Origin: Leeuwenhoekiella blandensis MED217 | GTDB lineage: Bacteria > Bacteroidota > Bacteroidia > Flavobacteriales > Flavobacteriaceae | Assembly (NCBI RefSeq): GCF_000152985.1 | Contig: NZ_CH672395.1 | Location: forward strand, 4,065,823 to 4,129,822 | Direction: 5' to 3' | DNA: 64,000 nucleotides | In this document: positions 1 to 64,000 of the stretch, piece after piece | How the letters are laid out: each line of letters begins with the position of its first letter | Numbering within the stretch: position 1 is the stretch's first letter | Translations under genes and position numbers: made by a program | Notes under the pieces: generated by a model | What the model saw: the letters and a program-made list of their open reading frames with translations, nothing else | What the model was told of the DNA's origin: nothing | The model's database searches: none

Positions 1-365
1 ATACTGTCTGAAGTCTTTTCGTAGAGGTCAATAAAAACCTTCGGTTGAAGCGTGTCTGTTTGAATACTGAAGGTATAGCTGCGGCCGCGCTCCAGATCAA
101 GATCATAACCGTACACCGGATGAATTTCCGAATTGAATATTCCGGTTTCTTGATAAGGAGAAGTAATTTGTAAACTATCATTCAACGCATTTTGAAAAGC
201 GTTCGTCCATAGGCGATACGGCAACGAATCTGCATCAAAATTACGCGCATAGACTTCTCGTGCAGTAGGCTGCGTGATCACATCGGTCACTTGGGTAAGC
301 TTTCCGCAGGAAAAACAGAGGAATACTAAAATGACTCCAATAAATTTTAATAAATGATTTTTCAT
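1..365 (-). CDS. Lipoprotein of unknown function, 3' end cut by window edge (possible M23 family)
   Basis: The frame is open from an ATG at 365 to the window edge, about 121 residues, with no stop. It starts with a lipoprotein signal: Lys-2, a hydrophobic run and the lipobox FSC-G (Cys about residue 20), so the mature protein should be lipid-anchored. The visible part reads TQPTARELYxRNF-like and contains YSPYQETGIFN-like text. From memory this resembles the N-terminal region of flavobacterial M23-type metallopeptidase lipoproteins, but the peptidase domain would lie outside the window, so that name is only a suggestion. Confidence 0.7.
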   Translation of the reverse strand, partial: MKNHLLKFIGVILVFLCFSCGKLTQVTDVITQPTAREVYARNFDADSLPYRLWTNAFQNALNDSLQITSPYQETGIFNSEIHPVYGYDLDLERGRSYTFSIQTDTLQPKVFIDLYEKTSDS

Positions 366-401
366 AGCTTCTGATAATAATCAGAAACTGTGCCAATTGC
401 A

Positions 402-1478
402 CTAAAATAGCGAGAGCTGTCCCGGGCGGTATTGCTCAAAAAGTTCGCAATTGAGCGGGGCGATACTTCGGCCTTTGAGATATTTCTTTCTGCCGAGTTC
501 CATTTGTGCTGCGATTTGCTTCGCAAACTCACCGCTACCACGCATACGGCGACCAAATTGCGAATCGTTTAAATTGCCTTCGTGACACGCGGCGATCTGG
601 TTAAGCACTTTATCAGCCCGGTCTGGCATCGCGGTTTTAAGCCACTGCTCAAAGATCTTACCTATCGCACCATTCAAGCGCACCACGGTATATCCTACCG
701 ATTTTGCTCCGTGATCTGCTGCGGCTTTGATCAAAGGCAACACCTCATGGCTGTTGATTCCCGGGATGATAGGCGCGGTCATCACATTTACCGGAACTCC
801 AACCTCAGCAAGTTTCTTTACCGTTTCCAAACGTTTTTTAATGCTCGCAGTACGCGGTTCCAGCAAGCGACGCGTTTTTTCTTCTAAAGTGGTGATCGAC
901 ATATTGACCTGAATCAAGTTATAAGAAGCCAACTCTTTAATGATGTCCAAATCCCGCTGAATCAACGCATTTTTTGTAATGATCGCCACCGGGTGTCGGT
1001 AATTGAGAAAGGTCTCGAGCAATTTTCTAGTGATCTTAAATTGCTTTTCTGCCGGTTGGTAACAATCGGTATTTCCTGAAAGGACAATGGGTGACGCTTG
1101 CCAGGATTTTTTAGCCAAGTGTTTTTCGAGGAGGCGAACTGCATTGCGTTTTACGAGAATGCGACTTTCAAAATCCAAGCCTGCATCGTAGCCCCAATAT
1201 TCGTGCGAATTGCGCGCATAACAATACACACAGCCGTGTTCACAGCCCTGATACGGATTTAAGGAATATTCCATTCCTACATCGGGGCTTTCTACTTTAT
1301 TGACAATGGTTTTTGGGAAGGTGTCTATAAAAAGGGTTTTCAGATCTTGAGGCTCGTCCCCTTCCTGCGCGCAGTAATTGAGAAAATCGTCCCGCAGCTC
1401 GTGGCTGTTGGCATCAAATCTATTGGCGATATGACGCTGTGCTCCACGCCCTTTTAAGTGTTCTCCTTCGACTTGCAT
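402..1478 (-). CDS. PA0069-type radical SAM protein
   Basis: This is a 358-residue radical SAM enzyme of the COG1533 (SplB-like) group. The iron-sulfur ligands are in the motif GCEHGCVYCYAR, with Cys79, Cys83 and Cys86 in the C-x3-C-x2-C spacing. The start HLKGRGAQ...NRFD and the C-terminal GRRMRGSGEFA are typical of PA0069-like proteins, whose substrate is not established. The frame can be extended to 1556, but the extension is hydrophobic and unlike the family. A TATATTTG promoter element at 1495-1502 also lies just upstream of the ATG at 1478, which supports the shorter start. Confidence 0.88.
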   Translation of the reverse strand: MQVEGEHLKGRGAQRHIANRFDANSHELRDDFLNYCAQEGDEPQDLKTLFIDTFPKTIVNKVESPDVGMEYSLNPYQGCEHGCVYCYARNSHEYWGYDAGLDFESRILVKRNAVRLLEKHLAKKSWQASPIVLSGNTDCYQPAEKQFKITRKLLETFLNYRHPVAIITKNALIQRDLDIIKELASYNLIQVNMSITTLEEKTRRLLEPRTASIKKRLETVKKLAEVGVPVNVMTAPIIPGINSHEVLPLIKAAADHGAKSVGYTVVRLNGAIGKIFEQWLKTAMPDRADKVLNQIAACHEGNLNDSQFGRRMRGSGEFAKQIAAQMELGRKKYLKGRSIAPLNCELFEQYRPGQLSLF

Positions 1479-1494
1479 AAAATAGGATTTATTA

Positions 1495-1502
1495 CAAATA
1501 TA
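1495..1502 (-). promoter_or_regulatory. -7 element TATATTTG for the radical SAM gene
   Basis: On the minus strand the sequence reads TATATTTG, an exact match to the Bacteroidota sigma-A -7 consensus TAnnTTTG. It ends 16 bases before the ATG at 1478. I do not see a well-spaced TTG -33 element. Confidence 0.5.
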
Positions 1503-1569
1503 TGGAATATTTCCTATTAAAGTTGAAATCAAAATAACCTGATTGCTTTTTTCCACTTCAGTTTTACTT

Positions 1570-1986
1570 TTAGATTTTTCCTTTCAAGTAGGTTTCCGGA
1601 GTAAGAATGGCAAGTGTACTATGCTTATAGTCTTTTACATTTCTCGTCAAAATCACAGTGATTTCCTGAATTTTTGTTGCAGTAAAATTCTGCAACGCAT
1701 CTTCAAAATCTTTAAATTTTGAGTTGAGCGCATCAAAAACTACTTCTTGATCCATAGTTAGCACATCGATGATGCTAAGGAGTTGTTTGACTTTCTCGAT
1801 TACCGTTTTGTGATTTGCAGTTTTACGCAATAAATAATACACGTTACAAATGATCACAGGCGTTACATAACCTCTAAGCGCGCCTGCTTCGCATTGATTT
1901 AGAATTTCGGTGGCAAATTCAGAATAGGGTTTACGATCAAAAAAGAAATCTAAAATGACATCGGTATCAATAAGAACGTGGTCCAT
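1570..1986 (-). CDS. PIN-domain toxin (VapC-like)
   Basis: This 138-residue protein has the PIN RNase layout. The start VLIDTDVILDFFFDR carries Asp7 and Asp9, an Asn48-Tyr-Tyr-Leu-Leu-Arg segment occupies the usual second-acidic position, and KDFEDALQ (Asp93, Glu95, Asp96) and TRNVKDY (Asp119) complete the metal site. PIN toxins cleave RNA using Mg or Mn. The ATG directly follows the stop codon of the upstream ribbon-helix-helix gene with no gap, as expected for a co-translated toxin-antitoxin pair. The RNA target cannot be read from sequence. Asn48 in place of Glu is common in this PIN subgroup and need not mean loss of function. Confidence 0.85.
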   Translation of the reverse strand: MDHVLIDTDVILDFFFDRKPYSEFATEILNQCEAGALRGYVTPVIICNVYYLLRKTANHKTVIEKVKQLLSIIDVLTMDQEVVFDALNSKFKDFEDALQNFTATKIQEITVILTRNVKDYKHSTLAILTPETYLKGKI

Positions 1987-2238
1987 CTAAGAATATTTTT
2001 TTTCAACTCTATCTCTTAGTTCCTTTTTGTAGTCTAAATCAGGAGGCATTTTAAACGAGCCTTTAAGTGATTTTACCACCGGATTGAGCGCTTTGCTATG
2101 CGCTTGAGGCGCTTCGCTAGTAAGACTTTTTAAATAATTCTCGATGATATCAGACAAACTGCGGTTTTTGTCTTTTGCGTATGCCTTAGCCCGCTTAATA
2201 ATCTCCTGCTCGATGGTAAGTGTAAGCTTCGTGTTCAT
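1987..2238 (-). CDS. Antitoxin, DUF6364/ribbon-helix-helix type
   Basis: This small basic protein has 83 residues. Its N-terminus (MNTKLTLTIEQEIIKRAKAY) fits a ribbon-helix-helix strand plus helix, followed by KDKNRSLSDIIENYLKSL as the second helix. The Lys-rich tail (EKKYS) would contact the toxin. It precedes the PIN toxin gene with zero spacing. Such antitoxins bind their own promoter as dimers, and a -7 element at 2265-2272 and paired CACGTG motifs at 2287-2320 lie just upstream and fit autoregulation. The family name is from recall; the antitoxin role rests on size, DNA-binding pattern and position. Confidence 0.8.
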   Translation of the reverse strand: MNTKLTLTIEQEIIKRAKAYAKDKNRSLSDIIENYLKSLTSEAPQAHSKALNPVVKSLKGSFKMPPDLDYKKELRDRVEKKYS

Positions 2239-2264
2239 GACAAAACCTTTTTAAATGAAGACTA

Positions 2265-2272
2265 CAAATATA
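2265..2272 (-). promoter_or_regulatory. -7 element TATATTTG of the toxin-antitoxin operon
   Basis: The minus strand reads TATATTTG, an exact TAnnTTTG match, 26 bases upstream of the antitoxin ATG at 2238. Confidence 0.5.
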
Positions 2273-2286
2273 AACAGAAAAAATCA

Positions 2287-2320
2287 CACGTGTTTATTTT
2301 TTATATAAAGCACGTGTTAC
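2287..2320. promoter_or_regulatory. Paired CACGTG half-sites, candidate operator
   Basis: CACGTGTTTA (2287-2296) and CACGTGTTAC (2311-2320) form a near-perfect direct repeat with a 24-base period, each holding the palindrome CACGTG. The proximal copy falls near the -33 position of the predicted promoter. Two in-phase palindromic sites are what a dimeric ribbon-helix-helix autorepressor would need. Binding is inferred. Confidence 0.4.
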
Positions 2321-2634
2321 TATGTAAAAAACCATTGAGTAAATGATAAGATTGCTATTGCTAGCGCTATTATAGTTCCTGAAAATCGCCTTAATTTATT
2401 TGATCTGCTTTTTAATTTTTTATTATCGCCCTCGACTTTCCATTTTAGTTTGAATATTGAACGAAATAACAATTCATATGATGAAAAAGAGAAAGGGTTC
2501 AAAATCGGAAATAAAGGATATCTTTTCTTATCGACAGAGTAATAAATCCAGAGATTTATATAAATCGCAATTCCAAATGAAAAGATACTCAACGCAAACC
2601 CAATAAAAATTACTCCGAAAAATATGTCATTCAT
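2320..2634 (-). CDS. Small membrane protein of unknown function
   Basis: I do not recognise this 104-residue protein. It has two hydrophobic segments (about residues 5-31 and 84-103) separated by a basic loop rich in Lys and Arg. The coding sequence is AT-rich, like its upstream neighbour and the toxin-antitoxin pair. The gene ends at the distal CACGTG motif of the antitoxin promoter. It may belong to a short accessory patch inserted between the radical SAM gene and the enoyl-CoA hydratase gene. Confidence 0.6.
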   Translation of the reverse strand: MNDIFFGVIFIGFALSIFSFGIAIYINLWIYYSVDKKRYPLFPILNPFSFSSYELLFRSIFKLKWKVEGDNKKLKSRSNKLRRFSGTIIALAIAILSFTQWFFT

Positions 2635-2695
2635 GTGTATTTGAGCATTTTATGAGCTTTCCCAATCCTAAATACCGATATCAGATCTCTAAATA

Positions 2696-3136
2696 TTAGT
2701 TCATGGTTTCAGAAAGGTTTGTGTAAACATTGGCTAGAATTTGATTGAAAAGTCGCTTGTCTGTTGTTTTAAACGTTTTTTTTAATCCTTCACCATCTTC
2801 TGATTTATAGAACAAGTCAATTTTATAATAAGGATTCAGAAATGATTTAACATTAGTCTCAACCGAACTTATAGCCCTAGCGTGGAGTTTAATAACATCT
2901 TCATCTCTAGAAAAATTTTTATGATAGTTCAATTTAATTTCTCCCATTTCAGACTCAAAACTGGTAAGATAACGATCTGTGATTATCAATGAGAAAAAGC
3001 TCAAAACAGCAAATAAGATCAATGCAAAAACAAAGGGGTAGTTCAAATCTAATATCAACGTAAAGTCCAAGACTATTAGCGTAAGCATGATAAAAAGTGG
3101 CCCGCTAAGCTTATCTATTACAATATTATGCTTCAT
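2696..3136 (-). CDS. Two-helix membrane protein of unknown function
   Basis: This 146-residue protein has two adjacent membrane segments (about residues 12-29 and 33-52) followed by a soluble domain of about 90 residues. That layout resembles small bacterial membrane proteins with a PH-like C-terminal domain, but I see no diagnostic motif. It lies 10 bases after the enoyl-CoA hydratase stop and is read in the same direction, although its AT-rich codon use differs from that gene. Confidence 0.6.
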   Translation of the reverse strand: MKHNIVIDKLSGPLFIMLTLIVLDFTLILDLNYPFVFALILFAVLSFFSLIITDRYLTSFESEMGEIKLNYHKNFSRDEDVIKLHARAISSVETNVKSFLNPYYKIDLFYKSEDGEGLKKTFKTTDKRLFNQILANVYTNLSETMN

Positions 3137-3146
3137 AGATTTATAG

Positions 3147-3929
3147 TTAATTCCCTGGAAACTCCGGTTTGCGTTTTTCTAAGAATGCGGTGGTTCCTTC
3201 TTTAAAATCTTCGGTGGCGAAAGACGCACCAAAACCTTCGATCTCGGCATCATAACCGTTTACTCCGGGTTTAAAACCGGCGTTAACGGCTTGTATCGCG
3301 GTGGCAATGGCAACCCCGCTATTGTTTAAGATCTTACCCGCAATTTTTTCGGCAAGTGCCATCAATTCTTCCTGCGAAGTCACGTGATTTACCAAGCCCG
3401 ATTGAAAAGCGCGATCTGCATCGATCATCCCGGCGGTCATAATCATTTCAAAAGCGCGGCCTTTGCCTACTAACTGCGGTAAGCGCTGCGTACCACCATA
3501 CCCGGGAATCAAGCCCAGTGAAGTTTCTGGCAAGCCCATACGCGCGTTGTGACTGGCAATACGTATGTGTGCCGCCATCGCGAGTTCGAGGCCGCCACCC
3601 AAAGCAAAACCGTTGATCGCCGCAATGACGGGTGTGCTAAGGTTTTCGATAAAATCAAAAAGTATTTTTTGGCCCTTTCGCGCCAGCAAAGCACCTTCTT
3701 CCTCTTCAAAATTGGCAAATTCGCTGATGTCTGCTCCGGCTACAAAAGCCTTCTCGCCACTTCCGGTTAAGATGATCACCCCAATGTCTTCATCGGCATC
3801 AGCTTCAGCAAATGCGTCGTGCAGTTCTTGTATGGTTTCTTTATTGAGTGCGTTTAATTTTTTAGGTCGGTTTATGGTGATGATCGCCAATTGATCATCA
3901 ACCTCATAGATGAGATTTTCAAAATTCAT
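3147..3929 (-). CDS. Enoyl-CoA hydratase/isomerase
   Basis: This 260-residue crotonase-fold enzyme hydrates trans-2-enoyl-CoA to 3-hydroxyacyl-CoA in fatty-acid or amino-acid breakdown. The oxyanion-hole segments AGADIS (about 64-69) and ALGGGLELA (109-117) are present. Both catalytic glutamates of true hydratases are kept: Glu115 in GGGLE and Glu135 in LPETSLG. The context PGYGGTQRL is also canonical. The ATG at 3929 is preferred over an in-frame TTG two codons upstream. No other beta-oxidation gene is adjacent, so the chain-length preference is unknown. Confidence 0.92.
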   Translation of the reverse strand: MNFENLIYEVDDQLAIITINRPKKLNALNKETIQELHDAFAEADADEDIGVIILTGSGEKAFVAGADISEFANFEEEEGALLARKGQKILFDFIENLSTPVIAAINGFALGGGLELAMAAHIRIASHNARMGLPETSLGLIPGYGGTQRLPQLVGKGRAFEMIMTAGMIDADRAFQSGLVNHVTSQEELMALAEKIAGKILNNSGVAIATAIQAVNAGFKPGVNGYDAEIEGFGASFATEDFKEGTTAFLEKRKPEFPGN

Positions 3930-3959
3930 AGTCAATATTTTTGCTCCGCAGGGCGGAAA

Positions 3960-5423
3960 TTAAGCTTCAGCTTTAGGGAAAGTCACTTTAAAAACAGTGC
4001 CTCGATCTTCCTTAGAAGTAAAGGTAATGGTTCCGTTATAGGTTTCCACAATATTTTTAACCATCGCCAGCCCAAGTCCCATTCCGCTTGACTTAGTAGT
4101 GAATTTTGGTTCAAAAACCTTCTCGATGTTCTCTTCCGGAATTCCGTGCCCATTGTCACAGACTAAGATACAAACCGTATCGACATCACTTTTGATCTCC
4201 ACGCGAATTTTAGGATCCTGAACCCCTTCTGTCGCCTGAATCGCATTTTTAACCAGATTGGTTACCACCCGTATAAGCTGCGTGCGATCTAGTTTTACCG
4301 TGATCTCCTCTGCATCGGTGCCAAAAGTGAGGTAATGTTCTGTGAAGATATCCAGCGCAAGTTTGGTAACAAAAACCACGTTGAGCGTTTCATTTTGCTG
4401 CGCCGGCATTTTTGCAAAGTTTGAAAAAGCCTCAGCTATCGAACTCATCGTATCTATTTGCTGAATCAAGGTTTTACTGTATTCATCTAGCTTTTTGTGA
4501 ATATCAGGATCGTTGGGATCAAAACGCATTTGAAAACTCTGTACCGTCAAGCGCATAGGCGTCAACGGATTTTTAATCTCGTGCGCAACTTGTTTTGCCA
4601 TCTCACGCCAGGCAGCCTCCCGTTCACTTTGCGCCAGTTTTGCAGCACTGTTTTCAAGTTCGTCTATCATCCCATTGTAGGAGCGTACCAAATTGCTTAT
4701 TTCTTCGCTTGCATCGTCAATCTCAATACGCTGGTTGCGCTTATCAAGACGCGTCTGGATCATCTTATCGCTTATCGTTTTAAGACTGCGGGTAATGTAT
4801 CGTGAAAGAAAATAAGAAAGTACGGTCGCGATCAACAGCATAAATAAATAGCCTTCTGCCAATCGACGTAAGAATTCGTCAAGTTCGCGCGTGATAAAAT
4901 CGTCATCCTGAATGTAGGGTAGATTCATTATCGCCAGCGGCTTGAATTTGTTATCGTTGATATACGTGTAGGAAGATTGATATTTTACCCCGTCGATCTC
5001 AGATTGTACGATCCAGCGTTTTGTAGGCGTATTGGCTAAGCCTTCTAAGACGGAAGGATTCAAACTGGTTTCCAGCGTGTCTTCAGTAAAAGTTTCTTTT
5101 GATTTGACGAGTAGTTTTCCGTCGAGATCGTAAATATTTATGGGCAGTTCGTGAACATCGGCAATACGATAAATATCATTATTGAACTTTAAAATAAACG
5201 GAATGTTTTTAGAAATCACTTCGTATGAAGTCTGATCTAAGACATAATCGATCTCTGCTCTGATTTGATCTTCTTTCCGCAATAACCTATCGCGATGATA
5301 CTCTTTTGCTTCTTCTTTGTACTGCACTACGCTTATGATCCCAATGAGAATCGAAGCTCCTAAAATGAGCAATACCATCCCAAAGAAAATACGCAGGCGT
5401 AAAGAAAGCTTGTTGAATTTCAT
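3960..5423 (-). CDS. Membrane sensor histidine kinase (HAMP, NtrY-like)
   Basis: This 487-residue protein has a membrane helix at about 12-33, a periplasmic sensor region of about 155 residues, a second helix at about 191-208, a HAMP linker, and a kinase core. The phospho-acceptor His281 is in QVAHEIKNPLTPM. The N-box is NLVKNAIQATEG (Asn393), the G1 box DNGHGIP (423-429) and the G2 box GMGLGL (447-452). HEIKNPLTPM is typical of NtrY-like kinases. No response regulator is adjacent, so the partner and signal are unknown. It is followed downstream by the hydratase gene. Confidence 0.9.
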   Translation of the reverse strand: MKFNKLSLRLRIFFGMVLLILGASILIGIISVVQYKEEAKEYHRDRLLRKEDQIRAEIDYVLDQTSYEVISKNIPFILKFNNDIYRIADVHELPINIYDLDGKLLVKSKETFTEDTLETSLNPSVLEGLANTPTKRWIVQSEIDGVKYQSSYTYINDNKFKPLAIMNLPYIQDDDFITRELDEFLRRLAEGYLFMLLIATVLSYFLSRYITRSLKTISDKMIQTRLDKRNQRIEIDDASEEISNLVRSYNGMIDELENSAAKLAQSEREAAWREMAKQVAHEIKNPLTPMRLTVQSFQMRFDPNDPDIHKKLDEYSKTLIQQIDTMSSIAEAFSNFAKMPAQQNETLNVVFVTKLALDIFTEHYLTFGTDAEEITVKLDRTQLIRVVTNLVKNAIQATEGVQDPKIRVEIKSDVDTVCILVCDNGHGIPEENIEKVFEPKFTTKSSGMGLGLAMVKNIVETYNGTITFTSKEDRGTVFKVTFPKAEA

Positions 5424-5451
5424 CGAAAACTAGTTATCAAAAATCGCGCCG

Positions 5452-6003
5452 TTAGGCATTTGGGTTTTTTTCGCGAATGCTTTTATAGAGTTTTATACCT
5501 AACATTAAAAGCACTGCCAAACAGATCAAACCGGCCAATCCCCAAATCCAATTGGTGGCACTTTTTGTAATGACCAAAAAGATCACCGCAAACAAGATCA
5601 AGGTTGGTCCCTCGTTCCAGATGCGCATGAATTTTGTAGTGTATTTAAAATTACCGGATTGTAATTGCCTAAATATCTGATGGTTTTTAAAATGATAGGC
5701 ATACAGCAACACAACAAAACCCAGTTTAATTTGCATCCAGGGAGCGTTGAGCAATCCCGGGACAATATGCAGCATCATAAAGGCGAATAAACTCGCCAGA
5801 ATCATCGAAGGCCAGGTGATAATCTTCCAGAGGCGTTTGGTCATCAAAGCCAATTGATCGCCCAGAATGCTTCGGTCTGGTTCGGGTTTTTGGGAAGCCT
5901 CGATCTGATACATAAACAGGCGCGGCACATAAAACAGTCCCGCAAACCAAGTTACAATAAATATGAGGTGCAGGGATTTAAAATAAAGGTAGTATGCTTC
6001 CAT
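5452..6003 (-). CDS. hemJ: Protoporphyrinogen IX oxidase HemJ
   Basis: This 183-residue inner-membrane protein of the HemJ/UPF0093 family oxidises protoporphyrinogen IX to protoporphyrin IX, the penultimate step of haem synthesis. Evidence is the N-terminus KSLHLIFIVTWFAGLFYVPR, holding the conserved His12 and Arg28, four to five hydrophobic helices, and the central WMQIKLGFV lysine segment. It lies 28 bases upstream of the sensor kinase gene on the same strand. The other haem genes are hemH at 10.8 kb and the main operon from 16.6 kb. No hemG or hemY is seen. Confidence 0.88.
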   Translation of the reverse strand: MEAYYLYFKSLHLIFIVTWFAGLFYVPRLFMYQIEASQKPEPDRSILGDQLALMTKRLWKIITWPSMILASLFAFMMLHIVPGLLNAPWMQIKLGFVVLLYAYHFKNHQIFRQLQSGNFKYTTKFMRIWNEGPTLILFAVIFLVITKSATNWIWGLAGLICLAVLLMLGIKLYKSIREKNPNA

Positions 6004-6029
6004 AAAACAAAGGTAAACCGAAATAATAA

Positions 6030-6069
6030 AAAACGATTCGCCGCCTCAGCGAAAGGCGGGAATCGTTTT
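6030..6069 (-). terminator. Intrinsic terminator after the Asp-box protein gene
   Basis: The arms AAAACGATTC and GAATCGTTTT enclose a second stem, CGCCT/AGGCG. It lies between the stop at 6097 and the hemJ start and so ends the minus-strand transcript of the 1062-residue gene. Confidence 0.7.
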
Positions 6070-6096
6070 AAAATTTATTAGAAAGATGTGCTTAAT

Positions 6097-9000
6097 CTAT
6101 TCTTCTTCTACAAAAAGATAGTTGAGCTTCATCTCGTTAAACGCTTCATTAAACGCAGTAACCTCATCGCTTACCAGCGTGTCAAACTTGTTCAATTCTG
6201 CATCTATTTTAGCCGTTAATTCATTTTTTACCGCGATATCCTGATCTGTTGGTGCAAAATCTCCCATACTTACTAATGAATTCAAATGTGCCAACTTATT
6301 GGTCAATTTGATCGGGAAATTAAGCGGATCCTGACCACTTCGGTTTTTGGTTTGATACAGCGCTTTTTCAATTTCCTCAAGATCTTCGCGCAGAGTTTTT
6401 GACTTTTCCCGAAGCTCTTTGGTATCAGGATTGTCTTTGTACTGCTTCTCAAAAGAACTCAACTGCGCGTTGATGTTTCTGATCTTTTTGATGCTCTGGT
6501 GCGCGTGATCTACAGTCTCATTTACATCTGAAATAAAATCGAATTGCGCCTGCATATCTGCAACGGTCGCTTCAGAACGTGGATCTGCCAAAACTGTATA
6601 AGGCTGCGTATAATCGGTTCCGTTTACATTCAGTTTTACGGTGTACTCACCAGGGATTTGCTGTGGTCCCTGAGTACTTGCCCACCATAAGATCATTCCC
6701 GGAAGTCGCTCTGCACCGTCATAGGTCATATCCCAGTTAAACTGATTGGCACCTTCTTTTACGTTCAATTTATCCTTACCTCCTTTGGTGCTATACGATT
6801 TGATCGTATCGTTTTTAGCATCAAAATACGTCAATGAAATGCTGTCTTTTTCAGCATCATATTCCGGAAGGTGGAAATAGGTCATCACGCCGCTTGGGTG
6901 ATTGGTCCCTGCCGAATTTGATTTGCGGCTACCACCGTCCATTCTGTAGGTGTCTTTTGGCTTATACAAATGCACCGCATCGGTATCTTCTGCTTCGATC
7001 GCCTGATGCAACATACTTAAATCATCAATGATGTAAAGGCTGCGCCCTTGTGTTGCTACGATCAAATTATTCTCCTTAAGCGCCAAATCGGTGATGGGAA
7101 CAATAGGCAAGTTCAACTGAAAAGGTTTCCAGTTTTCACCGGCGTCAAACGAAATGTACATTCCCGTTTCGGTACCTGCATATAACAAACCTTCTTTTTC
7201 AGGGTCTTCGCGCACCACACGTGTGAAGTGTTCTGCTTCGATTCCGTCAGTGATTTTTTCCCAGCTTTTACCGTAATCTGTAGTCTTGTATAAATACGGT
7301 GCAAAATCACCGGTTTTATATTTGGTTCCGGCAATGTAGCACGTGCCCTCGTCAAAATAGCTCGGTTCAATGCTGTTGATCATCATCCACTCGGGCATTC
7401 CTTTTGGTGTCACGTTCTCCCAGTTTTCACCTCCGTCGCGCGACACATAAACCAAACCATCGTCGCTACCGGTCCAGAGTAAGCCTTCTTTCAACGGACT
7501 TTCATTAGCTGCAAAAATGGTACAGTAATATTCTACGGAAGTATTGTCTTGCGTGATCGGCCCTCCGGAAGAACCTTGTTTTGATTTGTCATCAGTCGTA
7601 AGGTCCGGGCTGATCACTTCCCAACTTTGTCCTTCATTTGTGGTTTTATGCACGTGATTACTGAAGGTGTACAACACATCTGGATTGTGACGGGAGAACA
7701 TAATGGGGAAATTCCATTGAAAACGGTACTTCATATCTTCAACCCCGTGTCCCATTGGGTTATCTGGCCAAACAGAAACCGAACGCACCGAATTGTTCTC
7801 GTGATTCACTCGGGTTAAGAAACCGTCGTAGCTTCCGCCATAAACGATATTTGGATTTTCTGGATCTACCGCAATATGCGCACTTTCACCACCGGCAGTG
7901 CTTTCCCAATCTTCTTCGGTAATGCTGTAGCCATCTGTTCTATGCGGAATGCGCACCGTAGAGTTATCTTGCTGTGCCGCATAAATACGATACGGAAACT
8001 GATTGTCTGTTGCTAATCTATAAAACTGAGCAGTAGGCTGGTTGCCATAAGTACTCCAGGTTTCTCCACCATCATAAGTGATCTGAGCACCACCATCATC
8101 TCCCATTACCATACGCATAGGATTTTCTGGAGCGATCCACAGATCGTGGTGATCGCCGTGCGGAGCGTTGTTGCTTTCAAAAGTTTTACCACCATCGGTG
8201 CTTTTATGGTAGCTTACATTAAGCACATAAACTACATCTTCATCTTGAGTATCTGCATACACTTTAGTATAATACCACGCGCGCTGTCTCAAGTTGCGAT
8301 CGTCATTGATGAGTCTCCAGCTGGCACCACCATCTTCACTTCGGTATAAACCACCTTTATCTTTATTTTCAACAATTGCAAAAACACGTTCTGAATTTAC
8401 AGGTGAAACTGCAACTCCGATGATTCCTAAAGTATCTGTAGGGAATCCGCTGTTTTTTGAAATTTCTTTCCAGGTTTTACCGCTATCGGTAGATTTCCAT
8501 AAGGCTGAACCTTCTCCACCACTAATAAAGCTGTATGGCGTTCTGCGGGAATGCCAGGTCGAAGCATATAAAATACGTGGATTATTAGGGTCGAATGTCA
8601 AGTCGACTGCACCGGCATCTTCGGTAGCAAAGAGCACGCGCTCCCAGTTTGCACCACCGTCTGTAGATTTGTAAACCCCGCGCTCTTGCGTTGGTTTATA
8701 AATATCTCCCAAAACCGCAGCATAAACGATATCTGGATTGGTTGGATGTACCCGTATTTTTGAAACATGTCGGCTTTTAGGTAAGCCAGCTTTTTCCCAG
8801 GTTTTACCGGCATCTGTAGATTTCCACATTCCGTAACCGGAAGAAACATTTCCGCGCAGCGTGTTTTCACCACCACCCACGTAAATGATATTGTGATCAC
8901 TAGGAGCGATCTCTACGGCGCCAATACTTCCGCCGAAATAACCATCAGAAATATTATCCCAAGAACGACCACCATCTTTGGTACGCCATACGCCACCACC

Positions 9001-9285
9001 GGTAGCGCCAAAATAAAATAAGTTTGGTTTGCCGGGAACGCCGGTCACCGCCGCACTACGCCCGCCTCTAAACGGACCGATGAGTCGGTACTCTAAAGCT
9101 TCATACAATGAAGGATCAACATCCTGTGCCTGGATGTTAGTTGATGATAAAAAGAAAAAAGAGCAAAATAGCCCAAGCAAACAAGTTAGGGAAACACCAC
9201 GAGAAGCATTGGTCGTGCTTTGCTTCGTTTTGGAATAACCGCTTGAGGCATTCAACTCTCGATTTAAGAGTAAAAGTTTACGCAT
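6097..9285 (-). CDS. Large secreted Asp-box (BNR/sortilin-like) repeat protein
   Basis: This exported protein of 1062 residues has an N-terminal signal segment at about 31-54 (hydrophobic run ending in NIQAQ). The mature start YRLIGPFRGGRSAAVTGV is typical of VPS10/BNR-repeat 'glycosyl hydrolase' annotations. I count about eleven Asp-box motifs of the form S/T-x-D-x-G-x-x-W/F, for example SKDGGRSW, STDAGKTW, SEDGGASW, SRDGGENW and TTDYGKSW, consistent with a multi-bladed propeller covering most of the first 740 residues. The C-terminal 300 residues include a beta-sandwich-like part and a Lys/Glu-rich helical part. No catalytic residues can be assigned, so enzymatic activity is unproven. Confidence 0.88.
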   Translation of the reverse strand: MRKLLLLNRELNASSGYSKTKQSTTNASRGVSLTCLLGLFCSFFFLSSTNIQAQDVDPSLYEALEYRLIGPFRGGRSAAVTGVPGKPNLFYFGATGGGVWRTKDGGRSWDNISDGYFGGSIGAVEIAPSDHNIIYVGGGENTLRGNVSSGYGMWKSTDAGKTWEKAGLPKSRHVSKIRVHPTNPDIVYAAVLGDIYKPTQERGVYKSTDGGANWERVLFATEDAGAVDLTFDPNNPRILYASTWHSRRTPYSFISGGEGSALWKSTDSGKTWKEISKNSGFPTDTLGIIGVAVSPVNSERVFAIVENKDKGGLYRSEDGGASWRLINDDRNLRQRAWYYTKVYADTQDEDVVYVLNVSYHKSTDGGKTFESNNAPHGDHHDLWIAPENPMRMVMGDDGGAQITYDGGETWSTYGNQPTAQFYRLATDNQFPYRIYAAQQDNSTVRIPHRTDGYSITEEDWESTAGGESAHIAVDPENPNIVYGGSYDGFLTRVNHENNSVRSVSVWPDNPMGHGVEDMKYRFQWNFPIMFSRHNPDVLYTFSNHVHKTTNEGQSWEVISPDLTTDDKSKQGSSGGPITQDNTSVEYYCTIFAANESPLKEGLLWTGSDDGLVYVSRDGGENWENVTPKGMPEWMMINSIEPSYFDEGTCYIAGTKYKTGDFAPYLYKTTDYGKSWEKITDGIEAEHFTRVVREDPEKEGLLYAGTETGMYISFDAGENWKPFQLNLPIVPITDLALKENNLIVATQGRSLYIIDDLSMLHQAIEAEDTDAVHLYKPKDTYRMDGGSRKSNSAGTNHPSGVMTYFHLPEYDAEKDSISLTYFDAKNDTIKSYSTKGGKDKLNVKEGANQFNWDMTYDGAERLPGMILWWASTQGPQQIPGEYTVKLNVNGTDYTQPYTVLADPRSEATVADMQAQFDFISDVNETVDHAHQSIKKIRNINAQLSSFEKQYKDNPDTKELREKSKTLREDLEEIEKALYQTKNRSGQDPLNFPIKLTNKLAHLNSLVSMGDFAPTDQDIAVKNELTAKIDAELNKFDTLVSDEVTAFNEAFNEMKLNYLFVEEE

Positions 9286-9296
9286 AATTTAAAGAA

Positions 9297-9317
9297 CTTA
9301 GTTAGTAGCTAACTAAG
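9297..9317. promoter_or_regulatory. Perfect 9-bp inverted repeat upstream of the Asp-box gene
   Basis: CTTAGTTAG, a 3-base spacer and CTAACTAAG form a perfect inverted repeat 12-32 bases upstream of the ATG at 9285. It could be an operator or a 5'-leader hairpin. Confidence 0.4.
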
Positions 9318-9378
9318 ATAAGTAATCCCTTTAAATACGTACACATTCTAAGACAAGAACAGTCGGCTAAACGCTTAT

Positions 9379-10737
9379 TTATGCTGAAGTTGAGCTCGAA
9401 GTTAAATTTCTGGTCTCTCGCCATAAAAAATAGGCCGTCACCACAGTAGACAAAGTGTCTGCGATAGGAAACGAGATCCAAACGCCCAATTCTCCAAAAA
9501 ACTTCGGCAGAATAAGCACGAGTGGGATAAAGAAAAATCCTTGTCTGGTAAGCGTTAAAAGCAAGGCCGGAGTCGCTTTACCAATCGCCTGATAATATGC
9601 TGAACCAATTAATTGAATCCCAATGATAGGAATCGCAGCAAACACCCAGCGCATCGCCCAAGGTGTATCGCGCAGCACCGCTTCGTCTTGCGTAAAAACG
9701 GAAACGATCGCTTCAGGAAACGCCATAATTACTATAAAAATAAGAATTGCCACTCCGCACGCATAGAGCAATGCGAGTTTGATACTTTCGCGTACGCGTG
9801 TAAAATTCTCAGCTCCGTAATTGTAACCCGCAATGGGTAGAAAACCTTGCGTAACTCCAAGAACAGGAAATAAAGCGAACATAAGCATACGACCAATGAT
9901 CGCATACACTGTAACCGAAGCTTCACCGCCCAGTTCAAACAAGATGTTGTTCATCAATAAATAGGTTAAGCTTACCACTGCTTGTCGTGCAAGCGTCACA
10001 AAACCTAAAGCCGACATTTCTCTCAAAATAGGCCAATCTAGACCAAAATGACTGATATCGATTTTTAGTTCAGAATTGTCACTTAAAAAGTACCATAGAA
10101 CATAGAAGAAACAACAGATGTAGGATGCTGTGGTTGCCCACGCCGCGCCTTCCATCCCCATATCTAAAATGTTGATAAGCAGGTAGTCGAGTATCAAATT
10201 CCCCAGCGACGGAATGATCATCGCGATCATTGCAAATTTGGGTTTTCCTTCTGCTCTTATCACGTTATTACCCATCATACACAAAGCGAGCACAGGCACA
10301 CCGTAGAGCACAATGCGGTAATAAATTTTAGCAGGTTCAAAAATATCGCCCATCCCGCCAAAAGCCGGGATCAACTCATTGACAAACACCAAGCCCAAAA
10401 TCACCATACTCACCGTTAAAAGTAAGGTGATGGTAATCTGATTGCCAAAGGTTTTGAGCGCCTTATTAGGATCATTTGCGCCAAGGGCACGAGAGATGAT
10501 CGAAGAACCACCAATACCGATTGCCATCCCCAGCGCAGCGATAAAAAAGGATACGGGAAGCACTACATTAATTGCAGCGATCGCAATACTCCCGATCCAA
10601 TTACCCACAAAAATGGTGTCGACGAGGATATTGAGTGACATTACCAAAATCCCGATCGATGCAGGTAATGCCTGTTTGATCAGTAGTGTGCTAATAGGGT
10701 CTTTTCCTAAAGCTTCAGAACGTTCAGATTTCAGCAA
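9379..10737 (-). CDS. MATE-family efflux transporter
   Basis: This is a 452-residue inner-membrane antiporter with about twelve hydrophobic helices in two homologous halves. The N-terminal pattern LPASIGILVMSLNILVDTIF and the downstream GIGGSSIISRALGANDP are typical of MATE proteins, which export cationic compounds using Na+ or H+ gradients. The substrate cannot be predicted. The best start I see is TTG at 10737; the next upstream ATG (10762) is out of frame. It follows hemH by about 100 bases with the hemH terminator between them, so it is probably a separate unit. Confidence 0.9.
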   Translation of the reverse strand: MLKSERSEALGKDPISTLLIKQALPASIGILVMSLNILVDTIFVGNWIGSIAIAAINVVLPVSFFIAALGMAIGIGGSSIISRALGANDPNKALKTFGNQITITLLLTVSMVILGLVFVNELIPAFGGMGDIFEPAKIYYRIVLYGVPVLALCMMGNNVIRAEGKPKFAMIAMIIPSLGNLILDYLLINILDMGMEGAAWATTASYICCFFYVLWYFLSDNSELKIDISHFGLDWPILREMSALGFVTLARQAVVSLTYLLMNNILFELGGEASVTVYAIIGRMLMFALFPVLGVTQGFLPIAGYNYGAENFTRVRESIKLALLYACGVAILIFIVIMAFPEAIVSVFTQDEAVLRDTPWAMRWVFAAIPIIGIQLIGSAYYQAIGKATPALLLTLTRQGFFFIPLVLILPKFFGELGVWISFPIADTLSTVVTAYFLWRETRNLTSSSTSA

Positions 10738-10802
10738 TTTGTATCAGGTTAAAAAGATTCATGCTTGTAAGGATTCTCGAAAACAAAAATTCAAGATGCT
10801 TA

Positions 10803-10831
10803 CAAAAAAAGATTCCCGCCTAAGCGGGAAT
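10803..10831 (-). terminator. Intrinsic terminator of hemH
   Basis: On the minus strand, ATTCCCGC, a 4-base loop and GCGGGAAT are followed by a run of seven T. It starts five bases after the hemH stop codon. Confidence 0.8.
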
Positions 10832-10835
10832 GGAA

Positions 10836-11876
10836 TTATGCTATAGCTTTTGAAGCTTCAACTAGTGCCCAATCGTTGATCCAGGTAGCAACAACGTGCG
10901 CCCAATCGTCACGATCATTTAAGCAAGGAATTGTCGTAAATTCTTTACCGCCCATCTCGTGGAAGATCTCTTCACCTTCCATCGCGATTTCTTCCAGCGT
11001 CTCAAGACAATCACTCACAAAAGCCGGAGTAACGATTGCCATTTTTTTGATGCCTTCTTTACCAAAACGCTCGATGGTACGATCGGTATACGGTTGCAAC
11101 CACGGGTCAAAACCTAAACGAGATTGGAAAGAAGTAAAATAGGTTCCTTCTTTTAAATTGAGTTTTTCGGCAACCTGGCGTGTGGTTTCATAACACTGGT
11201 GACGGTAACAAAACTGATGTGCCTGAGAAGGCGTTTGACAACAGCTGCCGTCTATTTTACAATGACTTTTTGTAACGTCGCTTTTGCGAATGTGTCGCTC
11301 AGGAACTCCGTGATAACTGAAAACCAACATCTCATAGTCGAGGTCTTCAATTTTCTCGTGAATGCTTTTTGAAAGTACTTCAATATACTCCGGCTTGTTG
11401 TAAAACGCAGGAATATCTGAAAAGCGCATATGCGGAAAATGTTCTTTGCGCAGCTCTTCAGCTAAAACTAAAATAGTTTCGGTAGTCGCCATTGCAAACT
11501 GAGGATACAACGGAAGAATCAACACCTCATCTACCCCTTTTGCATTCAATTCTTCAAGACCTTCTTTTAAAGACGGTGTGCCGTAGCGCATCGCCAATGC
11601 CACAGGAACATCAACCTTCTCTGAAACTTTTGCCTGCAGGCGTTCACTCAACACGATCAAAGGCGAACCTTCATCCCACCAAATTTTTGAATAGGCTTCA
11701 GCAGATTTTTTTGGTCTGGTATTTAAGATGATTCCTTTTACGAGCAGCGTACGCGCCCAAAGCGGCACGTCGATCACGCGTTCATCCATCAAAAACTCCC
11801 CTAAATATTCTTTTACATCCTTAGGATCGGTGCTTTTAGGCGATCCTAAATTCACTAGAAGTACTCCTTTTTTCAT
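10836..11876 (-). CDS. hemH: Ferrochelatase
   Basis: This 346-residue enzyme inserts Fe2+ into protoporphyrin IX, the last step of protohaem synthesis. Recognisable segments are KGVLLVNLGSPKS at the start, the metal-site histidine in FSYHGVPERH (about 190), and the conserved QSRLGFDPWLQPYT block (about 250). Between them is a Cys-rich insertion (residues near 203-228: SHCKIDGSCC, then FCYRHQCYET) that is absent from the E. coli enzyme and might bind a metal or cluster. It is not in the hem operon but lies about 5 kb away. A TAGTTTTG promoter element sits immediately before the ATG. Confidence 0.95.
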   Translation of the reverse strand: MKKGVLLVNLGSPKSTDPKDVKEYLGEFLMDERVIDVPLWARTLLVKGIILNTRPKKSAEAYSKIWWDEGSPLIVLSERLQAKVSEKVDVPVALAMRYGTPSLKEGLEELNAKGVDEVLILPLYPQFAMATTETILVLAEELRKEHFPHMRFSDIPAFYNKPEYIEVLSKSIHEKIEDLDYEMLVFSYHGVPERHIRKSDVTKSHCKIDGSCCQTPSQAHQFCYRHQCYETTRQVAEKLNLKEGTYFTSFQSRLGFDPWLQPYTDRTIERFGKEGIKKMAIVTPAFVSDCLETLEEIAMEGEEIFHEMGGKEFTTIPCLNDRDDWAHVVATWINDWALVEASKAIA

Positions 11877-11881
11877 AATTA

Positions 11882-11889
11882 CAAAACTA
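11882..11889 (-). promoter_or_regulatory. -7 element TAGTTTTG of hemH
   Basis: This is an exact TAnnTTTG match on the minus strand. Its last base is only five bases before the hemH ATG at 11876, so transcription from it would give a nearly leaderless mRNA. Confidence 0.45.
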
Positions 11890-11950
11890 CTGTAAAAGGA
11901 TTACTTCTTTTCTAAGAAGTTTATAAAGAACTCAAATAGAATTATCACAT

Positions 11951-12889
11951 TTACTTACCGTGAATGAGATTTACAAATTGTCCTCTATCAAGAGCCGCCA
12001 TTCTACTTACAGCTCCAGGTTTATAGGCACCTGATTTGTTTATAAAAGCATAGGTAGGAAAGCCACCTCTACTATCAAACATAGTCATAAGCTCTGCCTC
12101 TATTTTTTCATCAACATATAAATGAGTCCCATCAAGCTGAAATTCTGCGATTCTTTGTTTCCATTCCTCTTCTGTTGATCCATTAGAAGAACATAAGTAA
12201 ATAAACTCAACAGGTTCATCTTTCACTTCAGCATGAATTTTCTTACTTGAGGGAAAATCTTTAAGACACGGACCGCACCAAGTCGCCCAAAAGTCCAGCA
12301 TCAATGCTTTGTTTTTGAATGTCTCCCTCATACTGCTTAACACTTCGCTAGCCTCAACATCACTTACCGTGTATAAGTCTGCGCCAAAATCGGTCTTCAT
12401 CACAGGTGTCGCAAAAGACAAATTCCCATTTGATGCTTTGGCATTGTTAAGCGATTGATTGATCATTGCAAGTTTTTGATGTGTTTCTTCTGCTTGTTTT
12501 TCAAACTTTGATAGTATCCAAGGTGTCTTGACTTTATCAATTAAGTTATCCTGAAACCACGCTTTATCTTCAGGAGTTCTTAAATCGGTTTGTAGAACGA
12601 TCAGATCCACTTGTTGTTGCGGTAGTTCTTGGAGTCTTTTCTTTAAGTTAGACATCATTCCTTCTCTCGTCTTGATTTTGTTGGTGCCCACTAAATAGCT
12701 TGATAGACTACTATAGAATGAAGTACCTGAATTTGAAACAGTATATACTTTATGGTTTATAATTTCTTCCCATAATGCGGTAGGAATTTCTTCATTATCG
12801 CTACGTACTAATAAAAACTGCAAGAACTCAGACTCTCTCTCATTGTCAATAAACCATGCATACTCTGATGCTTTCGGATTCTTATGGAA
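11951..12889 (-). pseudogene. 3' half of an IS-split TlpA-type thioredoxin lipoprotein
   Basis: The frame is open from the IS edge (stop at 12890-12892) to 11951 and has no ATG; the first usable start is a TTG at 12823. The translated part starts FHKNPKASEYAWF, then a helical middle domain, then a thioredoxin-like domain with the redox motif FWATWCGPC and the cis-proline region GGFPTY. Such domains face the periplasm and reduce or exchange disulfides. The N-terminal half, with the lipoprotein signal, lies beyond the IS3 element at 14138-14788 on the same strand. I read the two as one gene broken by insertion. Confidence 0.8.
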
Positions 12890-12895
12890 TTACTA
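12889..12895 (+). repeat. Left copy of direct repeat ATTACTA flanking the IS3 element
   Basis: ATTACTA occurs here and at 14171-14177, on either side of the element. It may be a target duplication. However, it sits 6 bases from the left inverted repeat but 16 from the right, and joining at it would shift the frame of the split gene. Confidence 0.3.
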
Positions 12896-12901
12896 CATTA
12901 G

Positions 12902-12922
12902 ACTGGACATAGAGTTGAATGA
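12902..12922 (+). repeat. Left inverted repeat of the IS3 element
   Basis: Matches the reverse complement of 14134-14154 at 17 of 21 positions. Confidence 0.7.
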
Positions 12923-12928
12923 ATATTA

Positions 12929-13267
12929 TTGCAAGTTGTTAACTTAGCAATCATGAGACGTAAAGCCAAACATTACACTTTAGAGTTTAAGCAAAAAGCA
13001 GTAGAATTAAGTTACGCCAAAGGCAGTGTAGCACAGGTTTGTGAGGACCTGGATATCTTACCTGCTGTTCTTTACCGGTGGCGTAAAGAGCAAAAGAATT
13101 ATGGTAAAAATAGTTTTCCCGGCCGTGGTAACCCTAAAATGACCGATCAACAAAAAGAGATAGCCCGTTTAAAGAAACAGCTCAAAGAAGCCGAATTAGA
13201 ACGTGATATCTTAAAAAAGGCGATTGGCATCTTCTCCGCGAGCGACAAGAAAAATACAGGTTCATAA
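12929..13267 (+). CDS. IS3 transposase OrfA (helix-turn-helix)
   Basis: This 112-residue HTH_Tnp_1 protein binds the IS ends. The N-terminal helices (HYTLEFKQKAVELSY, then GSVAQVCEDLDI, then LYRWRKEQ) form the helix-turn-helix, followed by a Leu/Lys-rich coiled coil (residues about 70-100). The TTG at 12929 is the track start, but the ATG at 12953 (MRRKAKHYTLEF) is the more likely one. Near the 3' end lies A6G at 13213-13219, the classic slippery heptamer for the -1 shift into orfB. Confidence 0.9.
   Translation: MQVVNLAIMRRKAKHYTLEFKQKAVELSYAKGSVAQVCEDLDILPAVLYRWRKEQKNYGKNSFPGRGNPKMTDQQKEIARLKKQLKEAELERDILKKAIGIFSASDKKNTGS
13213..13219 (+). promoter_or_regulatory. Programmed -1 frameshift site AAAAAAG
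   Basis: The heptamer AAAAAAG lies in the overlap of orfA and the upstream extension of orfB. Slipping back one base continues as GDWHLLRERQEKYRF and runs without a stop into orfB, giving the OrfAB transposase typical of IS3 elements. Confidence 0.8.
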
Positions 13268-13278
13268 AACAGCATCGT

Positions 13279-14133
13279 ATGAAATTTCCTGTTGAGAAGA
13301 TGTGCACTATGTTAGCCGTGAGTAAAAGCGGTTATTACCACTGGTTGAAATCTGGTCCTAGCACCCTTTGGAAAGAAAATCAGAAGCTCTCTTCATTAAT
13401 CAAAGATATATTTGAAGATAGTCACCAAAGCTATGGAGCTCCTAGAATAAAGGCTGAATTGAAAGCTTTGGGCTTTAAGGTATCAAAGCCTCGGGTAGCC
13501 CGTATAATGAAGGCAAACTATTTATACGCTAAGAGGAAGCGTAAGTTTAAAGCCACCACCGATAGTAACCATAAATATCCCATAGCACCAAACTTGTTGA
13601 ACCAATGCTTTAATGTAGCCAGGGCTAATCAAGTATGGGTAAGCGATATTACCTATGTTCAGACCAATCAGGGTTGGAGTTACCTAACAGTGATCATTGA
13701 TCTATTCAATAGAAAAGTTATAGGATGGGCTTTAAGTGATACCCTAAATACTGAGGATACTGTTATAAAAGCTTGGCAGATGGCTATTAAAAATACCACA
13801 CTAACACAACCTTTGATATTCCATTCAGACCAAGGTATCCAATATGCCAGCCAAAGATTTACTAATCTACTTAAAAGCTATAATGACCTGGTAAAACAAT
13901 CGATGAGTAGAAAAGGTAATTGCTGGGACAATGCCGTAGCTGAATCCTTTTTTAAATCTCTGAAAGTAGAATGGGTATATTGGCATAAATACAAGCTTAA
14001 ATCACAGGCAGAGTTATCTATCTTTCAGTGGATAGAAACCTGGTACAATACCAGAAGAAGACATTCCTACTTAGGAAACAGAACTATTAAAGAATTTGAA
14101 ATAGATATGTATAATCAAAAACTAGCAGCATAG
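13279..14133 (+). CDS. IS3 transposase OrfB (DDE integrase domain)
   Basis: This 284-residue catalytic part of the transposase has an HTH_21 segment (HQSYGAPRIKAEL, about 49-61) followed by an rve-type RNase-H fold. The DDE triad is visible as Asp123 in WVSDITYV, Asp184 in FHSDQGIQYA and Glu222 in NAVAESFFKSLK. The reading frame is -1 relative to orfA and is open upstream of this ATG to the slippery site, so the active product is probably the OrfAB fusion. No internal stops or frameshifts are seen. Confidence 0.93.
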   Translation: MKFPVEKMCTMLAVSKSGYYHWLKSGPSTLWKENQKLSSLIKDIFEDSHQSYGAPRIKAELKALGFKVSKPRVARIMKANYLYAKRKRKFKATTDSNHKYPIAPNLLNQCFNVARANQVWVSDITYVQTNQGWSYLTVIIDLFNRKVIGWALSDTLNTEDTVIKAWQMAIKNTTLTQPLIFHSDQGIQYASQRFTNLLKSYNDLVKQSMSRKGNCWDNAVAESFFKSLKVEWVYWHKYKLKSQAELSIFQWIETWYNTRRRHSYLGNRTIKEFEIDMYNQKLAA

Positions 14134-14154
14134 TCACTCAACTTAAAGTCCAGT
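14134..14154 (-). repeat. Right inverted repeat of the IS3 element
   Basis: Pairs with 12902-12922 (17 of 21). It follows the orfB stop codon directly and supplies the premature stop (TGA at 14138-14140) of the interrupted lipoprotein gene. Confidence 0.7.
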
Positions 14155-14788
14155 TTTTTGTTGCAAGTCCATTACTAATAAATGTTTCATCGAGTTTTGC
14201 AAAAACTCGTTTTAAACTATCAAATTGGGCAATGTATTCCGAATAAGAATAAGCCCCTCGCTCCCAATATGTCATTCCGGCTAACTTATCTTCGCCCGTA
14301 TTATTATTTTGTTGGGTGTAGACGATGTGTTTATTCATAATAGTATTCAAATCCCCGCCTTCACCATCAAATTGTATCGCATCACCATAAAAAAACAATT
14401 TTTCTTTTCCGGCTTTTGACAGGTCTAATTTTACTCGAAGATCTGGGGTGGCATAAATGCTTCCATAATAAAAATTCCCTATACTTAGAAATACTTGCTG
14501 ATATGGATAGATCTCATCAAGGTTTAGCTTCAAAATACCATCTGACTTGAGATCCTCGGCGTTTTTAATTTGAAAATTCTTTCCAAGATTAACAGTAGTA
14601 TAGGAAATCGTTATTGGCTCTGAAATACTATCAGGTATGTTTTTCACTTCGACAGTAACACTGGGAGTGTTCTTTACATCACTTGCAAAATCATTCATTG
14701 CAGCACTGCTTAATGCAATGGGTTCTGAGGGTTTTTGTTGACACGAAAGGATTAGAAAGAGCGAAAAAATAGGCAGAATAATTCTCAT
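14138..14788 (-). pseudogene. 5' half of the IS-split TlpA-type lipoprotein
   Basis: This is a 216-residue frame with a lipoprotein signal (ILSCQQ, Cys about residue 16) and a DUF4369-like beta domain (IPDSISEPITISYTTVNLG onward). It ends inside the IS inverted repeat (last residues NWTLS are IS-derived). It lacks the thioredoxin domain normally found at the C-terminus of this family; that domain lies on the far side of the IS at 11951-12889. The truncated protein would be lipidated but redox-inactive. It follows the ThuA-like gene by 43 bases and may share its transcript. Confidence 0.8.
14171..14177 (+). repeat. Right copy of direct repeat ATTACTA
   Basis: Identical to 12889-12895. See the left copy for the doubts. 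Confidence 0.3.
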
Positions 14789-14831
14789 AATTTATTGATT
14801 GAATGAATATTATCTTTAAATATAATATAAT

Positions 14832-15560
14832 TTATTCCATCAACCAGCGCATCACACTTTCCAGATGCGCCTTAAATGCCACCTCATCATAGGCTTCGTC
14901 GGTGTGGCCACCGCCGGTGTAATACATTCTACCTCCATCAAAATCCTGATACCAGGCAATGGGATGATAATCGCCGTGGGTTCCGCCTTCATAGCTGGTT
15001 TCGTCCAAATATAACGTAGGAGTCACCGCATCACTTAGATTGTAGTAGTTATACCACTCGTCTGTGCGCTCAAAAGTTTTAGCATACATACTCGTGGTTA
15101 CGTGTGGAGCCGCTTTTTTTAAGGAAGCCTTGCGCACATTGGGATTATTAGGATGATCTTTAAAATAACCACCTACTAATTTACCATACCACGGCCAGTC
15201 AAATTCGGTATCTGTGGCTGCGTGGATTCCCATAAATGCACCGCCATTTTGAATGTAACTTTTAAAAGCAGCTTCCTGATCAGGACCTAAAATATCTCCG
15301 GTAGTGCTTAAGAAAATAACAAGATCGGTTTTAGCTAGATTTTCAGTATTGATAGCCAAAGAGTCCTCGCTTTGCGTAATTTGCCAACCTTCCTGAGCTC
15401 CTATCTCTTTGAGTGTTGCAACTCCTTTTTCAATAGAACCGTGACGCCAGCCCATCGTTTTAGTAAAAACCAAAACCTGTTTTGTTCCCATCGTTTTTTT
15501 GGCCGAATTGCACGCGGTAATTAAAAGCATCAGAACAAATGCCCCGAGTATTTTTTTCAT
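14832..15560 (-). CDS. ThuA-like domain lipoprotein
   Basis: This is a 242-residue protein with a lipobox (LITAC, Cys17) and a ThuA/glutamine-amidotransferase-like fold. KQVLVFTKTMGWRHGSIEKG opens the domain, followed by the segments VIFLSTTGDIL, GAFMGIHAATDTE and the C-terminal GRMYYTGGGHTDEAY. ThuA-like proteins are tied to sugar metabolism or sugar-derivative processing, but their reaction is largely uncertain. The next gene upstream is an AraC-type regulator on the same strand with a 2-base gap, so the two may be co-transcribed. Confidence 0.85.
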   Translation of the reverse strand: MKKILGAFVLMLLITACNSAKKTMGTKQVLVFTKTMGWRHGSIEKGVATLKEIGAQEGWQITQSEDSLAINTENLAKTDLVIFLSTTGDILGPDQEAAFKSYIQNGGAFMGIHAATDTEFDWPWYGKLVGGYFKDHPNNPNVRKASLKKAAPHVTTSMYAKTFERTDEWYNYYNLSDAVTPTLYLDETSYEGGTHGDYHPIAWYQDFDGGRMYYTGGGHTDEAYDEVAFKAHLESVMRWLME

Positions 15561-15562
15561 AA

Positions 15563-16450
15563 TTAACTAAGTGATTGAATGTATTTTTTAGGCGTAGTCC
15601 CGTATTGTTTTTTAAAAGCCGCGATAAAATGACTTGCGGTACTGTAGCCAATTCTCAGCCCTACTTCATTTACATTATGCGATCCGCTTGCCAGCAATTG
15701 GCGGGCAACTTCCATCTTATAATCAAACAAAAAACTATAGACCGAATCCCCATAGATCTGCTTAAAACCTTCTTTGAGTTTGTTGAGGCTAAGGTTGATC
15801 TCATCGGCGAGTTCCTGCAGCGATGGCGGCTCGGCCATTCGAGCGATCACGATGTCTTTAGCGCGTTTGATCTTGGCTACATTATCTTCATCAACCAGAA
15901 ACGGACACTGCTCAACATCAGCTTCAGAAGGACGGTTAAAATACAAGCTAAGCAACTCATAGGCTTTCCCTTTAAAATACAAAGCTTTTACCGATGGATG
16001 CAGGTTGTAGTTCATCAATTGATTGAGCACAATTGCCATCGAAGGTGAGATCAAACCGTCTTTGTAATATTTTCGGTCTCGATTTTCATCACTTAAAAAG
16101 GTAATAAAATCGGCTTCTCTTGAAAATAGCGAATGGAATTTCTTTATAGAAATAAACACCGAAATCACCCAAGTCTCGGGAGCGATCTCCAAATTGATTG
16201 GCAAGTCCCGTTGCGGATTATAAAGCAATAAAGAATGCTCTTCTCCTAGCGGAAGTTTATAATTTCCTTCATTAAATTGAAAGACCGAATTACCCTTTGC
16301 ACAAAAATGAAATTGGATAAAACTACTGTCTACCTCTCGGGTTACGAGCTGTTTTTCAGCGGTTTCATTATTGAATTTTAAGATGAAAAAACCTTCTTCA
16401 ATAGTGGTTTCTCGATACAAACCTGTAGCGATATTTTTTAAAGTTTCCAT
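15563..16450 (-). CDS. AraC-family transcriptional regulator
   Basis: This 295-residue protein has an N-terminal ligand-type domain (about 1-170) and a C-terminal pair of helix-turn-helix motifs. The first is SLQELADEINLSLNKLKEGF and the second is NVNEVGLRIGYSTASHFIAAF, ending with the AraC signature KQYGTTPKKYIQ. It is divergent from hemA across a 190-base region with two perfect inverted repeats. That arrangement suggests, but does not prove, control of the haem operon. Confidence 0.9.
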   Translation of the reverse strand: METLKNIATGLYRETTIEEGFFILKFNNETAEKQLVTREVDSSFIQFHFCAKGNSVFQFNEGNYKLPLGEEHSLLLYNPQRDLPINLEIAPETWVISVFISIKKFHSLFSREADFITFLSDENRDRKYYKDGLISPSMAIVLNQLMNYNLHPSVKALYFKGKAYELLSLYFNRPSEADVEQCPFLVDEDNVAKIKRAKDIVIARMAEPPSLQELADEINLSLNKLKEGFKQIYGDSVYSFLFDYKMEVARQLLASGSHNVNEVGLRIGYSTASHFIAAFKKQYGTTPKKYIQSLS

Positions 16451-16470
16451 AACCGGAAAAATGATATTTA

Positions 16471-16487
16471 TTTAGATTTATTCTAAA
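16471..16487. promoter_or_regulatory. Inverted repeat TTTAGA-N5-TCTAAA near the regulator start
   Basis: This perfect 6-bp inverted repeat lies 20-36 bases upstream of the AraC-type gene and is a candidate operator in the regulator-hemA intergenic region. Confidence 0.35.
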
Positions 16488-16532
16488 CAAAAGCCAACAT
16501 TCAGCTTTTGAATACTTCACTAAATTAGCCTA

Positions 16533-16553
16533 TTTTCAGCATTTTACTGAAAA
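16533..16553. promoter_or_regulatory. Inverted repeat TTTTCAG-N7-CTGAAAA upstream of hemA
   Basis: This perfect 7-bp inverted repeat is centred about 100 bases upstream of the hemA ATG, in the divergent promoter region. It is a possible binding site for the adjacent regulator. Confidence 0.4.
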
Positions 16554-16622
16554 ATACCCGCTTTTATTCGGTCATCGTTAAAAATCATACCTCTAGCGTT
16601 ATTTTTTGAGTTATTCTCGAAA

Positions 16623-16630
16623 TACATTTG
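16623..16630 (+). promoter_or_regulatory. -7 element TACATTTG of the haem operon
   Basis: This is an exact TAnnTTTG match ending 11 bases before the hemA ATG. A TTG at 16606-16608 lies 14 bases upstream, which is shorter than the usual spacing. Confidence 0.5.
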
Positions 16631-16641
16631 CACCCGAACTT

Positions 16642-17907
16642 ATGAATACAAACGGCAAACGACATTTTTATCCGGCTTATCCCGGTGATTTTTTCGCCAT
16701 TGGCTTAAGCTATTTAAAAGCAGATGCTGAGACGCGCGGGCATTTTAGTGTTGACAGTACCATTCAAGAAGCGATTTTAAAGCGCGCTCACGAGGAAGGT
16801 ATTGAAGGCCTGAGTATCATTTCTACCTGTAACCGTACCGAATTGTATGGTTTTGCTCACGAACCTTTAGATCTCATCAAATTACTTTGCGAGCATACGC
16901 GTGGGACGATCGAAGAATTTAAAGCGGTTTCTTATGAGTATAAAAATGAGCAAGCCGTTGAGCATCTTTTTAAAGTAGGCACCGGTCTTGACAGTCAGAT
17001 TCTAGGAGATTTTGAAATTATAAGTCAGTTGAAAAGTGGTTTCAAGCGCGCTAAAAAGCTCAATCTGGTCAATCCGTTTATGGAGCGTTTGATCAATGCC
17101 GTGATTCAGGCGAGTAAGCGCATAAAAAATGAAACCAATATTTCTAGCGGAGCAACTTCAGTAAGTTTTGCTTCGGTTCAATATATTTTATCGCGTGTTC
17201 CTTTTATTTCAGAAAAGAATATTCTCCTTTTCGGAACCGGTAAAATTGGGCGCAATACCTGTGAAAACTTGGTAAAACACACCAAAAACGATCACATCAC
17301 GCTCATCAACCGCACCAAAGACAAGGCAGAACGCATCGCGGGGAAATTTAATCTTATTGTAAAAGATTACGCAGACATTCAGTCTGAAATCGCACAAACC
17401 GATGTCTTGATCGTTGCCACCGGCGCACAAAAACCTACCATTTCTAAAGAGCTTTTGTACCTTAAAAAGCCTTTGCTTATTCTCGACCTTAGTATTCCTA
17501 AAAACGTGAATGAGAATGTTGAAGAGGTTGAAGGCGTAAGTCTTGTGCATCTGGATCAACTTTCAAAAATTACCAACGATACGCTCAACCGCCGCAAAAA
17601 ACAATTGCCGCAAGCGCAAGCAATCATTACCGAAATTCAAGATGAATTTTACGAGTGGTTGACCACGCGTCAATTTGCACCCACAATTAAAGCGCTTAAA
17701 TTGAAGTTGGCCGATTTTAAAGATGGCGAGATTGACAACCAGCGCAAAAAGATCGATGGCTTTAATGAAGAACAAGCCGAAATCATAAGCGAGCGCATCA
17801 TTCAAAAAATTACTACTCAGTTTGCAAAACACTTAAAAACTGAAGACTTTTCTACTACCGAAAGTCTTGAGTTGATTCAAAAAGTGTTCAAACTTCAAAA
17901 CTACTAA
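16642..17907 (+). CDS. hemA: Glutamyl-tRNA reductase
   Basis: This 421-residue enzyme reduces glutamyl-tRNA(Glu) to glutamate-1-semialdehyde with NADPH, the first committed step of C5-pathway haem synthesis. The catalytic Cys63 is in ISTCNRTELYG, the substrate pocket is in the GTGLDSQILGD block, and the Rossmann NADPH site is LLFGTGKIGRN. A C-terminal dimerisation helix region follows. The ATG at 16642 is chosen; the frame extends to a TTG at 16606, but that TTG overlaps the likely promoter. It heads the hem operon, with hemC following after three bases. Confidence 0.95.
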   Translation: MNTNGKRHFYPAYPGDFFAIGLSYLKADAETRGHFSVDSTIQEAILKRAHEEGIEGLSIISTCNRTELYGFAHEPLDLIKLLCEHTRGTIEEFKAVSYEYKNEQAVEHLFKVGTGLDSQILGDFEIISQLKSGFKRAKKLNLVNPFMERLINAVIQASKRIKNETNISSGATSVSFASVQYILSRVPFISEKNILLFGTGKIGRNTCENLVKHTKNDHITLINRTKDKAERIAGKFNLIVKDYADIQSEIAQTDVLIVATGAQKPTISKELLYLKKPLLILDLSIPKNVNENVEEVEGVSLVHLDQLSKITNDTLNRRKKQLPQAQAIITEIQDEFYEWLTTRQFAPTIKALKLKLADFKDGEIDNQRKKIDGFNEEQAEIISERIIQKITTQFAKHLKTEDFSTTESLELIQKVFKLQNY

Positions 17908-17910
17908 GCT

Positions 17911-18828
17911 TTGGCAAAAACCATACGCATAGGTACCCGCGACAGCGAGTTAGCGCTCTGGCAGGCACATACCGTACAGGATCAATTGGAAAACTTAGGT
18001 TATAAAACCGAGTTGATTTCAGTTAAATCAACCGGAGATCTTATCCTTGACAAACCGCTTTATGAACTAGGAATCACCGGTATTTTCACCAAGACTTTAG
18101 ATGTTGCAATGATCAATGGCGATGTAGATATCGCGGTGCATTCTATGAAAGATGTTCCTACACAACTTCCAAACGGTATTGTGCAAGGTGCGGTTTTACC
18201 TCGCGCTGCTACCGAAGATATTTTTGTCTTTAAAAAAGATAAAAACGCTACAGATTTTACTAAATCTGTTACCATTGCTACGGGAAGTTTACGCCGCAAA
18301 GCGCAATGGCTTAACAAATACCCAAAGCACCAGGTAGTTGATCTACGCGGAAACGTGAACACACGCCTTCAAAAAGTAGCCGATAATGATTGGGCGGGAG
18401 CTGTGTTTGCAAAAGCAGGTTTAGAACGCATTAACTTGAAGCCCGAAAATCACGAAGTTTTAGACTGGATGATTCCTGCTCCGGCGCAAGGTGCAATGGT
18501 GATCGCAGTAATGGATAATGATGCCTTTTGCAAAGAAGCTTGTGCAAAACTCAATGATGCTGATGCAGCGCTAACCACAAAAGTAGAGCGCGAATTTCTT
18601 CGGAAATTAGAAGGAGGTTGTACTGCTCCTATTGGCGCGATCGCAAAAATTGAAGACGACCATATTCATTTTCACGGAGCGCTTTTCAGTCTGGATGGAA
18701 CTCAAAAATTAGAGATCAAAGAAAGTATTCCGGTATCAGAATGTCTGGATTTTGGTGCGCTGTGTGCTTTAAAAATTTTGGAAGAAGGCGGCCGCGAATT
18801 GATGGAAGCTATTAAGAAAGAACTTTAA
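17911..18828 (+). CDS. hemC: Hydroxymethylbilane synthase (porphobilinogen deaminase)
   Basis: This 305-residue enzyme condenses four porphobilinogens to hydroxymethylbilane. Cys237 in LEGGCTAPIG carries the dipyrromethane cofactor, and Asp81 in HSMKDVP is the catalytic acid. The Arg-rich TGSLRRKAQW and DLRGNVNTRL blocks are intact. It starts with TTG at 17911, three bases after the hemA stop, so translation is probably coupled. Normally hemD would follow at once, but here a DUF559 unit begins two bases after the stop codon. Confidence 0.95.
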   Translation: MAKTIRIGTRDSELALWQAHTVQDQLENLGYKTELISVKSTGDLILDKPLYELGITGIFTKTLDVAMINGDVDIAVHSMKDVPTQLPNGIVQGAVLPRAATEDIFVFKKDKNATDFTKSVTIATGSLRRKAQWLNKYPKHQVVDLRGNVNTRLQKVADNDWAGAVFAKAGLERINLKPENHEVLDWMIPAPAQGAMVIAVMDNDAFCKEACAKLNDADAALTTKVEREFLRKLEGGCTAPIGAIAKIEDDHIHFHGALFSLDGTQKLEIKESIPVSECLDFGALCALKILEEGGRELMEAIKKEL

Positions 18829-18830
18829 AA

Positions 18831-18869
18831 CCTCTCATCCTCAATCCTTCTCCCAAAGGAGAAGGAAGC
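18831..18869 (+). repeat. Left inverted end of the DUF559 element
   Basis: It begins CCTCTCATCC and holds a perfect hairpin (CCTTCTCC, loop CAAA, GGAGAAGG; 18846-18865). The right arm supplies a Shine-Dalgarno-like AAAGGAG about 12 bases before the ATG at 18874. Confidence 0.7.
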
Positions 18870-18873
18870 CCTT

Positions 18874-19926
18874 ATGAAAAGAAGCAATCACATAAAACTT
18901 GCGCGCTTGCTTAGACAAGACTCAACCGAAGTAGAAAAGGTGCTTTGGGAATTGCTTCGTGATCGTAAAATAAACGGACTAAAATTTAGAAGGCAACATC
19001 CTTTAAAAAGTTATATCGTTGATTTTTTCTGTTATGAATTAAAACTAATTATCGAGCTAGACGGTGGTTATCATAATCATCCAGAACAAAAGGAAAAGGA
19101 TGAAATTAGAGATTTACATTTGAAAGCCCTTGGCTACAAGGTACTGCGTTTTTCAAACACAACAGTTTTAAAAGAACCTAAGGTTATTACAGATACAATT
19201 GCAGAATATAAAAGTTCTAAAGTGAATCGTTCCGCTCCCCTCTCCGTCGGGAGAGGGGCCGGGGGTGAGGGAAAAAGCATTCTTTCCACTAAAAAACTCA
19301 CCTCTGCCCAAAAGAATTTGATCTTGGGTGCTGGTTTTTCGGTGGTTGAATATGATGCGATTCAAATTGAATTTCTAGATGTTGAATTTCCGAAGAATTT
19401 AGAAAATCTGATTTTCACGAGTAAAAATGGGGTTCAGGCTTTTTTAAAGATGCAACCCGATCTGAATACCGAATCTTTTAGCTGTTTTTGCGTAGGTTCT
19501 AAAACCGAAAGTTCCTTAATGAAAAAAGGTTTGAATGTGGTGAAAACTGCTCAAAATGCAGCAGATTTAGCCGATTTCATCGTGAAAAACTATCAAAATG
19601 AGCATTTTTCCTTCTTTTGCAGCACAATAAGAAGAAACGAACTTCCGGAACATTTGACTAAAAATCAAGTGCCTTTTGAGGAAATCGTTTGCTATAAAAC
19701 ACAGCTCAATACGAAAGAATTTAAACAGGAATTTGACGCCGTTCTTTTTTTCAGTCCGTCTGGAGTACAAAGTTTTTCGGCTGTAAATAATTTTAAGAAT
19801 ATGCTTTCGGTTTGCATTGGTAACACCACCGCTGCCGAAGTTCAACAACATACCCAAAACGTTACCGTTGCCAATGCCACTACCATCGAGAGTGTTATTG
19901 CGCGGGCGGTAAAGGCTTTAAACTAA
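18874..19926 (+). CDS. hemD: DUF559 endonuclease-like domain fused to uroporphyrinogen-III synthase (HemD)
   Basis: This 350-residue predicted fusion has two parts. Residues 1-117 are a DUF559 domain (Vsr/PD-(D/E)XK-like), with Asp50 in YIVDFFCYE and Glu61-x-Asp63 in IIELDGGYHNH. Residues 118-133 are translated from a GC-rich palindromic repeat (APLSVGRGAGGEG). Residues from 134 are a full-length HemD (about 217 residues; SILSTKKLTSAQKN start, FTSKNGVQAF, CVGSKTESSL, FFSPSGVQSF, CIGNTTAAEV), which cyclises hydroxymethylbilane to uroporphyrinogen III. No ATG or GTG in frame precedes the HemD part inside the repeat. HemD must therefore be made as a fusion, be processed, or start at a weak codon such as TTG at about 19318. 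Confidence 0.88.
   Translation: MKRSNHIKLARLLRQDSTEVEKVLWELLRDRKINGLKFRRQHPLKSYIVDFFCYELKLIIELDGGYHNHPEQKEKDEIRDLHLKALGYKVLRFSNTTVLKEPKVITDTIAEYKSSKVNRSAPLSVGRGAGGEGKSILSTKKLTSAQKNLILGAGFSVVEYDAIQIEFLDVEFPKNLENLIFTSKNGVQAFLKMQPDLNTESFSCFCVGSKTESSLMKKGLNVVKTAQNAADLADFIVKNYQNEHFSFFCSTIRRNELPEHLTKNQVPFEEIVCYKTQLNTKEFKQEFDAVLFFSPSGVQSFSAVNNFKNMLSVCIGNTTAAEVQQHTQNVTVANATTIESVIARAVKALN
19234..19270 (-). repeat. Right inverted end of the DUF559 element
   Basis: It contains a perfect 9-bp hairpin (CCCCTCTCC, loop GTCG, GGAGAGGGG; 19237-19258) followed by GGGGGTGAGG. Its reverse complement aligns with the left end along almost the whole length. Confidence 0.7.
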
Positions 19927-19950
19927 CCTCGGGTGCGCTCGAGACGACAA
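19927..19950 (+). repeat. Short CTCG...CTCGAG repeat between hemD and hemE
   Basis: CCTCGGGTGCGCTCGAG followed by ACGACAA resembles a CTCGAnTGCGCTCGAG-type palindrome that I recall as dispersed in flavobacterial genomes. It fills most of the 33-base hemD-hemE gap. Confidence 0.4.
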
Positions 19951-19959
19951 GAAACTATT

Positions 19960-20991
19960 ATGATCAAGAACGATTTATTTTTAAGAGCATTAAAAGGAGA
20001 AACGGTAGAGCGCCCTCCGGTGTGGATGATGCGTCAAGCGGGACGTTATTTACCCGAATTTCAAGAGATCAAAGCGAAATACGACTTTTTTACCCGTTGC
20101 CAAACTCCAGAGCTTGCCAGCGAGATCACCGTGCAACCCATACGCCGTTATGGGATGGACGCCGCGATTTTATTCAGTGATATTTTGGTGATTCCGCAGG
20201 CGATGAATATTCACGTGGAGATGAAGCCGGGCATTGGGCCGTGGTTGCCAGACCCTATTCGCTCTCACAAAGATCTAGAGCGTGTGATCGTACCAGATAT
20301 TAATGACACGCTGGGTTATGTGATGGACGCCATCAAAATGACCAAGGAGAAACTCAACGACGAGATTCCGTTGATTGGTTTTGCTGGGAGTCCGTGGACG
20401 ATCTTGTGTTATTGTGTGCAAGGTCAAGGTTCAAAAAACTTTGATATCGCAAAAGAATTTTGCTTTACTCAACCCGAAGCTGCACACGCACTGCTTCAGA
20501 AAATCACAGACACCACAATTTTATATTTAAAAGAAAAGGTAAAAGCCGGAGTGAATGCTGTTCAGGTTTTTGACAGCTGGGGCGGAATGCTTTCACCGGT
20601 GGATTATCAAGAATTCAGTTGGCAATACATTCAACAGATCATTGACGCTTTAAAAGAAGAAATTCCGGTGATTGCTTTTGGAAAAGGCTGTTGGTTTGCG
20701 CTGGGCGAAATGGCAAAAAGTGGCGCTTCAGCCTTAGGTGTAGATTGGACCTGCAGCCCACGAAATGCACGCTACTTAACCGGTGGAAATATTACGCTTC
20801 AAGGAAACTTTGACCCGACACGCTTGTTTTCGCCTCCGGCGGAAATCAAACGTATGGTTACCGAAATGATCAACGCTTTTGGAAAAGATAAATACATTGT
20901 GAATTTAGGTCACGGTATTCTACCGAATATTCCGCTGGAAAATGCCGGTGCGTTTATTGAAGCCGTAAAAGAATACAAAGCAGAACGATGA
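19960..20991 (+). CDS. hemE: Uroporphyrinogen decarboxylase
   Basis: This 343-residue enzyme removes four carboxyl groups from uroporphyrinogen III to give coproporphyrinogen III. The active-site loop near the start, [17 protein letters not shown], is canonical, as are [11 protein letters not shown] (with the catalytic Asp), GFAGSPWTI and GNFDPTRL. The ATG at 19960 is chosen over an in-frame upstream extension that runs through the short CTCGAG repeat. The stop overlaps the next start by four bases (ATGA), so translation is coupled. Confidence 0.95.
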
Positions 20992-21476
20992 GCATTCGAG
21001 CCCGTTTAAAGGCCCTGAGCTTGCCTCAGCTTTTCAAATTGGCTCGCTTATTCCTGAAAAATCCGGAATATGTTTTTTTAACGGCGCGGGCTTCAAAAAA
21101 AGCCTTACAAATTGCCACAACGCACTACGGAGACACCCATCATAAAAGCAATCCTGCCAATGCATTTAGACACGCACTGTGGACTGTTTTATTGGGTCAG
21201 GCGGTTTATCAAAAAACAGGAAGTCTAAGAGAAGCGCAAAACTGGGCAAAACAATTTACAGATTTGCACGAGCAGCTTTTTGTAAATCGCAAAGCAGACC
21301 GAACGATGGATTTGCACAATAATAGTTTTGGTATTCAAGCGCTGCGGCTTTTTGCTGCCAAACCGCAAGAAGAAGCAGTTATGTTTTTACAGGAAGCGGC
21401 TAAAAATGCAGTTCAAATACGCAATGCAAAAGATGCTGAAGCGTATCCCAATAAATTGATTTATCTTTCAAAGTAA
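20988..21476 (+). CDS. Uncharacterised DUF6973-like protein in the haem operon
   Basis: This 162-residue soluble protein has a central conserved block, [16 protein letters not shown], and later DLHNNSFGI, with several His, Asn and Asp residues that could form a metal or catalytic site. I associate this pattern with DUF6973, which has no known function. It overlaps hemE by four bases and the following membrane-protein gene by one base, so it is translated with them. A role in haem supply or membrane delivery is guesswork from position. Confidence 0.75.
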
Positions 21477-22216
21477 TGATCAAAGCACTACTATCTGGAC
21501 TTTTTGCTTACAAAGAAGCGCTGCCGTTGATAGGTAAGCTCAAACTTTGGAAATACTTTGCTGTTCCTATGCTTATTAGCTTCATAACAGCTTTGATCAT
21601 AGGCTTTAGCGCTTACGGGTTTTCTGATAATTTGGGCGCTTTTATCGCAAAGCTTTGGGTTTGGGAATGGGGTGCAGCAACCGTGCGTACGCTTAGCGAT
21701 ATCGCCGGGGCACTTATCATAATCGCTTTGGGACTCATCGCTTATAAACATATTATTATGGCATTTTCGGCGCCGTTTATGAGTCCGGTTTCAGAAAAGA
21801 TCGAAGCCTATTTATATGCCGGCGTTCATCAACACCGCGATACTTCAAATGCAGGTCAGCTCGTACGCGGAATCAAAATCAACCTACGTAATCTTGCTTG
21901 GGAACTGCTTTTGAGCATTCCGCTTTTGCTTCTGAGTCTGATTCCCGTTGTTGGCATTCTTGCAACCGCAAGCCTCTTCCTGATTCAGGCGTATTATGCC
22001 GGATTTGGAAATATGGATTATACGCTGGAACGCCATTTTCGCTATCGCGAAAGCATTAACTTTGTAAAAGCCCATCGCGGTTTTGCGATAGGCAACGGTA
22101 TCGTTTTTATGCTGTTTTTATTGATTCCCGTTATCGGGATTATTTTGGTTTTGCCCATTTCGGTTACGGCCGCAAGCAAAACAACGCTTGAACTATTAGA
22201 CCAAAAAAAATCATGA
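21476..22216 (+). CDS. EI24/CysZ-like membrane protein
   Basis: This 246-residue protein has about six hydrophobic helices and the EI24 pattern: an amphipathic N-terminus (LLSGLFAYKEALPLI), FSAPFMSPVSEKIEAYL after the second helix pair, and FGNMDYTLERHFRYRE before the last helices. CysZ relatives transport sulfate, but no cysteine genes are near, and the position between hemE and hemF suggests a different or accessory job. The start overlaps the preceding stop by one base, and the stop overlaps the acetyltransferase start by four. Confidence 0.82.
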   Translation: MIKALLSGLFAYKEALPLIGKLKLWKYFAVPMLISFITALIIGFSAYGFSDNLGAFIAKLWVWEWGAATVRTLSDIAGALIIIALGLIAYKHIIMAFSAPFMSPVSEKIEAYLYAGVHQHRDTSNAGQLVRGIKINLRNLAWELLLSIPLLLLSLIPVVGILATASLFLIQAYYAGFGNMDYTLERHFRYRESINFVKAHRGFAIGNGIVFMLFLLIPVIGIILVLPISVTAASKTTLELLDQKKS

Positions 22217-22743
22217 GTGAAGCACCAGAATTTGAATTGAGGCTGCTGGCAACCGAAGATGCCAAAGCCTTGTACACCTTATTCAAAGAAAATAAAGATT
22301 CTTTTAAAACGTATTTTCCGCAGACGTATAAACAGACTAAAACGATCAAAGCCTCTAAAGCCTTGATCGAGGAAACGCTAAATATGGCTGAACGTAAATC
22401 GGCTTTCTATTTTGGTTTACACACGGTAATTCACCCGGAACTGGCAGGCTTAATCATTCTTAAAGAAGTAGACCACGAGCATCACGAGGGAGAGATCGCC
22501 TACTGTATAGCCAAACGTTTTAGAGGACGCGGGTGGGTGTCGCAAGCTGTAAAGCAAGTTGCAGATTTTGGATACATCAATCATCAAATACGAACGTATA
22601 AAATCATTACTCACAGCAGTAATGAAAAGAGTATTCTCGTTGCAGAACGCAATGGTTTTACCTGGCACAGTACGTTAGAAAACGAATTCAAACCCTTACA
22701 AGGGAAAGCTCAGGATATGGAGCTTTACATATTAAAAAAATAA
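22213..22743 (+). CDS. GNAT-family N-acetyltransferase (RimJ/RimL type)
   Basis: This 176-residue protein has the GNAT fold: FELRLLATEDAKALYTLF at the start, GEIAYCIAKRFRGRGWVSQAVKQV as the acetyl-CoA-binding motif A (the RGRGWVSQA loop), and HSSNEKSILVAERNGF as the last conserved block. RimL-like enzymes acetylate protein N-termini or small amines using acetyl-CoA. The target is unknown. The gene is translationally coupled to the EI24 gene and ends three bases before hemF. Confidence 0.88.
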   Translation: MSEAPEFELRLLATEDAKALYTLFKENKDSFKTYFPQTYKQTKTIKASKALIEETLNMAERKSAFYFGLHTVIHPELAGLIILKEVDHEHHEGEIAYCIAKRFRGRGWVSQAVKQVADFGYINHQIRTYKIITHSSNEKSILVAERNGFTWHSTLENEFKPLQGKAQDMELYILKK

Positions 22744-22746
22744 GGA

Positions 22747-23649
22747 ATGAAAGAGCAGTTTGTAAGCTATATCAAAAACTTACAAGACCAGATCACTTCA
22801 AAACTTGAAGCTATAGATGGCAAGGCAACTTTTAAAGAAGACCTGTGGAAACGTGCTGAAGGCGGTGGTGGCAGAACCCGCGTGATCGAAGATGGAAATG
22901 TGATCGAGAAAGGCGGCGTTAATATCTCTGAAGTACACGGCCCATTAGCCCCGGCGATGCAACAGTATTTTAATGTAGGCGATGTAGATTTTTTTGCCTG
23001 TGGTCTTAGTCTCGTCATTCATCCTAAAAATCCGTATGCTCCAACGGTACACGCCAATTGGCGGTATTTTGAAATGCTTGACAAAGCCGGAAACCTGGTC
23101 GATTCTTGGTTTGGGGGTGGGCAAGACCTGACTCCTTATTATCTTTTTGAAGAAGATGCGCAGCATTTTCACCAGACGTGTAAAACAGCTTGTGACAAAC
23201 ACGATCCAGAGTTTTATCCGCAGTATAAAATGCGCTGTGATGAGTATTTCTACAACGCCCATCGTGGAGAAGCTCGTGGTCTTGGTGGTTTATTTTTTGA
23301 CTACCTCAAAGCTACAGATGAACGCTCGATGCAAGACTGGTATAACTTCGTAACAGAGGTTGGCGATAGTTTTCTCACAGCCTACGCTCCTATTTTAGAA
23401 AAGCGAAAGGATCTAGCCTACGGCGAAAAAGAACGCGATTGGCAAGAAGTGCGTCGTGGTCGTTATGTAGAATTTAATCTCGTTCACGACAAAGGCACAC
23501 TTTTCGGCTTAAAAACAAACGGAAGAATTGAAAGTATATTGATGAGTCTTCCGCCCGCGGTGCAGTGGCGCTACGATCATCATCCCGAGCCGGGAAGCCC
23601 CGAAGAAAAGTTGGTAGACGTTTTAGAAAATCCTAAGGATTGGGTTTAA
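22747..23649 (+). CDS. hemF: Oxygen-dependent coproporphyrinogen III oxidase
   Basis: This 300-residue cytosolic enzyme uses O2 to decarboxylate two propionates of coproporphyrinogen III, giving protoporphyrinogen IX. Signature segments are EGGGGRTRVIEDG near the start, HPKNPYAPTVHANWRYFE, WFGGGQDLTPYY, HRGEARGLGGLFFDY, RGRYVEFNLVHDKGT and SLPPAVQWRYDH. All are complete and the length is typical. Using HemF instead of anaerobic HemN fits aerobic growth. It sits 3 bases after the GNAT gene in the hem operon. Confidence 0.96.
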   Translation: MKEQFVSYIKNLQDQITSKLEAIDGKATFKEDLWKRAEGGGGRTRVIEDGNVIEKGGVNISEVHGPLAPAMQQYFNVGDVDFFACGLSLVIHPKNPYAPTVHANWRYFEMLDKAGNLVDSWFGGGQDLTPYYLFEEDAQHFHQTCKTACDKHDPEFYPQYKMRCDEYFYNAHRGEARGLGGLFFDYLKATDERSMQDWYNFVTEVGDSFLTAYAPILEKRKDLAYGEKERDWQEVRRGRYVEFNLVHDKGTLFGLKTNGRIESILMSLPPAVQWRYDHHPEPGSPEEKLVDVLENPKDWV

Positions 23650-23687
23650 TAAAAAAATTGCAATAAGAATTAAGAAAAAAGAATATT

Positions 23688-24677
23688 ATGTTCCCATTAA
23701 GAAGAAATCGCAGATTACGTACTTCAGAAGCTATACGCGCTATGGTACGAGAAACTATAGTTACGCCCAATGATTTTATCGTTCCACTTTTTGTGGTTGA
23801 AGGAAAAGGTGTGAAAGACGAAATCGCATCAATGCCTGGCTATTACCGCTTGAGTTTAGATAATCTTCAGAAAGAGATTAAAGAACTGTGGAAAATGGGT
23901 CTTAAAAGCGTTTTGCTTTTTGTGAAAGTTGACGATAAATTAAAAGACAACGCCGGTACCGAAGCTCTAAATCCAGACGGATTGATGCAACGCGCCATCA
24001 AAACCGTTAAGGACACCGAACCGCAAATGGTAGTCATGACCGATGTTGCTCTTGACCCCTTCTCTTCTTTTGGTCACGACGGAATCGTAGGCGGCGGAAA
24101 GATCATTAACGATGACTCGAGTGCTGTTCTTGCCGAAATGGGATTGTCACACGCCAATGCCGGTGCCGATTTTATCGCACCCAGCGATATGATGGATGGT
24201 CGCATTTTTGAAATGCGCACCCTCCTTGAAGATGAAGGACACCACGATGTTGGGATTATGAGTTATTCGGCAAAATATGCTTCGGCTTTTTACGGTCCGT
24301 TTAGAGATGCGCTCGACAGTGCTCCGGTAGATCTTAAAGATGTTCCAAAAGATAAAAAAACCTATCAGATGGATTACGCGAACCGGGAAGAAGCCATCAA
24401 AGAAACCATGATGGACGTTGATGAAGGCGCAGACATTGTGATGGTAAAACCGGGTCTGTGTTATCTGGATATTGTACGCGATATTAAAAATGCAGTGAAT
24501 ATTCCGGTTTCTGTATATCAGGTAAGCGGTGAATATGCGATGATCAAAGCTGCAGCCGAAAAAGGATGGCTTGATCACGACGCCGTAGTTCTTGAACAAA
24601 CCTATGCGATCAAACGTGCCGGCGCAGACCTTATCGCGAGCTATTTTGCAAAAGATGTAGTGAAATTGATTTCTTAA
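23688..24677 (+). CDS. hemB: Delta-aminolevulinic acid dehydratase (porphobilinogen synthase)
   Basis: This 329-residue enzyme joins two 5-aminolevulinates into porphobilinogen. The two active-site lysines are in the FIAPSDMMDGRI context and in VMVKPGLCYLDIV. The metal segment reads DVALDPFSSFGHDG, which lacks the Cys residues of zinc-dependent enzymes and so fits the Mg-type class. It is the last biosynthetic gene of the hem operon, 38 bases after hemF, and its stop is three bases before the DinB-like gene. Confidence 0.95.
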   Translation: MFPLRRNRRLRTSEAIRAMVRETIVTPNDFIVPLFVVEGKGVKDEIASMPGYYRLSLDNLQKEIKELWKMGLKSVLLFVKVDDKLKDNAGTEALNPDGLMQRAIKTVKDTEPQMVVMTDVALDPFSSFGHDGIVGGGKIINDDSSAVLAEMGLSHANAGADFIAPSDMMDGRIFEMRTLLEDEGHHDVGIMSYSAKYASAFYGPFRDALDSAPVDLKDVPKDKKTYQMDYANREEAIKETMMDVDEGADIVMVKPGLCYLDIVRDIKNAVNIPVSVYQVSGEYAMIKAAAEKGWLDHDAVVLEQTYAIKRAGADLIASYFAKDVVKLIS

Positions 24678-24680
24678 AAG

Positions 24681-25190
24681 ATGCGTAAAATTCTATTACT
24701 TATCGTTTTGATTATGGGGATCACTTCATCCAATGCTCAAGAAAGTCTTTTTAAACAAGCTTGGCTTGAAAAATGGCAAAATTCAAAAGAATATTTGATT
24801 GCTGTCGCCGAGAAAATGCCCGACTCACTTTACGGTTACAAACCTACCGAGCGAGAAATGAGTTTTGGGGAACAGCTTGAGCACATAAATCAAAATATGG
24901 AATGGTTATCAACCACTTATTTTGATAAACAAGAGGCCGAGGTTAGCACAAATGTGAACGAAAAGAAGCGCATTATTGCAAATCTTCAGAACGCATTCGA
25001 TCTCATATATGAAACGATACAATCGTATCCTGAAAGCAGGCTAACAGAAAAAGTCGACTTTTTTGCTGGTGAAAAATCTAAACTTCAAATACTGAATTTA
25101 CTTCAAGATCATTTGACACACCATCGCGGTCAGCTTATTGTTTACCTTAATTTAAACGGCTTAGAACCACCTAGATATACAGGTTGGTAA
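24681..25190 (+). CDS. DinB-like protein with signal peptide
   Basis: This 169-residue protein has a cleavable-type signal (residues 1-19, ending SSNAQ) followed by a four-helix DinB/YfiT bundle. The possible metal ligands are His in FGEQLEHINQNMEW and two His in LTHHRGQLIVYL near the C-terminus. Exported DinB-like proteins are frequent in Bacteroidota, but their reaction is not established. It follows hemB by 3 bases and probably shares its transcript. Confidence 0.85.
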   Translation: MRKILLLIVLIMGITSSNAQESLFKQAWLEKWQNSKEYLIAVAEKMPDSLYGYKPTEREMSFGEQLEHINQNMEWLSTTYFDKQEAEVSTNVNEKKRIIANLQNAFDLIYETIQSYPESRLTEKVDFFAGEKSKLQILNLLQDHLTHHRGQLIVYLNLNGLEPPRYTGW

Positions 25191-25294
25191 TATAAATTTT
25201 TTAGATTTTGATAGGTTTAGACCCTAAGCTTTTCTTAAGCCTTGGCTAAGAGTTTTTGAATTATATTATATTTATCACAAATCAAACCTAACCA

Positions 25295-26473
25295 ATGGCT
25301 TTACTCATCGCATTTGCGTTTATATCGATATTTTTCTCGTTTCTCTGCTCTATTCTTGAAGCAGTATTGCTAAGTATCACGCCTAGTTTTATTCGTATTA
25401 AAACCAAGGAAGGTAAAGCCTATGCCGAAACTTTAGCCAATTTCAAGAAGGATATCGATAAGCCGCTTATCGCCATTCTTACCTTAAATACAATTGCGCA
25501 TACCGTAGGTGCGATTTTAGTGGGCGATCAAGCCGGTAAAATGGCTGCAGAGTCCGGCTACGATATTCATATTTTAGGGATCAACTTTGTTGGTTTGGTT
25601 TCTACGGTAATGACCTTGGCCATCTTGGTACTTTCAGAAATTATCCCAAAAACCATTGGTGCAACATACTGGAAATCTCTAGGGAATTTCACCGCAAAAG
25701 CGCTTAAGATCATTCTGGTACTTTTAAAGTATACCGGGATTCTTTGGCTTCTCATGCAAGTGACCAAATTGGTGGGTAAATCGGCGCACGTAGGTACGAT
25801 GAGCCGCGAAGAATTTATGGCGCTTACCGATGCCGCCGAAAAAGAAGGGGTTTTTGAAGATAATGAGACCACAGTAATTAAGAATTTATTGGTCTTTAAA
25901 TCGGTGATGGCAAAAGATGTGATGACGCCGTTTCCTGTGGTGGTGACCGAAGATCAAAGCATGACGCTTAAAGAATTTCAGAAGCAACATCCGCATTTGA
26001 AATTTTCCAGAATCCCGATTTACGAAGAAAAATCACACAACATCACCGGTTTTATTCTCAAAGATGATGTTCTTGAGGAAATCGTAGAAGAACACGGCGA
26101 GAAGACGCTGGCCGATATCAAACGCGATATTCTTATTGTAAATGACAACCAACCCATCCCACAGCTTTTTGACACCTTTGTAAAAAGCAGAGATCATCTG
26201 GCATTGGTCACAGACGAATTCGGAAACACCATAGGTATCGTTTCGATGGAAGATATTATCGAAACCCTTCTAGGTCTCGAAATTATGGATGAGAGCGACA
26301 CTATTGAAGATATGCAGGTGCAAGCCCGTAAAAATTGGGAACGTCGCGCAAAACGTATGGGAATTCCTTTAGAAAAAGTCAATACGCCTAAAACCAACGT
26401 CGAACTTTCTCCGCAGCACGACACGGATGTCAAACGCGAAGATATGCCGGATCCCGACAAAACTTCAGAATGA
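25295..26473 (+). CDS. CNNM/CBS-domain membrane protein (putative ion transporter)
   Basis: This 392-residue inner-membrane protein has an N-terminal CNNM/DUF21 domain (about 1-190) with three to four helices and the motifs SAxxNTIAHT-like LNTIAHTVGAI and LSEIIPKTIGA. Two CBS motifs follow at about residues 205-330 (VMTPFPVVV, FSRIPIYEE, LALVTDEFGNTIGIVSMEDIIE). Relatives move Mg2+ or Co2+, with the CBS pair sensing nucleotides. The C-terminus overlaps the ogt start by four bases. Confidence 0.9.
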   Translation: MALLIAFAFISIFFSFLCSILEAVLLSITPSFIRIKTKEGKAYAETLANFKKDIDKPLIAILTLNTIAHTVGAILVGDQAGKMAAESGYDIHILGINFVGLVSTVMTLAILVLSEIIPKTIGATYWKSLGNFTAKALKIILVLLKYTGILWLLMQVTKLVGKSAHVGTMSREEFMALTDAAEKEGVFEDNETTVIKNLLVFKSVMAKDVMTPFPVVVTEDQSMTLKEFQKQHPHLKFSRIPIYEEKSHNITGFILKDDVLEEIVEEHGEKTLADIKRDILIVNDNQPIPQLFDTFVKSRDHLALVTDEFGNTIGIVSMEDIIETLLGLEIMDESDTIEDMQVQARKNWERRAKRMGIPLEKVNTPKTNVELSPQHDTDVKREDMPDPDKTSE

Positions 26474-26943
26474 GTCAGGCCTTTATAGCTTCTCCGCTGG
26501 GAACCCTTGAAATTATAGGAGATACCCATGGAATTTCAAGGGTAACATTTATCGATGAAAAAATTCCGCAAAGCGAAAAAATTCCAGAAGCTTTAACCAC
26601 TGCTGTATCGCAACTCCAAGAATATTTTAAAGGAAATCGCACTCATTTTAATCTTAAACTGAACCCTCAAGGCACCGATTTTCAAAAACGTGTTTGGGAA
26701 GCACTCGGCCAGATTCCTTTTGGAAAAACCACTTCCTATTTACAAATGGCTAAAAACCTGGGCGATCCCAAAGTGATTCGCGCAGCTGCTTCGGCAAATG
26801 GTAAAAATCCTATTGCAATCATTATTCCTTGCCATCGCGTCATTGGCAGCGACCAATCTATGACCGGTTACGCCGGCGGCATCTGGCGTAAAAAATGGTT
26901 GCTGGAGCACGAAAGTCCGGTAAAGCAGCAATCGCTTTTTTAA
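26470..26943 (+). CDS. ogt: Methylated-DNA--protein-cysteine methyltransferase
   Basis: This 157-residue suicide repair protein transfers methyl groups from O6-methylguanine to its own cysteine. The acceptor motif is IIPCHRVIGS (Cys about 117), preceded by the helix-turn-helix segment FQKRVWEALGQIPFG with the arginine finger region (VIRAAASANGKNP). The C-terminal GYAGGIWRKKWLLEHE block is complete. The start overlaps the CNNM stop by four bases. No ada regulator domain is attached. Confidence 0.92.
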   Translation: MSQAFIASPLGTLEIIGDTHGISRVTFIDEKIPQSEKIPEALTTAVSQLQEYFKGNRTHFNLKLNPQGTDFQKRVWEALGQIPFGKTTSYLQMAKNLGDPKVIRAAASANGKNPIAIIIPCHRVIGSDQSMTGYAGGIWRKKWLLEHESPVKQQSLF

Positions 26944-26979
26944 ACGTTGAGCATTTAATTTTTTGGGTATCTTTAAGTT

Positions 26980-28119
26980 ATGAAAATACTCAAACGCATC
27001 TTTTTAAGCTTATTCAGCCTGATTCTTGTACTCATCATTGCGCTTTATGTGTTTGATTTCGATTATTTGATCAAAGCTGTGCGCACCATATATTTCACCG
27101 GCCACACCACAGCCTATCTTGAAGATTATAAAAAGTTTGACAACACCACCATAGAAGCTGGAGCTACTCAGCCCTGGCCACAGGCTAAAAACTACAACAA
27201 TTACACATTGAGCAATGAACTGATGCAGATTCATAAAGAGTTTGGTTCGATCGCGTATATGGTGATTAAAAACGACAGTATTGTTTTTGAAGATTATTAT
27301 GATGGTTTTGGTCAAAATTCCAAAAGCAACTCTTTTTCGATGGCAAAAAGCTATGTTTCGGCATTGCTGGGTAAAGCGATAAAAGACGGTTATATAAAAA
27401 GTTTAGATCAGCCTGTAGGTGATTTTATTTCAGAATATTCCCAAGGAACTGCAGCGCAAATGACCGTTGGCGATTTGGCCTCGATGGCCAGCGGACTCAA
27501 TTGGGACGAGTCGTATTACAGTCCTTTTTCTGTTACGACGCGTGCGTACTTTGATGACCATCTAGAGCCTGTGATGCTGGGTTTAGGAATGAAAGAAAAA
27601 CCGGGAACCGGATATCAATACCTCAGCGGGAACACCCAATTACTCGCGATGGTTTTAGAGCGCGCAACCGGCAAAAAATTAGCCGATTATCTTTCTGAAA
27701 GTTTGTGGAAACCGCTTGGCGCTAATCAAGATGCACTTTGGCAATTAGACAGTGAAGAAGGCGGCCTTGTCAAAGCCTATTGCTGTATTGCCTCAAACGC
27801 TCGTGATTTCGCCCGTTTAGGAAAACTGTATAAAGATTATGGTGAATGGAATGGCAAACAAATTCTAGACTCAGCTTTTGTGGCTAAATCGATCTCACCC
27901 AGATTTGAAGGCGAACCTTATGGCTACGGATTTTGGCTGAAAGATTTTAAGGATAAGAAAGTCTTTATGATGCGCGGGCACTTGGGGCAGTATGTGATGG
28001 TGATTCCTGAAGATGATCTTATTGTCGTGCGCCTGGGCCACAGCCGCGGTAAAACCAACGCGACCGGTTATCCCGATGAAATGGACGCCTATCTTGAAGA
28101 AGCTTATAAAATGAATTGA
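26980..28119 (+). CDS. Serine hydrolase, beta-lactamase class C-like
   Basis: This 379-residue protein has an N-terminal membrane or signal segment (about 6-24) and a class C/DD-peptidase fold. The SxxK motif is SMAKSY (nucleophile Ser about 122), the second motif is YLSGNTQ, and the third-strand motif is RGHLGQ instead of KTG. Members are mainly peptidases or esterases of unknown substrate, not necessarily antibiotic-degrading enzymes. The gene is 36 bases after ogt and is followed at once by the exonuclease gene. Confidence 0.85.
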   Translation: MKILKRIFLSLFSLILVLIIALYVFDFDYLIKAVRTIYFTGHTTAYLEDYKKFDNTTIEAGATQPWPQAKNYNNYTLSNELMQIHKEFGSIAYMVIKNDSIVFEDYYDGFGQNSKSNSFSMAKSYVSALLGKAIKDGYIKSLDQPVGDFISEYSQGTAAQMTVGDLASMASGLNWDESYYSPFSVTTRAYFDDHLEPVMLGLGMKEKPGTGYQYLSGNTQLLAMVLERATGKKLADYLSESLWKPLGANQDALWQLDSEEGGLVKAYCCIASNARDFARLGKLYKDYGEWNGKQILDSAFVAKSISPRFEGEPYGYGFWLKDFKDKKVFMMRGHLGQYVMVIPEDDLIVVRLGHSRGKTNATGYPDEMDAYLEEAYKMN

Positions 28120-28121
28120 CT

Positions 28122-28835
28122 ATGATCTCCCGACTTCAGCTTGAAAACATTCTTTTTTTAGATATCGAAACGGTTCCGCAACACGAGCATTTCAGCGATT
28201 TGGATCCCGAATTACAACAACTCTACGCCGATAAAACCGAATATCAACGAAAGGACGAATATACCGCTGAAGCTTTTTATGACCGGGCAGGAATCTGGGC
28301 AGAATTTGGCAAGATCGTTTGTATTTCTGTGGGGTATTTTCACAACACAGAACAAGGCCGAAGCTTTAGAACCACTTCATTTCACGGGGAAGAAAAGCAA
28401 CAACTGCTCGCATTTAAAAAGTTGTTGTCTGAGCATTACAATAAACCGCAACACGTACTTTGTGCCCATAATGGGAAAGAATTTGATTTTCCATTTATTG
28501 CGAGAAGAATGATCATTAACGGAATAAAGCTTCCGTTTAAGCTGGATCTATTTGGAAAGAAACCCTGGGAAGTTCCGCATTTGGACACCTTAGAACTGTG
28601 GAAATTTGGTGATTATAAGCACTATACTTCCTTAAAATTACTCACCAAAATTTTAAATATTCCATCTCCTAAAACCGATATCGACGGCAGCCAGGTCTGT
28701 GAAGTCTTTTACAAGGAGAACGATATCAAACGCATTGTAGAATATTGCGAGCGCGACGTGGTTGCTGTTGCACAGATTGTACTGCGTCTGCGTAACGAGC
28801 AATTGCTGCAAGAAAACGAGGTGACTTCCGTCTAG
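28122..28835 (+). CDS. Predicted 3'-5' exonuclease (DEDD, PolB-exo-like)
   Basis: This 237-residue RNase H-like nuclease has the motif FLDIETVPQ (Exo I: Asp and Glu of DIE), CAHNGKEFDFPFIARR (Exo II with NGxxFDxPF) and VEYCERDVVAVAQ (Exo III with YxxxD). The set matches the PF10108-type 3'-5' exonucleases. The ATG at 28122 is preferred over the TTG at 28116. It lies just after the serine hydrolase stop on the same strand. Its role in repair or RNA metabolism is not determined. Confidence 0.85.
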   Translation: MISRLQLENILFLDIETVPQHEHFSDLDPELQQLYADKTEYQRKDEYTAEAFYDRAGIWAEFGKIVCISVGYFHNTEQGRSFRTTSFHGEEKQQLLAFKKLLSEHYNKPQHVLCAHNGKEFDFPFIARRMIINGIKLPFKLDLFGKKPWEVPHLDTLELWKFGDYKHYTSLKLLTKILNIPSPKTDIDGSQVCEVFYKENDIKRIVEYCERDVVAVAQIVLRLRNEQLLQENEVTSV

Positions 28836-28865
28836 ATTGCTTCAGATAAATTGTACTTTTAAAGT

Positions 28866-30557
28866 GTGAATCAAGCGGCACTTCTTTCGGTTAAAAATCT
28901 AAGTCTGGGATTTAAATCCCGCAACACGACTAATGCAGTTTTACACGACATTAGCTTTGATGTTCTAGCTAATGAAATCGTAGGAATCGTAGGCGAATCA
29001 GGCTCGGGAAAATCAGTAACCAATCTTGCTGTTTTAGGCTTGTTACCTCAAAAAAGTGTCGATATTTCTTCCGGAGAAATTCTTTTTGAGGGCGCAGATT
29101 TGCTCAACTATTCTACGCAAGAACTTCAGGAAATACGCGGTAACGCGATCTCGATGATTTTCCAAGAGCCTATGAGTTCGCTCAATCCTTCGATGCGCTG
29201 CGGAAAACAAGTCACCGAAATATTGCAACGGCATAAAAAACTATCCACACAAGAAGCCAAGACTGAAACACTAAGGCTTTTTGAACAGGTAAAATTACCA
29301 AGACCGGAAAGTGTTTTTAAAGCTTATCCGCATGAAATAAGCGGCGGTCAAAAACAACGTGTGATGATCGCAATGGCGATTGCCTGTAAACCTAAATTGC
29401 TCATCGCAGACGAGCCTACGACCGCACTTGATGTAACGGTGCAAAAAGAAATTGTTCTGCTCTTAAAAGAGCTTCAAAAGGAAACAGGAATGAGTATCCT
29501 GTTTATTTCGCACGATCTTTCTCTGGTGAGCGAGATTGCAGACCGTGTTATCGTGATGTATAAAGGAAAGATCGTTGAGCGTGGGAGTGCGGCGTCTATT
29601 TTTAAAAATCCTCAAGAAGATTACACCAAAGCATTGATCTACGCCAGACCTTCAACTACAGAACGCCTGGAAAAACTTCCTACAGTTGCAGATTTTTTAA
29701 AGGGAACGCCACTTTCTTCAGCGGTTTCAACAGCAACGCGTGCAAAGCAACATCAGGAGATCTATGCCAAAGCGCCTTTGCTTGAAATAAAAAATGCTCA
29801 AAAAGAGTATTACGCTAAAGTTTCATTCTTCGGAAAAACCGAAACTGTTAAGGCTGTAAATGATGTGAGTTTTAAAATTTATGAAGGTGAGACCCTAGGA
29901 CTTGTGGGCGAAAGCGGCTGCGGAAAATCAACGCTAGGAAATTTGATTCTTCAATTAGACAAGGCGACTTCCGGTCATATTTTTTACAAAGGGAAAGACC
30001 TGACCCAGTTAAAAACCCGAGAATTGCGGAAGCTGCGTAGAGATATTCAAATTATTTTTCAAGACCCTTATTCCTCTTTAAATCCACGCCTAACAGTAGG
30101 TCAAGCAATCACCGAAGCTATGGAAGTTCATAAACTTTATGCTTCAAAAAAAGAGCGCAAAGCAGAGGCATTAAAACTGCTGGAACAGGTAGGATTACTT
30201 CCCGAACATTATGATCGCTATCCGCACGAGTTTAGTGGCGGTCAGCGCCAACGTATAGGCATCGCGAGAACTATCGCAGTAAAACCCAAATTCATTGTTT
30301 GTGATGAGTCGGTCTCAGCTTTGGATATTTCAGTTCAGGCACAAGTACTCAATCTTTTAAACGCCTTAAAAGAACAATATAAGTTCACCTATTTGTTTAT
30401 CTCTCACGATCTGGCTGTAGTAAAATATATTTCAGACCGTCTGCTTGTAATGCGCAACGGGCAATTTGAAGAAACCGGAGAAGCCGATGCGATTTATGCG
30501 CATCCACAAAGCGACTACACCAAATCTCTGATCAACGCCATCCCAAAAGGGATTTAA
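28866..30557 (+). CDS. Fused oligopeptide ABC transporter ATPase (DppD-DppF type)
   Basis: This 563-residue protein has two complete ABC ATPase domains. The first has Walker A GESGSGKS (about 42-49) and signature SGGQKQR; the second has Walker A GESGCGKS (about 350) and signature SGGQRQR. Each is followed by a Walker B with Asp-Glu and a C-terminal oligopeptide-transporter extension (YTKALIYARP, YTKSLINAIP). It would power peptide or nickel uptake. No permease or binding protein gene is adjacent. The start is GTG at 28866. Confidence 0.92.
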   Translation: MNQAALLSVKNLSLGFKSRNTTNAVLHDISFDVLANEIVGIVGESGSGKSVTNLAVLGLLPQKSVDISSGEILFEGADLLNYSTQELQEIRGNAISMIFQEPMSSLNPSMRCGKQVTEILQRHKKLSTQEAKTETLRLFEQVKLPRPESVFKAYPHEISGGQKQRVMIAMAIACKPKLLIADEPTTALDVTVQKEIVLLLKELQKETGMSILFISHDLSLVSEIADRVIVMYKGKIVERGSAASIFKNPQEDYTKALIYARPSTTERLEKLPTVADFLKGTPLSSAVSTATRAKQHQEIYAKAPLLEIKNAQKEYYAKVSFFGKTETVKAVNDVSFKIYEGETLGLVGESGCGKSTLGNLILQLDKATSGHIFYKGKDLTQLKTRELRKLRRDIQIIFQDPYSSLNPRLTVGQAITEAMEVHKLYASKKERKAEALKLLEQVGLLPEHYDRYPHEFSGGQRQRIGIARTIAVKPKFIVCDESVSALDISVQAQVLNLLNALKEQYKFTYLFISHDLAVVKYISDRLLVMRNGQFEETGEADAIYAHPQSDYTKSLINAIPKGI

Positions 30558-30581
30558 AACATAAAGAAAAATACTTTTTTT

Positions 30582-30662
30582 GTGAGATACCAAAGGTTTG
30601 AAATAACCTCAAAGGTGGCTTTGATAGTGGTTGCTATCTTAGGAGCAGTGGCAGCATGTTGA
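30582..30662 (+). CDS. Possible 26-residue hydrophobic peptide
   Basis: This GTG-initiated frame encodes a basic/polar start (RYQRFEITSK), a hydrophobic helix (VALIVVAILGAVAA) and a terminal Cys. This shape is like small single-helix peptides annotated in Bacteroidota, but a chance ORF cannot be excluded. It is followed after about 55 bases by an intrinsic terminator. Confidence 0.3.
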   Translation: MRYQRFEITSKVALIVVAILGAVAAC

Positions 30663-30716
30663 GTAGTCATGGGCGTGAATACAACTTTAGTTAATAATTA
30701 GGGATTACAGCTAAAA

Positions 30717-30751
30717 AAACACCTTGATTCTATTAAAAGGTGTTTCGTTTT
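30717..30751 (+). terminator. Intrinsic terminator after the ABC ATPase gene
   Basis: AAACACCTT and AAGGTGTTT form a 9-bp stem, then CGTTTTA. Confidence 0.6.
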
Positions 30752-30787
30752 ATATTTAAAATCTTACGATTTAGGGTTTCTAAAAAT

Positions 30788-30819
30788 AAAAACCGCAAGG
30801 CTCCCCTCGCGGTTTTTTT
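30788..30819 (+). terminator. Second intrinsic terminator
   Basis: AAAAACCGC and GCGGTTTTT form a 9-bp stem with seven T after the stem. Confidence 0.75.
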
Positions 30820-31081
30820 AAACAAATCATAACATCAAAATACTCCTATTTTGAAGCTAGACAACAACCTAAATTTTGCAATTCCCGGGGTTGTTGTAAA
30901 ATCTTACCGAGTTGGATTGGTGCTAATGTAGGATTTTTTTTCAATGTGTCAAACAAAATCACTTGTATTTATCAATAAAATGTTAAAAAATATCGTATTT
31001 CAACCGGGTTTAGGTGTTTTTCAGCGTTTAAAAATCCAAAATAGGTAATTCAACGAGTAACAACGCTCGTTTAAAGACAAA

Positions 31082-31107
31082 AAAAGAGCCTTTTAAAAGG
31101 CTCTTTT
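31082..31107. terminator. Bidirectional terminator next to scoB
   Basis: AAAAGAGCCTTTT is followed directly by AAAAGGCTCTTTT, a perfect 26-base palindrome 23 bases beyond the scoB stop. Confidence 0.75.
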
Positions 31108-31129
31108 ATATCGATAAAATACAAGGTAT

Positions 31130-31786
31130 TTATGCTAAAATCATTTCGGGAACATCATCTGGTATTTCGAGTGTTCCTTCAGTCGCTTTTTTGATTTCCT
31201 CAACACTAACTCCCGGAGCGCGCTCTAAAAGCTTAAAGCCAGATGGCGTTACTTCAAGAACAGCCAAATTGGTTACGATCTTAGTAACACAACCTACACC
31301 GGTAAGTGGTAGTGTGCAGCGCTTTAAAAGCTTAGACTGCCCGGCACGATTGGTATGCATCATCGCCACGATGATATTTTCGGCACTCGCGACAAGATCC
31401 ATCGCACCGCCCATACCTTTTACCATTTTACCGGGAATTTTCCAGTTGGCAATGTCCCCGTTCTCAGCAACTTCCATCGCACCTAGAATAGTCAGGTCAA
31501 CGTGTTGCCCTCTGATCATTGAGAAACTTAAAGCAGAATCAAAAAACGAAGCACCCGGAAGCGTAGTAATGGTTTGTTTACCGGCATTAATAATGTCGGC
31601 ATCCTCTTCCCCTTCAAAAGGAAAAGGTCCCATTCCTAAAACTCCATTCTCGCTCTGAAATTCAACTTCAATATCATCTCGCACATAATTGGCAACCAAT
31701 GTAGGTATGCCAATCCCGAGATTCACATAAAAACCGTCTTGAACTTCGCGAGCGATACGCCGTGCGATTCCGTTTTTGTCTAGCAT
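31130..31786 (-). CDS. scoB: 3-oxoacid CoA-transferase subunit B
   Basis: This 218-residue beta subunit of succinyl-CoA:3-ketoacid CoA-transferase moves CoA between succinate and acetoacetate. The catalytic glutamate is in FQSENGVLGMGPF (Glu about 52), with the N-terminal IARRIAREV and YVNLGIGIPTL and later GGAMDLVAS blocks conserved. It starts one base after the peroxiredoxin stop. Subunit A lies on the other side of that gene, so all three are probably one transcript. Confidence 0.92.
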   Translation of the reverse strand: MLDKNGIARRIAREVQDGFYVNLGIGIPTLVANYVRDDIEVEFQSENGVLGMGPFPFEGEEDADIINAGKQTITTLPGASFFDSALSFSMIRGQHVDLTILGAMEVAENGDIANWKIPGKMVKGMGGAMDLVASAENIIVAMMHTNRAGQSKLLKRCTLPLTGVGCVTKIVTNLAVLEVTPSGFKLLERAPGVSVEEIKKATEGTLEIPDDVPEMILA

Positions 31787-31787
31787 A

Positions 31788-32426
31788 TTATTTGTTTGGT
31801 TGTGGAGTCATTCTTAAATAAGGCTTGATCTCTGTATGCCCTTTAGGGAAGAACTCCGGAATTTGCTCATTGCTTACACTTGGAGAGATCACACAATCTT
31901 CACCATCTTTCCAGTTAGCAGGGGTAGCCACTTTGTGATACGCCGTTAACTGAAGCGAATCGATCACGCGTAAAATTTCGTCAAAATTTCGCCCTGTTGA
32001 AGGTGGATACGTCAGTGTAAGTTTAATTTTCTTATCTGGGCCAATCACAAAAACCGAACGTACAGTAGCCTTTTCACTCGCATTGGGATGAATCATATCA
32101 TAAAGTTCTGCAACCTTGTGATCTTCATCTCCAATAATCGGATAATCTACTGTTGTATTTTGGGTTTCGTTGATGTCTTTGATCCATTCTTTATGCGATT
32201 CAACACCATCAACACTTAGCGCGATAGGCTTTACATTGCGTTTTTTAAACTCGCTGTGGTAATTGGCTACCGTACCCAATTCTGTGGTACAAACCGGCGT
32301 GTAATCTGCCGGGTGAGAAAATAAAATCCCCCAGCTGTCTCCAAGCCACTCGTGAAAATTAATGGTTCCTTCTGTTGTATCTGTTGTAAAATCTGGTGCA
32401 ACATCACCTAATCTTAAATGTGCCAT
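31788..32426 (-). CDS. 1-Cys peroxiredoxin (Prx6 type)
   Basis: This 212-residue peroxidase has the active-site block FSHPADYTPVCTTELG, with the peroxidatic Cys at about residue 46, and the C-terminal Prx6 extension (ISPSVSNEQIPEFFP and PYLRMTPQP). It reduces H2O2 or alkyl peroxides in the cytoplasm. No resolving Cys is seen in the usual C-terminal place. It is located between the two CoA-transferase subunit genes, 39 bases after scoA and one base before scoB. Confidence 0.92.
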   Translation of the reverse strand: MAHLRLGDVAPDFTTDTTEGTINFHEWLGDSWGILFSHPADYTPVCTTELGTVANYHSEFKKRNVKPIALSVDGVESHKEWIKDINETQNTTVDYPIIGDEDHKVAELYDMIHPNASEKATVRSVFVIGPDKKIKLTLTYPPSTGRNFDEILRVIDSLQLTAYHKVATPANWKDGEDCVISPSVSNEQIPEFFPKGHTEIKPYLRMTPQPNK

Positions 32427-32465
32427 TGTTTAATTAAATTTTTGGTTGTTATATATTCTTAGTTG

Positions 32466-33170
32466 TTAATCGTCGTGTTTCCTTACGGTACGTTGCTCGA
32501 TACGCTTTTCATAGTTCTTTCCTTCAAAAATGCGTTGAACAAAAATCCCGGGAATGTGTATTTGGTTAGGGTCTAATTCGCCGGCAGGTACAAGCTCTTC
32601 AACTTCGGCAACAGTAATCTTTGCTGCCCCACACATTATGGGATTAAAATTGCGCGCCGTTCCTTTAAAAATGAGATTGCCAGCAGTATCACCTTTCCAA
32701 GCTTTTATAAATGAAAAATCGGCTTTAAAAGCGTGTTCTAAAACATACATCTTGCCATCAAACTCACGCGTTTCTTTGCCTTCGGCTACTTCGGTACCAT
32801 AGCCTGCAGGTGTGTAAATCGCCGGAAAGCCTGCTTGTGCTGCACGGCAACGTTCGGCTAAAGTTCCCTGCGGAATCAATTCGACCTCAAGTTCACCGCT
32901 TAACATTTGACGTTCAAACTCGGCATTTTCACCCACGTAAGACGAGATCATTTTTTTGATCTGCTTTTTCTGAAGCAATAAGCCCAAGCCAAAATCATCT
33001 ACCCCGGCATTATTAGAAATACAAGTTAGATTTTTCACGTTAAGTTTAACGAGTTGCTCAATGGCTTTTTCCGGAATTCCGCTCAATCCAAAACCACCCA
33101 GCATCAAGGTCATATCGTCCTCGACACCTTTTAATGCTTCAGTTACTGAGTTTACCGTTTTTGTTATCAT
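32466..33170 (-). CDS. scoA: 3-oxoacid CoA-transferase subunit A
   Basis: This 234-residue alpha subunit partners ScoB in ketone-body or acetoacetate metabolism. The CoA-binding loop is [10 protein letters not shown] (about 26-35), followed by [21 protein letters not shown], and [20 protein letters not shown]. The length and order are typical. It is first in the scoA-prx-scoB group. Confidence 0.92.
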
Positions 33171-33267
33171 TTTCTCATTTTAGAATAAGAAAATTACAAA
33201 ATACGTTTTCTAACCGCAATCTTTTAGCAGTAATTTAGGGTATTCAGAATACGGGATTTGAAGTCGG

Positions 33268-35607
33268 TTAAAAATCGAGTTCGTCTGGTAATTCTACTTC
33301 TTGACGCTCCCCTTCTACCGGTTGCGAGCAATCGACACGAATACTCAAATCTTCGGGACGTTCAAAATCCTCTTGTGAGATATTTAGGGCCTCATCTTCA
33401 TAGCATTTTTTCATAAAGACCGCCCAAATAGGTAACGCCATGGTGGCTCCCTGACCGTAGGTTATACTTGGGAAATGCACCGAACGATCATCACCTCCTA
33501 CCCAAACACCACTTACCAGATTAGGCACCATTCCCATAAACCAGCCATCACTTTGGTTTTGAGTAGTTCCGGTTTTACCGGCAATCGGGTTTTTAAACAT
33601 ATAAGGATGACCAGTAACCACGTTGTTATACACATAATTATTGATCGCTCCAGAACGCAGTCGCGCTCCAGAACCGTATTGTGTTACTCCTTCCATTAAA
33701 TTCACAGTTACATAAGCTGATTCCTGACTGATAATATCTTTAGCCTTTGGAACGCTTTGATACAACACCGTACCGTTTTTATCTACGATCGTCGAAACGA
33801 TCTGTGGTTCTACGTGAACCCCTTTGTTAGCGAAAGCAGAATAGGCCGAAACCATCTCGAACAAGCTTAAATCTGGCGTTCCTAATGCTATTGAAGGTAC
33901 TGCCGGAATATTTTCGGTATCTACGCCTAATTTGTCAATTAAGTTGATCACCGGTTGCGGACCTACACGGTGCATTAAACGCGCTGAAACCGTGTTGATC
34001 GAGTTGGCAAGTGCCGACTTTAATGTGATCATTCCCTTGAAGCCTTCGCTAGAATTTTCCGGGCACCAATCCTCCTGCGCGCCCATATCTCCTGCAGGGA
34101 TACAATACGGAATATCTGGAACCGTATCACAAGGCGAAAGGTGCAATTGATCTATAGCTGTAGCATACAAAAACGGCTTGAAAGTAGAACCTACTTGTCG
34201 TCTACCCGTTTTAACGTGATCGTACTGAAAATGCTTATAGTTGATTCCTCCTACCCAAGCTTTTACTTCGCCCGTTTGTGGCGTTAAACTCAATAAACCG
34301 GCACGTAAAAAGCGTTTGTAATACAAAATACTATCTCGCGGGGTCATTACCGTGTCTACTTCTTTTGCGCCATCTTTCCAGACGAAAACACGCATATCGG
34401 TCTCTTTGTCAAAAGATGCTTTTATGTCCTCTACCGCGATATCCTGAGCGGCCATTTTTCTCCAACGATCAGAATTGCGCATTGCACGATTGATAATTAC
34501 TTCCTCCTCTTCTGTAGTAATATCTCTAAACGGCGCCGTAGTGTTTCTTTCGTTTTGGCGATCAAACTCTCGCTGAAGGTTTTCCATATGTGCGGTAACA
34601 GCTTCTTCTGCATAGCGCTGCATGCGCGAGTCAAGCGTTGTGGTAATTACGAGTCCGTCGCGATAAATGTTGTAATATTCTTCATTTCCATCTGCATCAA
34701 CACCTTTTGGATTCTCTTTGATCCAGTCTGACATAAAGGCTCTAAGGTATTCTCTAAAATAGGTTGCAATCCCATCGGCGTGACCTTCTGGAGAAAATTT
34801 TATCTCCATAGGCATTGCGATCAGACTGTCGCGTTCGGCTTCGGTGATTTTTCCGGTTTCGGCCATAAGTGCTAAAACCGTATTTCTACGCTCTAACGAC
34901 TTGTCTTTTGAAATCTCGCGATACGGATTGTACTGACGCGGATTTTTTAGCATCCCGGCAATGATCGCCGATTCTTCAGGTCTTAAATCACGCGGTTCTT
35001 TATCAAAATAAATTTTGGACGCAGAGCGAATTCCCACCGCTTGAAACAGAAAATCCTGCTTGTTGAGATACATGGTAATGATCTCTTCCTTGGTATATTG
35101 GCTTTCTAAACGTGTGGCGATGATCCACTCTTTTACTTTTTGCAAAACACGCTCAAACTTGCTGCTGGGCGTATCTGAAAACAGAAGCTTTGCCAACTGC
35201 TGCGTGATAGTACTCGCTCCCCCTTTTGAACCTAAAAAAGCTACAGCTCTTGCGGTACCGCGCATATCGATGCCAGAATGCTCGTAAAAACGTCTATCTT
35301 CCGTAGCAACAACTGCATCAACAAGGTTCTGTGCTAAATCTTCATATTTAACCGGAGTACGGTTTTCATTGTAGAATTTTCCCAGTGTTTTTCCGTCAGA
35401 AGAAAGGATTTCGGTAGCCAGATTGCTTTCTGGATTCTCAAGTTCTTCAAAGGTGGGTAGTTTTCCAAAAACACCCCAAGATGCGAGTAAGAACACGAGA
35501 ATAATCGCCCCTAATCCGCTTAAAAATAAAATCCAAAACCCTTTAATATATGGGCGATAATTGGTTTGTTTTGCCTTTGCAGCAGGCTTCTTTTTATTTT
35601 GAGCCAT
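33268..35607 (-). CDS. Class A penicillin-binding protein (PBP1A-like)
   Basis: This 779-residue bifunctional peptidoglycan synthase has a cytoplasmic Lys-rich tail, one membrane helix (about 22-43) and a GT51 glycosyltransferase domain. The latter shows VATEDRRFYEHSGID with the catalytic Glu, and GASTITQQLAKLL. The transpeptidase domain has the SxxK serine in GSTFKPFLYA, SxN in ALANSINTV and KTGTTQNQSDGWF. The frame extends to a TTG at 35634, but the ATG at 35607 (MAQNKKKP) is the family-like start. It lies directly downstream of gldH, a conserved flavobacterial order. Confidence 0.94.
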   Translation of the reverse strand: MAQNKKKPAAKAKQTNYRPYIKGFWILFLSGLGAIILVFLLASWGVFGKLPTFEELENPESNLATEILSSDGKTLGKFYNENRTPVKYEDLAQNLVDAVVATEDRRFYEHSGIDMRGTARAVAFLGSKGGASTITQQLAKLLFSDTPSSKFERVLQKVKEWIIATRLESQYTKEEIITMYLNKQDFLFQAVGIRSASKIYFDKEPRDLRPEESAIIAGMLKNPRQYNPYREISKDKSLERRNTVLALMAETGKITEAERDSLIAMPMEIKFSPEGHADGIATYFREYLRAFMSDWIKENPKGVDADGNEEYYNIYRDGLVITTTLDSRMQRYAEEAVTAHMENLQREFDRQNERNTTAPFRDITTEEEEVIINRAMRNSDRWRKMAAQDIAVEDIKASFDKETDMRVFVWKDGAKEVDTVMTPRDSILYYKRFLRAGLLSLTPQTGEVKAWVGGINYKHFQYDHVKTGRRQVGSTFKPFLYATAIDQLHLSPCDTVPDIPYCIPAGDMGAQEDWCPENSSEGFKGMITLKSALANSINTVSARLMHRVGPQPVINLIDKLGVDTENIPAVPSIALGTPDLSLFEMVSAYSAFANKGVHVEPQIVSTIVDKNGTVLYQSVPKAKDIISQESAYVTVNLMEGVTQYGSGARLRSGAINNYVYNNVVTGHPYMFKNPIAGKTGTTQNQSDGWFMGMVPNLVSGVWVGGDDRSVHFPSITYGQGATMALPIWAVFMKKCYEDEALNISQEDFERPEDLSIRVDCSQPVEGERQEVELPDELDF

Positions 35608-35611
35608 TTTA

Positions 35612-36097
35612 TTATAATTCGTTTGTTTTTTCAATACGCAAACCTACATCCTTTATTCCTTCTAAATCAGAAATAGGATCTACGTCTCCGTTACGGCGCA
35701 TCGCTTGTTTAACTTTAAACGTATAGGTACCCGTCTCGTTGAATTGTATATTCTCTTTATACCAAAGTTTATTTTCTTTCAAATCACCAAAACCTTCACC
35801 AAGCCAGCTTCCGTCTGGTTCTGCCATTTTATATTCTAATGTATCTGTAATGGTTTTTCCGTTAGGGAACTGCATTTCTGTGATTAAAAACAGATTACTA
35901 AAAGCGTATGCGTTATCATTCCGCAAGGTTATAAACGCATTATATTGGCTTAAAGTGTCTAGATCATTAACTTTTAAGATTACTGCAGAATCACTTTTCC
36001 AGTATTTAGGCAGTGACTTATACTCGTGAAATGCTGCTGTTTTATCGCAAGAAATAAAACACATAAAAAACAGCACGGCATATACTAGTCTATGCAT
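35612..36097 (-). CDS. gldH: Gliding motility lipoprotein GldH
   Basis: This 161-residue lipoprotein has its signal in MHRLVYAVLFFMCFISCDKT, with the lipobox Cys at 17, and a GldH body (FHEYKSLPKYWKSDS, LRNDNAYAFSNLFLITEM, GSWLGEGFGDLKENKLWYKE). GldH belongs to the gliding/type IX secretion-related set of Bacteroidota. The ATG at 36097 is chosen over an upstream in-frame start. It overlaps ricT by 8 bases and precedes the PBP gene, matching the known neighbourhood. Confidence 0.92.
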   Translation of the reverse strand: MHRLVYAVLFFMCFISCDKTAAFHEYKSLPKYWKSDSAVILKVNDLDTLSQYNAFITLRNDNAYAFSNLFLITEMQFPNGKTITDTLEYKMAEPDGSWLGEGFGDLKENKLWYKENIQFNETGTYTFKVKQAMRRNGDVDPISDLEGIKDVGLRIEKTNEL

Positions 36098-37259
36098 TTT
36101 TCTTAGGTCCCTTTTTGCGGTAATTCCCTTTTTTACGACGGTTTTTTGAACGCTTTCTTGATTTTTGAGGTTTATCAAAACGTGTTAAACTGTCTTGCCC
36201 TACTACGTTACCAAATTCAACTTTAGTGTCTGTGATAAGTTCTGCAGCGTACTCTTCAAGACTTGCCACCTTGTTTTTCTTCTTGTTGGCTTCGATAATT
36301 TCATTGGCCTGCGTGGTGGTCAACTTATGCCAGTTCATCCACTCGCCTTCATAAGCATACCAAAGGTGTCCCTGAAAAATATCGATCTTCTGGCAAACGG
36401 CCGTTCCCTTATCGGTATAGAGTTTTTGTTCGGTTTTGGGGAAATCTTTGAGCGCATCTAAATAGGCGTCCAGCTCGTAATTTAAACAGCATTTTAACTT
36501 CCCGCATTGCCCGGCCAATTTTTGCGGATTTAATGAAAGTTGCTGATAGCGTGCTGCGCTTGTGGTCACCGATCTAAAATCGGTTAACCAGGTTGAGCAA
36601 CACAGCTCGCGCCCGCAAGAACCAATTCCGCCTAAACGCGCCGCTTCTTGTCTAAAGCCTATTTGACGCATTTCGATACGTGTTCTAAACTCTTGTGCAA
36701 ATTCTTTGATCAATTGTCTAAAATCTACGCGCTCTTCTGCAGTATAGAAAAAAGTCGCTTTTGACCCATCGCCCTGAAATTCTATATCAGAGATTTTCAT
36801 CTGAAGTCCTAAACGAATAGCGATCTGCCGCGAACGTACTTTGATGCTTTCTTCACGCTCCTTTACGCTTTCCCAAACTTCAATATCTTTTTGGTTTGCT
36901 TTGCGGTAAATCTTTAAAAAATCGTCGGTTTTATACGGAATGCGTTTCTTTTTCATCTGAACACGCACCAACTCACCCGTTAATGAAACGATACCTACAT
37001 CGTGACCCGAAGCCGCCTGAACCGCCAGTACTTCGCCCACATTGATCTGTAATTTATCTACGTTCTTCACGTATTCTTTGCGACCATTTTTGAAGCGAAC
37101 TTCAACAAAGTCAAAGGGTTCCTGCCCATCGGGCAGACTCATATTTGAAAGCCAGTCAAAGACTGTAAGTTTATTGCATCCATCGGTACCACAGGTACCA
37201 TTATTTTGACAACCACGCGGTTGACCGTTTTTGGTCGTACCACAATTTCCACACGCCAT
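36090..37259 (-). CDS. ricT: PSP1-domain protein RicT homologue
   Basis: This 389-residue protein has the PSP1 domain (GDGSKATFFYTAEERVDFR and GIGSCGRELCCSTWL) used by RicT in RNA-maturation complexes with Fe-S ligands. The N-terminus holds a Cys cluster (Cys3, Cys6, Cys17, Cys23, Cys28), and the C-terminus is strongly basic (RKRSKNRRKKGNYRKKGPKK), suiting RNA binding. It overlaps gldH by 8 bases. Confidence 0.88.
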   Translation of the reverse strand: MACGNCGTTKNGQPRGCQNNGTCGTDGCNKLTVFDWLSNMSLPDGQEPFDFVEVRFKNGRKEYVKNVDKLQINVGEVLAVQAASGHDVGIVSLTGELVRVQMKKKRIPYKTDDFLKIYRKANQKDIEVWESVKEREESIKVRSRQIAIRLGLQMKISDIEFQGDGSKATFFYTAEERVDFRQLIKEFAQEFRTRIEMRQIGFRQEAARLGGIGSCGRELCCSTWLTDFRSVTTSAARYQQLSLNPQKLAGQCGKLKCCLNYELDAYLDALKDFPKTEQKLYTDKGTAVCQKIDIFQGHLWYAYEGEWMNWHKLTTTQANEIIEANKKKNKVASLEEYAAELITDTKVEFGNVVGQDSLTRFDKPQKSRKRSKNRRKKGNYRKKGPKKNA

Positions 37260-37562
37260 GAGATCCTATATGTTTGTAAATCTCCAGAATAAAAAACTCC
37301 GGGATTTGATGATTTATATATGTTGACAACGGAAAGCTTCCGTCTTAATTGCTGCTAAAGATAACATTTTAGCTATGCAAAAATATAGTAATTCTAATTG
37401 GGGATTAAAGCAAATGTGTGGCATTTTCCGCTTAGAACTAAAACTAGATTTTAAATACGAATTAAATAATGTTAAATTTTTATAATCTAACTCATATTCA
37501 AACGATTATTCCAAGAAATAATATATTTTTAACTAAAGCTAACCATCAAAACTTTTATAATT
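37260..37562. other. Intergenic region, AT-rich
   Basis: This 303-base divergent gap lies between ricT and the small exported-peptide gene. A small inverted repeat (ACGGAA, AGC, TTCCGT; 37329-37343) is the only structured feature I see. Promoters for both sides must lie here, but no clear TAnnTTTG match stands out. Confidence 0.5.
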
Positions 37563-37808
37563 ATGAAAAATCTTTATTTATTAAGTCTATTATTTGCTTT
37601 AAGTTCATTTAACGTTTCTAATACAAACCCCAACGAATATTGTACTGTCACTTGCACTGCAACTGCTACAAATTTTGAAACTGGGGAATCCTATGATTTC
37701 ACAAGAACAGCAACAGGTTTGACCTGTGCAGGAGCCGAAAGTCAGTCGTGTGCCTTGGCACAGGCGGCTGCTGAGGAGTTTATCAGAAAAAGACAAAATC
37801 AACAATAA
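37563..37808 (+). CDS. Small exported Cys-containing peptide of unknown function
   Basis: This 81-residue protein has a signal peptide (residues 1-20, hydrophobic LLSLLFALSSFNVS) and a mature part with Cys residues in YCTVTCTAT, TCAGAESQSCALA, suggesting two disulfides. I do not recognise a family. It precedes a GLPGLI-family gene by 44 bases and an outer-membrane barrel gene beyond that, all in the same direction and equally AT-rich. The three may be one operon. Confidence 0.65.
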   Translation: MKNLYLLSLLFALSSFNVSNTNPNEYCTVTCTATATNFETGESYDFTRTATGLTCAGAESQSCALAQAAAEEFIRKRQNQQ

Positions 37809-37852
37809 CCATAAATTTACACTAATCTAGGTTAGCTTTTTTAATTAATAGT

Positions 37853-38584
37853 ATGAAATATCTATTTATAATTTATACATTTTTATTCCTACCTACTATT
37901 GTCATTGGTCAGCAAAATACGCTACAGATAAGTTATATAGAGGAATTTGGTTCAAATGATTCTGGAGGATTTACAAACTGGAAAACTGATTTAACAATAC
38001 TTAATTCTAAATATTCACTCTATAGAATTGATATAAAATCTGCAAATCAAAAGCGAATTGATGCTACAGATTTTGGTGAAAATATGGGGTTTATCCCGTC
38101 TAACAGCACCTACAATTATTATTATAAAGATAATAATGATATTTTTTACAAGTGGTATATCACAGGTAAAAAATTTTACATCAAAGATCAGCCTAATTTT
38201 GAATGGAAAATTTTACCCGAAACTAAAGATATTTTGGGATACGCCTGTCAAAAGGCAATAACTACATTTAGAGGTCGTAATTATGAAGCCTATTTTGCTA
38301 TAATTGATGGTGCGACTGGCGGACCATGGAAGTTTAATGGTTTGCCAGGAGTTATTCTGGAAATTGAATCTACTGATGGAGAATTTAAAATTCTATCTTA
38401 TGGTATAAATACTATCAAACTAGATAACCCCGTGGTAAACCCTTACATAAGTGAAAAGTTTATAAGTTGGGAAAAATATAAAGATTTATACAATCGAAAA
38501 TATATTGAAACTGAAAACACTTTTAAAGATGGTCAGCAAGTTATGAGTATGAAAAAAATGCAGAGGGAACGCCTTGTAGATTAA
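37853..38584 (+). CDS. GLPGLI-family exported protein
   Basis: This 243-residue protein has a signal peptide (1-20, ending IVIGQQ) and the family motif in GGPWKFNGLPGVILEIES, with Val in place of the usual Leu in GLPGLI. The family occurs in Bacteroidota beside TonB-dependent-type barrels, as it does here, 24 bases before one. The function is unknown. The base composition is AT-rich compared with neighbouring core genes, which suggests an acquired unit. Confidence 0.82.
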   Translation: MKYLFIIYTFLFLPTIVIGQQNTLQISYIEEFGSNDSGGFTNWKTDLTILNSKYSLYRIDIKSANQKRIDATDFGENMGFIPSNSTYNYYYKDNNDIFYKWYITGKKFYIKDQPNFEWKILPETKDILGYACQKAITTFRGRNYEAYFAIIDGATGGPWKFNGLPGVILEIESTDGEFKILSYGINTIKLDNPVVNPYISEKFISWEKYKDLYNRKYIETENTFKDGQQVMSMKKMQRERLVD

Positions 38585-38608
38585 TTTATCTTTTCATTAT
38601 TAGTATAA

Positions 38609-41212
38609 ATGTTAGCGTATTTAAAATTAATTATTATAGGAGCAGTTATAAGCTGCTCCTTTTCTTTTTCGTACAGCCAAACTTTATCTGGCACCTTAAA
38701 AAATAGTTGGACCAATAAACCCGTTGAGGGTGCTTCTGTTATTATAACAAGCACTGATAATCCAGAGATAATACTAGCATATTCTTATAGTAATGCTTCA
38801 GGGTTTTTTAAGATCGAAATACTATCAGGCCCTGACCCTGATGTTCCTTTAAAATTAACTGTTAATGCAATGGGTTATGAAAAATACGAAAACCAAGGTA
38901 CTATCAATTCTCTAAAAATACCAGATATTGTCTTCTTACAGGAAGCCGAAAATGTGTTACCAGAAATTAAAATAATAGATAAGAATAAAGCCATTCGCAT
39001 TAAAAATGATACCACCTTTTTTAAAGTTTCAAAGTTTACTGATGGTACAGAAAAAACAGTAGAAGATTTATTGCGAAAACTACCCGGTATCGACATTGAC
39101 GATGATGGCACTATTAAATATAAAAAGAAGCGTATCAGTGCCTTTTTAATTGAAGGGGATGATCTTTTTAAAAACGACTATATTAAAGCAAGCCGAAATA
39201 TAAACATTAGCATAATTGAAGAAATACAGGCATTGGAAAAATTTTCAGAAAACCCTTTGCTAAAGGACATAGAGAACTCAGATAAGGTTGCGATCAATTT
39301 AAAGCTAACTAATGATGCAAGTGCTATTTATTCAAATTTAGAATTAGGTCTAGGAACAAACAATCGCCATCACAATAATTTAGACGTTTTAGAAATCGCA
39401 CAAAACACCAAAGCCTTTGGCCTTGTAAACGTAAACAATACAGGTATAAAAAACAATCAAAAAGCTCTATCATTTGAAGAAACAAATGCTCTTACTACCA
39501 AACCAAACTATATTATATCGCTGCCTAATTATGGTTCGCTTTTAAAGGGTAATAGAACAAATAGAAATAAGGCACTTTACTCCTCTGTAAACACCATTTT
39601 AAACATCTCTGAAACTATAAACACAAAATTTAATTTCTCCTATTTCAAAGATTTACTCAAGCAAAACACCAATAGTAAAAGTAATTTCTTTGCAGCAGGA
39701 AAAGAAATTAAGTTAGAAAGTAGTCAACAAGCATTTCAAAAACCCAAGTCTTTTGAAGGAGATTTTAATCTACGTGTAAATCTTAATCTAAACTCTAAAA
39801 TTGAAGTGTTATCGCAGTTTGGCAATGACCAACATGAAGTGGTTTCAAACGTATTGAATAATGGTGTAGCACAACAGCTTGCTATTGAGAATAAAAAATT
39901 TAACTCCAGTACAAATATCAATTACACTCAAAAACTATCTGAAAAAAAAGCATTTACCCTAAATTTAAAAGTTCAAAATAATGCCATTGATGAATTTTTG
40001 AAAAGTGAAATAGATAATTCAAGTAATTATCAATTACAAGATATTTCTACATCCTACGATTTGAAAGAATTTGAAGCTAAATTTTACCAAAATTCTGGCA
40101 AGGATAAACTAACTTATAGTCTTGGCGCATTTTATGAAAATAATGAGATGCAAAGCGAACTGAAAGACGAGTCCTTATCTAATAAAAGTATAAACAATAC
40201 AAGCCTAGATAGAAGTGGCCTTTATGTTAAAGGTAGTTACTTTAAAAAACTCAACGATTTTTCAATTAATTTAAAAGGAACTTTAAGTTATCTCAATCAA
40301 TCATTGCCCCAAGTTCAATTAGAAAAACAGAACTTCCTATTTAATCCATCCCTAAATCTCAAATATGACCTGAATAATTCATCCTCACTCAACGTTGCCT
40401 CCGGATTCAAAAATAATAGCCAACCGTTTTCCAATTTATTTACCTATCCAGTTCTTATTTCATTTAGAACTTTAATATCAAACAAACCTGATCTGACGTT
40501 AAGTAAAACATTTAAATACGGGGCCAATTATTGGTATACTGACACTTACAACAACTTTTCAATTAACACTGGGATTACCATTGATGAAATTCGTGATAAC
40601 TTTATAGCAACCCAAAATATTTCACAAAATCAATCACGATTAGATTATTTTGTCGCAGAGAATTCTGATAAAAATAATCAAGTATATTTAAATCTAAGTA
40701 AATATATTTTTCCTTTAAGAAGTAAATTTTCAATCAATACTCAATACAAAAATTCTCAAATACGAAGTTCATTTACTCCTGGAGAATTTCAGTATAGCAA
40801 TGTGGACCAATTCAAAATTGATTTTGAAATAAGTAATGGTTTCTTTAAAAAGACACTATTTATAGATAACTCCTTGACTTACAGAGCTTCAAAATTAAAA
40901 ACAGCTTCTGGTGTAAGAAATACAGTATCCAACTTTACAAATAACTTAGAAATTAAATACCTCTTCTCTGAGAAGTTGAAAAGCCGACTAAATTACAATT
41001 ATATTAATAATGGGTCTAATGATTTTAATTTTCTTGACTTTCAAATAGATTATAAAAGTCAGAAACTTAAAGTGGATTTTTCTTTAATAGGTAATAACCT
41101 ATTGAATATTAGTTCTTATCAAATAAATTTTAATGATGAAGCCTCGGAGACAGCTATGTCCTATCAATTGATAAAGCGCTATTTTATTTTACAAGCTTCT
41201 TTTAAATTTTAA
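38609..41212 (+). CDS. Outer-membrane barrel with CarboxypepD_reg-like domain (TonB receptor type)
   Basis: This 867-residue protein has a signal peptide (about 1-25), a carboxypeptidase-regulatory-like beta domain (GTLKNSWTNKPVEGASVII onward, about 27-115) and a plug-like segment (TVEDLLRKLPGIDIDDDGTI). A long beta-barrel region ends in an aromatic residue (FILQASFKF), as outer-membrane proteins do. It likely imports or exports a substrate linked to the GLPGLI protein and small peptide upstream. Its last 24 bases overlap the convergent trhO gene. Confidence 0.85.
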   Translation: MLAYLKLIIIGAVISCSFSFSYSQTLSGTLKNSWTNKPVEGASVIITSTDNPEIILAYSYSNASGFFKIEILSGPDPDVPLKLTVNAMGYEKYENQGTINSLKIPDIVFLQEAENVLPEIKIIDKNKAIRIKNDTTFFKVSKFTDGTEKTVEDLLRKLPGIDIDDDGTIKYKKKRISAFLIEGDDLFKNDYIKASRNINISIIEEIQALEKFSENPLLKDIENSDKVAINLKLTNDASAIYSNLELGLGTNNRHHNNLDVLEIAQNTKAFGLVNVNNTGIKNNQKALSFEETNALTTKPNYIISLPNYGSLLKGNRTNRNKALYSSVNTILNISETINTKFNFSYFKDLLKQNTNSKSNFFAAGKEIKLESSQQAFQKPKSFEGDFNLRVNLNLNSKIEVLSQFGNDQHEVVSNVLNNGVAQQLAIENKKFNSSTNINYTQKLSEKKAFTLNLKVQNNAIDEFLKSEIDNSSNYQLQDISTSYDLKEFEAKFYQNSGKDKLTYSLGAFYENNEMQSELKDESLSNKSINNTSLDRSGLYVKGSYFKKLNDFSINLKGTLSYLNQSLPQVQLEKQNFLFNPSLNLKYDLNNSSSLNVASGFKNNSQPFSNLFTYPVLISFRTLISNKPDLTLSKTFKYGANYWYTDTYNNFSINTGITIDEIRDNFIATQNISQNQSRLDYFVAENSDKNNQVYLNLSKYIFPLRSKFSINTQYKNSQIRSSFTPGEFQYSNVDQFKIDFEISNGFFKKTLFIDNSLTYRASKLKTASGVRNTVSNFTNNLEIKYLFSEKLKSRLNYNYINNGSNDFNFLDFQIDYKSQKLKVDFSLIGNNLLNISSYQINFNDEASETAMSYQLIKRYFILQASFKF

Positions 41213-42226
41213 CTTTTCAGATCTTCCTTTTTTGAAGATTTTGTTACTATTTGGAATACCTTTTCGCAGTTCTTTTTGCACTTCATATGGCAAAGCGATC
41301 ACCTCTTTACATTCGTCTGAACAGGTGTGATTCATCGCTTCTGCACACTCGTCACATTGTATAAAGAGTAAATGACAAGCTTCGTTAGCACAGTTTACAT
41401 GCGTGTCACAAGGCTTTCCGCACTGGTGGCAATTTGAAATAATATCTTCTGAAATGCGCTCGCCACGACGGTGGTCAAATACGAAGTTTTTCCCTTTAAA
41501 TTTATTTTCAAGCTTCAACTGCTCAACCTGACGTGCGTATTCAATAATCCCGCCTTCTAGTTGATAGACTTGTTTAAAACCTTTGTGTTTATAGTAAGCG
41601 CTGGCTTTTTCGCAGCGTATTCCACCGGTGCAATACATCACCAGTTTTTTATCTTCTTTGTGATCGCGTAAGTCTTCTTCAATAAGATCTAAGCTGTCGC
41701 GAAAGGTATCAACATCTGGAGTTACCGCATTTTTAAAATGCCCGATCTCGCTCTCGTAGTGGTTGCGCATATCTACGAGCACCACATCATCTGCTTCTAT
41801 GAGTTCGTTAAAGGTAGCGGCATCTACGTGAACGCCTTTATTGGTAACATCAAAAGTGTCGTCATCAAGACCGTCTGCCACGATCTTAGGACGCACTTTA
41901 ACTTTAAGTTTTAAAAAGGATTTGGCGTCTTGCTCGATGGCGATATTAAGGCGAACGTTCTCTAGAAAATCAATCCCGTCTAAAAAGGTTTTGAACTCGT
42001 CAAAGCGTTTTGCCGGTACCGATAGTTGTGCATTGATCCCCTCGTGCGCGACATAAATTCGCCCCAGAACATCCATTTGATTCCAGGCTAAAAACAGGTG
42101 ATCTCTAAAAAGTTGCGGATTGCCAATTTTGGCGTACTGATAGAACGAGAGCGTCAAGCGATCTTCGCCTGCCTCATCAATTAATGCTGCTCGTTCTTTT
42201 GCGCTTAATTTGTTGTACAGTTGCAT
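41189..42226 (-). CDS. trhO: tRNA uridine 34 hydroxylase TrhO (rhodanese-like)
   Basis: This 345-residue protein has an N-terminal acylphosphatase-like part and a rhodanese domain with the catalytic Cys in VMYCTGGIRCEKA (about 196). A C-terminal Cys-rich zinc-type region follows (SNCHQCGKPCDTHVNC and CDECAEAMNHTC). TrhO makes 5-hydroxyuridine at tRNA wobble position 34. It ends convergently inside the barrel gene by 24 bases and is followed upstream by a long non-coding region before recA. Confidence 0.92.
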   Translation of the reverse strand: MQLYNKLSAKERAALIDEAGEDRLTLSFYQYAKIGNPQLFRDHLFLAWNQMDVLGRIYVAHEGINAQLSVPAKRFDEFKTFLDGIDFLENVRLNIAIEQDAKSFLKLKVKVRPKIVADGLDDDTFDVTNKGVHVDAATFNELIEADDVVLVDMRNHYESEIGHFKNAVTPDVDTFRDSLDLIEEDLRDHKEDKKLVMYCTGGIRCEKASAYYKHKGFKQVYQLEGGIIEYARQVEQLKLENKFKGKNFVFDHRRGERISEDIISNCHQCGKPCDTHVNCANEACHLLFIQCDECAEAMNHTCSDECKEVIALPYEVQKELRKGIPNSNKIFKKGRSEKLKFKRSL

Positions 42227-42334
42227 GCTATACTTAATTTTAAGGTTAAAAGTGGCGCAAAAGTAGCGTTTTTAAGTCATTAGCTGCAAGAAATGTCTCT
42301 TGTGTTTCACAAAGACACCAAAGCTCAGGCACAA

Positions 42335-42367
42335 AAAAATGCCCGCGAGTTTCTCGGGGGCATTTTT
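42335..42367 (-). terminator. Orphan intrinsic terminator between trhO and recA
   Basis: AAAAATGCCC and GGGCATTTTT flank an inner CGAG/CTCG stem. On the minus strand seven T follow. It lies upstream of the trhO start, so it ends no visible gene. Confidence 0.6.
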
Positions 42368-42441
42368 CTTGAACGGCTAATTCAGGTTATCATATTATTT
42401 GATGTTTTCAAATAAATACGAGCTAACCGCCGTCCAATCTA

Positions 42442-42489
42442 ACATTGCAGTAATAAGGCACGCTCGTGCAACGCTCACTACTGCAATGT
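42442..42489. repeat. Perfect 11-bp inverted repeat with inner hairpin
   Basis: ACATTGCAGTA (42442-42452) pairs with TACTGCAATGT (42479-42489), and within the loop GCACG pairs with CGTGC (42458-42469). Confidence 0.6.
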
Positions 42490-42689
42490 ATTTGTTTCAC
42501 TTTCTGTACCATAGCACATAAGATTTTCTATTTAGATACACATTTACGTAATGCGTTGCTTCTAAAGATGTTAAATTTTCAGTTTGGAATTTTTCCTTCT
42601 CAAAGGCTCAAAAAAGAGTGAAACGCTTCGTTTGTTGGAATTTTTCCAATATTTAGGAATAAATCATTGGTTGCCAATAAAAGAAATAT

Positions 42690-42697
42690 TACTTTAG
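42690..42697 (+). promoter_or_regulatory. recA promoter candidate TACTTTAG
   Basis: It matches TAnnTTTG at 7 of 8 positions. TTG triplets at 42667 and 42671 give spacings of 20 and 16 bases. Confidence 0.4.
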
Positions 42698-42783
42698 CAG
42701 CTTAAAGAAGCGTGTGAGCATCCTATTGTTTGGCGCTTCCTTCTAAACAAACTCAAAACCAGAGTTTAAAGACACTAAAAAGT

Positions 42784-43794
42784 ATGAGTAAAGAACAAGA
42801 AGCCAAGTTAAAAGCCCTGAAGCTTACCCTTGATAAAATGGATAAAACCTACGGAAAGGGTACCGTAATGAAAATGGGAGATAATGCGATTATAGAAGTT
42901 GAATCTATTTCTACAGGTTCACTTGGTCTTGATATGGCATTAGGTGTAGGCGGTTTACCTAAAGGGCGAATTATAGAAATTTATGGTCCTGAATCTTCAG
43001 GTAAAACAACCTTGACCTTACACGCTATTGCCGAAGCACAAAAGAAAGGCGGTATTGCGGCTTTTATTGATGCGGAGCACGCTTTTGATCGTTTTTATGC
43101 TGATAAATTAGGAGTAGATATTGAAAACCTAATCATTTCACAGCCAGACAACGGGGAGCAAGCGCTTGAAATCACAGACAACCTCATTCGTTCTGGAGCA
43201 ATCGACATCATTGTAGTCGACTCTGTCGCTGCATTAACTCCAAAAAGTGAGATTGAAGGAGAAATGGGAGATTCTAAAATGGGTCTTCACGCAAGATTGA
43301 TGTCTCAGGCCTTACGTAAACTTACAGGGTCTATCAGCAAAACCAACTGTACTGTGATTTTTATCAACCAGTTGCGTGAAAAGATCGGTGTGATGTTTGG
43401 TAACCCCGAGACAACAACGGGTGGTAACGCACTTAAGTTTTATGCTTCGGTACGACTTGACATTCGTAGATCTACACAGATCAAAGATTCTAATGGTGAA
43501 GTACAAGGTAACAAGACCCGAGTAAAGGTGGTTAAGAATAAAGTGGCTCCTCCTTTCCGTCAGGCAGAATTTGATATTATGTATGGTGAAGGAATTTCTA
43601 AAGTTGGAGAAATTCTTGACATTGGTGTTGATTATGAGATCATCAAAAAGAGTGGTTCTTGGTTCAGCTACCAAGACACCAAGCTGGGTCAAGGACGTGA
43701 TGCCGTAAAAGCCATTTTAAAAGACAATCCAGACTTATTGGAAGAACTTGAGGTAAAAATCAAGGACGCTATCAAAATAGCCAAAGAAGCTTAA
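42784..43794 (+). CDS. recA: Recombinase A
   Basis: This 336-residue DNA strand-exchange ATPase has Walker [10 protein letters not shown] (about 68-76), Walker [13 protein letters not shown], loop L1 [20 protein letters not shown] and the [22 protein letters not shown] core around L2. The C-terminal domain is short and ends in a Lys-rich segment. The ATG at 42784 ([12 protein letters not shown]) is chosen over an in-frame TTG at 42730. It is a single-gene unit, with the next gene 73 bases away. Confidence 0.97.
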
Positions 43795-43867
43795 AATATT
43801 TTTTAAGCCCTCTTACGCAACCTTTTTCATCTTAAAGTATCTACTTATCAAAAAGCAGATAATTTTA

Positions 43868-44284
43868 ATGATGAAAAAGGTTTTTTTATTAATTGGTTTA
43901 TTAGGTTTAATGGCCAGTTGTTCTCTTGATGATGAAGGACAAGTTGTGAGTTATGAAGCACTTCCGATTGCAGATTACGAGTTACCCGAAAGTTTTGTTT
44001 ACGGCGAGCGTTATCAATTACCGGTATCTTTTGTATTGCCAACCACCTGCCACGAGTTTTACAACTTTGAAGCTGCAAGGCAAGACAGTACGCGCTTTGT
44101 ATATGCTATAAGTCAGGTTCTAGAAAGTGACTTGTGTACCGATACGCCCAACGACACCATCTCGACATTTCTAAATTTTGATGTAATTTATAATTACACT
44201 TATGTATTTAAAATGTACAAAGGCGATGATGAAAATGGGGAGCCTATCTATGAGACGCAAGAAGTTCCTGTAGAGCAACCTTAA
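43868..44284 (+). CDS. Small lipoprotein of unknown function
   Basis: This 138-residue protein has a lipoprotein signal (LGLMASCSLDD, Cys about 18) and an acidic soluble part with CHEFYNFEAARQDSTRF and a second Cys pair. I do not recognise a family. Two adjacent ATG codons (43868, 43871) could both serve. It lies 19 bases before an ECF sigma factor gene on the same strand and could be co-expressed with it. Confidence 0.75.
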   Translation: MMKKVFLLIGLLGLMASCSLDDEGQVVSYEALPIADYELPESFVYGERYQLPVSFVLPTTCHEFYNFEAARQDSTRFVYAISQVLESDLCTDTPNDTISTFLNFDVIYNYTYVFKMYKGDDENGEPIYETQEVPVEQP

Positions 44285-44303
44285 TTACCAAGCACCAAAC
44301 AAT

Positions 44304-44852
44304 GTGAGTTTAGAAAAGCTCTTAAAAGGTTTAATCAAAGAAAAACCAAAGGCGCAGGCGGAGTTATACACCTTGTACTCCCGCACGCTCTTTGGTGTTT
44401 CTTTGAAGTATTCTCGCAACTACGAGGAGGCAGAAGACAACCTTCAAGACGCATTTCTAACCATTTTTAAAAAAATACAGCAATACAAAGGTAAAGGCTC
44501 TTTTGAAGGCTGGTTAAAGCGTATCGTGATCAATACCGCATTGCAACGCTATCGCAAGCAACAAGTTTTTGAAATAGTAAATGAGCAACAAATTGAACAA
44601 GAAGAAGTAACTGTTGATACTGAAGATATTTCGCTTCAATTTTTACTTAAGATCGTTCAAGAATTACCAGATCGCTACAGGCTGGTGTTTAACCTTTATG
44701 TATTGGACGGTTATCCACATAAGGAGATTGCCAAAATGTTAAGCATAAGCGAAGGGACGAGTAAGTCTAATCTTGCGCGCGCCCGATTAATTTTAAAAGA
44801 AAAAGTTGAAAATTTTCAGCAAAGTGAAACCCTACAATCCTCAACACGGTGA
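44304..44852 (+). CDS. ECF-type RNA polymerase sigma factor
   Basis: This 182-residue sigma-70 relative has region 2 (YSRTLFGVSLKYSRNYEEAEDNLQDAF and YKGKGSFEGWLKRIVINTA) and region 4 (LPDRYRLVFNLYVLDGYPHKEIAKML with SEGTSKSNLARARLILK). It starts with GTG at 44304. Its stop overlaps the next gene by four bases; the next gene encodes a single-pass membrane protein, the usual place for an anti-sigma partner. Confidence 0.92.
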   Translation: MSLEKLLKGLIKEKPKAQAELYTLYSRTLFGVSLKYSRNYEEAEDNLQDAFLTIFKKIQQYKGKGSFEGWLKRIVINTALQRYRKQQVFEIVNEQQIEQEEVTVDTEDISLQFLLKIVQELPDRYRLVFNLYVLDGYPHKEIAKMLSISEGTSKSNLARARLILKEKVENFQQSETLQSSTR

Positions 44853-46279
44853 AAGAGCAAAAAAACATAGACCGCCTGTTTCAGGAAAAGTTTAAAGACT
44901 ATGAGGCTACGCCAAGCGATAAGGTTTGGGCCGGCATAGTTGATAAGCAAAAGAAAAGACGCACCGTGATCCCGCTTTGGCTTCAGTTGGGTGGCGCAGC
45001 GGCGGTTCTTGCCCTTTTAATTTTGGCGGGTAATTTTATTTTTACTCCGGCAGATACGCCCGATGCGGAAATTGTTCTAGAAGAAACTAAAACTTTAGAA
45101 GATAACAACAATATCGAAATCACAAATACCTCTGAAAAAAATACAGCGGTAGCCACTTCAGAAGAAGAGTCGGCTGAAACGCGAGAGCAAAATAACCCAC
45201 ATTCGAATAGGTCTTCAGTTATAAATACCGAAACTTCTAAAACAGTTGCACAAACTTCTCAAAATGAAAAAGCAGATGCTGGCAACAACACAGCGACTAG
45301 CAAGCCTACACAGCCGGTAGTGACAGACACTACCTCATCTTACGGCATTGCCCAGTCTAACCAAAACAACAACGCAAACCCTTTGCAGCAACAAAACACT
45401 GCTGCGGAAAATCAGGCCAATGCAATAGCTGCTACAGAAAATGTGTCGAAAGACGACCGGCTTCCAGCAGAGGAAACCAAAAGTTTGCAAGAAATCGCCG
45501 ATGCGCAAAAGGAAGATGCTATTGCAGATGCTGAAGTTGAAGATCCAAAATCTAAAACAGACACGCGCTGGGGAATTACGCCCATGGTTGCTCCAGTTTA
45601 CTATAACAGTTTTGGTGGTTCTGGTATTGCCTCAGAATTTGCCGATAATAAAAAGAGCGGTGATGTTAATTTTAGCTACGGTGTGCAAGTGAGTTACGCG
45701 GTGACAAATAAGCTTACCGTTCGTTCCGGGATCAACAAGGTAGATCTTGGCTACCGCACCGAGCAAATAAATTTTGCTCCTACCATACAAGCCCGTTCGA
45801 TAAGCAGTATTGACTACAATCAAAGTTCTCAACTCATTCAGATTGCAGACGGTAATAAGAGTTTAGCTTCTTCAGCAGCTGAATTTGCTAACAATTCTAC
45901 CGTTGCAGGAACGAGTATCAATAATGCGTTACATCAGGAGCTCGGCTATATCGAGGTCCCTTTTGAAGCAGAATATGCGCTACTCGATCGCAAAGTGGGT
46001 ATTCAGGTTATTGGTGGTTTTAGTACCCTGTTCCTAAATAACAATTCGATTTCACTCGAAGAGAGCAATTCGGTTTCTCGATTGGGTGCATCCAACAGTT
46101 TAAACAATACGAGTTTTAGCACCAATGTAGGTCTGGGATTAGATTATAAATTCACTGATCGTATTCAGTTTAACCTAGAGCCTATGTTTAAATATCAACT
46201 GAATGCTTATACCAAAACCGTAAGTGATTTTAGGCCCTATTATTTAGGCCTTTACACCGGTTTAAGCATTAAGTTTTAA
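44849..46279 (+). CDS. Single-pass membrane protein with C-terminal outer-membrane-barrel-like domain
   Basis: This 476-residue protein starts with GTG. It has a cytosolic N-terminus of about 40 residues, one membrane helix (LWLQLGGAAAVLALLILAGNFIF, about 43-65), a long Asn/Glu/Thr-rich linker (about 70-220) and a C-terminal beta domain rich in aromatic and glycine residues (GLGLDYKFTDRIQFNLEP, ending SIKF). The layout suggests a sigma-regulating membrane partner joined to a barrel-like domain. Both functions are inferred from position and shape. Confidence 0.75.
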   Translation: MKEQKNIDRLFQEKFKDYEATPSDKVWAGIVDKQKKRRTVIPLWLQLGGAAAVLALLILAGNFIFTPADTPDAEIVLEETKTLEDNNNIEITNTSEKNTAVATSEEESAETREQNNPHSNRSSVINTETSKTVAQTSQNEKADAGNNTATSKPTQPVVTDTTSSYGIAQSNQNNNANPLQQQNTAAENQANAIAATENVSKDDRLPAEETKSLQEIADAQKEDAIADAEVEDPKSKTDTRWGITPMVAPVYYNSFGGSGIASEFADNKKSGDVNFSYGVQVSYAVTNKLTVRSGINKVDLGYRTEQINFAPTIQARSISSIDYNQSSQLIQIADGNKSLASSAAEFANNSTVAGTSINNALHQELGYIEVPFEAEYALLDRKVGIQVIGGFSTLFLNNNSISLEESNSVSRLGASNSLNNTSFSTNVGLGLDYKFTDRIQFNLEPMFKYQLNAYTKTVSDFRPYYLGLYTGLSIKF

Positions 46280-46455
46280 AATACATGAAAAAGGAAGATT
46301 AGATAACTGAAGCTTAGTTCAAAATCAACCGGCTGAGCTTCGGTTTTATCTTCAAAATCTTTAAAAGAAACTGTATGCTGCCAGCTAACAGTATGCAGGA
46401 AGTTAGGTTAGTTTTTTAGTTGGTTAGGTTAATTATTGCTAGCGCAATGATGAAG

Positions 46456-46487
46456 AAAAGTCGCCTTGTGGTTAGGGCGACTTTTTT
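46456..46487. terminator. Bidirectional terminator
   Basis: AAAAGTCGCC and GGCGACTTTT form a 10-bp stem with T runs on both strands, between the plus-strand barrel gene and plsC. Confidence 0.75.
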
Positions 46488-47244
46488 ATGCTTCAATATC
46501 GTAAGCCTGATCTTTTAAGAGCTCGGCATGAATGGCTTTAAAGGTCTGCTCTTTCAGAGTTTTACGATCATTAGGTTTGAGTCCTTCCGTTTGAATAAAA
46601 GGTAAAACTTTGACACGCATCAAACCCGGCGAACCCGTAAAAAAGTCATAGGAAAACCGTTTTTTATTGTCGTAAAACACCATAGGTACAATAGGCACTT
46701 GATGATCAATTGCCAATCTAAAAGCGCCATCTTTAAACGTATCGAGTATGATACTCGTATCATCCGGAACGCCGCCTTCGGGAAAAATACAAATACTTAA
46801 ACCTTGTTTTAATCTATTTTGTGCGCTTTCAAAAACGGCACGTCGACTTTTAGGATCGCCGCGATCTACAAGAATACAGGTTTGCTTATAAAAATATCCA
46901 AAGAGCGGAAATTTTGCCAACTCCTGTTTTCCTACAAAAACGAAAGGATTGCGCACGCTACTCAACATCAACATAATGTCTGTCATGGACGTATGGTTAG
47001 CAACATACATATAACTTTTACCGCGCTGTGTTTTTTCTAGGCGCTTCACTTCTGGCCAAAAGCCCATTCCATATAGAATAAACCGTGCCCACAGTCGCGC
47101 CATTTTGAAGAAATAGGGATACCAAGAATCCTTTGCTACCGAAATAAGTAAAAAGGGTAACAGCACAAGGATAGGGACTATAATTAGAATATAGAACCAA
47201 ATGCGCCAAAGCAAAATCAAAATTTTCTGAAGCAGTCTTATCAT
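46486..47244 (-). CDS. plsC: 1-acyl-sn-glycerol-3-phosphate acyltransferase
   Basis: This 252-residue membrane-bound acyltransferase has an N-terminal hydrophobic region (about 8-36) and the motif NHTSMTDIM (N-H-x4-D) with the catalytic His. Later it has LVDRGDPKSRR and FPEGGVPDD, the substrate-binding block, and VPMVFYDN. It forms phosphatidic acid from lysophosphatidic acid. The ATG at 47244 is preferred over an in-frame start at 47292. Confidence 0.92.
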   Translation of the reverse strand: MIRLLQKILILLWRIWFYILIIVPILVLLPFLLISVAKDSWYPYFFKMARLWARFILYGMGFWPEVKRLEKTQRGKSYMYVANHTSMTDIMLMLSSVRNPFVFVGKQELAKFPLFGYFYKQTCILVDRGDPKSRRAVFESAQNRLKQGLSICIFPEGGVPDDTSIILDTFKDGAFRLAIDHQVPIVPMVFYDNKKRFSYDFFTGSPGLMRVKVLPFIQTEGLKPNDRKTLKEQTFKAIHAELLKDQAYDIEA

Positions 47245-47331
47245 CAATAGTATACGCTTAGGTCCTGTTTGAAGAACAAACCGGCATCTCAAAAATAGAC
47301 ATTTTAAAAGGAGTTAATACGTGAAAAGGGG

Positions 47332-47339
47332 TAACTTTG
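47332..47339 (+). promoter_or_regulatory. -7 element TAACTTTG of trpS
   Basis: This is an exact TAnnTTTG match ending 19 bases before the trpS ATG at 47359. No TTG is seen at the -33 spacing. Confidence 0.45.
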
Positions 47340-47358
47340 CTCAAAATTTAAATCAACC

Positions 47359-48327
47359 ATGTCACGAATTTTAACCGGTGTTCAAAGTACAGGAACACCT
47401 CATTTAGGTAACTTATTAGGAGCTATTATTCCTGCGATCAAGATGGCCAATGAGCCAGAAAATGAATCCTTTTTATTCATCGCAGATATGCACTCGCTTA
47501 CGCAAATAAAAAATGGCGAAACCTTAAGACACAACACCTATTCTACTGCCGCGACATGGCTTGCTTGTGGTCTTGACATTAACAAAACGGTTTTTTATCG
47601 TCAAAGTGATATCCCGCAAACCACAGAACTTACCTGGTATTTGAGCTGTTTTTTTCCGTATCAGCGTTTGACGCTTGCGCATAGTTTTAAGGATAAAGCA
47701 GACCGTCTAGAAGATGTAAATGCAGGTCTTTTTACGTACCCAATGCTTATGGCAGCAGACATCCTTTTGTATGATGCCGAAATTGTACCTGTAGGTAAAG
47801 ATCAATCACAGCATCTTGAGATGACTCGTGATGTTGCTTCACGTTTTCACGCACAAATGGGTGAAACTTTTGTTATTCCTGAATTGAAACTTCACGAAGA
47901 AACCATGTATATCCCGGGAACAGACGGGGCTAAAATGAGTAAAAGTAAAGGCAATACGATAATTATTTTTCAGTCTGATAAAGCATTGAAAAAACAAATT
48001 ATGAGCATTGAAACCGATAGCACGCCTTTAGAAGACCCTAAAGATCCTGACACGTGTAATGTTTTTGGCATCTATAAATTGCTTGCTTCAAAAGATGAAG
48101 TTGCCCAGATGCGTAAGAATTATGAGGCTGGTGGTTATGGTTATGGTCACGCTAAAAAAGCTTTGTACGAACTTGTCCTAAACACGTTTGAAAAAGAGCG
48201 CGCACTTTATAACCATTATATGGAAAATCTTGATGAACTTGATGCTGCCTTGAGCGTAGGTGCAGAAAAAGCCAGGGGAATTGCAAACGACGTATTAGAA
48301 CGCGTGCGTAAAAAAGTAGGATACTAA
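47359..48327 (+). CDS. trpS: Tryptophanyl-tRNA synthetase
   Basis: This 322-residue class I aminoacyl-tRNA synthetase has the HIGH-type motif in STGTPHLGNLLGA (residues about 9-22) and the KMSKS loop in GAKMSKSKGNT (about 191-202). DILLYDAEIVPVGKDQSQHLEMTRDVA, the amino-acid pocket, is intact. It charges tRNA(Trp). Its stop overlaps the convergent dprA stop by four bases. Confidence 0.95.
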   Translation: MSRILTGVQSTGTPHLGNLLGAIIPAIKMANEPENESFLFIADMHSLTQIKNGETLRHNTYSTAATWLACGLDINKTVFYRQSDIPQTTELTWYLSCFFPYQRLTLAHSFKDKADRLEDVNAGLFTYPMLMAADILLYDAEIVPVGKDQSQHLEMTRDVASRFHAQMGETFVIPELKLHEETMYIPGTDGAKMSKSKGNTIIIFQSDKALKKQIMSIETDSTPLEDPKDPDTCNVFGIYKLLASKDEVAQMRKNYEAGGYGYGHAKKALYELVLNTFEKERALYNHYMENLDELDAALSVGAEKARGIANDVLERVRKKVGY

Positions 48328-49424
48328 GTCAGTTCAAATTGTTTTCCCGGCAAGGGTCTTACAACTCCTTTCAATTCCATATTGAGAAGGATGCTGGCTA
48401 CTTTAAACGTGGGCATTTTGCAATGTAGCGCAATCAGATCTAGTTGCTCTTTGCCCGCGTCTGATAGGTAATTCCAGATTAGTTTTTCTTCAGAAGACAA
48501 CTCTACAAATAATTGCTTTTGTACCGGTTTTAAATCTTCTTCAATTTGCCAATTGAGTAGATAAATCAAATCTGCAGCACTGGTGATCAATTGTGCTTTT
48601 TGGGTTTTGATCAAATTATTACAGCCCAAACTTTGTGCATCTCCGGGTCTTCCGGGTACTGCAAAAACATCTCTGTTATAAGAGTGCGCAATATCTGCAG
48701 TGACTAGCGAACCTCCTTTTTCGGCACTCTCGATGACAACTGTTGCTTCACTCATCCCAGCGATAATGCGATTTCTACGTAAAAAATTGGTGCGGTCAAA
48801 AACATCACTACTCCAAAAATCAGTAATAAACGCACCTTGCGCTTCTACTGCTTTCACATATTTTGCGTGTACTTTAGGATAAATCTGGTTCAACCCGTGC
48901 GCTAAGACCGCAATCGTATCTAAACCATTATCCAGCGCTGCGCGATGCGCAGTGATATCAACTCCATACGCAAAGCCAGAAACAATAAGCGGATTGAGCG
49001 GCGCCAGATCTTCAACAAATTGCTTGATAAAATCGATACCATGACTCGTCACTTTTCGCGTTCCTACAATTGAAATCATACGTTGATGCGTGTAGTCTTT
49101 ACTACCGCGCTTAAACAGTAAGATCGGGCCGTCTATGCAATGTTTTAAGCGCTCAGGATATTCCGACTCCAAATAACCGCAACAGTGAATTTTATTATCC
49201 TGAATAAACTTCAGCTCTTCCTCGGCAGCAAGGCGGTGTTCCTTTTCAAAAAACTCTTTGAGCTTCAGCGTTCCTATACCGTCTAGTTTTAAGAGACTTT
49301 CCATTTTTTGACTCAACAAGTTTTGCGCAGATTCAAACCGCGCGATCAACCGCTTGATCGACGTATCACCCAATTTTGGAATACGTTGTAATGTAAGGTA
49401 TGCAAGGAGCTCTTCTTCTTCCAT
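48324..49424 (-). CDS. dprA: DNA processing protein DprA
   Basis: This 366-residue protein protects incoming single-stranded DNA and loads RecA during transformation. It has an N-terminal helix-hairpin-helix region (LDGIGTLKLKEFF), a Rossmann-like core (ISIVGTRKVTSHG, VSGFAYGVDITAH, TIAVLAHGLNQIYPK, VVIESAEKGGSLVTAD, FAVPGRP) and a C-terminal winged-helix tail. All core motifs are complete. It is convergent with trpS and divergent from the HU/SPOR gene. No competence genes are nearby. Confidence 0.94.
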   Translation of the reverse strand: MEEEELLAYLTLQRIPKLGDTSIKRLIARFESAQNLLSQKMESLLKLDGIGTLKLKEFFEKEHRLAAEEELKFIQDNKIHCCGYLESEYPERLKHCIDGPILLFKRGSKDYTHQRMISIVGTRKVTSHGIDFIKQFVEDLAPLNPLIVSGFAYGVDITAHRAALDNGLDTIAVLAHGLNQIYPKVHAKYVKAVEAQGAFITDFWSSDVFDRTNFLRRNRIIAGMSEATVVIESAEKGGSLVTADIAHSYNRDVFAVPGRPGDAQSLGCNNLIKTQKAQLITSAADLIYLLNWQIEEDLKPVQKQLFVELSSEEKLIWNYLSDAGKEQLDLIALHCKMPTFKVASILLNMELKGVVRPLPGKQFELT

Positions 49425-49519
49425 TTCTGTAATTAACTGTTAATAAAGGTATTGTAAAATTGTTAACAATTCACAGATAACTTTCTAAAATGGGTAGGCT
49501 TTTTTTATAATTTTACTTT

Positions 49520-50452
49520 ATGCATTTTTCAACTTACATCAGCGACTTACTTTATAGATACGAGTGCGTGATTGTGCCAGGCTTTGGTGCATTTTTAGCA
49601 CATCGTGTTTCTGCGCATTATGACGAAACGACGCAGGCCTTTTTCCCACCTAAAAAACGCATTTCTTTTAACGCCCAATTGCAGGAAAACGATGGCTTAT
49701 TAGCCAATTATATCGCTTCTGCAGAACGTTTAAGTTATGAAGACGCGCTTTTACAAGTCCAAGAGTTTGGACTTCAAATTCAGCAAAAATTAGATGCTGA
49801 AGAGCGCGTGTATGTTGACAAAATTGGTACATTAACTCGCAATGAAGCCGGTAAAATAAGCTTTGAGCCAGAAGCCAAAACAAATTACCTTACTGAAGCT
49901 TTTGGTCTTGCATCATATAACGCGCGTCCTGTGAGCCGTGAGGTTCTTACACAACAGGCTGAAGAAATTGAAGAAAAAGCACCTATTCACATCACTCCAG
50001 AGCGACGTTCTAACGGATGGATGAAATATGCGGCGGTAGGCTTACTTACCATCGGCTTGTCTGGATCTTTAGGCTTCTTATACTTCAAGGATATTGCAGA
50101 TCATAATTTTGCTGAAAAGCAAAAAGCAGAGAGTCAAGTGGAGAATACCATTCAACACGCGACGTTTACCATTGACAATCCTTTGCCGGCAGTAACCTTG
50201 AATGCGTTTAAACCCAAAGGAAATTATCACATTGTGGCAGGAGCTTTCAGAATTCCTGAAAATGCTGAAACACGCGTAAATCAATTACGTGAAGCAGGAT
50301 ATAAAGCAAGAACTATTGGTAAAAACAAATACGGTTTACACCAAGTGGTTTACGGAAGCTACACCGATCGTATCGAAGCTTTAAAAGAATTAAGACAGAT
50401 ACGTAATACCGATAATGCAAACGCCTGGATGCTGGTTCAACAACTTGATTAA
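49520..50452 (+). CDS. HU-like (CCDC81-type) protein with SPOR domain
   Basis: This 310-residue protein has an N-terminal HU-CCDC81-like domain pair (about 1-130; YECVIVPGFGAFLA and KIGTLTRNEAGKISF) and one membrane helix (about 169-189, YAAVGLLTIGLSGSLGFLYF). A C-terminal SPOR domain follows (about 235-310; YHIVAGAFRIPENAETRVN). SPOR domains bind denuded septal peptidoglycan, so this protein probably acts at division sites in Bacteroidota. The function of the HU-like part is not known. Confidence 0.85.
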   Translation: MHFSTYISDLLYRYECVIVPGFGAFLAHRVSAHYDETTQAFFPPKKRISFNAQLQENDGLLANYIASAERLSYEDALLQVQEFGLQIQQKLDAEERVYVDKIGTLTRNEAGKISFEPEAKTNYLTEAFGLASYNARPVSREVLTQQAEEIEEKAPIHITPERRSNGWMKYAAVGLLTIGLSGSLGFLYFKDIADHNFAEKQKAESQVENTIQHATFTIDNPLPAVTLNAFKPKGNYHIVAGAFRIPENAETRVNQLREAGYKARTIGKNKYGLHQVVYGSYTDRIEALKELRQIRNTDNANAWMLVQQLD

Positions 50453-50478
50453 TACGCGGTATTACACTATAAATATTG

Positions 50479-50504
50479 AAAGCCTCCAAACTAGGAGGCT
50501 TTTT
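50479..50504 (+). terminator. Intrinsic terminator of the HU/SPOR gene
   Basis: AAAGCCTCC and GGAGGCTTT form a 9-bp stem with T after it. Confidence 0.75.
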
Positions 50505-50529
50505 AATTTCTTAAAGGCGCATTTCTTAC

Positions 50530-50537
50530 TATTTTTG
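50530..50537 (+). promoter_or_regulatory. -7 element TATTTTTG of the thioesterase gene
   Basis: This exact TAnnTTTG match ends 14 bases before the ATG at 50552. Confidence 0.4.
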
Positions 50538-50551
50538 CCGAAAATAAAACT

Positions 50552-51061
50552 ATGAAAGCAAAAACGCCTTCTGAATCACGTACTACGCAAACCGACTTGG
50601 TTTTACCTAACGAGACCAATCCTTTAAATAATATGTTTGGGGGCGAACTCCTTGCCCGTATGGATCGTGTTGCGAGTATTACTGCCAGAAGACACTCTCG
50701 CAGAATTGTAGTAACCGCTTCAGTAAATCACGTGGCCTTTAATAAAGCTATTCCGTTAGGAAGTGTGGTGACTGTAGAAGCTTCGATTTCCCGAGCCTTT
50801 AAAACCTCTATGGAAGTTGTTATCGATGTATGGGTAGAAGATCGTGAAAACGGCTTAAAATCTAAAGCCAACGATGCTATCTACACCTTTGTAGCCGTAG
50901 ATGAAACCGGTATGCCTGTACCCATCCCGCAGATTAAACCAGAAACAGAGAAAGAAGTTGAGCGCTATGAGGCAGCACTGCGCAGAAAACAACTCAGTCT
51001 TGTTCTCGCCGGAAAAATGCAAGCCAAAGAAGCCACAGAGCTTAAAGCACTTTTTGAATAA
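50552..51061 (+). CDS. Acyl-CoA thioesterase (hotdog fold, YciA/BFIT type)
   Basis: This 169-residue cytosolic hydrolase releases CoA from acyl-CoA. The typical segment NPLNNMFGGELLARMDRVASI places the hotdog helix and the active Asn/Asp region. SVNHVAFNKAIPLGSVVTVEASI and VEDRENGLKSKANDAIYTFVAVDE follow. It is preceded by a promoter element and ends at a terminator, so it is a single-gene unit. Confidence 0.9.
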   Translation: MKAKTPSESRTTQTDLVLPNETNPLNNMFGGELLARMDRVASITARRHSRRIVVTASVNHVAFNKAIPLGSVVTVEASISRAFKTSMEVVIDVWVEDRENGLKSKANDAIYTFVAVDETGMPVPIPQIKPETEKEVERYEAALRRKQLSLVLAGKMQAKEATELKALFE

Positions 51062-51074
51062 AAAGTTCAATCAT

Positions 51075-51106
51075 AAAAAAAGGGAAGCAATTGCTTCCCT
51101 TTTTTT
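51075..51106. terminator. Bidirectional terminator
   Basis: AAAAAAAGGGAAGCAA is followed by TTGCTTCCCTTTTTTT, a perfect 32-base palindrome between the convergent thioesterase and amidohydrolase genes. Confidence 0.85.
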
Positions 51107-51121
51107 ATTTTGATCGTTTTT

Positions 51122-52543
51122 CTAATTTCTATAATCCAACGCAGGTTCTCGGTCTCCCAACAATGGAATATATTCAAAGTCTGCGCCTCGTTTTTCTTCA
51201 AATTCCTTTTTTGCAGCTTTAAGAATTGCCGGATCATCAAAAAGATCCATCCCGGTTTTAGCCATTGTTTTTGCAGCAACCATCATTCCCTTTACGCCAA
51301 TGCTGGTTCCTCCTGCAGCTACGGCTTGCCAACTGTGCGCTGGTGTTTCCGGTACCCAAGTTGCTGTATACAAGCCAACAGTTGGTACTGTAAAACTAAC
51401 ATCGCCCACATCGGTTGAACCACCCGCTTCGGGATTTGGGTTGTATTCACTTACACCTTCTACATTTTTAACATTAAGATCTGTGTTCAAACTTGCTGCG
51501 ATCTCCTCGGCAAACTCGCGTTCTTCTGGCGTATAGGTGTAACCTCCAACCTCTGTCAGGTTATCATACATAAGTTTTTGAAGCGTAAGATTGGGCAGTA
51601 ATTCGTGTGTACCGCCAATCATTTCATAATCCATTGTAGTACCGGTTCCTAAAGCTGCACCTTCAGCAGCTTTAACCATACGGTCAAAAACATCAATCAC
51701 CACATCTCGTGTCGTGTGGCGGGCGTAATAATACACCTCAGCAAAATCAGGCACTACGTTGGGCGCCTTTCCACCATCGGTGATTACATAATGAATACGC
51801 GTATCTTCAGGCACGTGCTCGCGCATCATATTCACCATATAATTCATCGCCTCTACCCCATCTAGTGCAGAACGTCCTTTCTCAGGCGCGCCCGCTGCGT
51901 GTGCTGCGATTCCGTGAAATCTAAATTTTGCCGATTTGTTTGCCAATGCCGCACCGGGATCGGCTCCGTTAGCATTGCCGGGATGCCAGTTGATCACCGC
52001 ATCTACATCATTAAAAAGTCCGGCTCTGGTAAGGTATACTTTACCTGATCCGCCTTCTTCTGCAGGGCAACCATAAAAGCGTATGGTGCCTGACTTTCCG
52101 GTTTCTTCAAGATATTTTTTGATGGTGATGGCAGCGGCGGTAGATGCGGTTCCAAATAAATGATGCCCACAAGCGTGACCGGCCACACCTCCATTAGATT
52201 CTTTATGTGCAACGGCTTTTTGCGATAAACCCGGCAAGGCATCGTATTCTCCTAAAACCGCGATCACCGGTTTACCTGAACCGTAACTCGCAATAAAAGC
52301 AGTAGGCATTCCTGCCACACCGGCTTCAACGGTAAAATCTTCTTCTTTTAAAGTTTCCTGAAGCAGCGCAACGCTTTGTTCTTCTTGATAACCCATTTCG
52401 GCAAATGACCAAATTTTATGCGCTATTTCACCGTAGGCTTCGGTGTTATCATCTAATTCTGAAATAAGCTTGGATTGCTTTTTTTGGGCCAAAAGAACAC
52501 CTGAAAGCAGTAAAAAACAAAAGAGAAACGTAATTTTTTTCAT
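51122..52543 (-). CDS. Exported M20-family amidohydrolase (AbgB-like)
   Basis: This 473-residue protein has a signal peptide (1-19, ending VLLAQ) and the M20 amidase layout. Metal ligands are in GVAGHACGHHLFG (His pair) with PAEEGGSGK (Glu), and a later dimerisation domain is present (RFHGIAAHAAGAPEKGRSALDGVEAM). Such enzymes hydrolyse N-acyl amino acids or p-aminobenzoyl-glutamate. The substrate is not predictable here. It is a single gene before the EnvC-like gene. Confidence 0.9.
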   Translation of the reverse strand: MKKITFLFCFLLLSGVLLAQKKQSKLISELDDNTEAYGEIAHKIWSFAEMGYQEEQSVALLQETLKEEDFTVEAGVAGMPTAFIASYGSGKPVIAVLGEYDALPGLSQKAVAHKESNGGVAGHACGHHLFGTASTAAAITIKKYLEETGKSGTIRFYGCPAEEGGSGKVYLTRAGLFNDVDAVINWHPGNANGADPGAALANKSAKFRFHGIAAHAAGAPEKGRSALDGVEAMNYMVNMMREHVPEDTRIHYVITDGGKAPNVVPDFAEVYYYARHTTRDVVIDVFDRMVKAAEGAALGTGTTMDYEMIGGTHELLPNLTLQKLMYDNLTEVGGYTYTPEEREFAEEIAASLNTDLNVKNVEGVSEYNPNPEAGGSTDVGDVSFTVPTVGLYTATWVPETPAHSWQAVAAGGTSIGVKGMMVAAKTMAKTGMDLFDDPAILKAAKKEFEEKRGADFEYIPLLGDREPALDYRN

Positions 52544-52613
52544 AAAAATGAGATTGAAGTATTTATGTTCTCCTAAAAATAAAACAATCTGTTTTTATGA
52601 ATTGATGCTCAAT

Positions 52614-53864
52614 TTACATATTATACACCCAATCTGCGGGGTTTAAACGCTCTGAATCTTTATAGACCAAAAATTTTAAAATGGTTTTTCCGTTGAAGGA
52701 ATTTTCAGCGATTTCACCTAAAGCTTGCTTGGTATTCACCTGATCATTAACCTTAACTTTAAGGTTTTTCAGGTTTTGATAAACGGTCAAGTAGTTTCCG
52801 TGGCGAATGAGAATGGTATAACCACCTCCACGTATGAGTTGTATTTGTTGAACTGTTCCTTTAAAGGCTGCACGCGCAACACTTCCGGGAGCAGTTTCTA
52901 TTTCTATACCACTGTTGTATGTTGTGATATTGGGCAAAGTAGGATGTCTTGAGGTACCGAATTTTTTATAAACTCTACCACGTTCTACAGGCCAATCCAT
53001 TCTACCCTTATTTGACGCAAAATCACTAGCCAATGCTTTGGCTGCAGGAGTAAGTGCAAATGTGGGCATGGCTCCCTTTTTGATCTCTCTTTCTGGTGCT
53101 GTTGCTCCACTTTCTTTTTTGGAAGCTGCAATGGCTTCTCGAATTAAACGATCGATCTCACGGTCAATGCGATTGGCTTCTGCCTGTTTTTTATTGATCT
53201 GCGCAACATAGGTAGATTCCTTTTCCCTAATGGTTGCAATTAAAGCATCTTGTTGCTTTTTCTCTTCTTCAAGCTTGGCTTGCTCTTTTTTGTTCTGAGC
53301 GATGAGTTGCTGTTTTTGTTCCTTTTGATCAATCAGCCTCGCATTGGTCTCTTGCAAAAGCGCTGTGCGTTCTTTAATCTGGTCGCCCTGTTTTTTACGG
53401 TAGTTGCTGTATTGTTTCATGTATTGCACCCGCTTGTACGCCTGCAAAAAACTCTCTGAAGACAACAAAAACATAATACGACTCTGACTGCTTTTACTCT
53501 TATACGATTTTTGAACCATCGCCGCATAGTCCTCCTTGAGCCGCTTTAGCTCGTCGCGCAATTCACTTATTTTATTGATGTTTTGATTGATCTTTTGCGT
53601 GAGCAAATTGGCTTGACTGTTGGTTACGCGAATCAAGTTTTGACGCGTTTTTATTTTAGAATCAAGATCTTCAACCTGGCTGAGCACATTAACTTCTTTC
53701 TGCTTATTGTTTTGTCGCAGCTTACTCAATTCTTCGATCTGACTCATCAAAGCCCGACGCTGGCGCTCCAGTTCTGCTTGCTTGTCTGTTTGTGCAAAAG
53801 CGAGCGTCGCACTAAGAAATAGCCCAAAAAACAACGTGTATTTAAAAAACGGCTTCAACTGCAT
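52614..53864 (-). CDS. EnvC-like coiled-coil protein with degenerate LytM domain
   Basis: This 416-residue protein has a signal peptide (1-24, ending AFAQ), a long coiled coil (about 30-260, Leu/Lys/Glu/Gln heptads) and a C-terminal LytM/M23 fold (about 300-416). The canonical metal ligands look lost: the HxxxD site is NSGIEIE, and the last motif reads LKFLVYK where catalytic forms have H-x-H. This is like E. coli EnvC, which activates amidases and does not cut itself. It starts at the last base of the DUF4292 gene stop. Confidence 0.88.
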   Translation of the reverse strand: MQLKPFFKYTLFFGLFLSATLAFAQTDKQAELERQRRALMSQIEELSKLRQNNKQKEVNVLSQVEDLDSKIKTRQNLIRVTNSQANLLTQKINQNINKISELRDELKRLKEDYAAMVQKSYKSKSSQSRIMFLLSSESFLQAYKRVQYMKQYSNYRKKQGDQIKERTALLQETNARLIDQKEQKQQLIAQNKKEQAKLEEEKKQQDALIATIREKESTYVAQINKKQAEANRIDREIDRLIREAIAASKKESGATAPEREIKKGAMPTFALTPAAKALASDFASNKGRMDWPVERGRVYKKFGTSRHPTLPNITTYNSGIEIETAPGSVARAAFKGTVQQIQLIRGGGYTILIRHGNYLTVYQNLKNLKVKVNDQVNTKQALGEIAENSFNGKTILKFLVYKDSERLNPADWVYNM

Positions 53865-54631
53865 TAAAGTTCGATTTCTTTTAATCCGCCAGGAATGTTA
53901 AACGGAAAGCTTACATCGGTATTAAAATCAACACCGCGATACGTAATGTCAATGGTAGTGGTTTTATCTGCTTCTTGTGCTTTTACGTGAATTTCTGACG
54001 GAAAGTATCCGTTTTGCTCCTGTACATAATCGCCGTAAGCAATCGTCAGGTTACGCTGTTCTGCCCGTTGTGCCAATCGTTGTTCCTGAAGTGTAAACGC
54101 TCCACTATTAAGATAAAAGAACAGATCAAATAAGGAAGACTGTTTGCGTGGCGCTACGACATAGCGCGCAGAAGTCGCCCCGGCGCTAAAACCACCACTT
54201 CTCAGATCGTAAATAGGCTGGCCAAGAAGTAAGGCTTCAACTTGATTATAATCGAGTTCTGTTCCCAACAAATCACTGAGTAGTTCAAAATCCCCATCAA
54301 AGTAAGTTCCTTCTATTTTCTCATAAAATTGAACACGATCTTTTGTGATCATGGCTTTGGCCAATGAAATTCCTAGAACCGAAGCACTCATCCAGATGGT
54401 TTCGCTTTTTTGCATACGCAAACTTACGGTGACACTTTGATTGGTATCAGGGTCTGAATATCTAATTTTTAATCGCGCAGCCAGCGTTTCAAAATCGGGA
54501 TGCGTATCGTAATGCGTTTTAATGATTTTTGCTGAAGCTAAATCTTCGGTTGAAGCGGTATTTTTTGTGGATTTACACGCCGCTAAACTCAGAATCACTA
54601 AAACTAAAATTCCTCTATAAATCAATTGCAT
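53864..54631 (-). CDS. DUF4292 lipoprotein
   Basis: This 255-residue lipoprotein has the lipobox SLAACKS (Cys19) and a LolA-like beta body (LRMQKSETIWMSASVLGISLAKAMITKD, FYEKIEGTYFDGDFELLSDLLG). DUF4292 proteins are conserved in Bacteroidota beside a TPR protein and an EnvC-like protein, as here: one base after the TPR gene and a one-base overlap with the EnvC-like gene. An envelope lipid or lipoprotein trafficking role is likely but unproven. Confidence 0.88.
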   Translation of the reverse strand: MQLIYRGILVLVILSLAACKSTKNTASTEDLASAKIIKTHYDTHPDFETLAARLKIRYSDPDTNQSVTVSLRMQKSETIWMSASVLGISLAKAMITKDRVQFYEKIEGTYFDGDFELLSDLLGTELDYNQVEALLLGQPIYDLRSGGFSAGATSARYVVAPRKQSSLFDLFFYLNSGAFTLQEQRLAQRAEQRNLTIAYGDYVQEQNGYFPSEIHVKAQEADKTTTIDITYRGVDFNTDVSFPFNIPGGLKEIEL

Positions 54632-54632
54632 A

Positions 54633-55979
54633 CTATTGTGTCAAATTTTTTAATCGTGTGCGGTACTCCGCTGCCTTTTCAGCATTGCCCAAAACTTCGT
54701 AACCGCGCGCCAGTTCGCTATAAAAATCAGCTTGCATCTGAGGATTTTCGATAACATAATCAACACCCATCTCCAGATAATCTACTGCTTGCTGTGCATT
54801 TCCCAACCCATTTTGTGCTACGCCGTAAACCAAATAGAACACGGCTTGTGCCGGATAAAACGCCAAAGCTTCTTCACTTAAGGTTGCTGCCTTTTCAAAT
54901 TGCTGCGCCTGAAGCTGAAGCAACATCAAATTACGCAACACGTTTACATCATTAGGATTTTTTTGATACGCTGCCTCGTAGTAGGATAACGCTTTGGTTT
55001 TGTCATTATTTTTCAAATAATAAGCACCAAGCTCCTCATTGACGTCTGTAGCTTCAGTTTCAGAAAATAATGCGATCGCTTGCTCAAGTTCTGGTTCATA
55101 TTCTGGATTTCGGTCTACAAAAATTAAAAAATCATTGAGCACGCTGTGCTTTGCTTTAGCTTCAATTTTTGAACTTTTCATCACGCGCTCTAAAGACTTG
55201 AAAGCCTGCTCTACTTCTTTTTGCTCCAGATTAAATTTATAAAGCGCCAGATGTACTTCGTCTGCATTAGGATTTATTTTAAGCAGCTTTTGTGCTGTTT
55301 GATAGGCTTGTTGCGTCTTACCTTGCTCGCTATAAACGTAAATTAAATTCAGGTAGTTTTTCTCGTTTTGTGGATTTTCAGCAATAGCACTTAGAAGTCT
55401 TTTTTCTTGATAATCGCCGCCACTTAACGCCAACGCCTGCTCTCGTATCTGGTTGCGATATGCATCTTTACCCAATGCTTCATCCAATTCATCGAGCACC
55501 GCGATTGCCTTTTCAAAAGCGCCTTGGCGCACATAAATGCGCGCAAGATCTTCTTTATACCGAATGTCGAATTTTGCCAAATCCTGTACCAGATCAATCG
55601 CCTTTTCAAAATCCTGACGCGCATAATACACTTCGTACAAGGCTTCCATGATATCGCGTTGATTCGGTTTGAGTTGTAGGGCCTTGAGGTAATTGTTTTC
55701 AGCCTCCTGAACCTGACCCAAAGCAGCTAGATTTTTTGCTTTTTCAAAATAAAGAATCGGCTCTTCGGGGCGCAGCGCGATACACTTGTCTAATGCCTGC
55801 ACCGCACGATCGTAATTCTCGATGCCTTTCTGCTTTAAGGCTTCAAAGAAAGATTCTTGAAAAGCATCGGTAACGTCTTCGAGTTCGTCTACATTCACGT
55901 CTTGTAAAGGAGTAGGTTCTTGGGCTTCCGCCAACGGCGAAAACAACAATAACATCCCTAAAAACGCGAGCTTTTTCAT
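54633..55979 (-). CDS. Exported tetratricopeptide repeat protein
   Basis: This 448-residue protein has a signal peptide (1-19, ending AEAQE) and about nine to ten TPR-like units covering most of the length (for example PILYFEKAKNLAALGQVQEA and KALSYYEAAYQKNPND). TPR scaffolds hold other proteins. It is the first of the TPR-DUF4292-EnvC group, 9 bases after the nucleotidyltransferase gene. Confidence 0.9.
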   Translation of the reverse strand: MKKLAFLGMLLLFSPLAEAQEPTPLQDVNVDELEDVTDAFQESFFEALKQKGIENYDRAVQALDKCIALRPEEPILYFEKAKNLAALGQVQEAENNYLKALQLKPNQRDIMEALYEVYYARQDFEKAIDLVQDLAKFDIRYKEDLARIYVRQGAFEKAIAVLDELDEALGKDAYRNQIREQALALSGGDYQEKRLLSAIAENPQNEKNYLNLIYVYSEQGKTQQAYQTAQKLLKINPNADEVHLALYKFNLEQKEVEQAFKSLERVMKSSKIEAKAKHSVLNDFLIFVDRNPEYEPELEQAIALFSETEATDVNEELGAYYLKNNDKTKALSYYEAAYQKNPNDVNVLRNLMLLQLQAQQFEKAATLSEEALAFYPAQAVFYLVYGVAQNGLGNAQQAVDYLEMGVDYVIENPQMQADFYSELARGYEVLGNAEKAAEYRTRLKNLTQ

Positions 55980-55988
55980 CTAACTAGT

Positions 55989-56999
55989 TTAAATCAGCTC
56001 AGAATAATCGCCAATGCTGATCGCTGTAAAGTTACCATCGAATTTAGCATAATTACCAATCATGGCATTTTTTAACTGTGCATTAGTGACTTGGCTATAC
56101 TTCTGAATCAAACTTTGTTCTATGGTACTGTTTTCAATAATTGTGCCTTCGCCAATCGAAACATTAGGTCCTACCGTCGCATCTTTTATCACAGCGTTTT
56201 CCCCAATAAAACAAGGCGGAATGATAGAAGCATTTTCAAGTTTTGCCGAAGACGCAACGAGATGCGCTCCTTCTTTTTGCAAAAACTGAAGCATTCTACC
56301 ATTAGTTTCAACTGTTACGTTTTTATTACCACAGTCCATCCACTCGTCGATCTTGCCTGGTTTAAAGGTATAGCCTTTTGACTGCATTTGCTTGATCCCG
56401 TCATTGATCTGGTATTCTCCACCGTGCATCAATTTGGCATCCAGAACGGCCTGTAATTCCTCTTTAAGCACTGCAGCTTCTTTAAAATAGTAGATCCCAA
56501 TTACGGCCAAGTCAGATACAAACTCTTTTGGTTTTTCTACAAGACCTTCGATCTCATTACTTGAATTAAGCGAAACCACGCCATAGGCTTCAGGGTTTTT
56601 CACTTGTTTTACCCAGATCACACTGTCTGCTTCTTTATCTAAGGTAAAGTCCGCTCTAAAGAGTGTATCTGCATAAGCGATCACACATGGACCACTTAAA
56701 GATTCTTGCGCACACATAATGGCGTGTCCCGTTCCTAAAGGCTTATCCTGATAGTAAATGCTTCCTTTTGCACCGAGATTTTTTGCGATTTGCTTCAGGT
56801 TTTCTTCGGTTTCCTCGCCAAAGTCTTCTGCAATCACATAGGCTACTTCTTCAATATTCTCGTCAAGAACATGAGCAATATCTTCTACAAGACGCTGCAC
56901 GATAGGTTTGCCCGCAATAGGAATAAGCGGTTTTGGGATGGTTAAGGTATGTGGTCTAAGTCGCGAGCCGCGACCTGCCATTGGGACAATTATTTTCAT
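55989..56999 (-). CDS. Sugar nucleotidyltransferase with left-handed beta-helix
   Basis: This 336-residue enzyme has the N-terminal nucleotide-binding motif GRGSRLRPHTLTIPKPLIPI (residues about 8-27), with the catalytic Arg and Lys. The sugar-binding middle (GTGHAIMCAQ, YADTLFRADF, VEKPKEF) and a C-terminal hexapeptide-repeat helix (GENAVIKDATVGPNVSIGEG) follow. It activates a sugar-1-phosphate to an NDP-sugar; the exact sugar is uncertain. The neighbours are envelope genes, and a flippase is nearby. Confidence 0.9.
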   Translation of the reverse strand: MKIIVPMAGRGSRLRPHTLTIPKPLIPIAGKPIVQRLVEDIAHVLDENIEEVAYVIAEDFGEETEENLKQIAKNLGAKGSIYYQDKPLGTGHAIMCAQESLSGPCVIAYADTLFRADFTLDKEADSVIWVKQVKNPEAYGVVSLNSSNEIEGLVEKPKEFVSDLAVIGIYYFKEAAVLKEELQAVLDAKLMHGGEYQINDGIKQMQSKGYTFKPGKIDEWMDCGNKNVTVETNGRMLQFLQKEGAHLVASSAKLENASIIPPCFIGENAVIKDATVGPNVSIGEGTIIENSTIEQSLIQKYSQVTNAQLKNAMIGNYAKFDGNFTAISIGDYSELI

Positions 57000-57045
57000 A
57001 AGCTTATGTTCTGGTTGTTCCCTGCAAAAGAAACGTGAATTAAAA

Positions 57046-57086
57046 ACTCGAAATGTAAATTGAAAATCTGGTGGTGCATTTCGAGT
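57046..57086 (-). terminator. Likely terminator of dut
   Basis: ACTCGAAATG and CATTTCGAGT form a 10-bp stem. On the minus strand a T run follows the stem in the dut-nucleotidyltransferase gap. Confidence 0.5.
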
Positions 57087-57099
57087 CTAGTTTACATTT

Positions 57100-57534
57100 T
57101 TACTTGGTTCCGGTACTGCCAAAGCCACCGGCGCCGCGTGCGGTCTCGCTCAACACTTCAACTTCATTCCAGTCGGCGCGCTCATGTTTTGCGATCACAA
57201 GCTGGGCGATACGCTCGCCATTTTCTATGGTAAAATCTTCGTTAGAAAGGTTGACCAAAATCACGCCTATCTCCCCTCTATAATCGGCATCAATAGTTCC
57301 CGGAGCGTTGAGTACGGTAATTCCCTTTTTTGCTGCAAGGCCACTGCGTGGTCTAACTTGCGCTTCGATACCCACGGATAGCTCAATAAACAAACCGGTT
57401 TTTACGATAGTGCGCTCTAAAGGCTTTAAGGTTACCGGTGCATCAAGTGCGGCCCTAAGATCCATTCCTGCCGAAGCTTCGGTCTCATAATGCGGTAGCT
57501 CGTGATTGGATGTATTGATGATATTTATTTGCAT
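57100..57534 (-). CDS. dut: dUTP pyrophosphatase
   Basis: This 144-residue trimeric enzyme hydrolyses dUTP to dUMP and PPi. All five motifs are present: [43 protein letters not shown] and [10 protein letters not shown]. The ATG at 57534 (MQINIINTS) is preferred over a GTG seven codons upstream. It follows the flippase gene by 35 bases. Confidence 0.95.
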
Positions 57535-57569
57535 AGTATATATTGTTTCTTCCACAAGGTGGAAATCTT

Positions 57570-59006
57570 TTAGTTTTTATTCCGTCCTAAAATGGCTAGC
57601 AATTCTTTGTATTCCAGCACGAATATTAATCCTGCAAAAGCCAGAAGGATTGCAGTATTTACTCCATAATTTGATCTGAAAAAATAAAAAGAGATCAAAG
57701 CTCCGGCTGTGGCCACGAGGAGATACATACTGATTCTGCTCACATTGTAGGGGATTTGGTAATTATTTTGACCGTAAAAGTACGAAATCAACATCATCGT
57801 ACCATAAGCCACAAGAGTCGTATATGCTGAAGCCATAAAACCAAGAATGGGTATAAAATACCAATTGAGACCAATGGTTAATACAGCTCCAAGAATTGAA
57901 AAGTACATTCCGTATTGGGTTTTATCGGTAAGCTTGTACCACACCGATAGGTTGTGGTAAATTCCCAAGAACAAATTGGCCAAAAGAATATACGGCACGA
58001 TCTCTATAGCTTTATAATAGCTAGAATCACTGATCAAAAGCTCTTTAAAAAAGTCGATAAAGCACACGATAAAAAGTAAGCCTGAAGCTCCTACAACCAC
58101 AAAATATTTTAAAATGGTAGCATAGGTCGTTGGAGCATTTTTATTTTTTGCGTGACTAAAGAAAAATGGTTCTGCTCCCAAGCGAAAGGCCTGTATAAAG
58201 ATGGTCATAAATACCGCTAACTTATAACATCCTGAATAGGCTCCCATAATATCCTTATCGAGCATATTGCCTATAAGGAGTTTATCAAGGTTTTCATTTA
58301 CCACAAATGCCAAACCGGCGACCATCACCGGCCAGCCATAGCGCCAAAGCTGAGCGAATAAGGCTTTATCAAAAACAAGCTTTATTCTAAAAAAATCAGG
58401 AGCTATCAAGAGAAAGGTCACTGCACTGGCGGCTAAGTTGGCCGCAAAAATATACGTGAGCAAATCATCTGAAGTATACCAACTCAACTGAAGATTAAAT
58501 TCTGGTATCGCCCACAAGAAAAAAATATTGAGCAGGACATAGATTGCCAGATTGGTAAGTTTAATTCCTGCAAAGCGTAACGCTTTACCTTTTGCGCGCA
58601 AATACGCAAAAGGAGCTACTACAAGCGCGTCTAAAATAGCAACACCTAATAGATAGCCAAAATATTCAACGGGCAGCTCTAAGGCGTCGGTAATGGGTCT
58701 ACGCAACGCATAAAGCACACCAAAGGCGACAATAGATGTTGTAGTAAGGGCAATTAGAACTGTGCTGTAGACTTTGTTTTGATTTTCAGCTTTAGAAAAA
58801 AAACGAAAAAAAGCCGTTTCCATACCGTAAGCCAATAACACATTCAAAAAAGCTGCACCCACGTAAAACGCAGTATTATCTGCATAACCCGAAGTCTCAA
58901 GGCTGTCTGTATGCAAACTAATGAGAAACAGGTTCATCAATCTTGGCAGTATCGTTGCCAACCCGTAAACCGCAGTATCTTTTACAAAACCTTTAAGTAC
59001 GCTCAA
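57570..59006 (-). CDS. Polysaccharide flippase (MATE/Wzx-like)
   Basis: This 478-residue inner-membrane protein has 12 to 14 hydrophobic helices and the family start [19 protein letters not shown]. It also has the segment [16 protein letters not shown] and later helices with loops rich in Tyr and Gly. Relatives flip lipid-linked sugar units for surface polysaccharide or peptidoglycan. It starts with TTG at 59006 and is followed by dut and the NDP-sugar enzyme gene. Confidence 0.88.
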
Positions 59007-59079
59007 AGAAGTTCGATTTTTTCCATTTAAAAATAACTATTCTGAAGCAATCCAGAACCGAGACTGCTTCGCTTTCTCC

Positions 59080-59502
59080 TTATTTAACCTCCAGAATGGT
59101 ATAAAAGGTCATATCCCCCACTTTGTATTCTAGTAAGGCTTCATTTTTCTGAATTTTAAAAGGAGTTTCAGCCGGAATCTGAGGCAATGGATTTTGCGCT
59201 TCTTCCTTCCGATCTACAGAAAGAATACGATCTTCTGAATTTGCCGGAACTGTCGAGAAGGTTGCATAATACAAGTTGGTATCTTCCCAGCGCACTTCTG
59301 ACTTTTTATTCTGAAAATACACATATTCAAAACTAACCTCCTCTGGGATACTTTTGACCACAAATTGTACTCTTTGAGTTTTATTTACTGAAGTTTTTTG
59401 AGTCGTTTTTTCAATCTCAAATGGCGGATTTTTAACGAGCTCGCTACTGCCTCCACAAGACAGCAATGTCATTAAAAAAAGTGCCGATACTAAGTTTTTC
59501 AT
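59080..59502 (-). CDS. Small lipoprotein of unknown function
   Basis: This 140-residue protein has a lipoprotein signal (LLSCGGSS, Cys about 16) and a short beta-rich body with VQFVVKSIPEEVSFEYVYFQ and a C-terminal DMTFYTILEVK. I do not recognise a family. It is on the same strand as, and upstream of, the flippase gene and is separated from the ATP synthase genes by a terminator. Confidence 0.75.
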   Translation of the reverse strand: MKNLVSALFLMTLLSCGGSSELVKNPPFEIEKTTQKTSVNKTQRVQFVVKSIPEEVSFEYVYFQNKKSEVRWEDTNLYYATFSTVPANSEDRILSVDRKEEAQNPLPQIPAETPFKIQKNEALLEYKVGDMTFYTILEVK

Positions 59503-59574
59503 AATCGAGTAGATTGGGTTTACAAAACTAACGTAAGGATTGTTTGGGTCTTATGTTATCAATAAACTATTTGC

Positions 59575-59601
59575 GGCATCCCGATAGCTATCGTGACATG
59601 C
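59575..59601. repeat. REP-like palindrome around CGATAGCTATCG
   Basis: The core CGATAGCTATCG (59582-59593) is a perfect 12-base palindrome within a longer imperfect one (GCAT...ATGC at the outside). Similar TCCCGATAGCTATCGGGA sequences are, to my recollection, dispersed in flavobacterial genomes. Confidence 0.4.
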
Positions 59602-59624
59602 TAGAAAATACTTTGGCGGTAGCC

Positions 59625-59654
59625 ATAAAAAAAGCCTTGCACTTGCAAGGCTTT
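59625..59654 (-). terminator. Intrinsic terminator of the ATP synthase operon
   Basis: AAAGCCTTGCA and TGCAAGGCTTT form an 11-bp stem, followed on the minus strand by a T run, 22 bases after the atpG stop. Confidence 0.85.
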
Positions 59655-59676
59655 AAGATATGAAATAAAATAATTT

Positions 59677-60552
59677 CTAGTTATTTAATGCTTCTGCACC
59701 ACCTACGATCTCAAGAATCTCGTTTGTAATAGCAGCCTGACGCGCTTTGTTATACGTTAGTTTAAGTTGATCTCTCAACTCGGTCGCATTATCTGTTGCT
59801 TTATGCATCGCCGTCATACGTGCACCGTGCTCACTTGCTACAGAATCTCTGATTCCTTTGAAGAATTGTGTTTTTAAAGCTTTAGGTATAAGCTGCTTTA
59901 CAATCTCTTCTTTTGATGGTTCAAAAATATAATCTGCAGTATTTGCCGGAGTTACATCTTCAAATTGCTCTTTTAAAGGAACAATAGGTAAAAACTGCTC
60001 ACGGGTTACGATTTGCGTAGCGGCATTTTTGAAGGAATTATAAAGCAATTCTACTTTATCGTAAGTCCCTTCTGTAAACAAATTCATTGCACGCTCAGCG
60101 ATCGCTTCAACATTCTCAAAAGTCAAATCATCAAAGATCTCACTGTCATTAAAAATCACAGTGTGCGATTTTTTCAGAATGTCATTTGCTTTTTTACCAA
60201 TGGTTAAAAAGTGTACTTCTTTACCTGCGTAAACGTTCTCAGCAATGTTTTTAGCTTCTTTTATGATGTTTGAGTTGAAAGCACCTGCTAGACCTCTGTT
60301 TGAAGAGATCGCTACAACAAGTACTTTTTCAACAGGGCGTTCTTCTGCAAAACGACTCCCGCTATCCCCTTCCATAGAAGCGCTAAGATTTTGAAGCAAC
60401 TCGGTTAACTTATCAGAATAAGGGCGCATTGCTGTAATAGCATCCTGAGCCTTCTTCAACTTTGCAGCAGACACCATTTTCATAGCGCTGGTAATCTGCA
60501 TCGTAGAAGATACTGATGATATCCGGTTACGTATTTCCTTTAAATTTGCCAT
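59677..60552 (-). CDS. atpG: ATP synthase subunit gamma
   Basis: This 291-residue central shaft subunit has the N-terminal block IRNRISSVSSTMQITSAMKMVSAAKL and the C-terminal EHGARMTAMHKATDNATELR block, both conserved, as are the long terminal helices. It couples c-ring rotation to catalysis in the alpha3-beta3 ring. It is the last gene of the operon here. The usual next genes atpD and atpC are missing, and a terminator follows. Confidence 0.96.
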   Translation of the reverse strand: MANLKEIRNRISSVSSTMQITSAMKMVSAAKLKKAQDAITAMRPYSDKLTELLQNLSASMEGDSGSRFAEERPVEKVLVVAISSNRGLAGAFNSNIIKEAKNIAENVYAGKEVHFLTIGKKANDILKKSHTVIFNDSEIFDDLTFENVEAIAERAMNLFTEGTYDKVELLYNSFKNAATQIVTREQFLPIVPLKEQFEDVTPANTADYIFEPSKEEIVKQLIPKALKTQFFKGIRDSVASEHGARMTAMHKATDNATELRDQLKLTYNKARQAAITNEILEIVGGAEALNN

Positions 60553-60581
60553 TTATTTAATGGTTTCTTACTAGGCGAAAA

Positions 60582-62162
60582 TTATTTTTTATATCGAGCA
60601 GCAAGGTCATTTGCTACAGTGGTCAAGGTGTCGATCACCTCATCTGTAAGCTTACCTGCTTTCAATGTATCTAAAGTATCTCTGTGCTTTGCATTCAAAA
60701 GTTCAAGATAGTCTGTTTCAAACTCTTTTACTTTATCGATAGGCACATTACGCAATAGGTTTTTAGAACCTGCGTAGATTATCGCGATTTGATCTTCTAC
60801 AGTATATGGCGTGTTTTCCGCTTGCTTTAAGATCTCAACGTTACGTTTACCTTTTTCAATTACACTCAAGGTAGCTGCATCAAGGTCTGAACCAAACTTA
60901 GCAAATGCCTCTAGTTCACGGAAAGCCGCCTGGTCTAACTTAAGTGTACCAGATACTTTCTTCATCGACTTGATCTGTGCAGAACCACCAACACGTGATA
61001 CTGAAATACCTACGTTAATCGCTGGACGTACACCCGAGTTGAATAAGTCACCATCAAGGAAGATCTGACCATCTGTAATCGAGATTACGTTTGTAGGGAT
61101 ATATGCTGAAACGTCCCCTGCTTGAGTTTCGATAATCGGAAGTGCTGTTAATGAACCACCACCTTTAACGATAGGTTTCAAGCTATCAGGAAGGTCGTTC
61201 ATGTTCTTTGCAATATCATCATCTGCAATCACTTTTGCAGCACGCTCTAATAAACGAGAGTGTAAGAAGAAAACGTCTCCAGGATACGCCTCACGACCCG
61301 GTGGACGACGTAATAAAAGTGAAACCTCACGATAGGCAACCGCTTGCTTAGATAAATCATCATAGATGATCAAAGCAGGACGACCTGTATCTCTAAAGTA
61401 TTCTCCAATTGCGGCACCTGCGAAAGGAGCATATACCTGCATAGGAGCAGGATCTGATGCGTTTGCAGCTACAATTGTAGTATAAGCCATTGCACCTTTT
61501 TCTTCAAGTACACTAGCGATACCAGCTACAGTAGAAGCCTTTTGACCTACAGCAACGTAGATACAGTAAACAGGCTCTCCAGCATCATAAAATTCTTTTT
61601 GATTCAAAATGGTATCAATACAAACGGTAGTCTTACCTGTCTGACGGTCACCAATAACAAGCTCACGCTGGCCACGACCTACAGGAATCATTGCATCGAT
61701 AGATTTGATACCTGTTTGTAAAGGCTCATTTACCGGCTGACGATAAATAACACCAGGCGCTTTACGCTCAAGTGGCATCTCATAAGTTTCACCTTCGATT
61801 GCTCCTTTACCATCGATAGGTTGTCCTAAGGTGTTAACAACACGTCCTACAATACCTTCACCTACGTTGATCGAAGCGATACGTTGTGTACGTTTTACTG
61901 TAGCACCTTCTTTAACTTCTTTAGAAGGACCTAAAAGTACAACCCCAACGTTATCTTCTTCCAAGTTCAATACAATACCTTCGAGACCTCCGTCAAATTC
62001 AACGAGCTCTCCGTATTGTGCGTTAGAAAGACCATAAACACGGGCAATACCATCACCCACGGTGAGTACTGTTCCTACCTCATCTAATGAAGCTGATGCT
62101 TCAAAGCCTGAAAGTTGTTTCTTTAAAATCGTTGAAACTTCAGCTGGTTTTACTTCTGCCAT
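60582..62162 (-). CDS. atpA: ATP synthase subunit alpha
   Basis: This 526-residue nucleotide-binding subunit of F1 has the P-loop GDRQTGKTT (about 172-180), [22 protein letters not shown] and the signature [18 protein letters not shown] catalytic-interface Arg lies in the SRVGG region. It forms a hexamer with the beta subunit. It is preceded by atpH and followed by atpG after 29 bases. Confidence 0.97.
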
Positions 62163-62212
62163 TTTGTTTGATATCTAAGTAAGCTTTGATACAACTCAAA
62201 GCTAAGTTGTAA

Positions 62213-62752
62213 TTATAAACGTTTACTAAATTCTTTTTGCACGCTCACAAGTTGATTTGCAACACTTGCGTCGTACTGTACATCTCCTACACGAAGAATA
62301 AACCCTCCTATTAAACTCGGGTCAATATGCTGTTCTAAAGTAACCTCACTGCTATTGGTAAGCTCTTTTACTTTAGCTAAAATTTTTGCTTCTAAACTAG
62401 CGTCTAACTCCACAGCTGTTGTTACCTGAGCAACAACAATACCTTTAGACTCATTATATAAGCTCACATAGCTTTGAGCTACCTGACCTAAAAGAGCGCT
62501 ACGCTTTTTATCAACCAAAAGATCGATAAGGCTTAGTGTGCTTGGGTCATAATCTGCAAAAACAGCCTTTAACGAAGCTCTTTTATCTTCTGGCTTAATA
62601 ACAGGACTTTTAAGCACACTGCGCAATTCTTTGCTTGCGTTTAGTGTAGCATCAATAGATTTCATATTACCAAAAACAACTTCCTCAGTACCTTTTTCTT
62701 TGGCCTGATCTAAAATTGCCTTTGCATAACGTATTGCTGCTCTTGATGACAT
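62213..62752 (-). CDS. atpH: ATP synthase subunit delta
   Basis: This 179-residue peripheral-stalk subunit joins F1 to the b-subunits. It has an N-terminal helical bundle (RAAIRYAKAILDQAKEKG) and a C-terminal beta part containing LEQHIDPSLIGGFILRVGD, the typical OSCP/delta signature. It is located between atpF (15 bases) and atpA (50 bases). Confidence 0.95.
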   Translation of the reverse strand: MSSRAAIRYAKAILDQAKEKGTEEVVFGNMKSIDATLNASKELRSVLKSPVIKPEDKRASLKAVFADYDPSTLSLIDLLVDKKRSALLGQVAQSYVSLYNESKGIVVAQVTTAVELDASLEAKILAKVKELTNSSEVTLEQHIDPSLIGGFILRVGDVQYDASVANQLVSVQKEFSKRL

Positions 62753-62767
62753 GAACTGCTTGTTTTA

Positions 62768-63268
62768 TTAGTTAAGGGTAGCGTCTTGCAGCATTTTATC
62801 TACATACTGCTGCTGTTTTTCTTTATCTGAAAGCTCTTGCTTAACCACTTTCTCTGCAATTTCAAGAGAAAGTTCTGCAACTTGACCTTTTAACTCAGCC
62901 ACTGCCGCACGCTTTTCTGCTGCGATAGCCTCTTGTGCTTGAGTGATGATTTTATCAGCTTGCGCTTTTGCATCACCTTCAGCTTCTGCGATCATTTTTG
63001 TTCTGATCTCACGAGCTTCTTTCAACATAGCATCACGCTCTGCACGTGCTTCCTGCAATGCTTTCTCATTGTCTGCCTGAAGATTTTTCATCTCCAAACG
63101 TGCTTTTTCTGCTGCTTCTAATGCACCTTGAATTCCTTGCTCACGCTCATCTAAAGAGCTTAAGATAGGTTTCCAAGCAAATTTCTTCATCAATAAGATG
63201 AGGATAATTAATATAACAGCTTGCATTACAAACAAGCCCGGCGAAAAATCATTTAATAACTGATCCAT
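62768..63268 (-). CDS. atpF: ATP synthase subunit b
   Basis: This 166-residue protein has an N-terminal membrane helix (about 8-27, FVMQAVILIILILLMKKFAW) and a long Ala/Glu/Lys-rich coiled coil that forms the stator. The ATG at 63268 (MDQLLNDFSPG) is chosen over an upstream in-frame start at 63310 because it matches the family start and leaves a normal leader from atpE. Confidence 0.95.
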   Translation of the reverse strand: MDQLLNDFSPGLFVMQAVILIILILLMKKFAWKPILSSLDEREQGIQGALEAAEKARLEMKNLQADNEKALQEARAERDAMLKEAREIRTKMIAEAEGDAKAQADKIITQAQEAIAAEKRAAVAELKGQVAELSLEIAEKVVKQELSDKEKQQQYVDKMLQDATLN

Positions 63269-63344
63269 CTTTGAATTTAATGTTTTAAATAAAACAACTC
63301 CTGTAACCAACCGTTACAGGAATTGCTTAGTTGTTTAAGCTTGA

Positions 63345-64000
<656 letters not shown>

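Follow-up and report, generated by a model that had tools for sequence, protein, structure and literature searches.

A hairpin-ended DUF559 nuclease unit in frame with hemD in Leeuwenhoekiella blandensis MED217, and comparable candidate cassettes in other core genes of Bacteroidota

Homing endonucleases in conserved genes usually come with a splicing partner, an intron or an intein, which keeps the host product intact; inteins are found in frame at fixed sites of conserved genes together with a homing nuclease, and the endonuclease I-Bth0305I is encoded by an intron. According to the available portion of PMC3943268, EDxHD is one of six homing endonuclease families, and I-Bth0305I is a long multi-domain protein with a DNA target of nearly 60 bp. 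Insertions that do not splice are described in phage DNA methylases, i.e., a lone LAGLIDADG insertion and the ShiLan domain, whose disjunct distribution resembles that of homing elements; in the ShiLan case an HNH endonuclease is read out of the host frame, and other phages as well as prokaryotes are reported to carry insertions that are likewise out of frame (PMC11855218, excerpted text). Palindromes are not mentioned in that text of PMC11855218. Rickettsia palindromic elements (RPEs), which are about 150 bp long, occur in frame in unrelated coding genes and are translated as an added peptide, and the part of PMC10969869 at hand describes no nuclease for them. As to the domain itself, the free-standing DUF559 protein VsrA of Caulobacter is a Vsr-like PD-(D/E)XK endonuclease, the product of a chromosomal gene with a predicted role in very-short-patch mismatch repair, to which an SOS response of cells lacking the ScmA methyltransferase has been attributed (PMC12907096, as far as the extract goes).

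The DUF559 cassettes described here have something in common with each of these. Their nuclease fold is like that of I-Bth0305I (Foldseek, 3r3p), but they differ from it in having a host-protein part and hairpin ends, in the lack of an intron and in a nuclease that is hardly more than the catalytic domain. Like the phage methylase insertions, in so far as the excerpt characterizes them, they keep the host frame open, bring an endonuclease and have no detectable splicing domain; unlike ShiLan, the DUF559 nuclease is read in the host frame, is hairpin-ended and is found in 19 families of mainly cellular genes. Palindromes read in frame, as in the HemD and LeuS fusions and in solo copies, recall the RPEs, whereas a nuclease between two hairpin ends and site-specific clades do not, judging by the part of the RPE source at hand. 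VsrA has the same domain as the cassettes, and the extract of PMC12907096 mentions neither fusion, hairpin ends nor mobility for it. In contrast to inteins there was no splicing domain in the fusions scanned, and the insert would be expected to stay in the mature protein; in contrast to insertion sequences the unit has no DDE or Y1 transposase, and no target-site duplication was seen by eye at hemD. Among the matches listed in a search of titles and abstract starts of the open-licence literature, none described DUF559 cassettes within genes. Measured against the portions of text available, it is the combination of a hairpin-ended nuclease with the host frame, together with its breadth, that appears to be new, and the ShiLan insertion and the RPEs are the closest published ideas seen.

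The window analyzed, i.e., the whole stretch of 64,000 nucleotides to which all positions below refer, comes from the genome of L. blandensis MED217 (G000), a single contig of 4.24 Mb. Between hemC and hemE it contains a hairpin-ended DUF559 unit of 442 bp, at about 18830-19271, and the features of the locus are as follows:

17911..18828, + strand: hemC, hydroxymethylbilane synthase, 305 aa (TIGR00212, 285 bits against a cut-off of 164; Porphobil_deam, E=1.4e-69)
18830..18866, + strand: left end of the unit, C-rich outer tail 18830-18844 and hairpin 18845-18866 (sequence, DNA fold)
18874..19926, + strand: whole DUF559-HemD fusion frame, 350 aa (ORF and Pfam)
18874..19224, + strand: DUF559 (Vsr-like PD-(D/E)XK) nuclease part (PF04480, E=1e-36; catalytic columns; Foldseek)
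19222..19224, + strand: GTG, the sole in-frame ATG, GTG or TTG from the DUF559 end to the first strand of HemD (codon scan)
19237..19271, + strand: right end of the unit, hairpin 19237-19258 and GGGGGTGAGGG tail (sequence, DNA fold, structure model)
19273..19926, + strand: HemD (uroporphyrinogen-III synthase) part (PF02602, E=7.8e-33; model and Foldseek matches to HemD structures)
19960..20991, + strand: hemE, uroporphyrinogen decarboxylase, intact (TIGR01464, 433 bits against a cut-off of 303)

As the initial annotation of this DNA had stated, hemC (start TTG in the mechanical ORF list) ends with the TAA at 18826-18828, the unit follows, and hemE is intact (its ATG at 19960 was read by eye; the profile scan began at 19963). 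The unit is ordered as C-rich tail, hairpin, DUF559 frame from the ATG at 18874, second hairpin and GGGGGTGAGGG tail. Within the stop-free frame 18874-19926, residues 7-110 match DUF559 (about 18892-19203; 125.5 bits against a Pfam cut-off of 20.6), with D50, E61 and D63 present, and residues 149-342 match HEM4/HemD (114 bits against 27.5, profile positions 6-230 of 231). The HemD part opens at its first strand, KSILSTK, and its own ATG is gone. In an AlphaFold model of the fusion built from seven alignment rows (mean pLDDT 79.6, pTM 0.54), DUF559 and HemD are both folded, and residues 117-132 form a low-confidence joint that covers the hairpin end, the right unit end being translated within APLSVGRGAGGEG. 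The nearest solved structure to the nuclease is 3hrl, an endonuclease-like protein of Neisseria (sequence E 1.5e-25; Foldseek E 1.2e-5), and the Foldseek match to I-Bth0305I (prob 1.00, TM by target 0.78) has an E of 3e-3, above 0.001, with a mitoribosome protein ranking just ahead of it. The unit codes for DUF559 alone, and a Pfam scan found no transposase in it; matches of the fusion to the defence models of PADLOC (best E 1.2e-5) and to PHROGs (best E 1.2e-8) were weak only. An insertion of a DUF559 unit at the hemD start that made a DUF559-HemD fusion, as first proposed for this locus, is supported by the single frame, by the two Pfam domains within it and by the existence of relatives without the unit.

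The state of the hemC-hemD junction in relatives was assessed in 13 Leeuwenhoekiella genomes, sampled at one genome per species. The fusion is present in six of them (the window genome, L. palythoae, L. polynyae, L. nanhaiensis and two MAGs) and is thus not common to all relatives, the remaining seven (G001, G003, G004, G006, G008, G009, and G012) having a cassette-free hemD with its own ATG; in G008 hemC was not seen directly ahead of it. A sequencing or assembly error as the source of the fusion is very unlikely, since five other genomes of the genus carry the same one. Outside the genus, DUF559-HemD fusions, which were chosen by long frame, were found in an Aquimarina MAG and, by motif and host tree, in another five genera from the family sample. 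In the HemD host tree, from which three cassette-free loci of other genera are absent as they were not extractable, filled G005 is sister to cassette-free G004 (99/99) and filled L. polynyae (G010) is sister to cassette-free G003 (98/98), a pair which cassette-free G006 adjoins. Compared by eye, the hemD junctions had no direct target-site duplication; between L. polynyae and G003 the spacer with the ATG is replaced. Directly ahead of the normal ATG, the spacers of G004 and G006 contain 16 and 12 consecutive nucleotides, respectively, that match unit left ends (0 of 500 shuffles in each case), with the best matches being those of L. polynyae and G011 and not the unit of the sister; no excess of left-end match was found by the shuffle test in the other five cassette-free spacers. 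The simplest reading which this suggests is that the cassette was lost from G004 and G006 leaving behind its outer tail and a working start codon; alternatively, the C-rich stretch may be older than the unit. The idea in the initial annotation that capture of an essential gene's start codon would make loss of the unit harmful, an addiction-like outcome, is not supported by these comparisons, because sister lineages such as G004 and G003 live with an intact cassette-free hemD, and the left-end pieces of G004 and G006 point the same way. It should be added that all 13 genomes contain a second, distant HemD-like gene (26-30% identity), so that the fused hemD may not be the only copy.

DUF559 was also found joined to many other genes. 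The family sample gave 90 matches in 54 of 149 genomes, and for 30 of these matches the frame was 346 aa or longer; the loci analyzed were all 30 long frames, 56 of the 60 other family matches (the four left out of the 90 were all short frames) and 26 genus matches, with an overlap of six. A profile search of these loci returned 108 DUF559 domains, i.e., 65 standing alone (including two halves of one broken frame, L080), 21 in LeuS (two being pieces of one), 11 in HemD, four in MetH, four in RecG, and one each in HisD, a PALP enzyme and an intein-like insert. At the level of the phylum DUF559 occurred in 164 of 392 genomes, and 40 long frames were chosen for reading together with 80 further loci, a choice biased to long frames, so that these loci give no rate. 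Further hosts among them were IleS, a second LeuS site, UvrC, a UvrD-like helicase, CinA, acetyl-CoA synthetase, an NAD epimerase, a methylmalonyl-CoA mutase fusion, HemF, HisF, IspF, RNase H, a HemD with DUF559 at its C-terminus, RimM (Micavibrio), and a radical SAM protein (a deltaproteobacterium), the finer names IleS, HisF and IspF being our own reading; one LeuS (L214) holds two DUF559 domains. Pfam confirmed 19 host families, including LeuS, MetH, RecG, UvrC and HemF, 17 of which are in Bacteroidota, so that a search of this phylum for DUF559 frames joined to unrelated genes, as the initial annotation had proposed, was strongly positive.

In the tree of 103 domains (five of less than 85 aa excluded) the host labels need seven changes, which is the minimum, compared to a mean of 39.4 after shuffling. 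HemD, MetH, RecG and LeuS inserts each fall on one side of a branch with SH-aLRT values of 99, 98, 99 and 87, respectively, and nuclease clades, as resolved by this tree, follow the insertion site. The short length of the domain leaves 51 of 98 inner branches under 80, and in a smaller tree the MetH, RecG and HisD rows lie in an unresolved part among the LeuS rows. The full set of D50, E61 and D63 is retained by 38 of 41 fused domains and by 60 of 61 lone ones; E61 is missing from one HemD insert (L100).

We think it likely that the insert at hemD is a non-splicing, homing-endonuclease-like cassette which is tolerated as an extra domain of the host protein. The family would have the plan hairpin end, Vsr-like DUF559 nuclease, hairpin end, with no intron or intein for its removal, and would lodge in frame at a tolerant place such as the N-terminus of HemD or loops of LeuS, MetH, RecG and others. 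There it would be translated as an added host-protein domain through the expression of the host gene and so would need neither promoter nor splicing, with the translated hairpin ends, open in the frames used, probably serving as flexible linkers. The nuclease, which would have to be active, presumably cuts incoming or related DNA at this site where the allele is empty, and the cassette would be copied into the cut when the filled allele serves as the template for repair; later on cassettes may decay or vanish, at times restoring the host gene. As to its extent, we lean with some hesitation towards a Bacteroidota-wide class, in which hairpin-ended Vsr-like cassettes would home to fixed tolerant sites in essential genes, stay as permanent domains of LeuS, MetH, HemD, RecG and other proteins, and sometimes reshape their hosts through the decayed domains or short palindromic in-frame remnants that they leave behind. 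Such cassettes seem to do without splicing in that loops and termini of HemD and LeuS tolerate 130-160 or so extra residues, even in the sole leucyl-tRNA synthetase gene found per genome. If true, this would show that selfish nucleases have a further means of persisting in essential genes, would provide a natural list of the places in core enzymes where insertions are tolerated as well as a source of new lineage-specific protein domains, and would explain what part of a domain of unknown function does.

The inserts might instead be old domain fusions passed on by vertical descent with many losses and without homing, the nuclease having no mobility at present; this we hold to be rather unlikely. 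Much of what is seen at hemD would fit this scenario. In the genus the HemD inserts could form a single clade, falling on one side of a branch (78/83) in the host-tree analysis, dS between G000 and G011 is alike for DUF559 (0.23) and HemD (0.18), and in older pairs of HemD fusions it is higher, not lower, for DUF559; no signal of exchange was found at this site in dS pairs or trees. The left-end pieces in G004 and G006 suggest loss, and clades that follow the site would be expected as well. Within the genus the HemD copy indeed looks vertically inherited, with losses. The evidence against this scenario comes from LeuS, where the insert is located in the editing domain between NWIGRSxGA and VFTTRPDT. 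A single leuS place was found in every one of the 13 genus genomes (eight filled, five cassette-free), which makes a filled copy the only leuS found there. The LeuS host proteins of these 13 genomes group in one clade (98), whereas the AU test (one LeuS row excluded) rejects one clade for their eight DUF559 inserts with a p-AU of 0.007. Since G007 has an estimated contamination of 9%, the test was also run without it on the six inner inserts lacking G007 and G012, a set chosen after seeing the 103-domain tree, and one clade was again rejected (p-AU 0.004).

Substitution rates at this site also speak, in some pairs, against vertical descent alone. Between G001 and G009 the DUF559 insert has a dS of 0.032 against 0.55 and 0.48 for the LeuS flanks, i.e., about 15-fold lower, and an identity of 0.985 against 0.864 for the flanks; the corresponding dS values are 0.47 against 1.40 and 1.99 for G009/G005, and 0.18 against 0.43 and 0.47 for G002/G010, while G006/G005 and G006/G009 show little difference. 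Insert dS is therefore clearly under both flanks in three of the five pairs and close to them in two. In identity windows of 100 bases, in which variable stretches pull the flank mean down, the excess of the insert is clear for G001/G009 and G005/G009; in G002/G010 the adjacent flanking sequence reaches about the same identity as the insert. Such a pattern in some LeuS pairs is what would be expected of homing, or of gene conversion that stays within the insert. Going by trees and dS, spread apart from the host gene is seen at LeuS, where the exchange may well be homing, and the HemD data fit vertical descent. The LeuS loop of relatives without DUF559 holds other in-frame repeats too, and no cassette remnant was detected by eye in the cassette-free loops of 17 family and five genus loci, so that part of the site sharing probably reflects tolerance of the loop; scars were seen at hemD only. 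Two LeuS inserts, L113 and L115, in which D63 is changed to V and E, respectively, and which have no G+C-rich hairpin ends by eye, are in our reading decayed copies of the cassette.

A second possibility, which we judge unlikely, is that mobility belongs to the hairpin repeats themselves, as REP-like or MITE-like elements which recombination or some other enzyme moves, and that DUF559 is a passenger. The hairpins at the window locus are of unequal quality. The left one has a DNA fold of -9.2 kcal/mol (z -3.55; 0 of 200 shuffles fold equally well), and the right one a z of -2.15 (6 of 200). Both ends look like inverted copies of a hairpin-plus-tail, so the description of the unit as repeat-bounded in the initial annotation stands as regards appearance; it falls short in the inverted-repeat test, where the score is 23 against 24 for the best of 40 shuffles. 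Among the 108 domains, 54 have a flank-versus-flank inverted repeat that beats all 40 shuffles, where about three would be expected by chance (LeuS locus L112 is counted twice, and L115 is an 11-nt match with no visible hairpin). These were 41 of 65 lone domains, 10 of 21 in LeuS, two of 11 in HemD and the single PALP case; none of the four MetH, four RecG, one HisD and one intein-like domains passed. Solo HemD-type palindromes without DUF559 are in line with a mobile repeat, occurring ahead of a ProC-like start, in frame in a TrpF-like frame and inside HemD (the ProC-like and TrpF-like names are read from the translation), as are the other repeat families in the same LeuS loop and an extra, nuclease-free hairpin pair in the LeuS of G012. 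On the other hand the HemD-type palindrome is rare, with 0-3 copies per genome across 13 genomes, one match in its own genome and none for the backward control. A high-copy REP family was rejected as the origin of these ends on the same count, and the many copies of one element that mark RPEs are likewise not seen. The passenger scenario is at odds also with end sequences that track the nuclease, if modestly: when the test was repeated with other shuffles and another choice of rows, 45 lone units with inverted ends were kept compared to 41 of 65 earlier, and in this set end similarity (mean 0.38 versus 0.29) follows protein identity (Mantel r 0.30, 0 of 2000 permutations). Nor does it account for a nuclease under purifying selection with mostly kept catalytic residues.

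If HemD were made separately by an internal restart, there would be no working fusion protein, and this we regard as quite improbable. The initial annotation had found no in-frame ATG or GTG for HemD alone, which is correct for the repeat and the HemD start and overlooks the GTG at 19222 in the DUF559 tail, 19 codons ahead of the first strand of HemD. This GTG occurs also in G011, the repeats of G005 and G002 contain a GTG (that of the palindrome itself is out of frame in the window copy), and there are in-frame TTG codons inside HemD, all of which could serve a restart. In two of the 12 HemD fusions, those of L. polynyae and the Aquimarina MAG, there is no ATG, GTG or TTG between the DUF559 end and HemD, and a usual restart can therefore not yield HemD; the plain reading of these two sequences is a fusion protein. 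The hairpin is read through in frames that vary among species (…LSVGRGAGGEG… and …GRGVGVRV…), and all six genus fusions stay open into HemD despite the differing frames, though a restart would not need it. Restart also cannot explain DUF559 inside LeuS, MetH and RecG.

That DUF559 serves HemD or its operon in some cellular function, as a useful pairing of domains, seems very improbable to us. The same join is present in several genera, and dN/dS in the same HemD fusions (six pairs, five genomes) is 0.06-0.11 for DUF559 and 0.15-0.21 for HemD, with one DUF559 pair saturated and without a ratio, and dS near or above 1 except in G000/G011. DUF559, as estimated from these ratios, is under purifying selection, and more strongly conserved than its partner as a useful domain would be. 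But the same type of nuclease is joined to 19 unrelated protein families, and sister species live without DUF559 at HemD.

An intein or other self-splicing element deserves almost no credence, for although the shared sites across genera and the homing-like spread are typical of inteins, no splicing profile was found in the window fusion (Pfam, E up to 0.001) or in 19 other host proteins (E up to 1e-5), the HemD and HisF cassettes are N-terminal with no host part on the N side, and Rfam gave no structured RNA match to E 0.1 in 18500-19700. The one exception among the 20 host proteins scanned was L114 (in G152), where a DUF559-like nuclease is found in an intein-like insert of a phage head-morphogenesis-like protein; its Intein_splicing match (E 2e-6, 28 bits) lies below the curated cut-off of 35.8, and the bounds of the insert, by reading, run from C-FTAWQ to VHN-C.

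In the leucyl-tRNA synthetase (LeuS) editing-domain loop, a site at which the DUF559 cassette is found in this enzyme, several relatives without DUF559 (L337-L350 and L167-L169) carry other in-frame repeats at the same place. The repeat types seen in these relatives are MLKQVQHD..SERHSELDSES, CTGAGCGCAGTCGAAG and AGAATTC, and the loop is a hotspot of coding repeats. Two LeuS inserts, L113 (genome G140) and L115 (G014), have an altered DUF559 catalytic residue D63 while the frame is kept, and both lack the G+C-rich hairpin ends; these are apparently decayed cassettes which now belong to the LeuS enzyme. A single LeuS frame of the Chitinophagaceae MAG SJ21 (L214:751-3957) holds two DUF559 domains at two separate sites.

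Outside the window, at C1:233704-234204, the L. blandensis MED217 genome (G000) contains another HemD-like gene, a distant one with 27% identity, and a counterpart occurs in 13 of the 13 Leeuwenhoekiella genomes compared. Since this second gene occurs in G000 and throughout the genus set, the operon HemD, encoded between hemC and hemE, may not be the sole copy. Within HemD itself a second hairpin-derived in-frame insert follows SxNAVxAF in G002, G004 and G005 (L010, L011 and L015), with example sequences LPSPAGEGPGMR and PPLLEERAGVR. In G472 a HEM4 protein carries DUF559 at its C-terminus (L335:1480-2748, minus strand), the nuclease lying at the opposite end from that in the DUF559-HemD fusion of the window.

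Copies of the HemD-type palindrome without DUF559 were observed at two positions in several Leeuwenhoekiella:

L364, L367, L368, L369: solo palindrome inside a TrpF-like frame, in its N-terminal part and in frame with it
L355, L360, L363: solo palindrome immediately preceding a ProC-like start

Outside Bacteroidota, N-terminal DUF559 fusions were found to RimM in a Micavibrio MAG (L239) and to a radical SAM protein in a deltaproteobacterium MAG (L232). Two identical lone DUF559 domains approximately 1.4 kb apart in L145 (G100) possibly reflect a recent duplication or transposition. In G152 a DUF559/Vsr-like nuclease lies within an intein-like insert of a phage head-morphogenesis-like protein (L114:2266-4416, minus strand).
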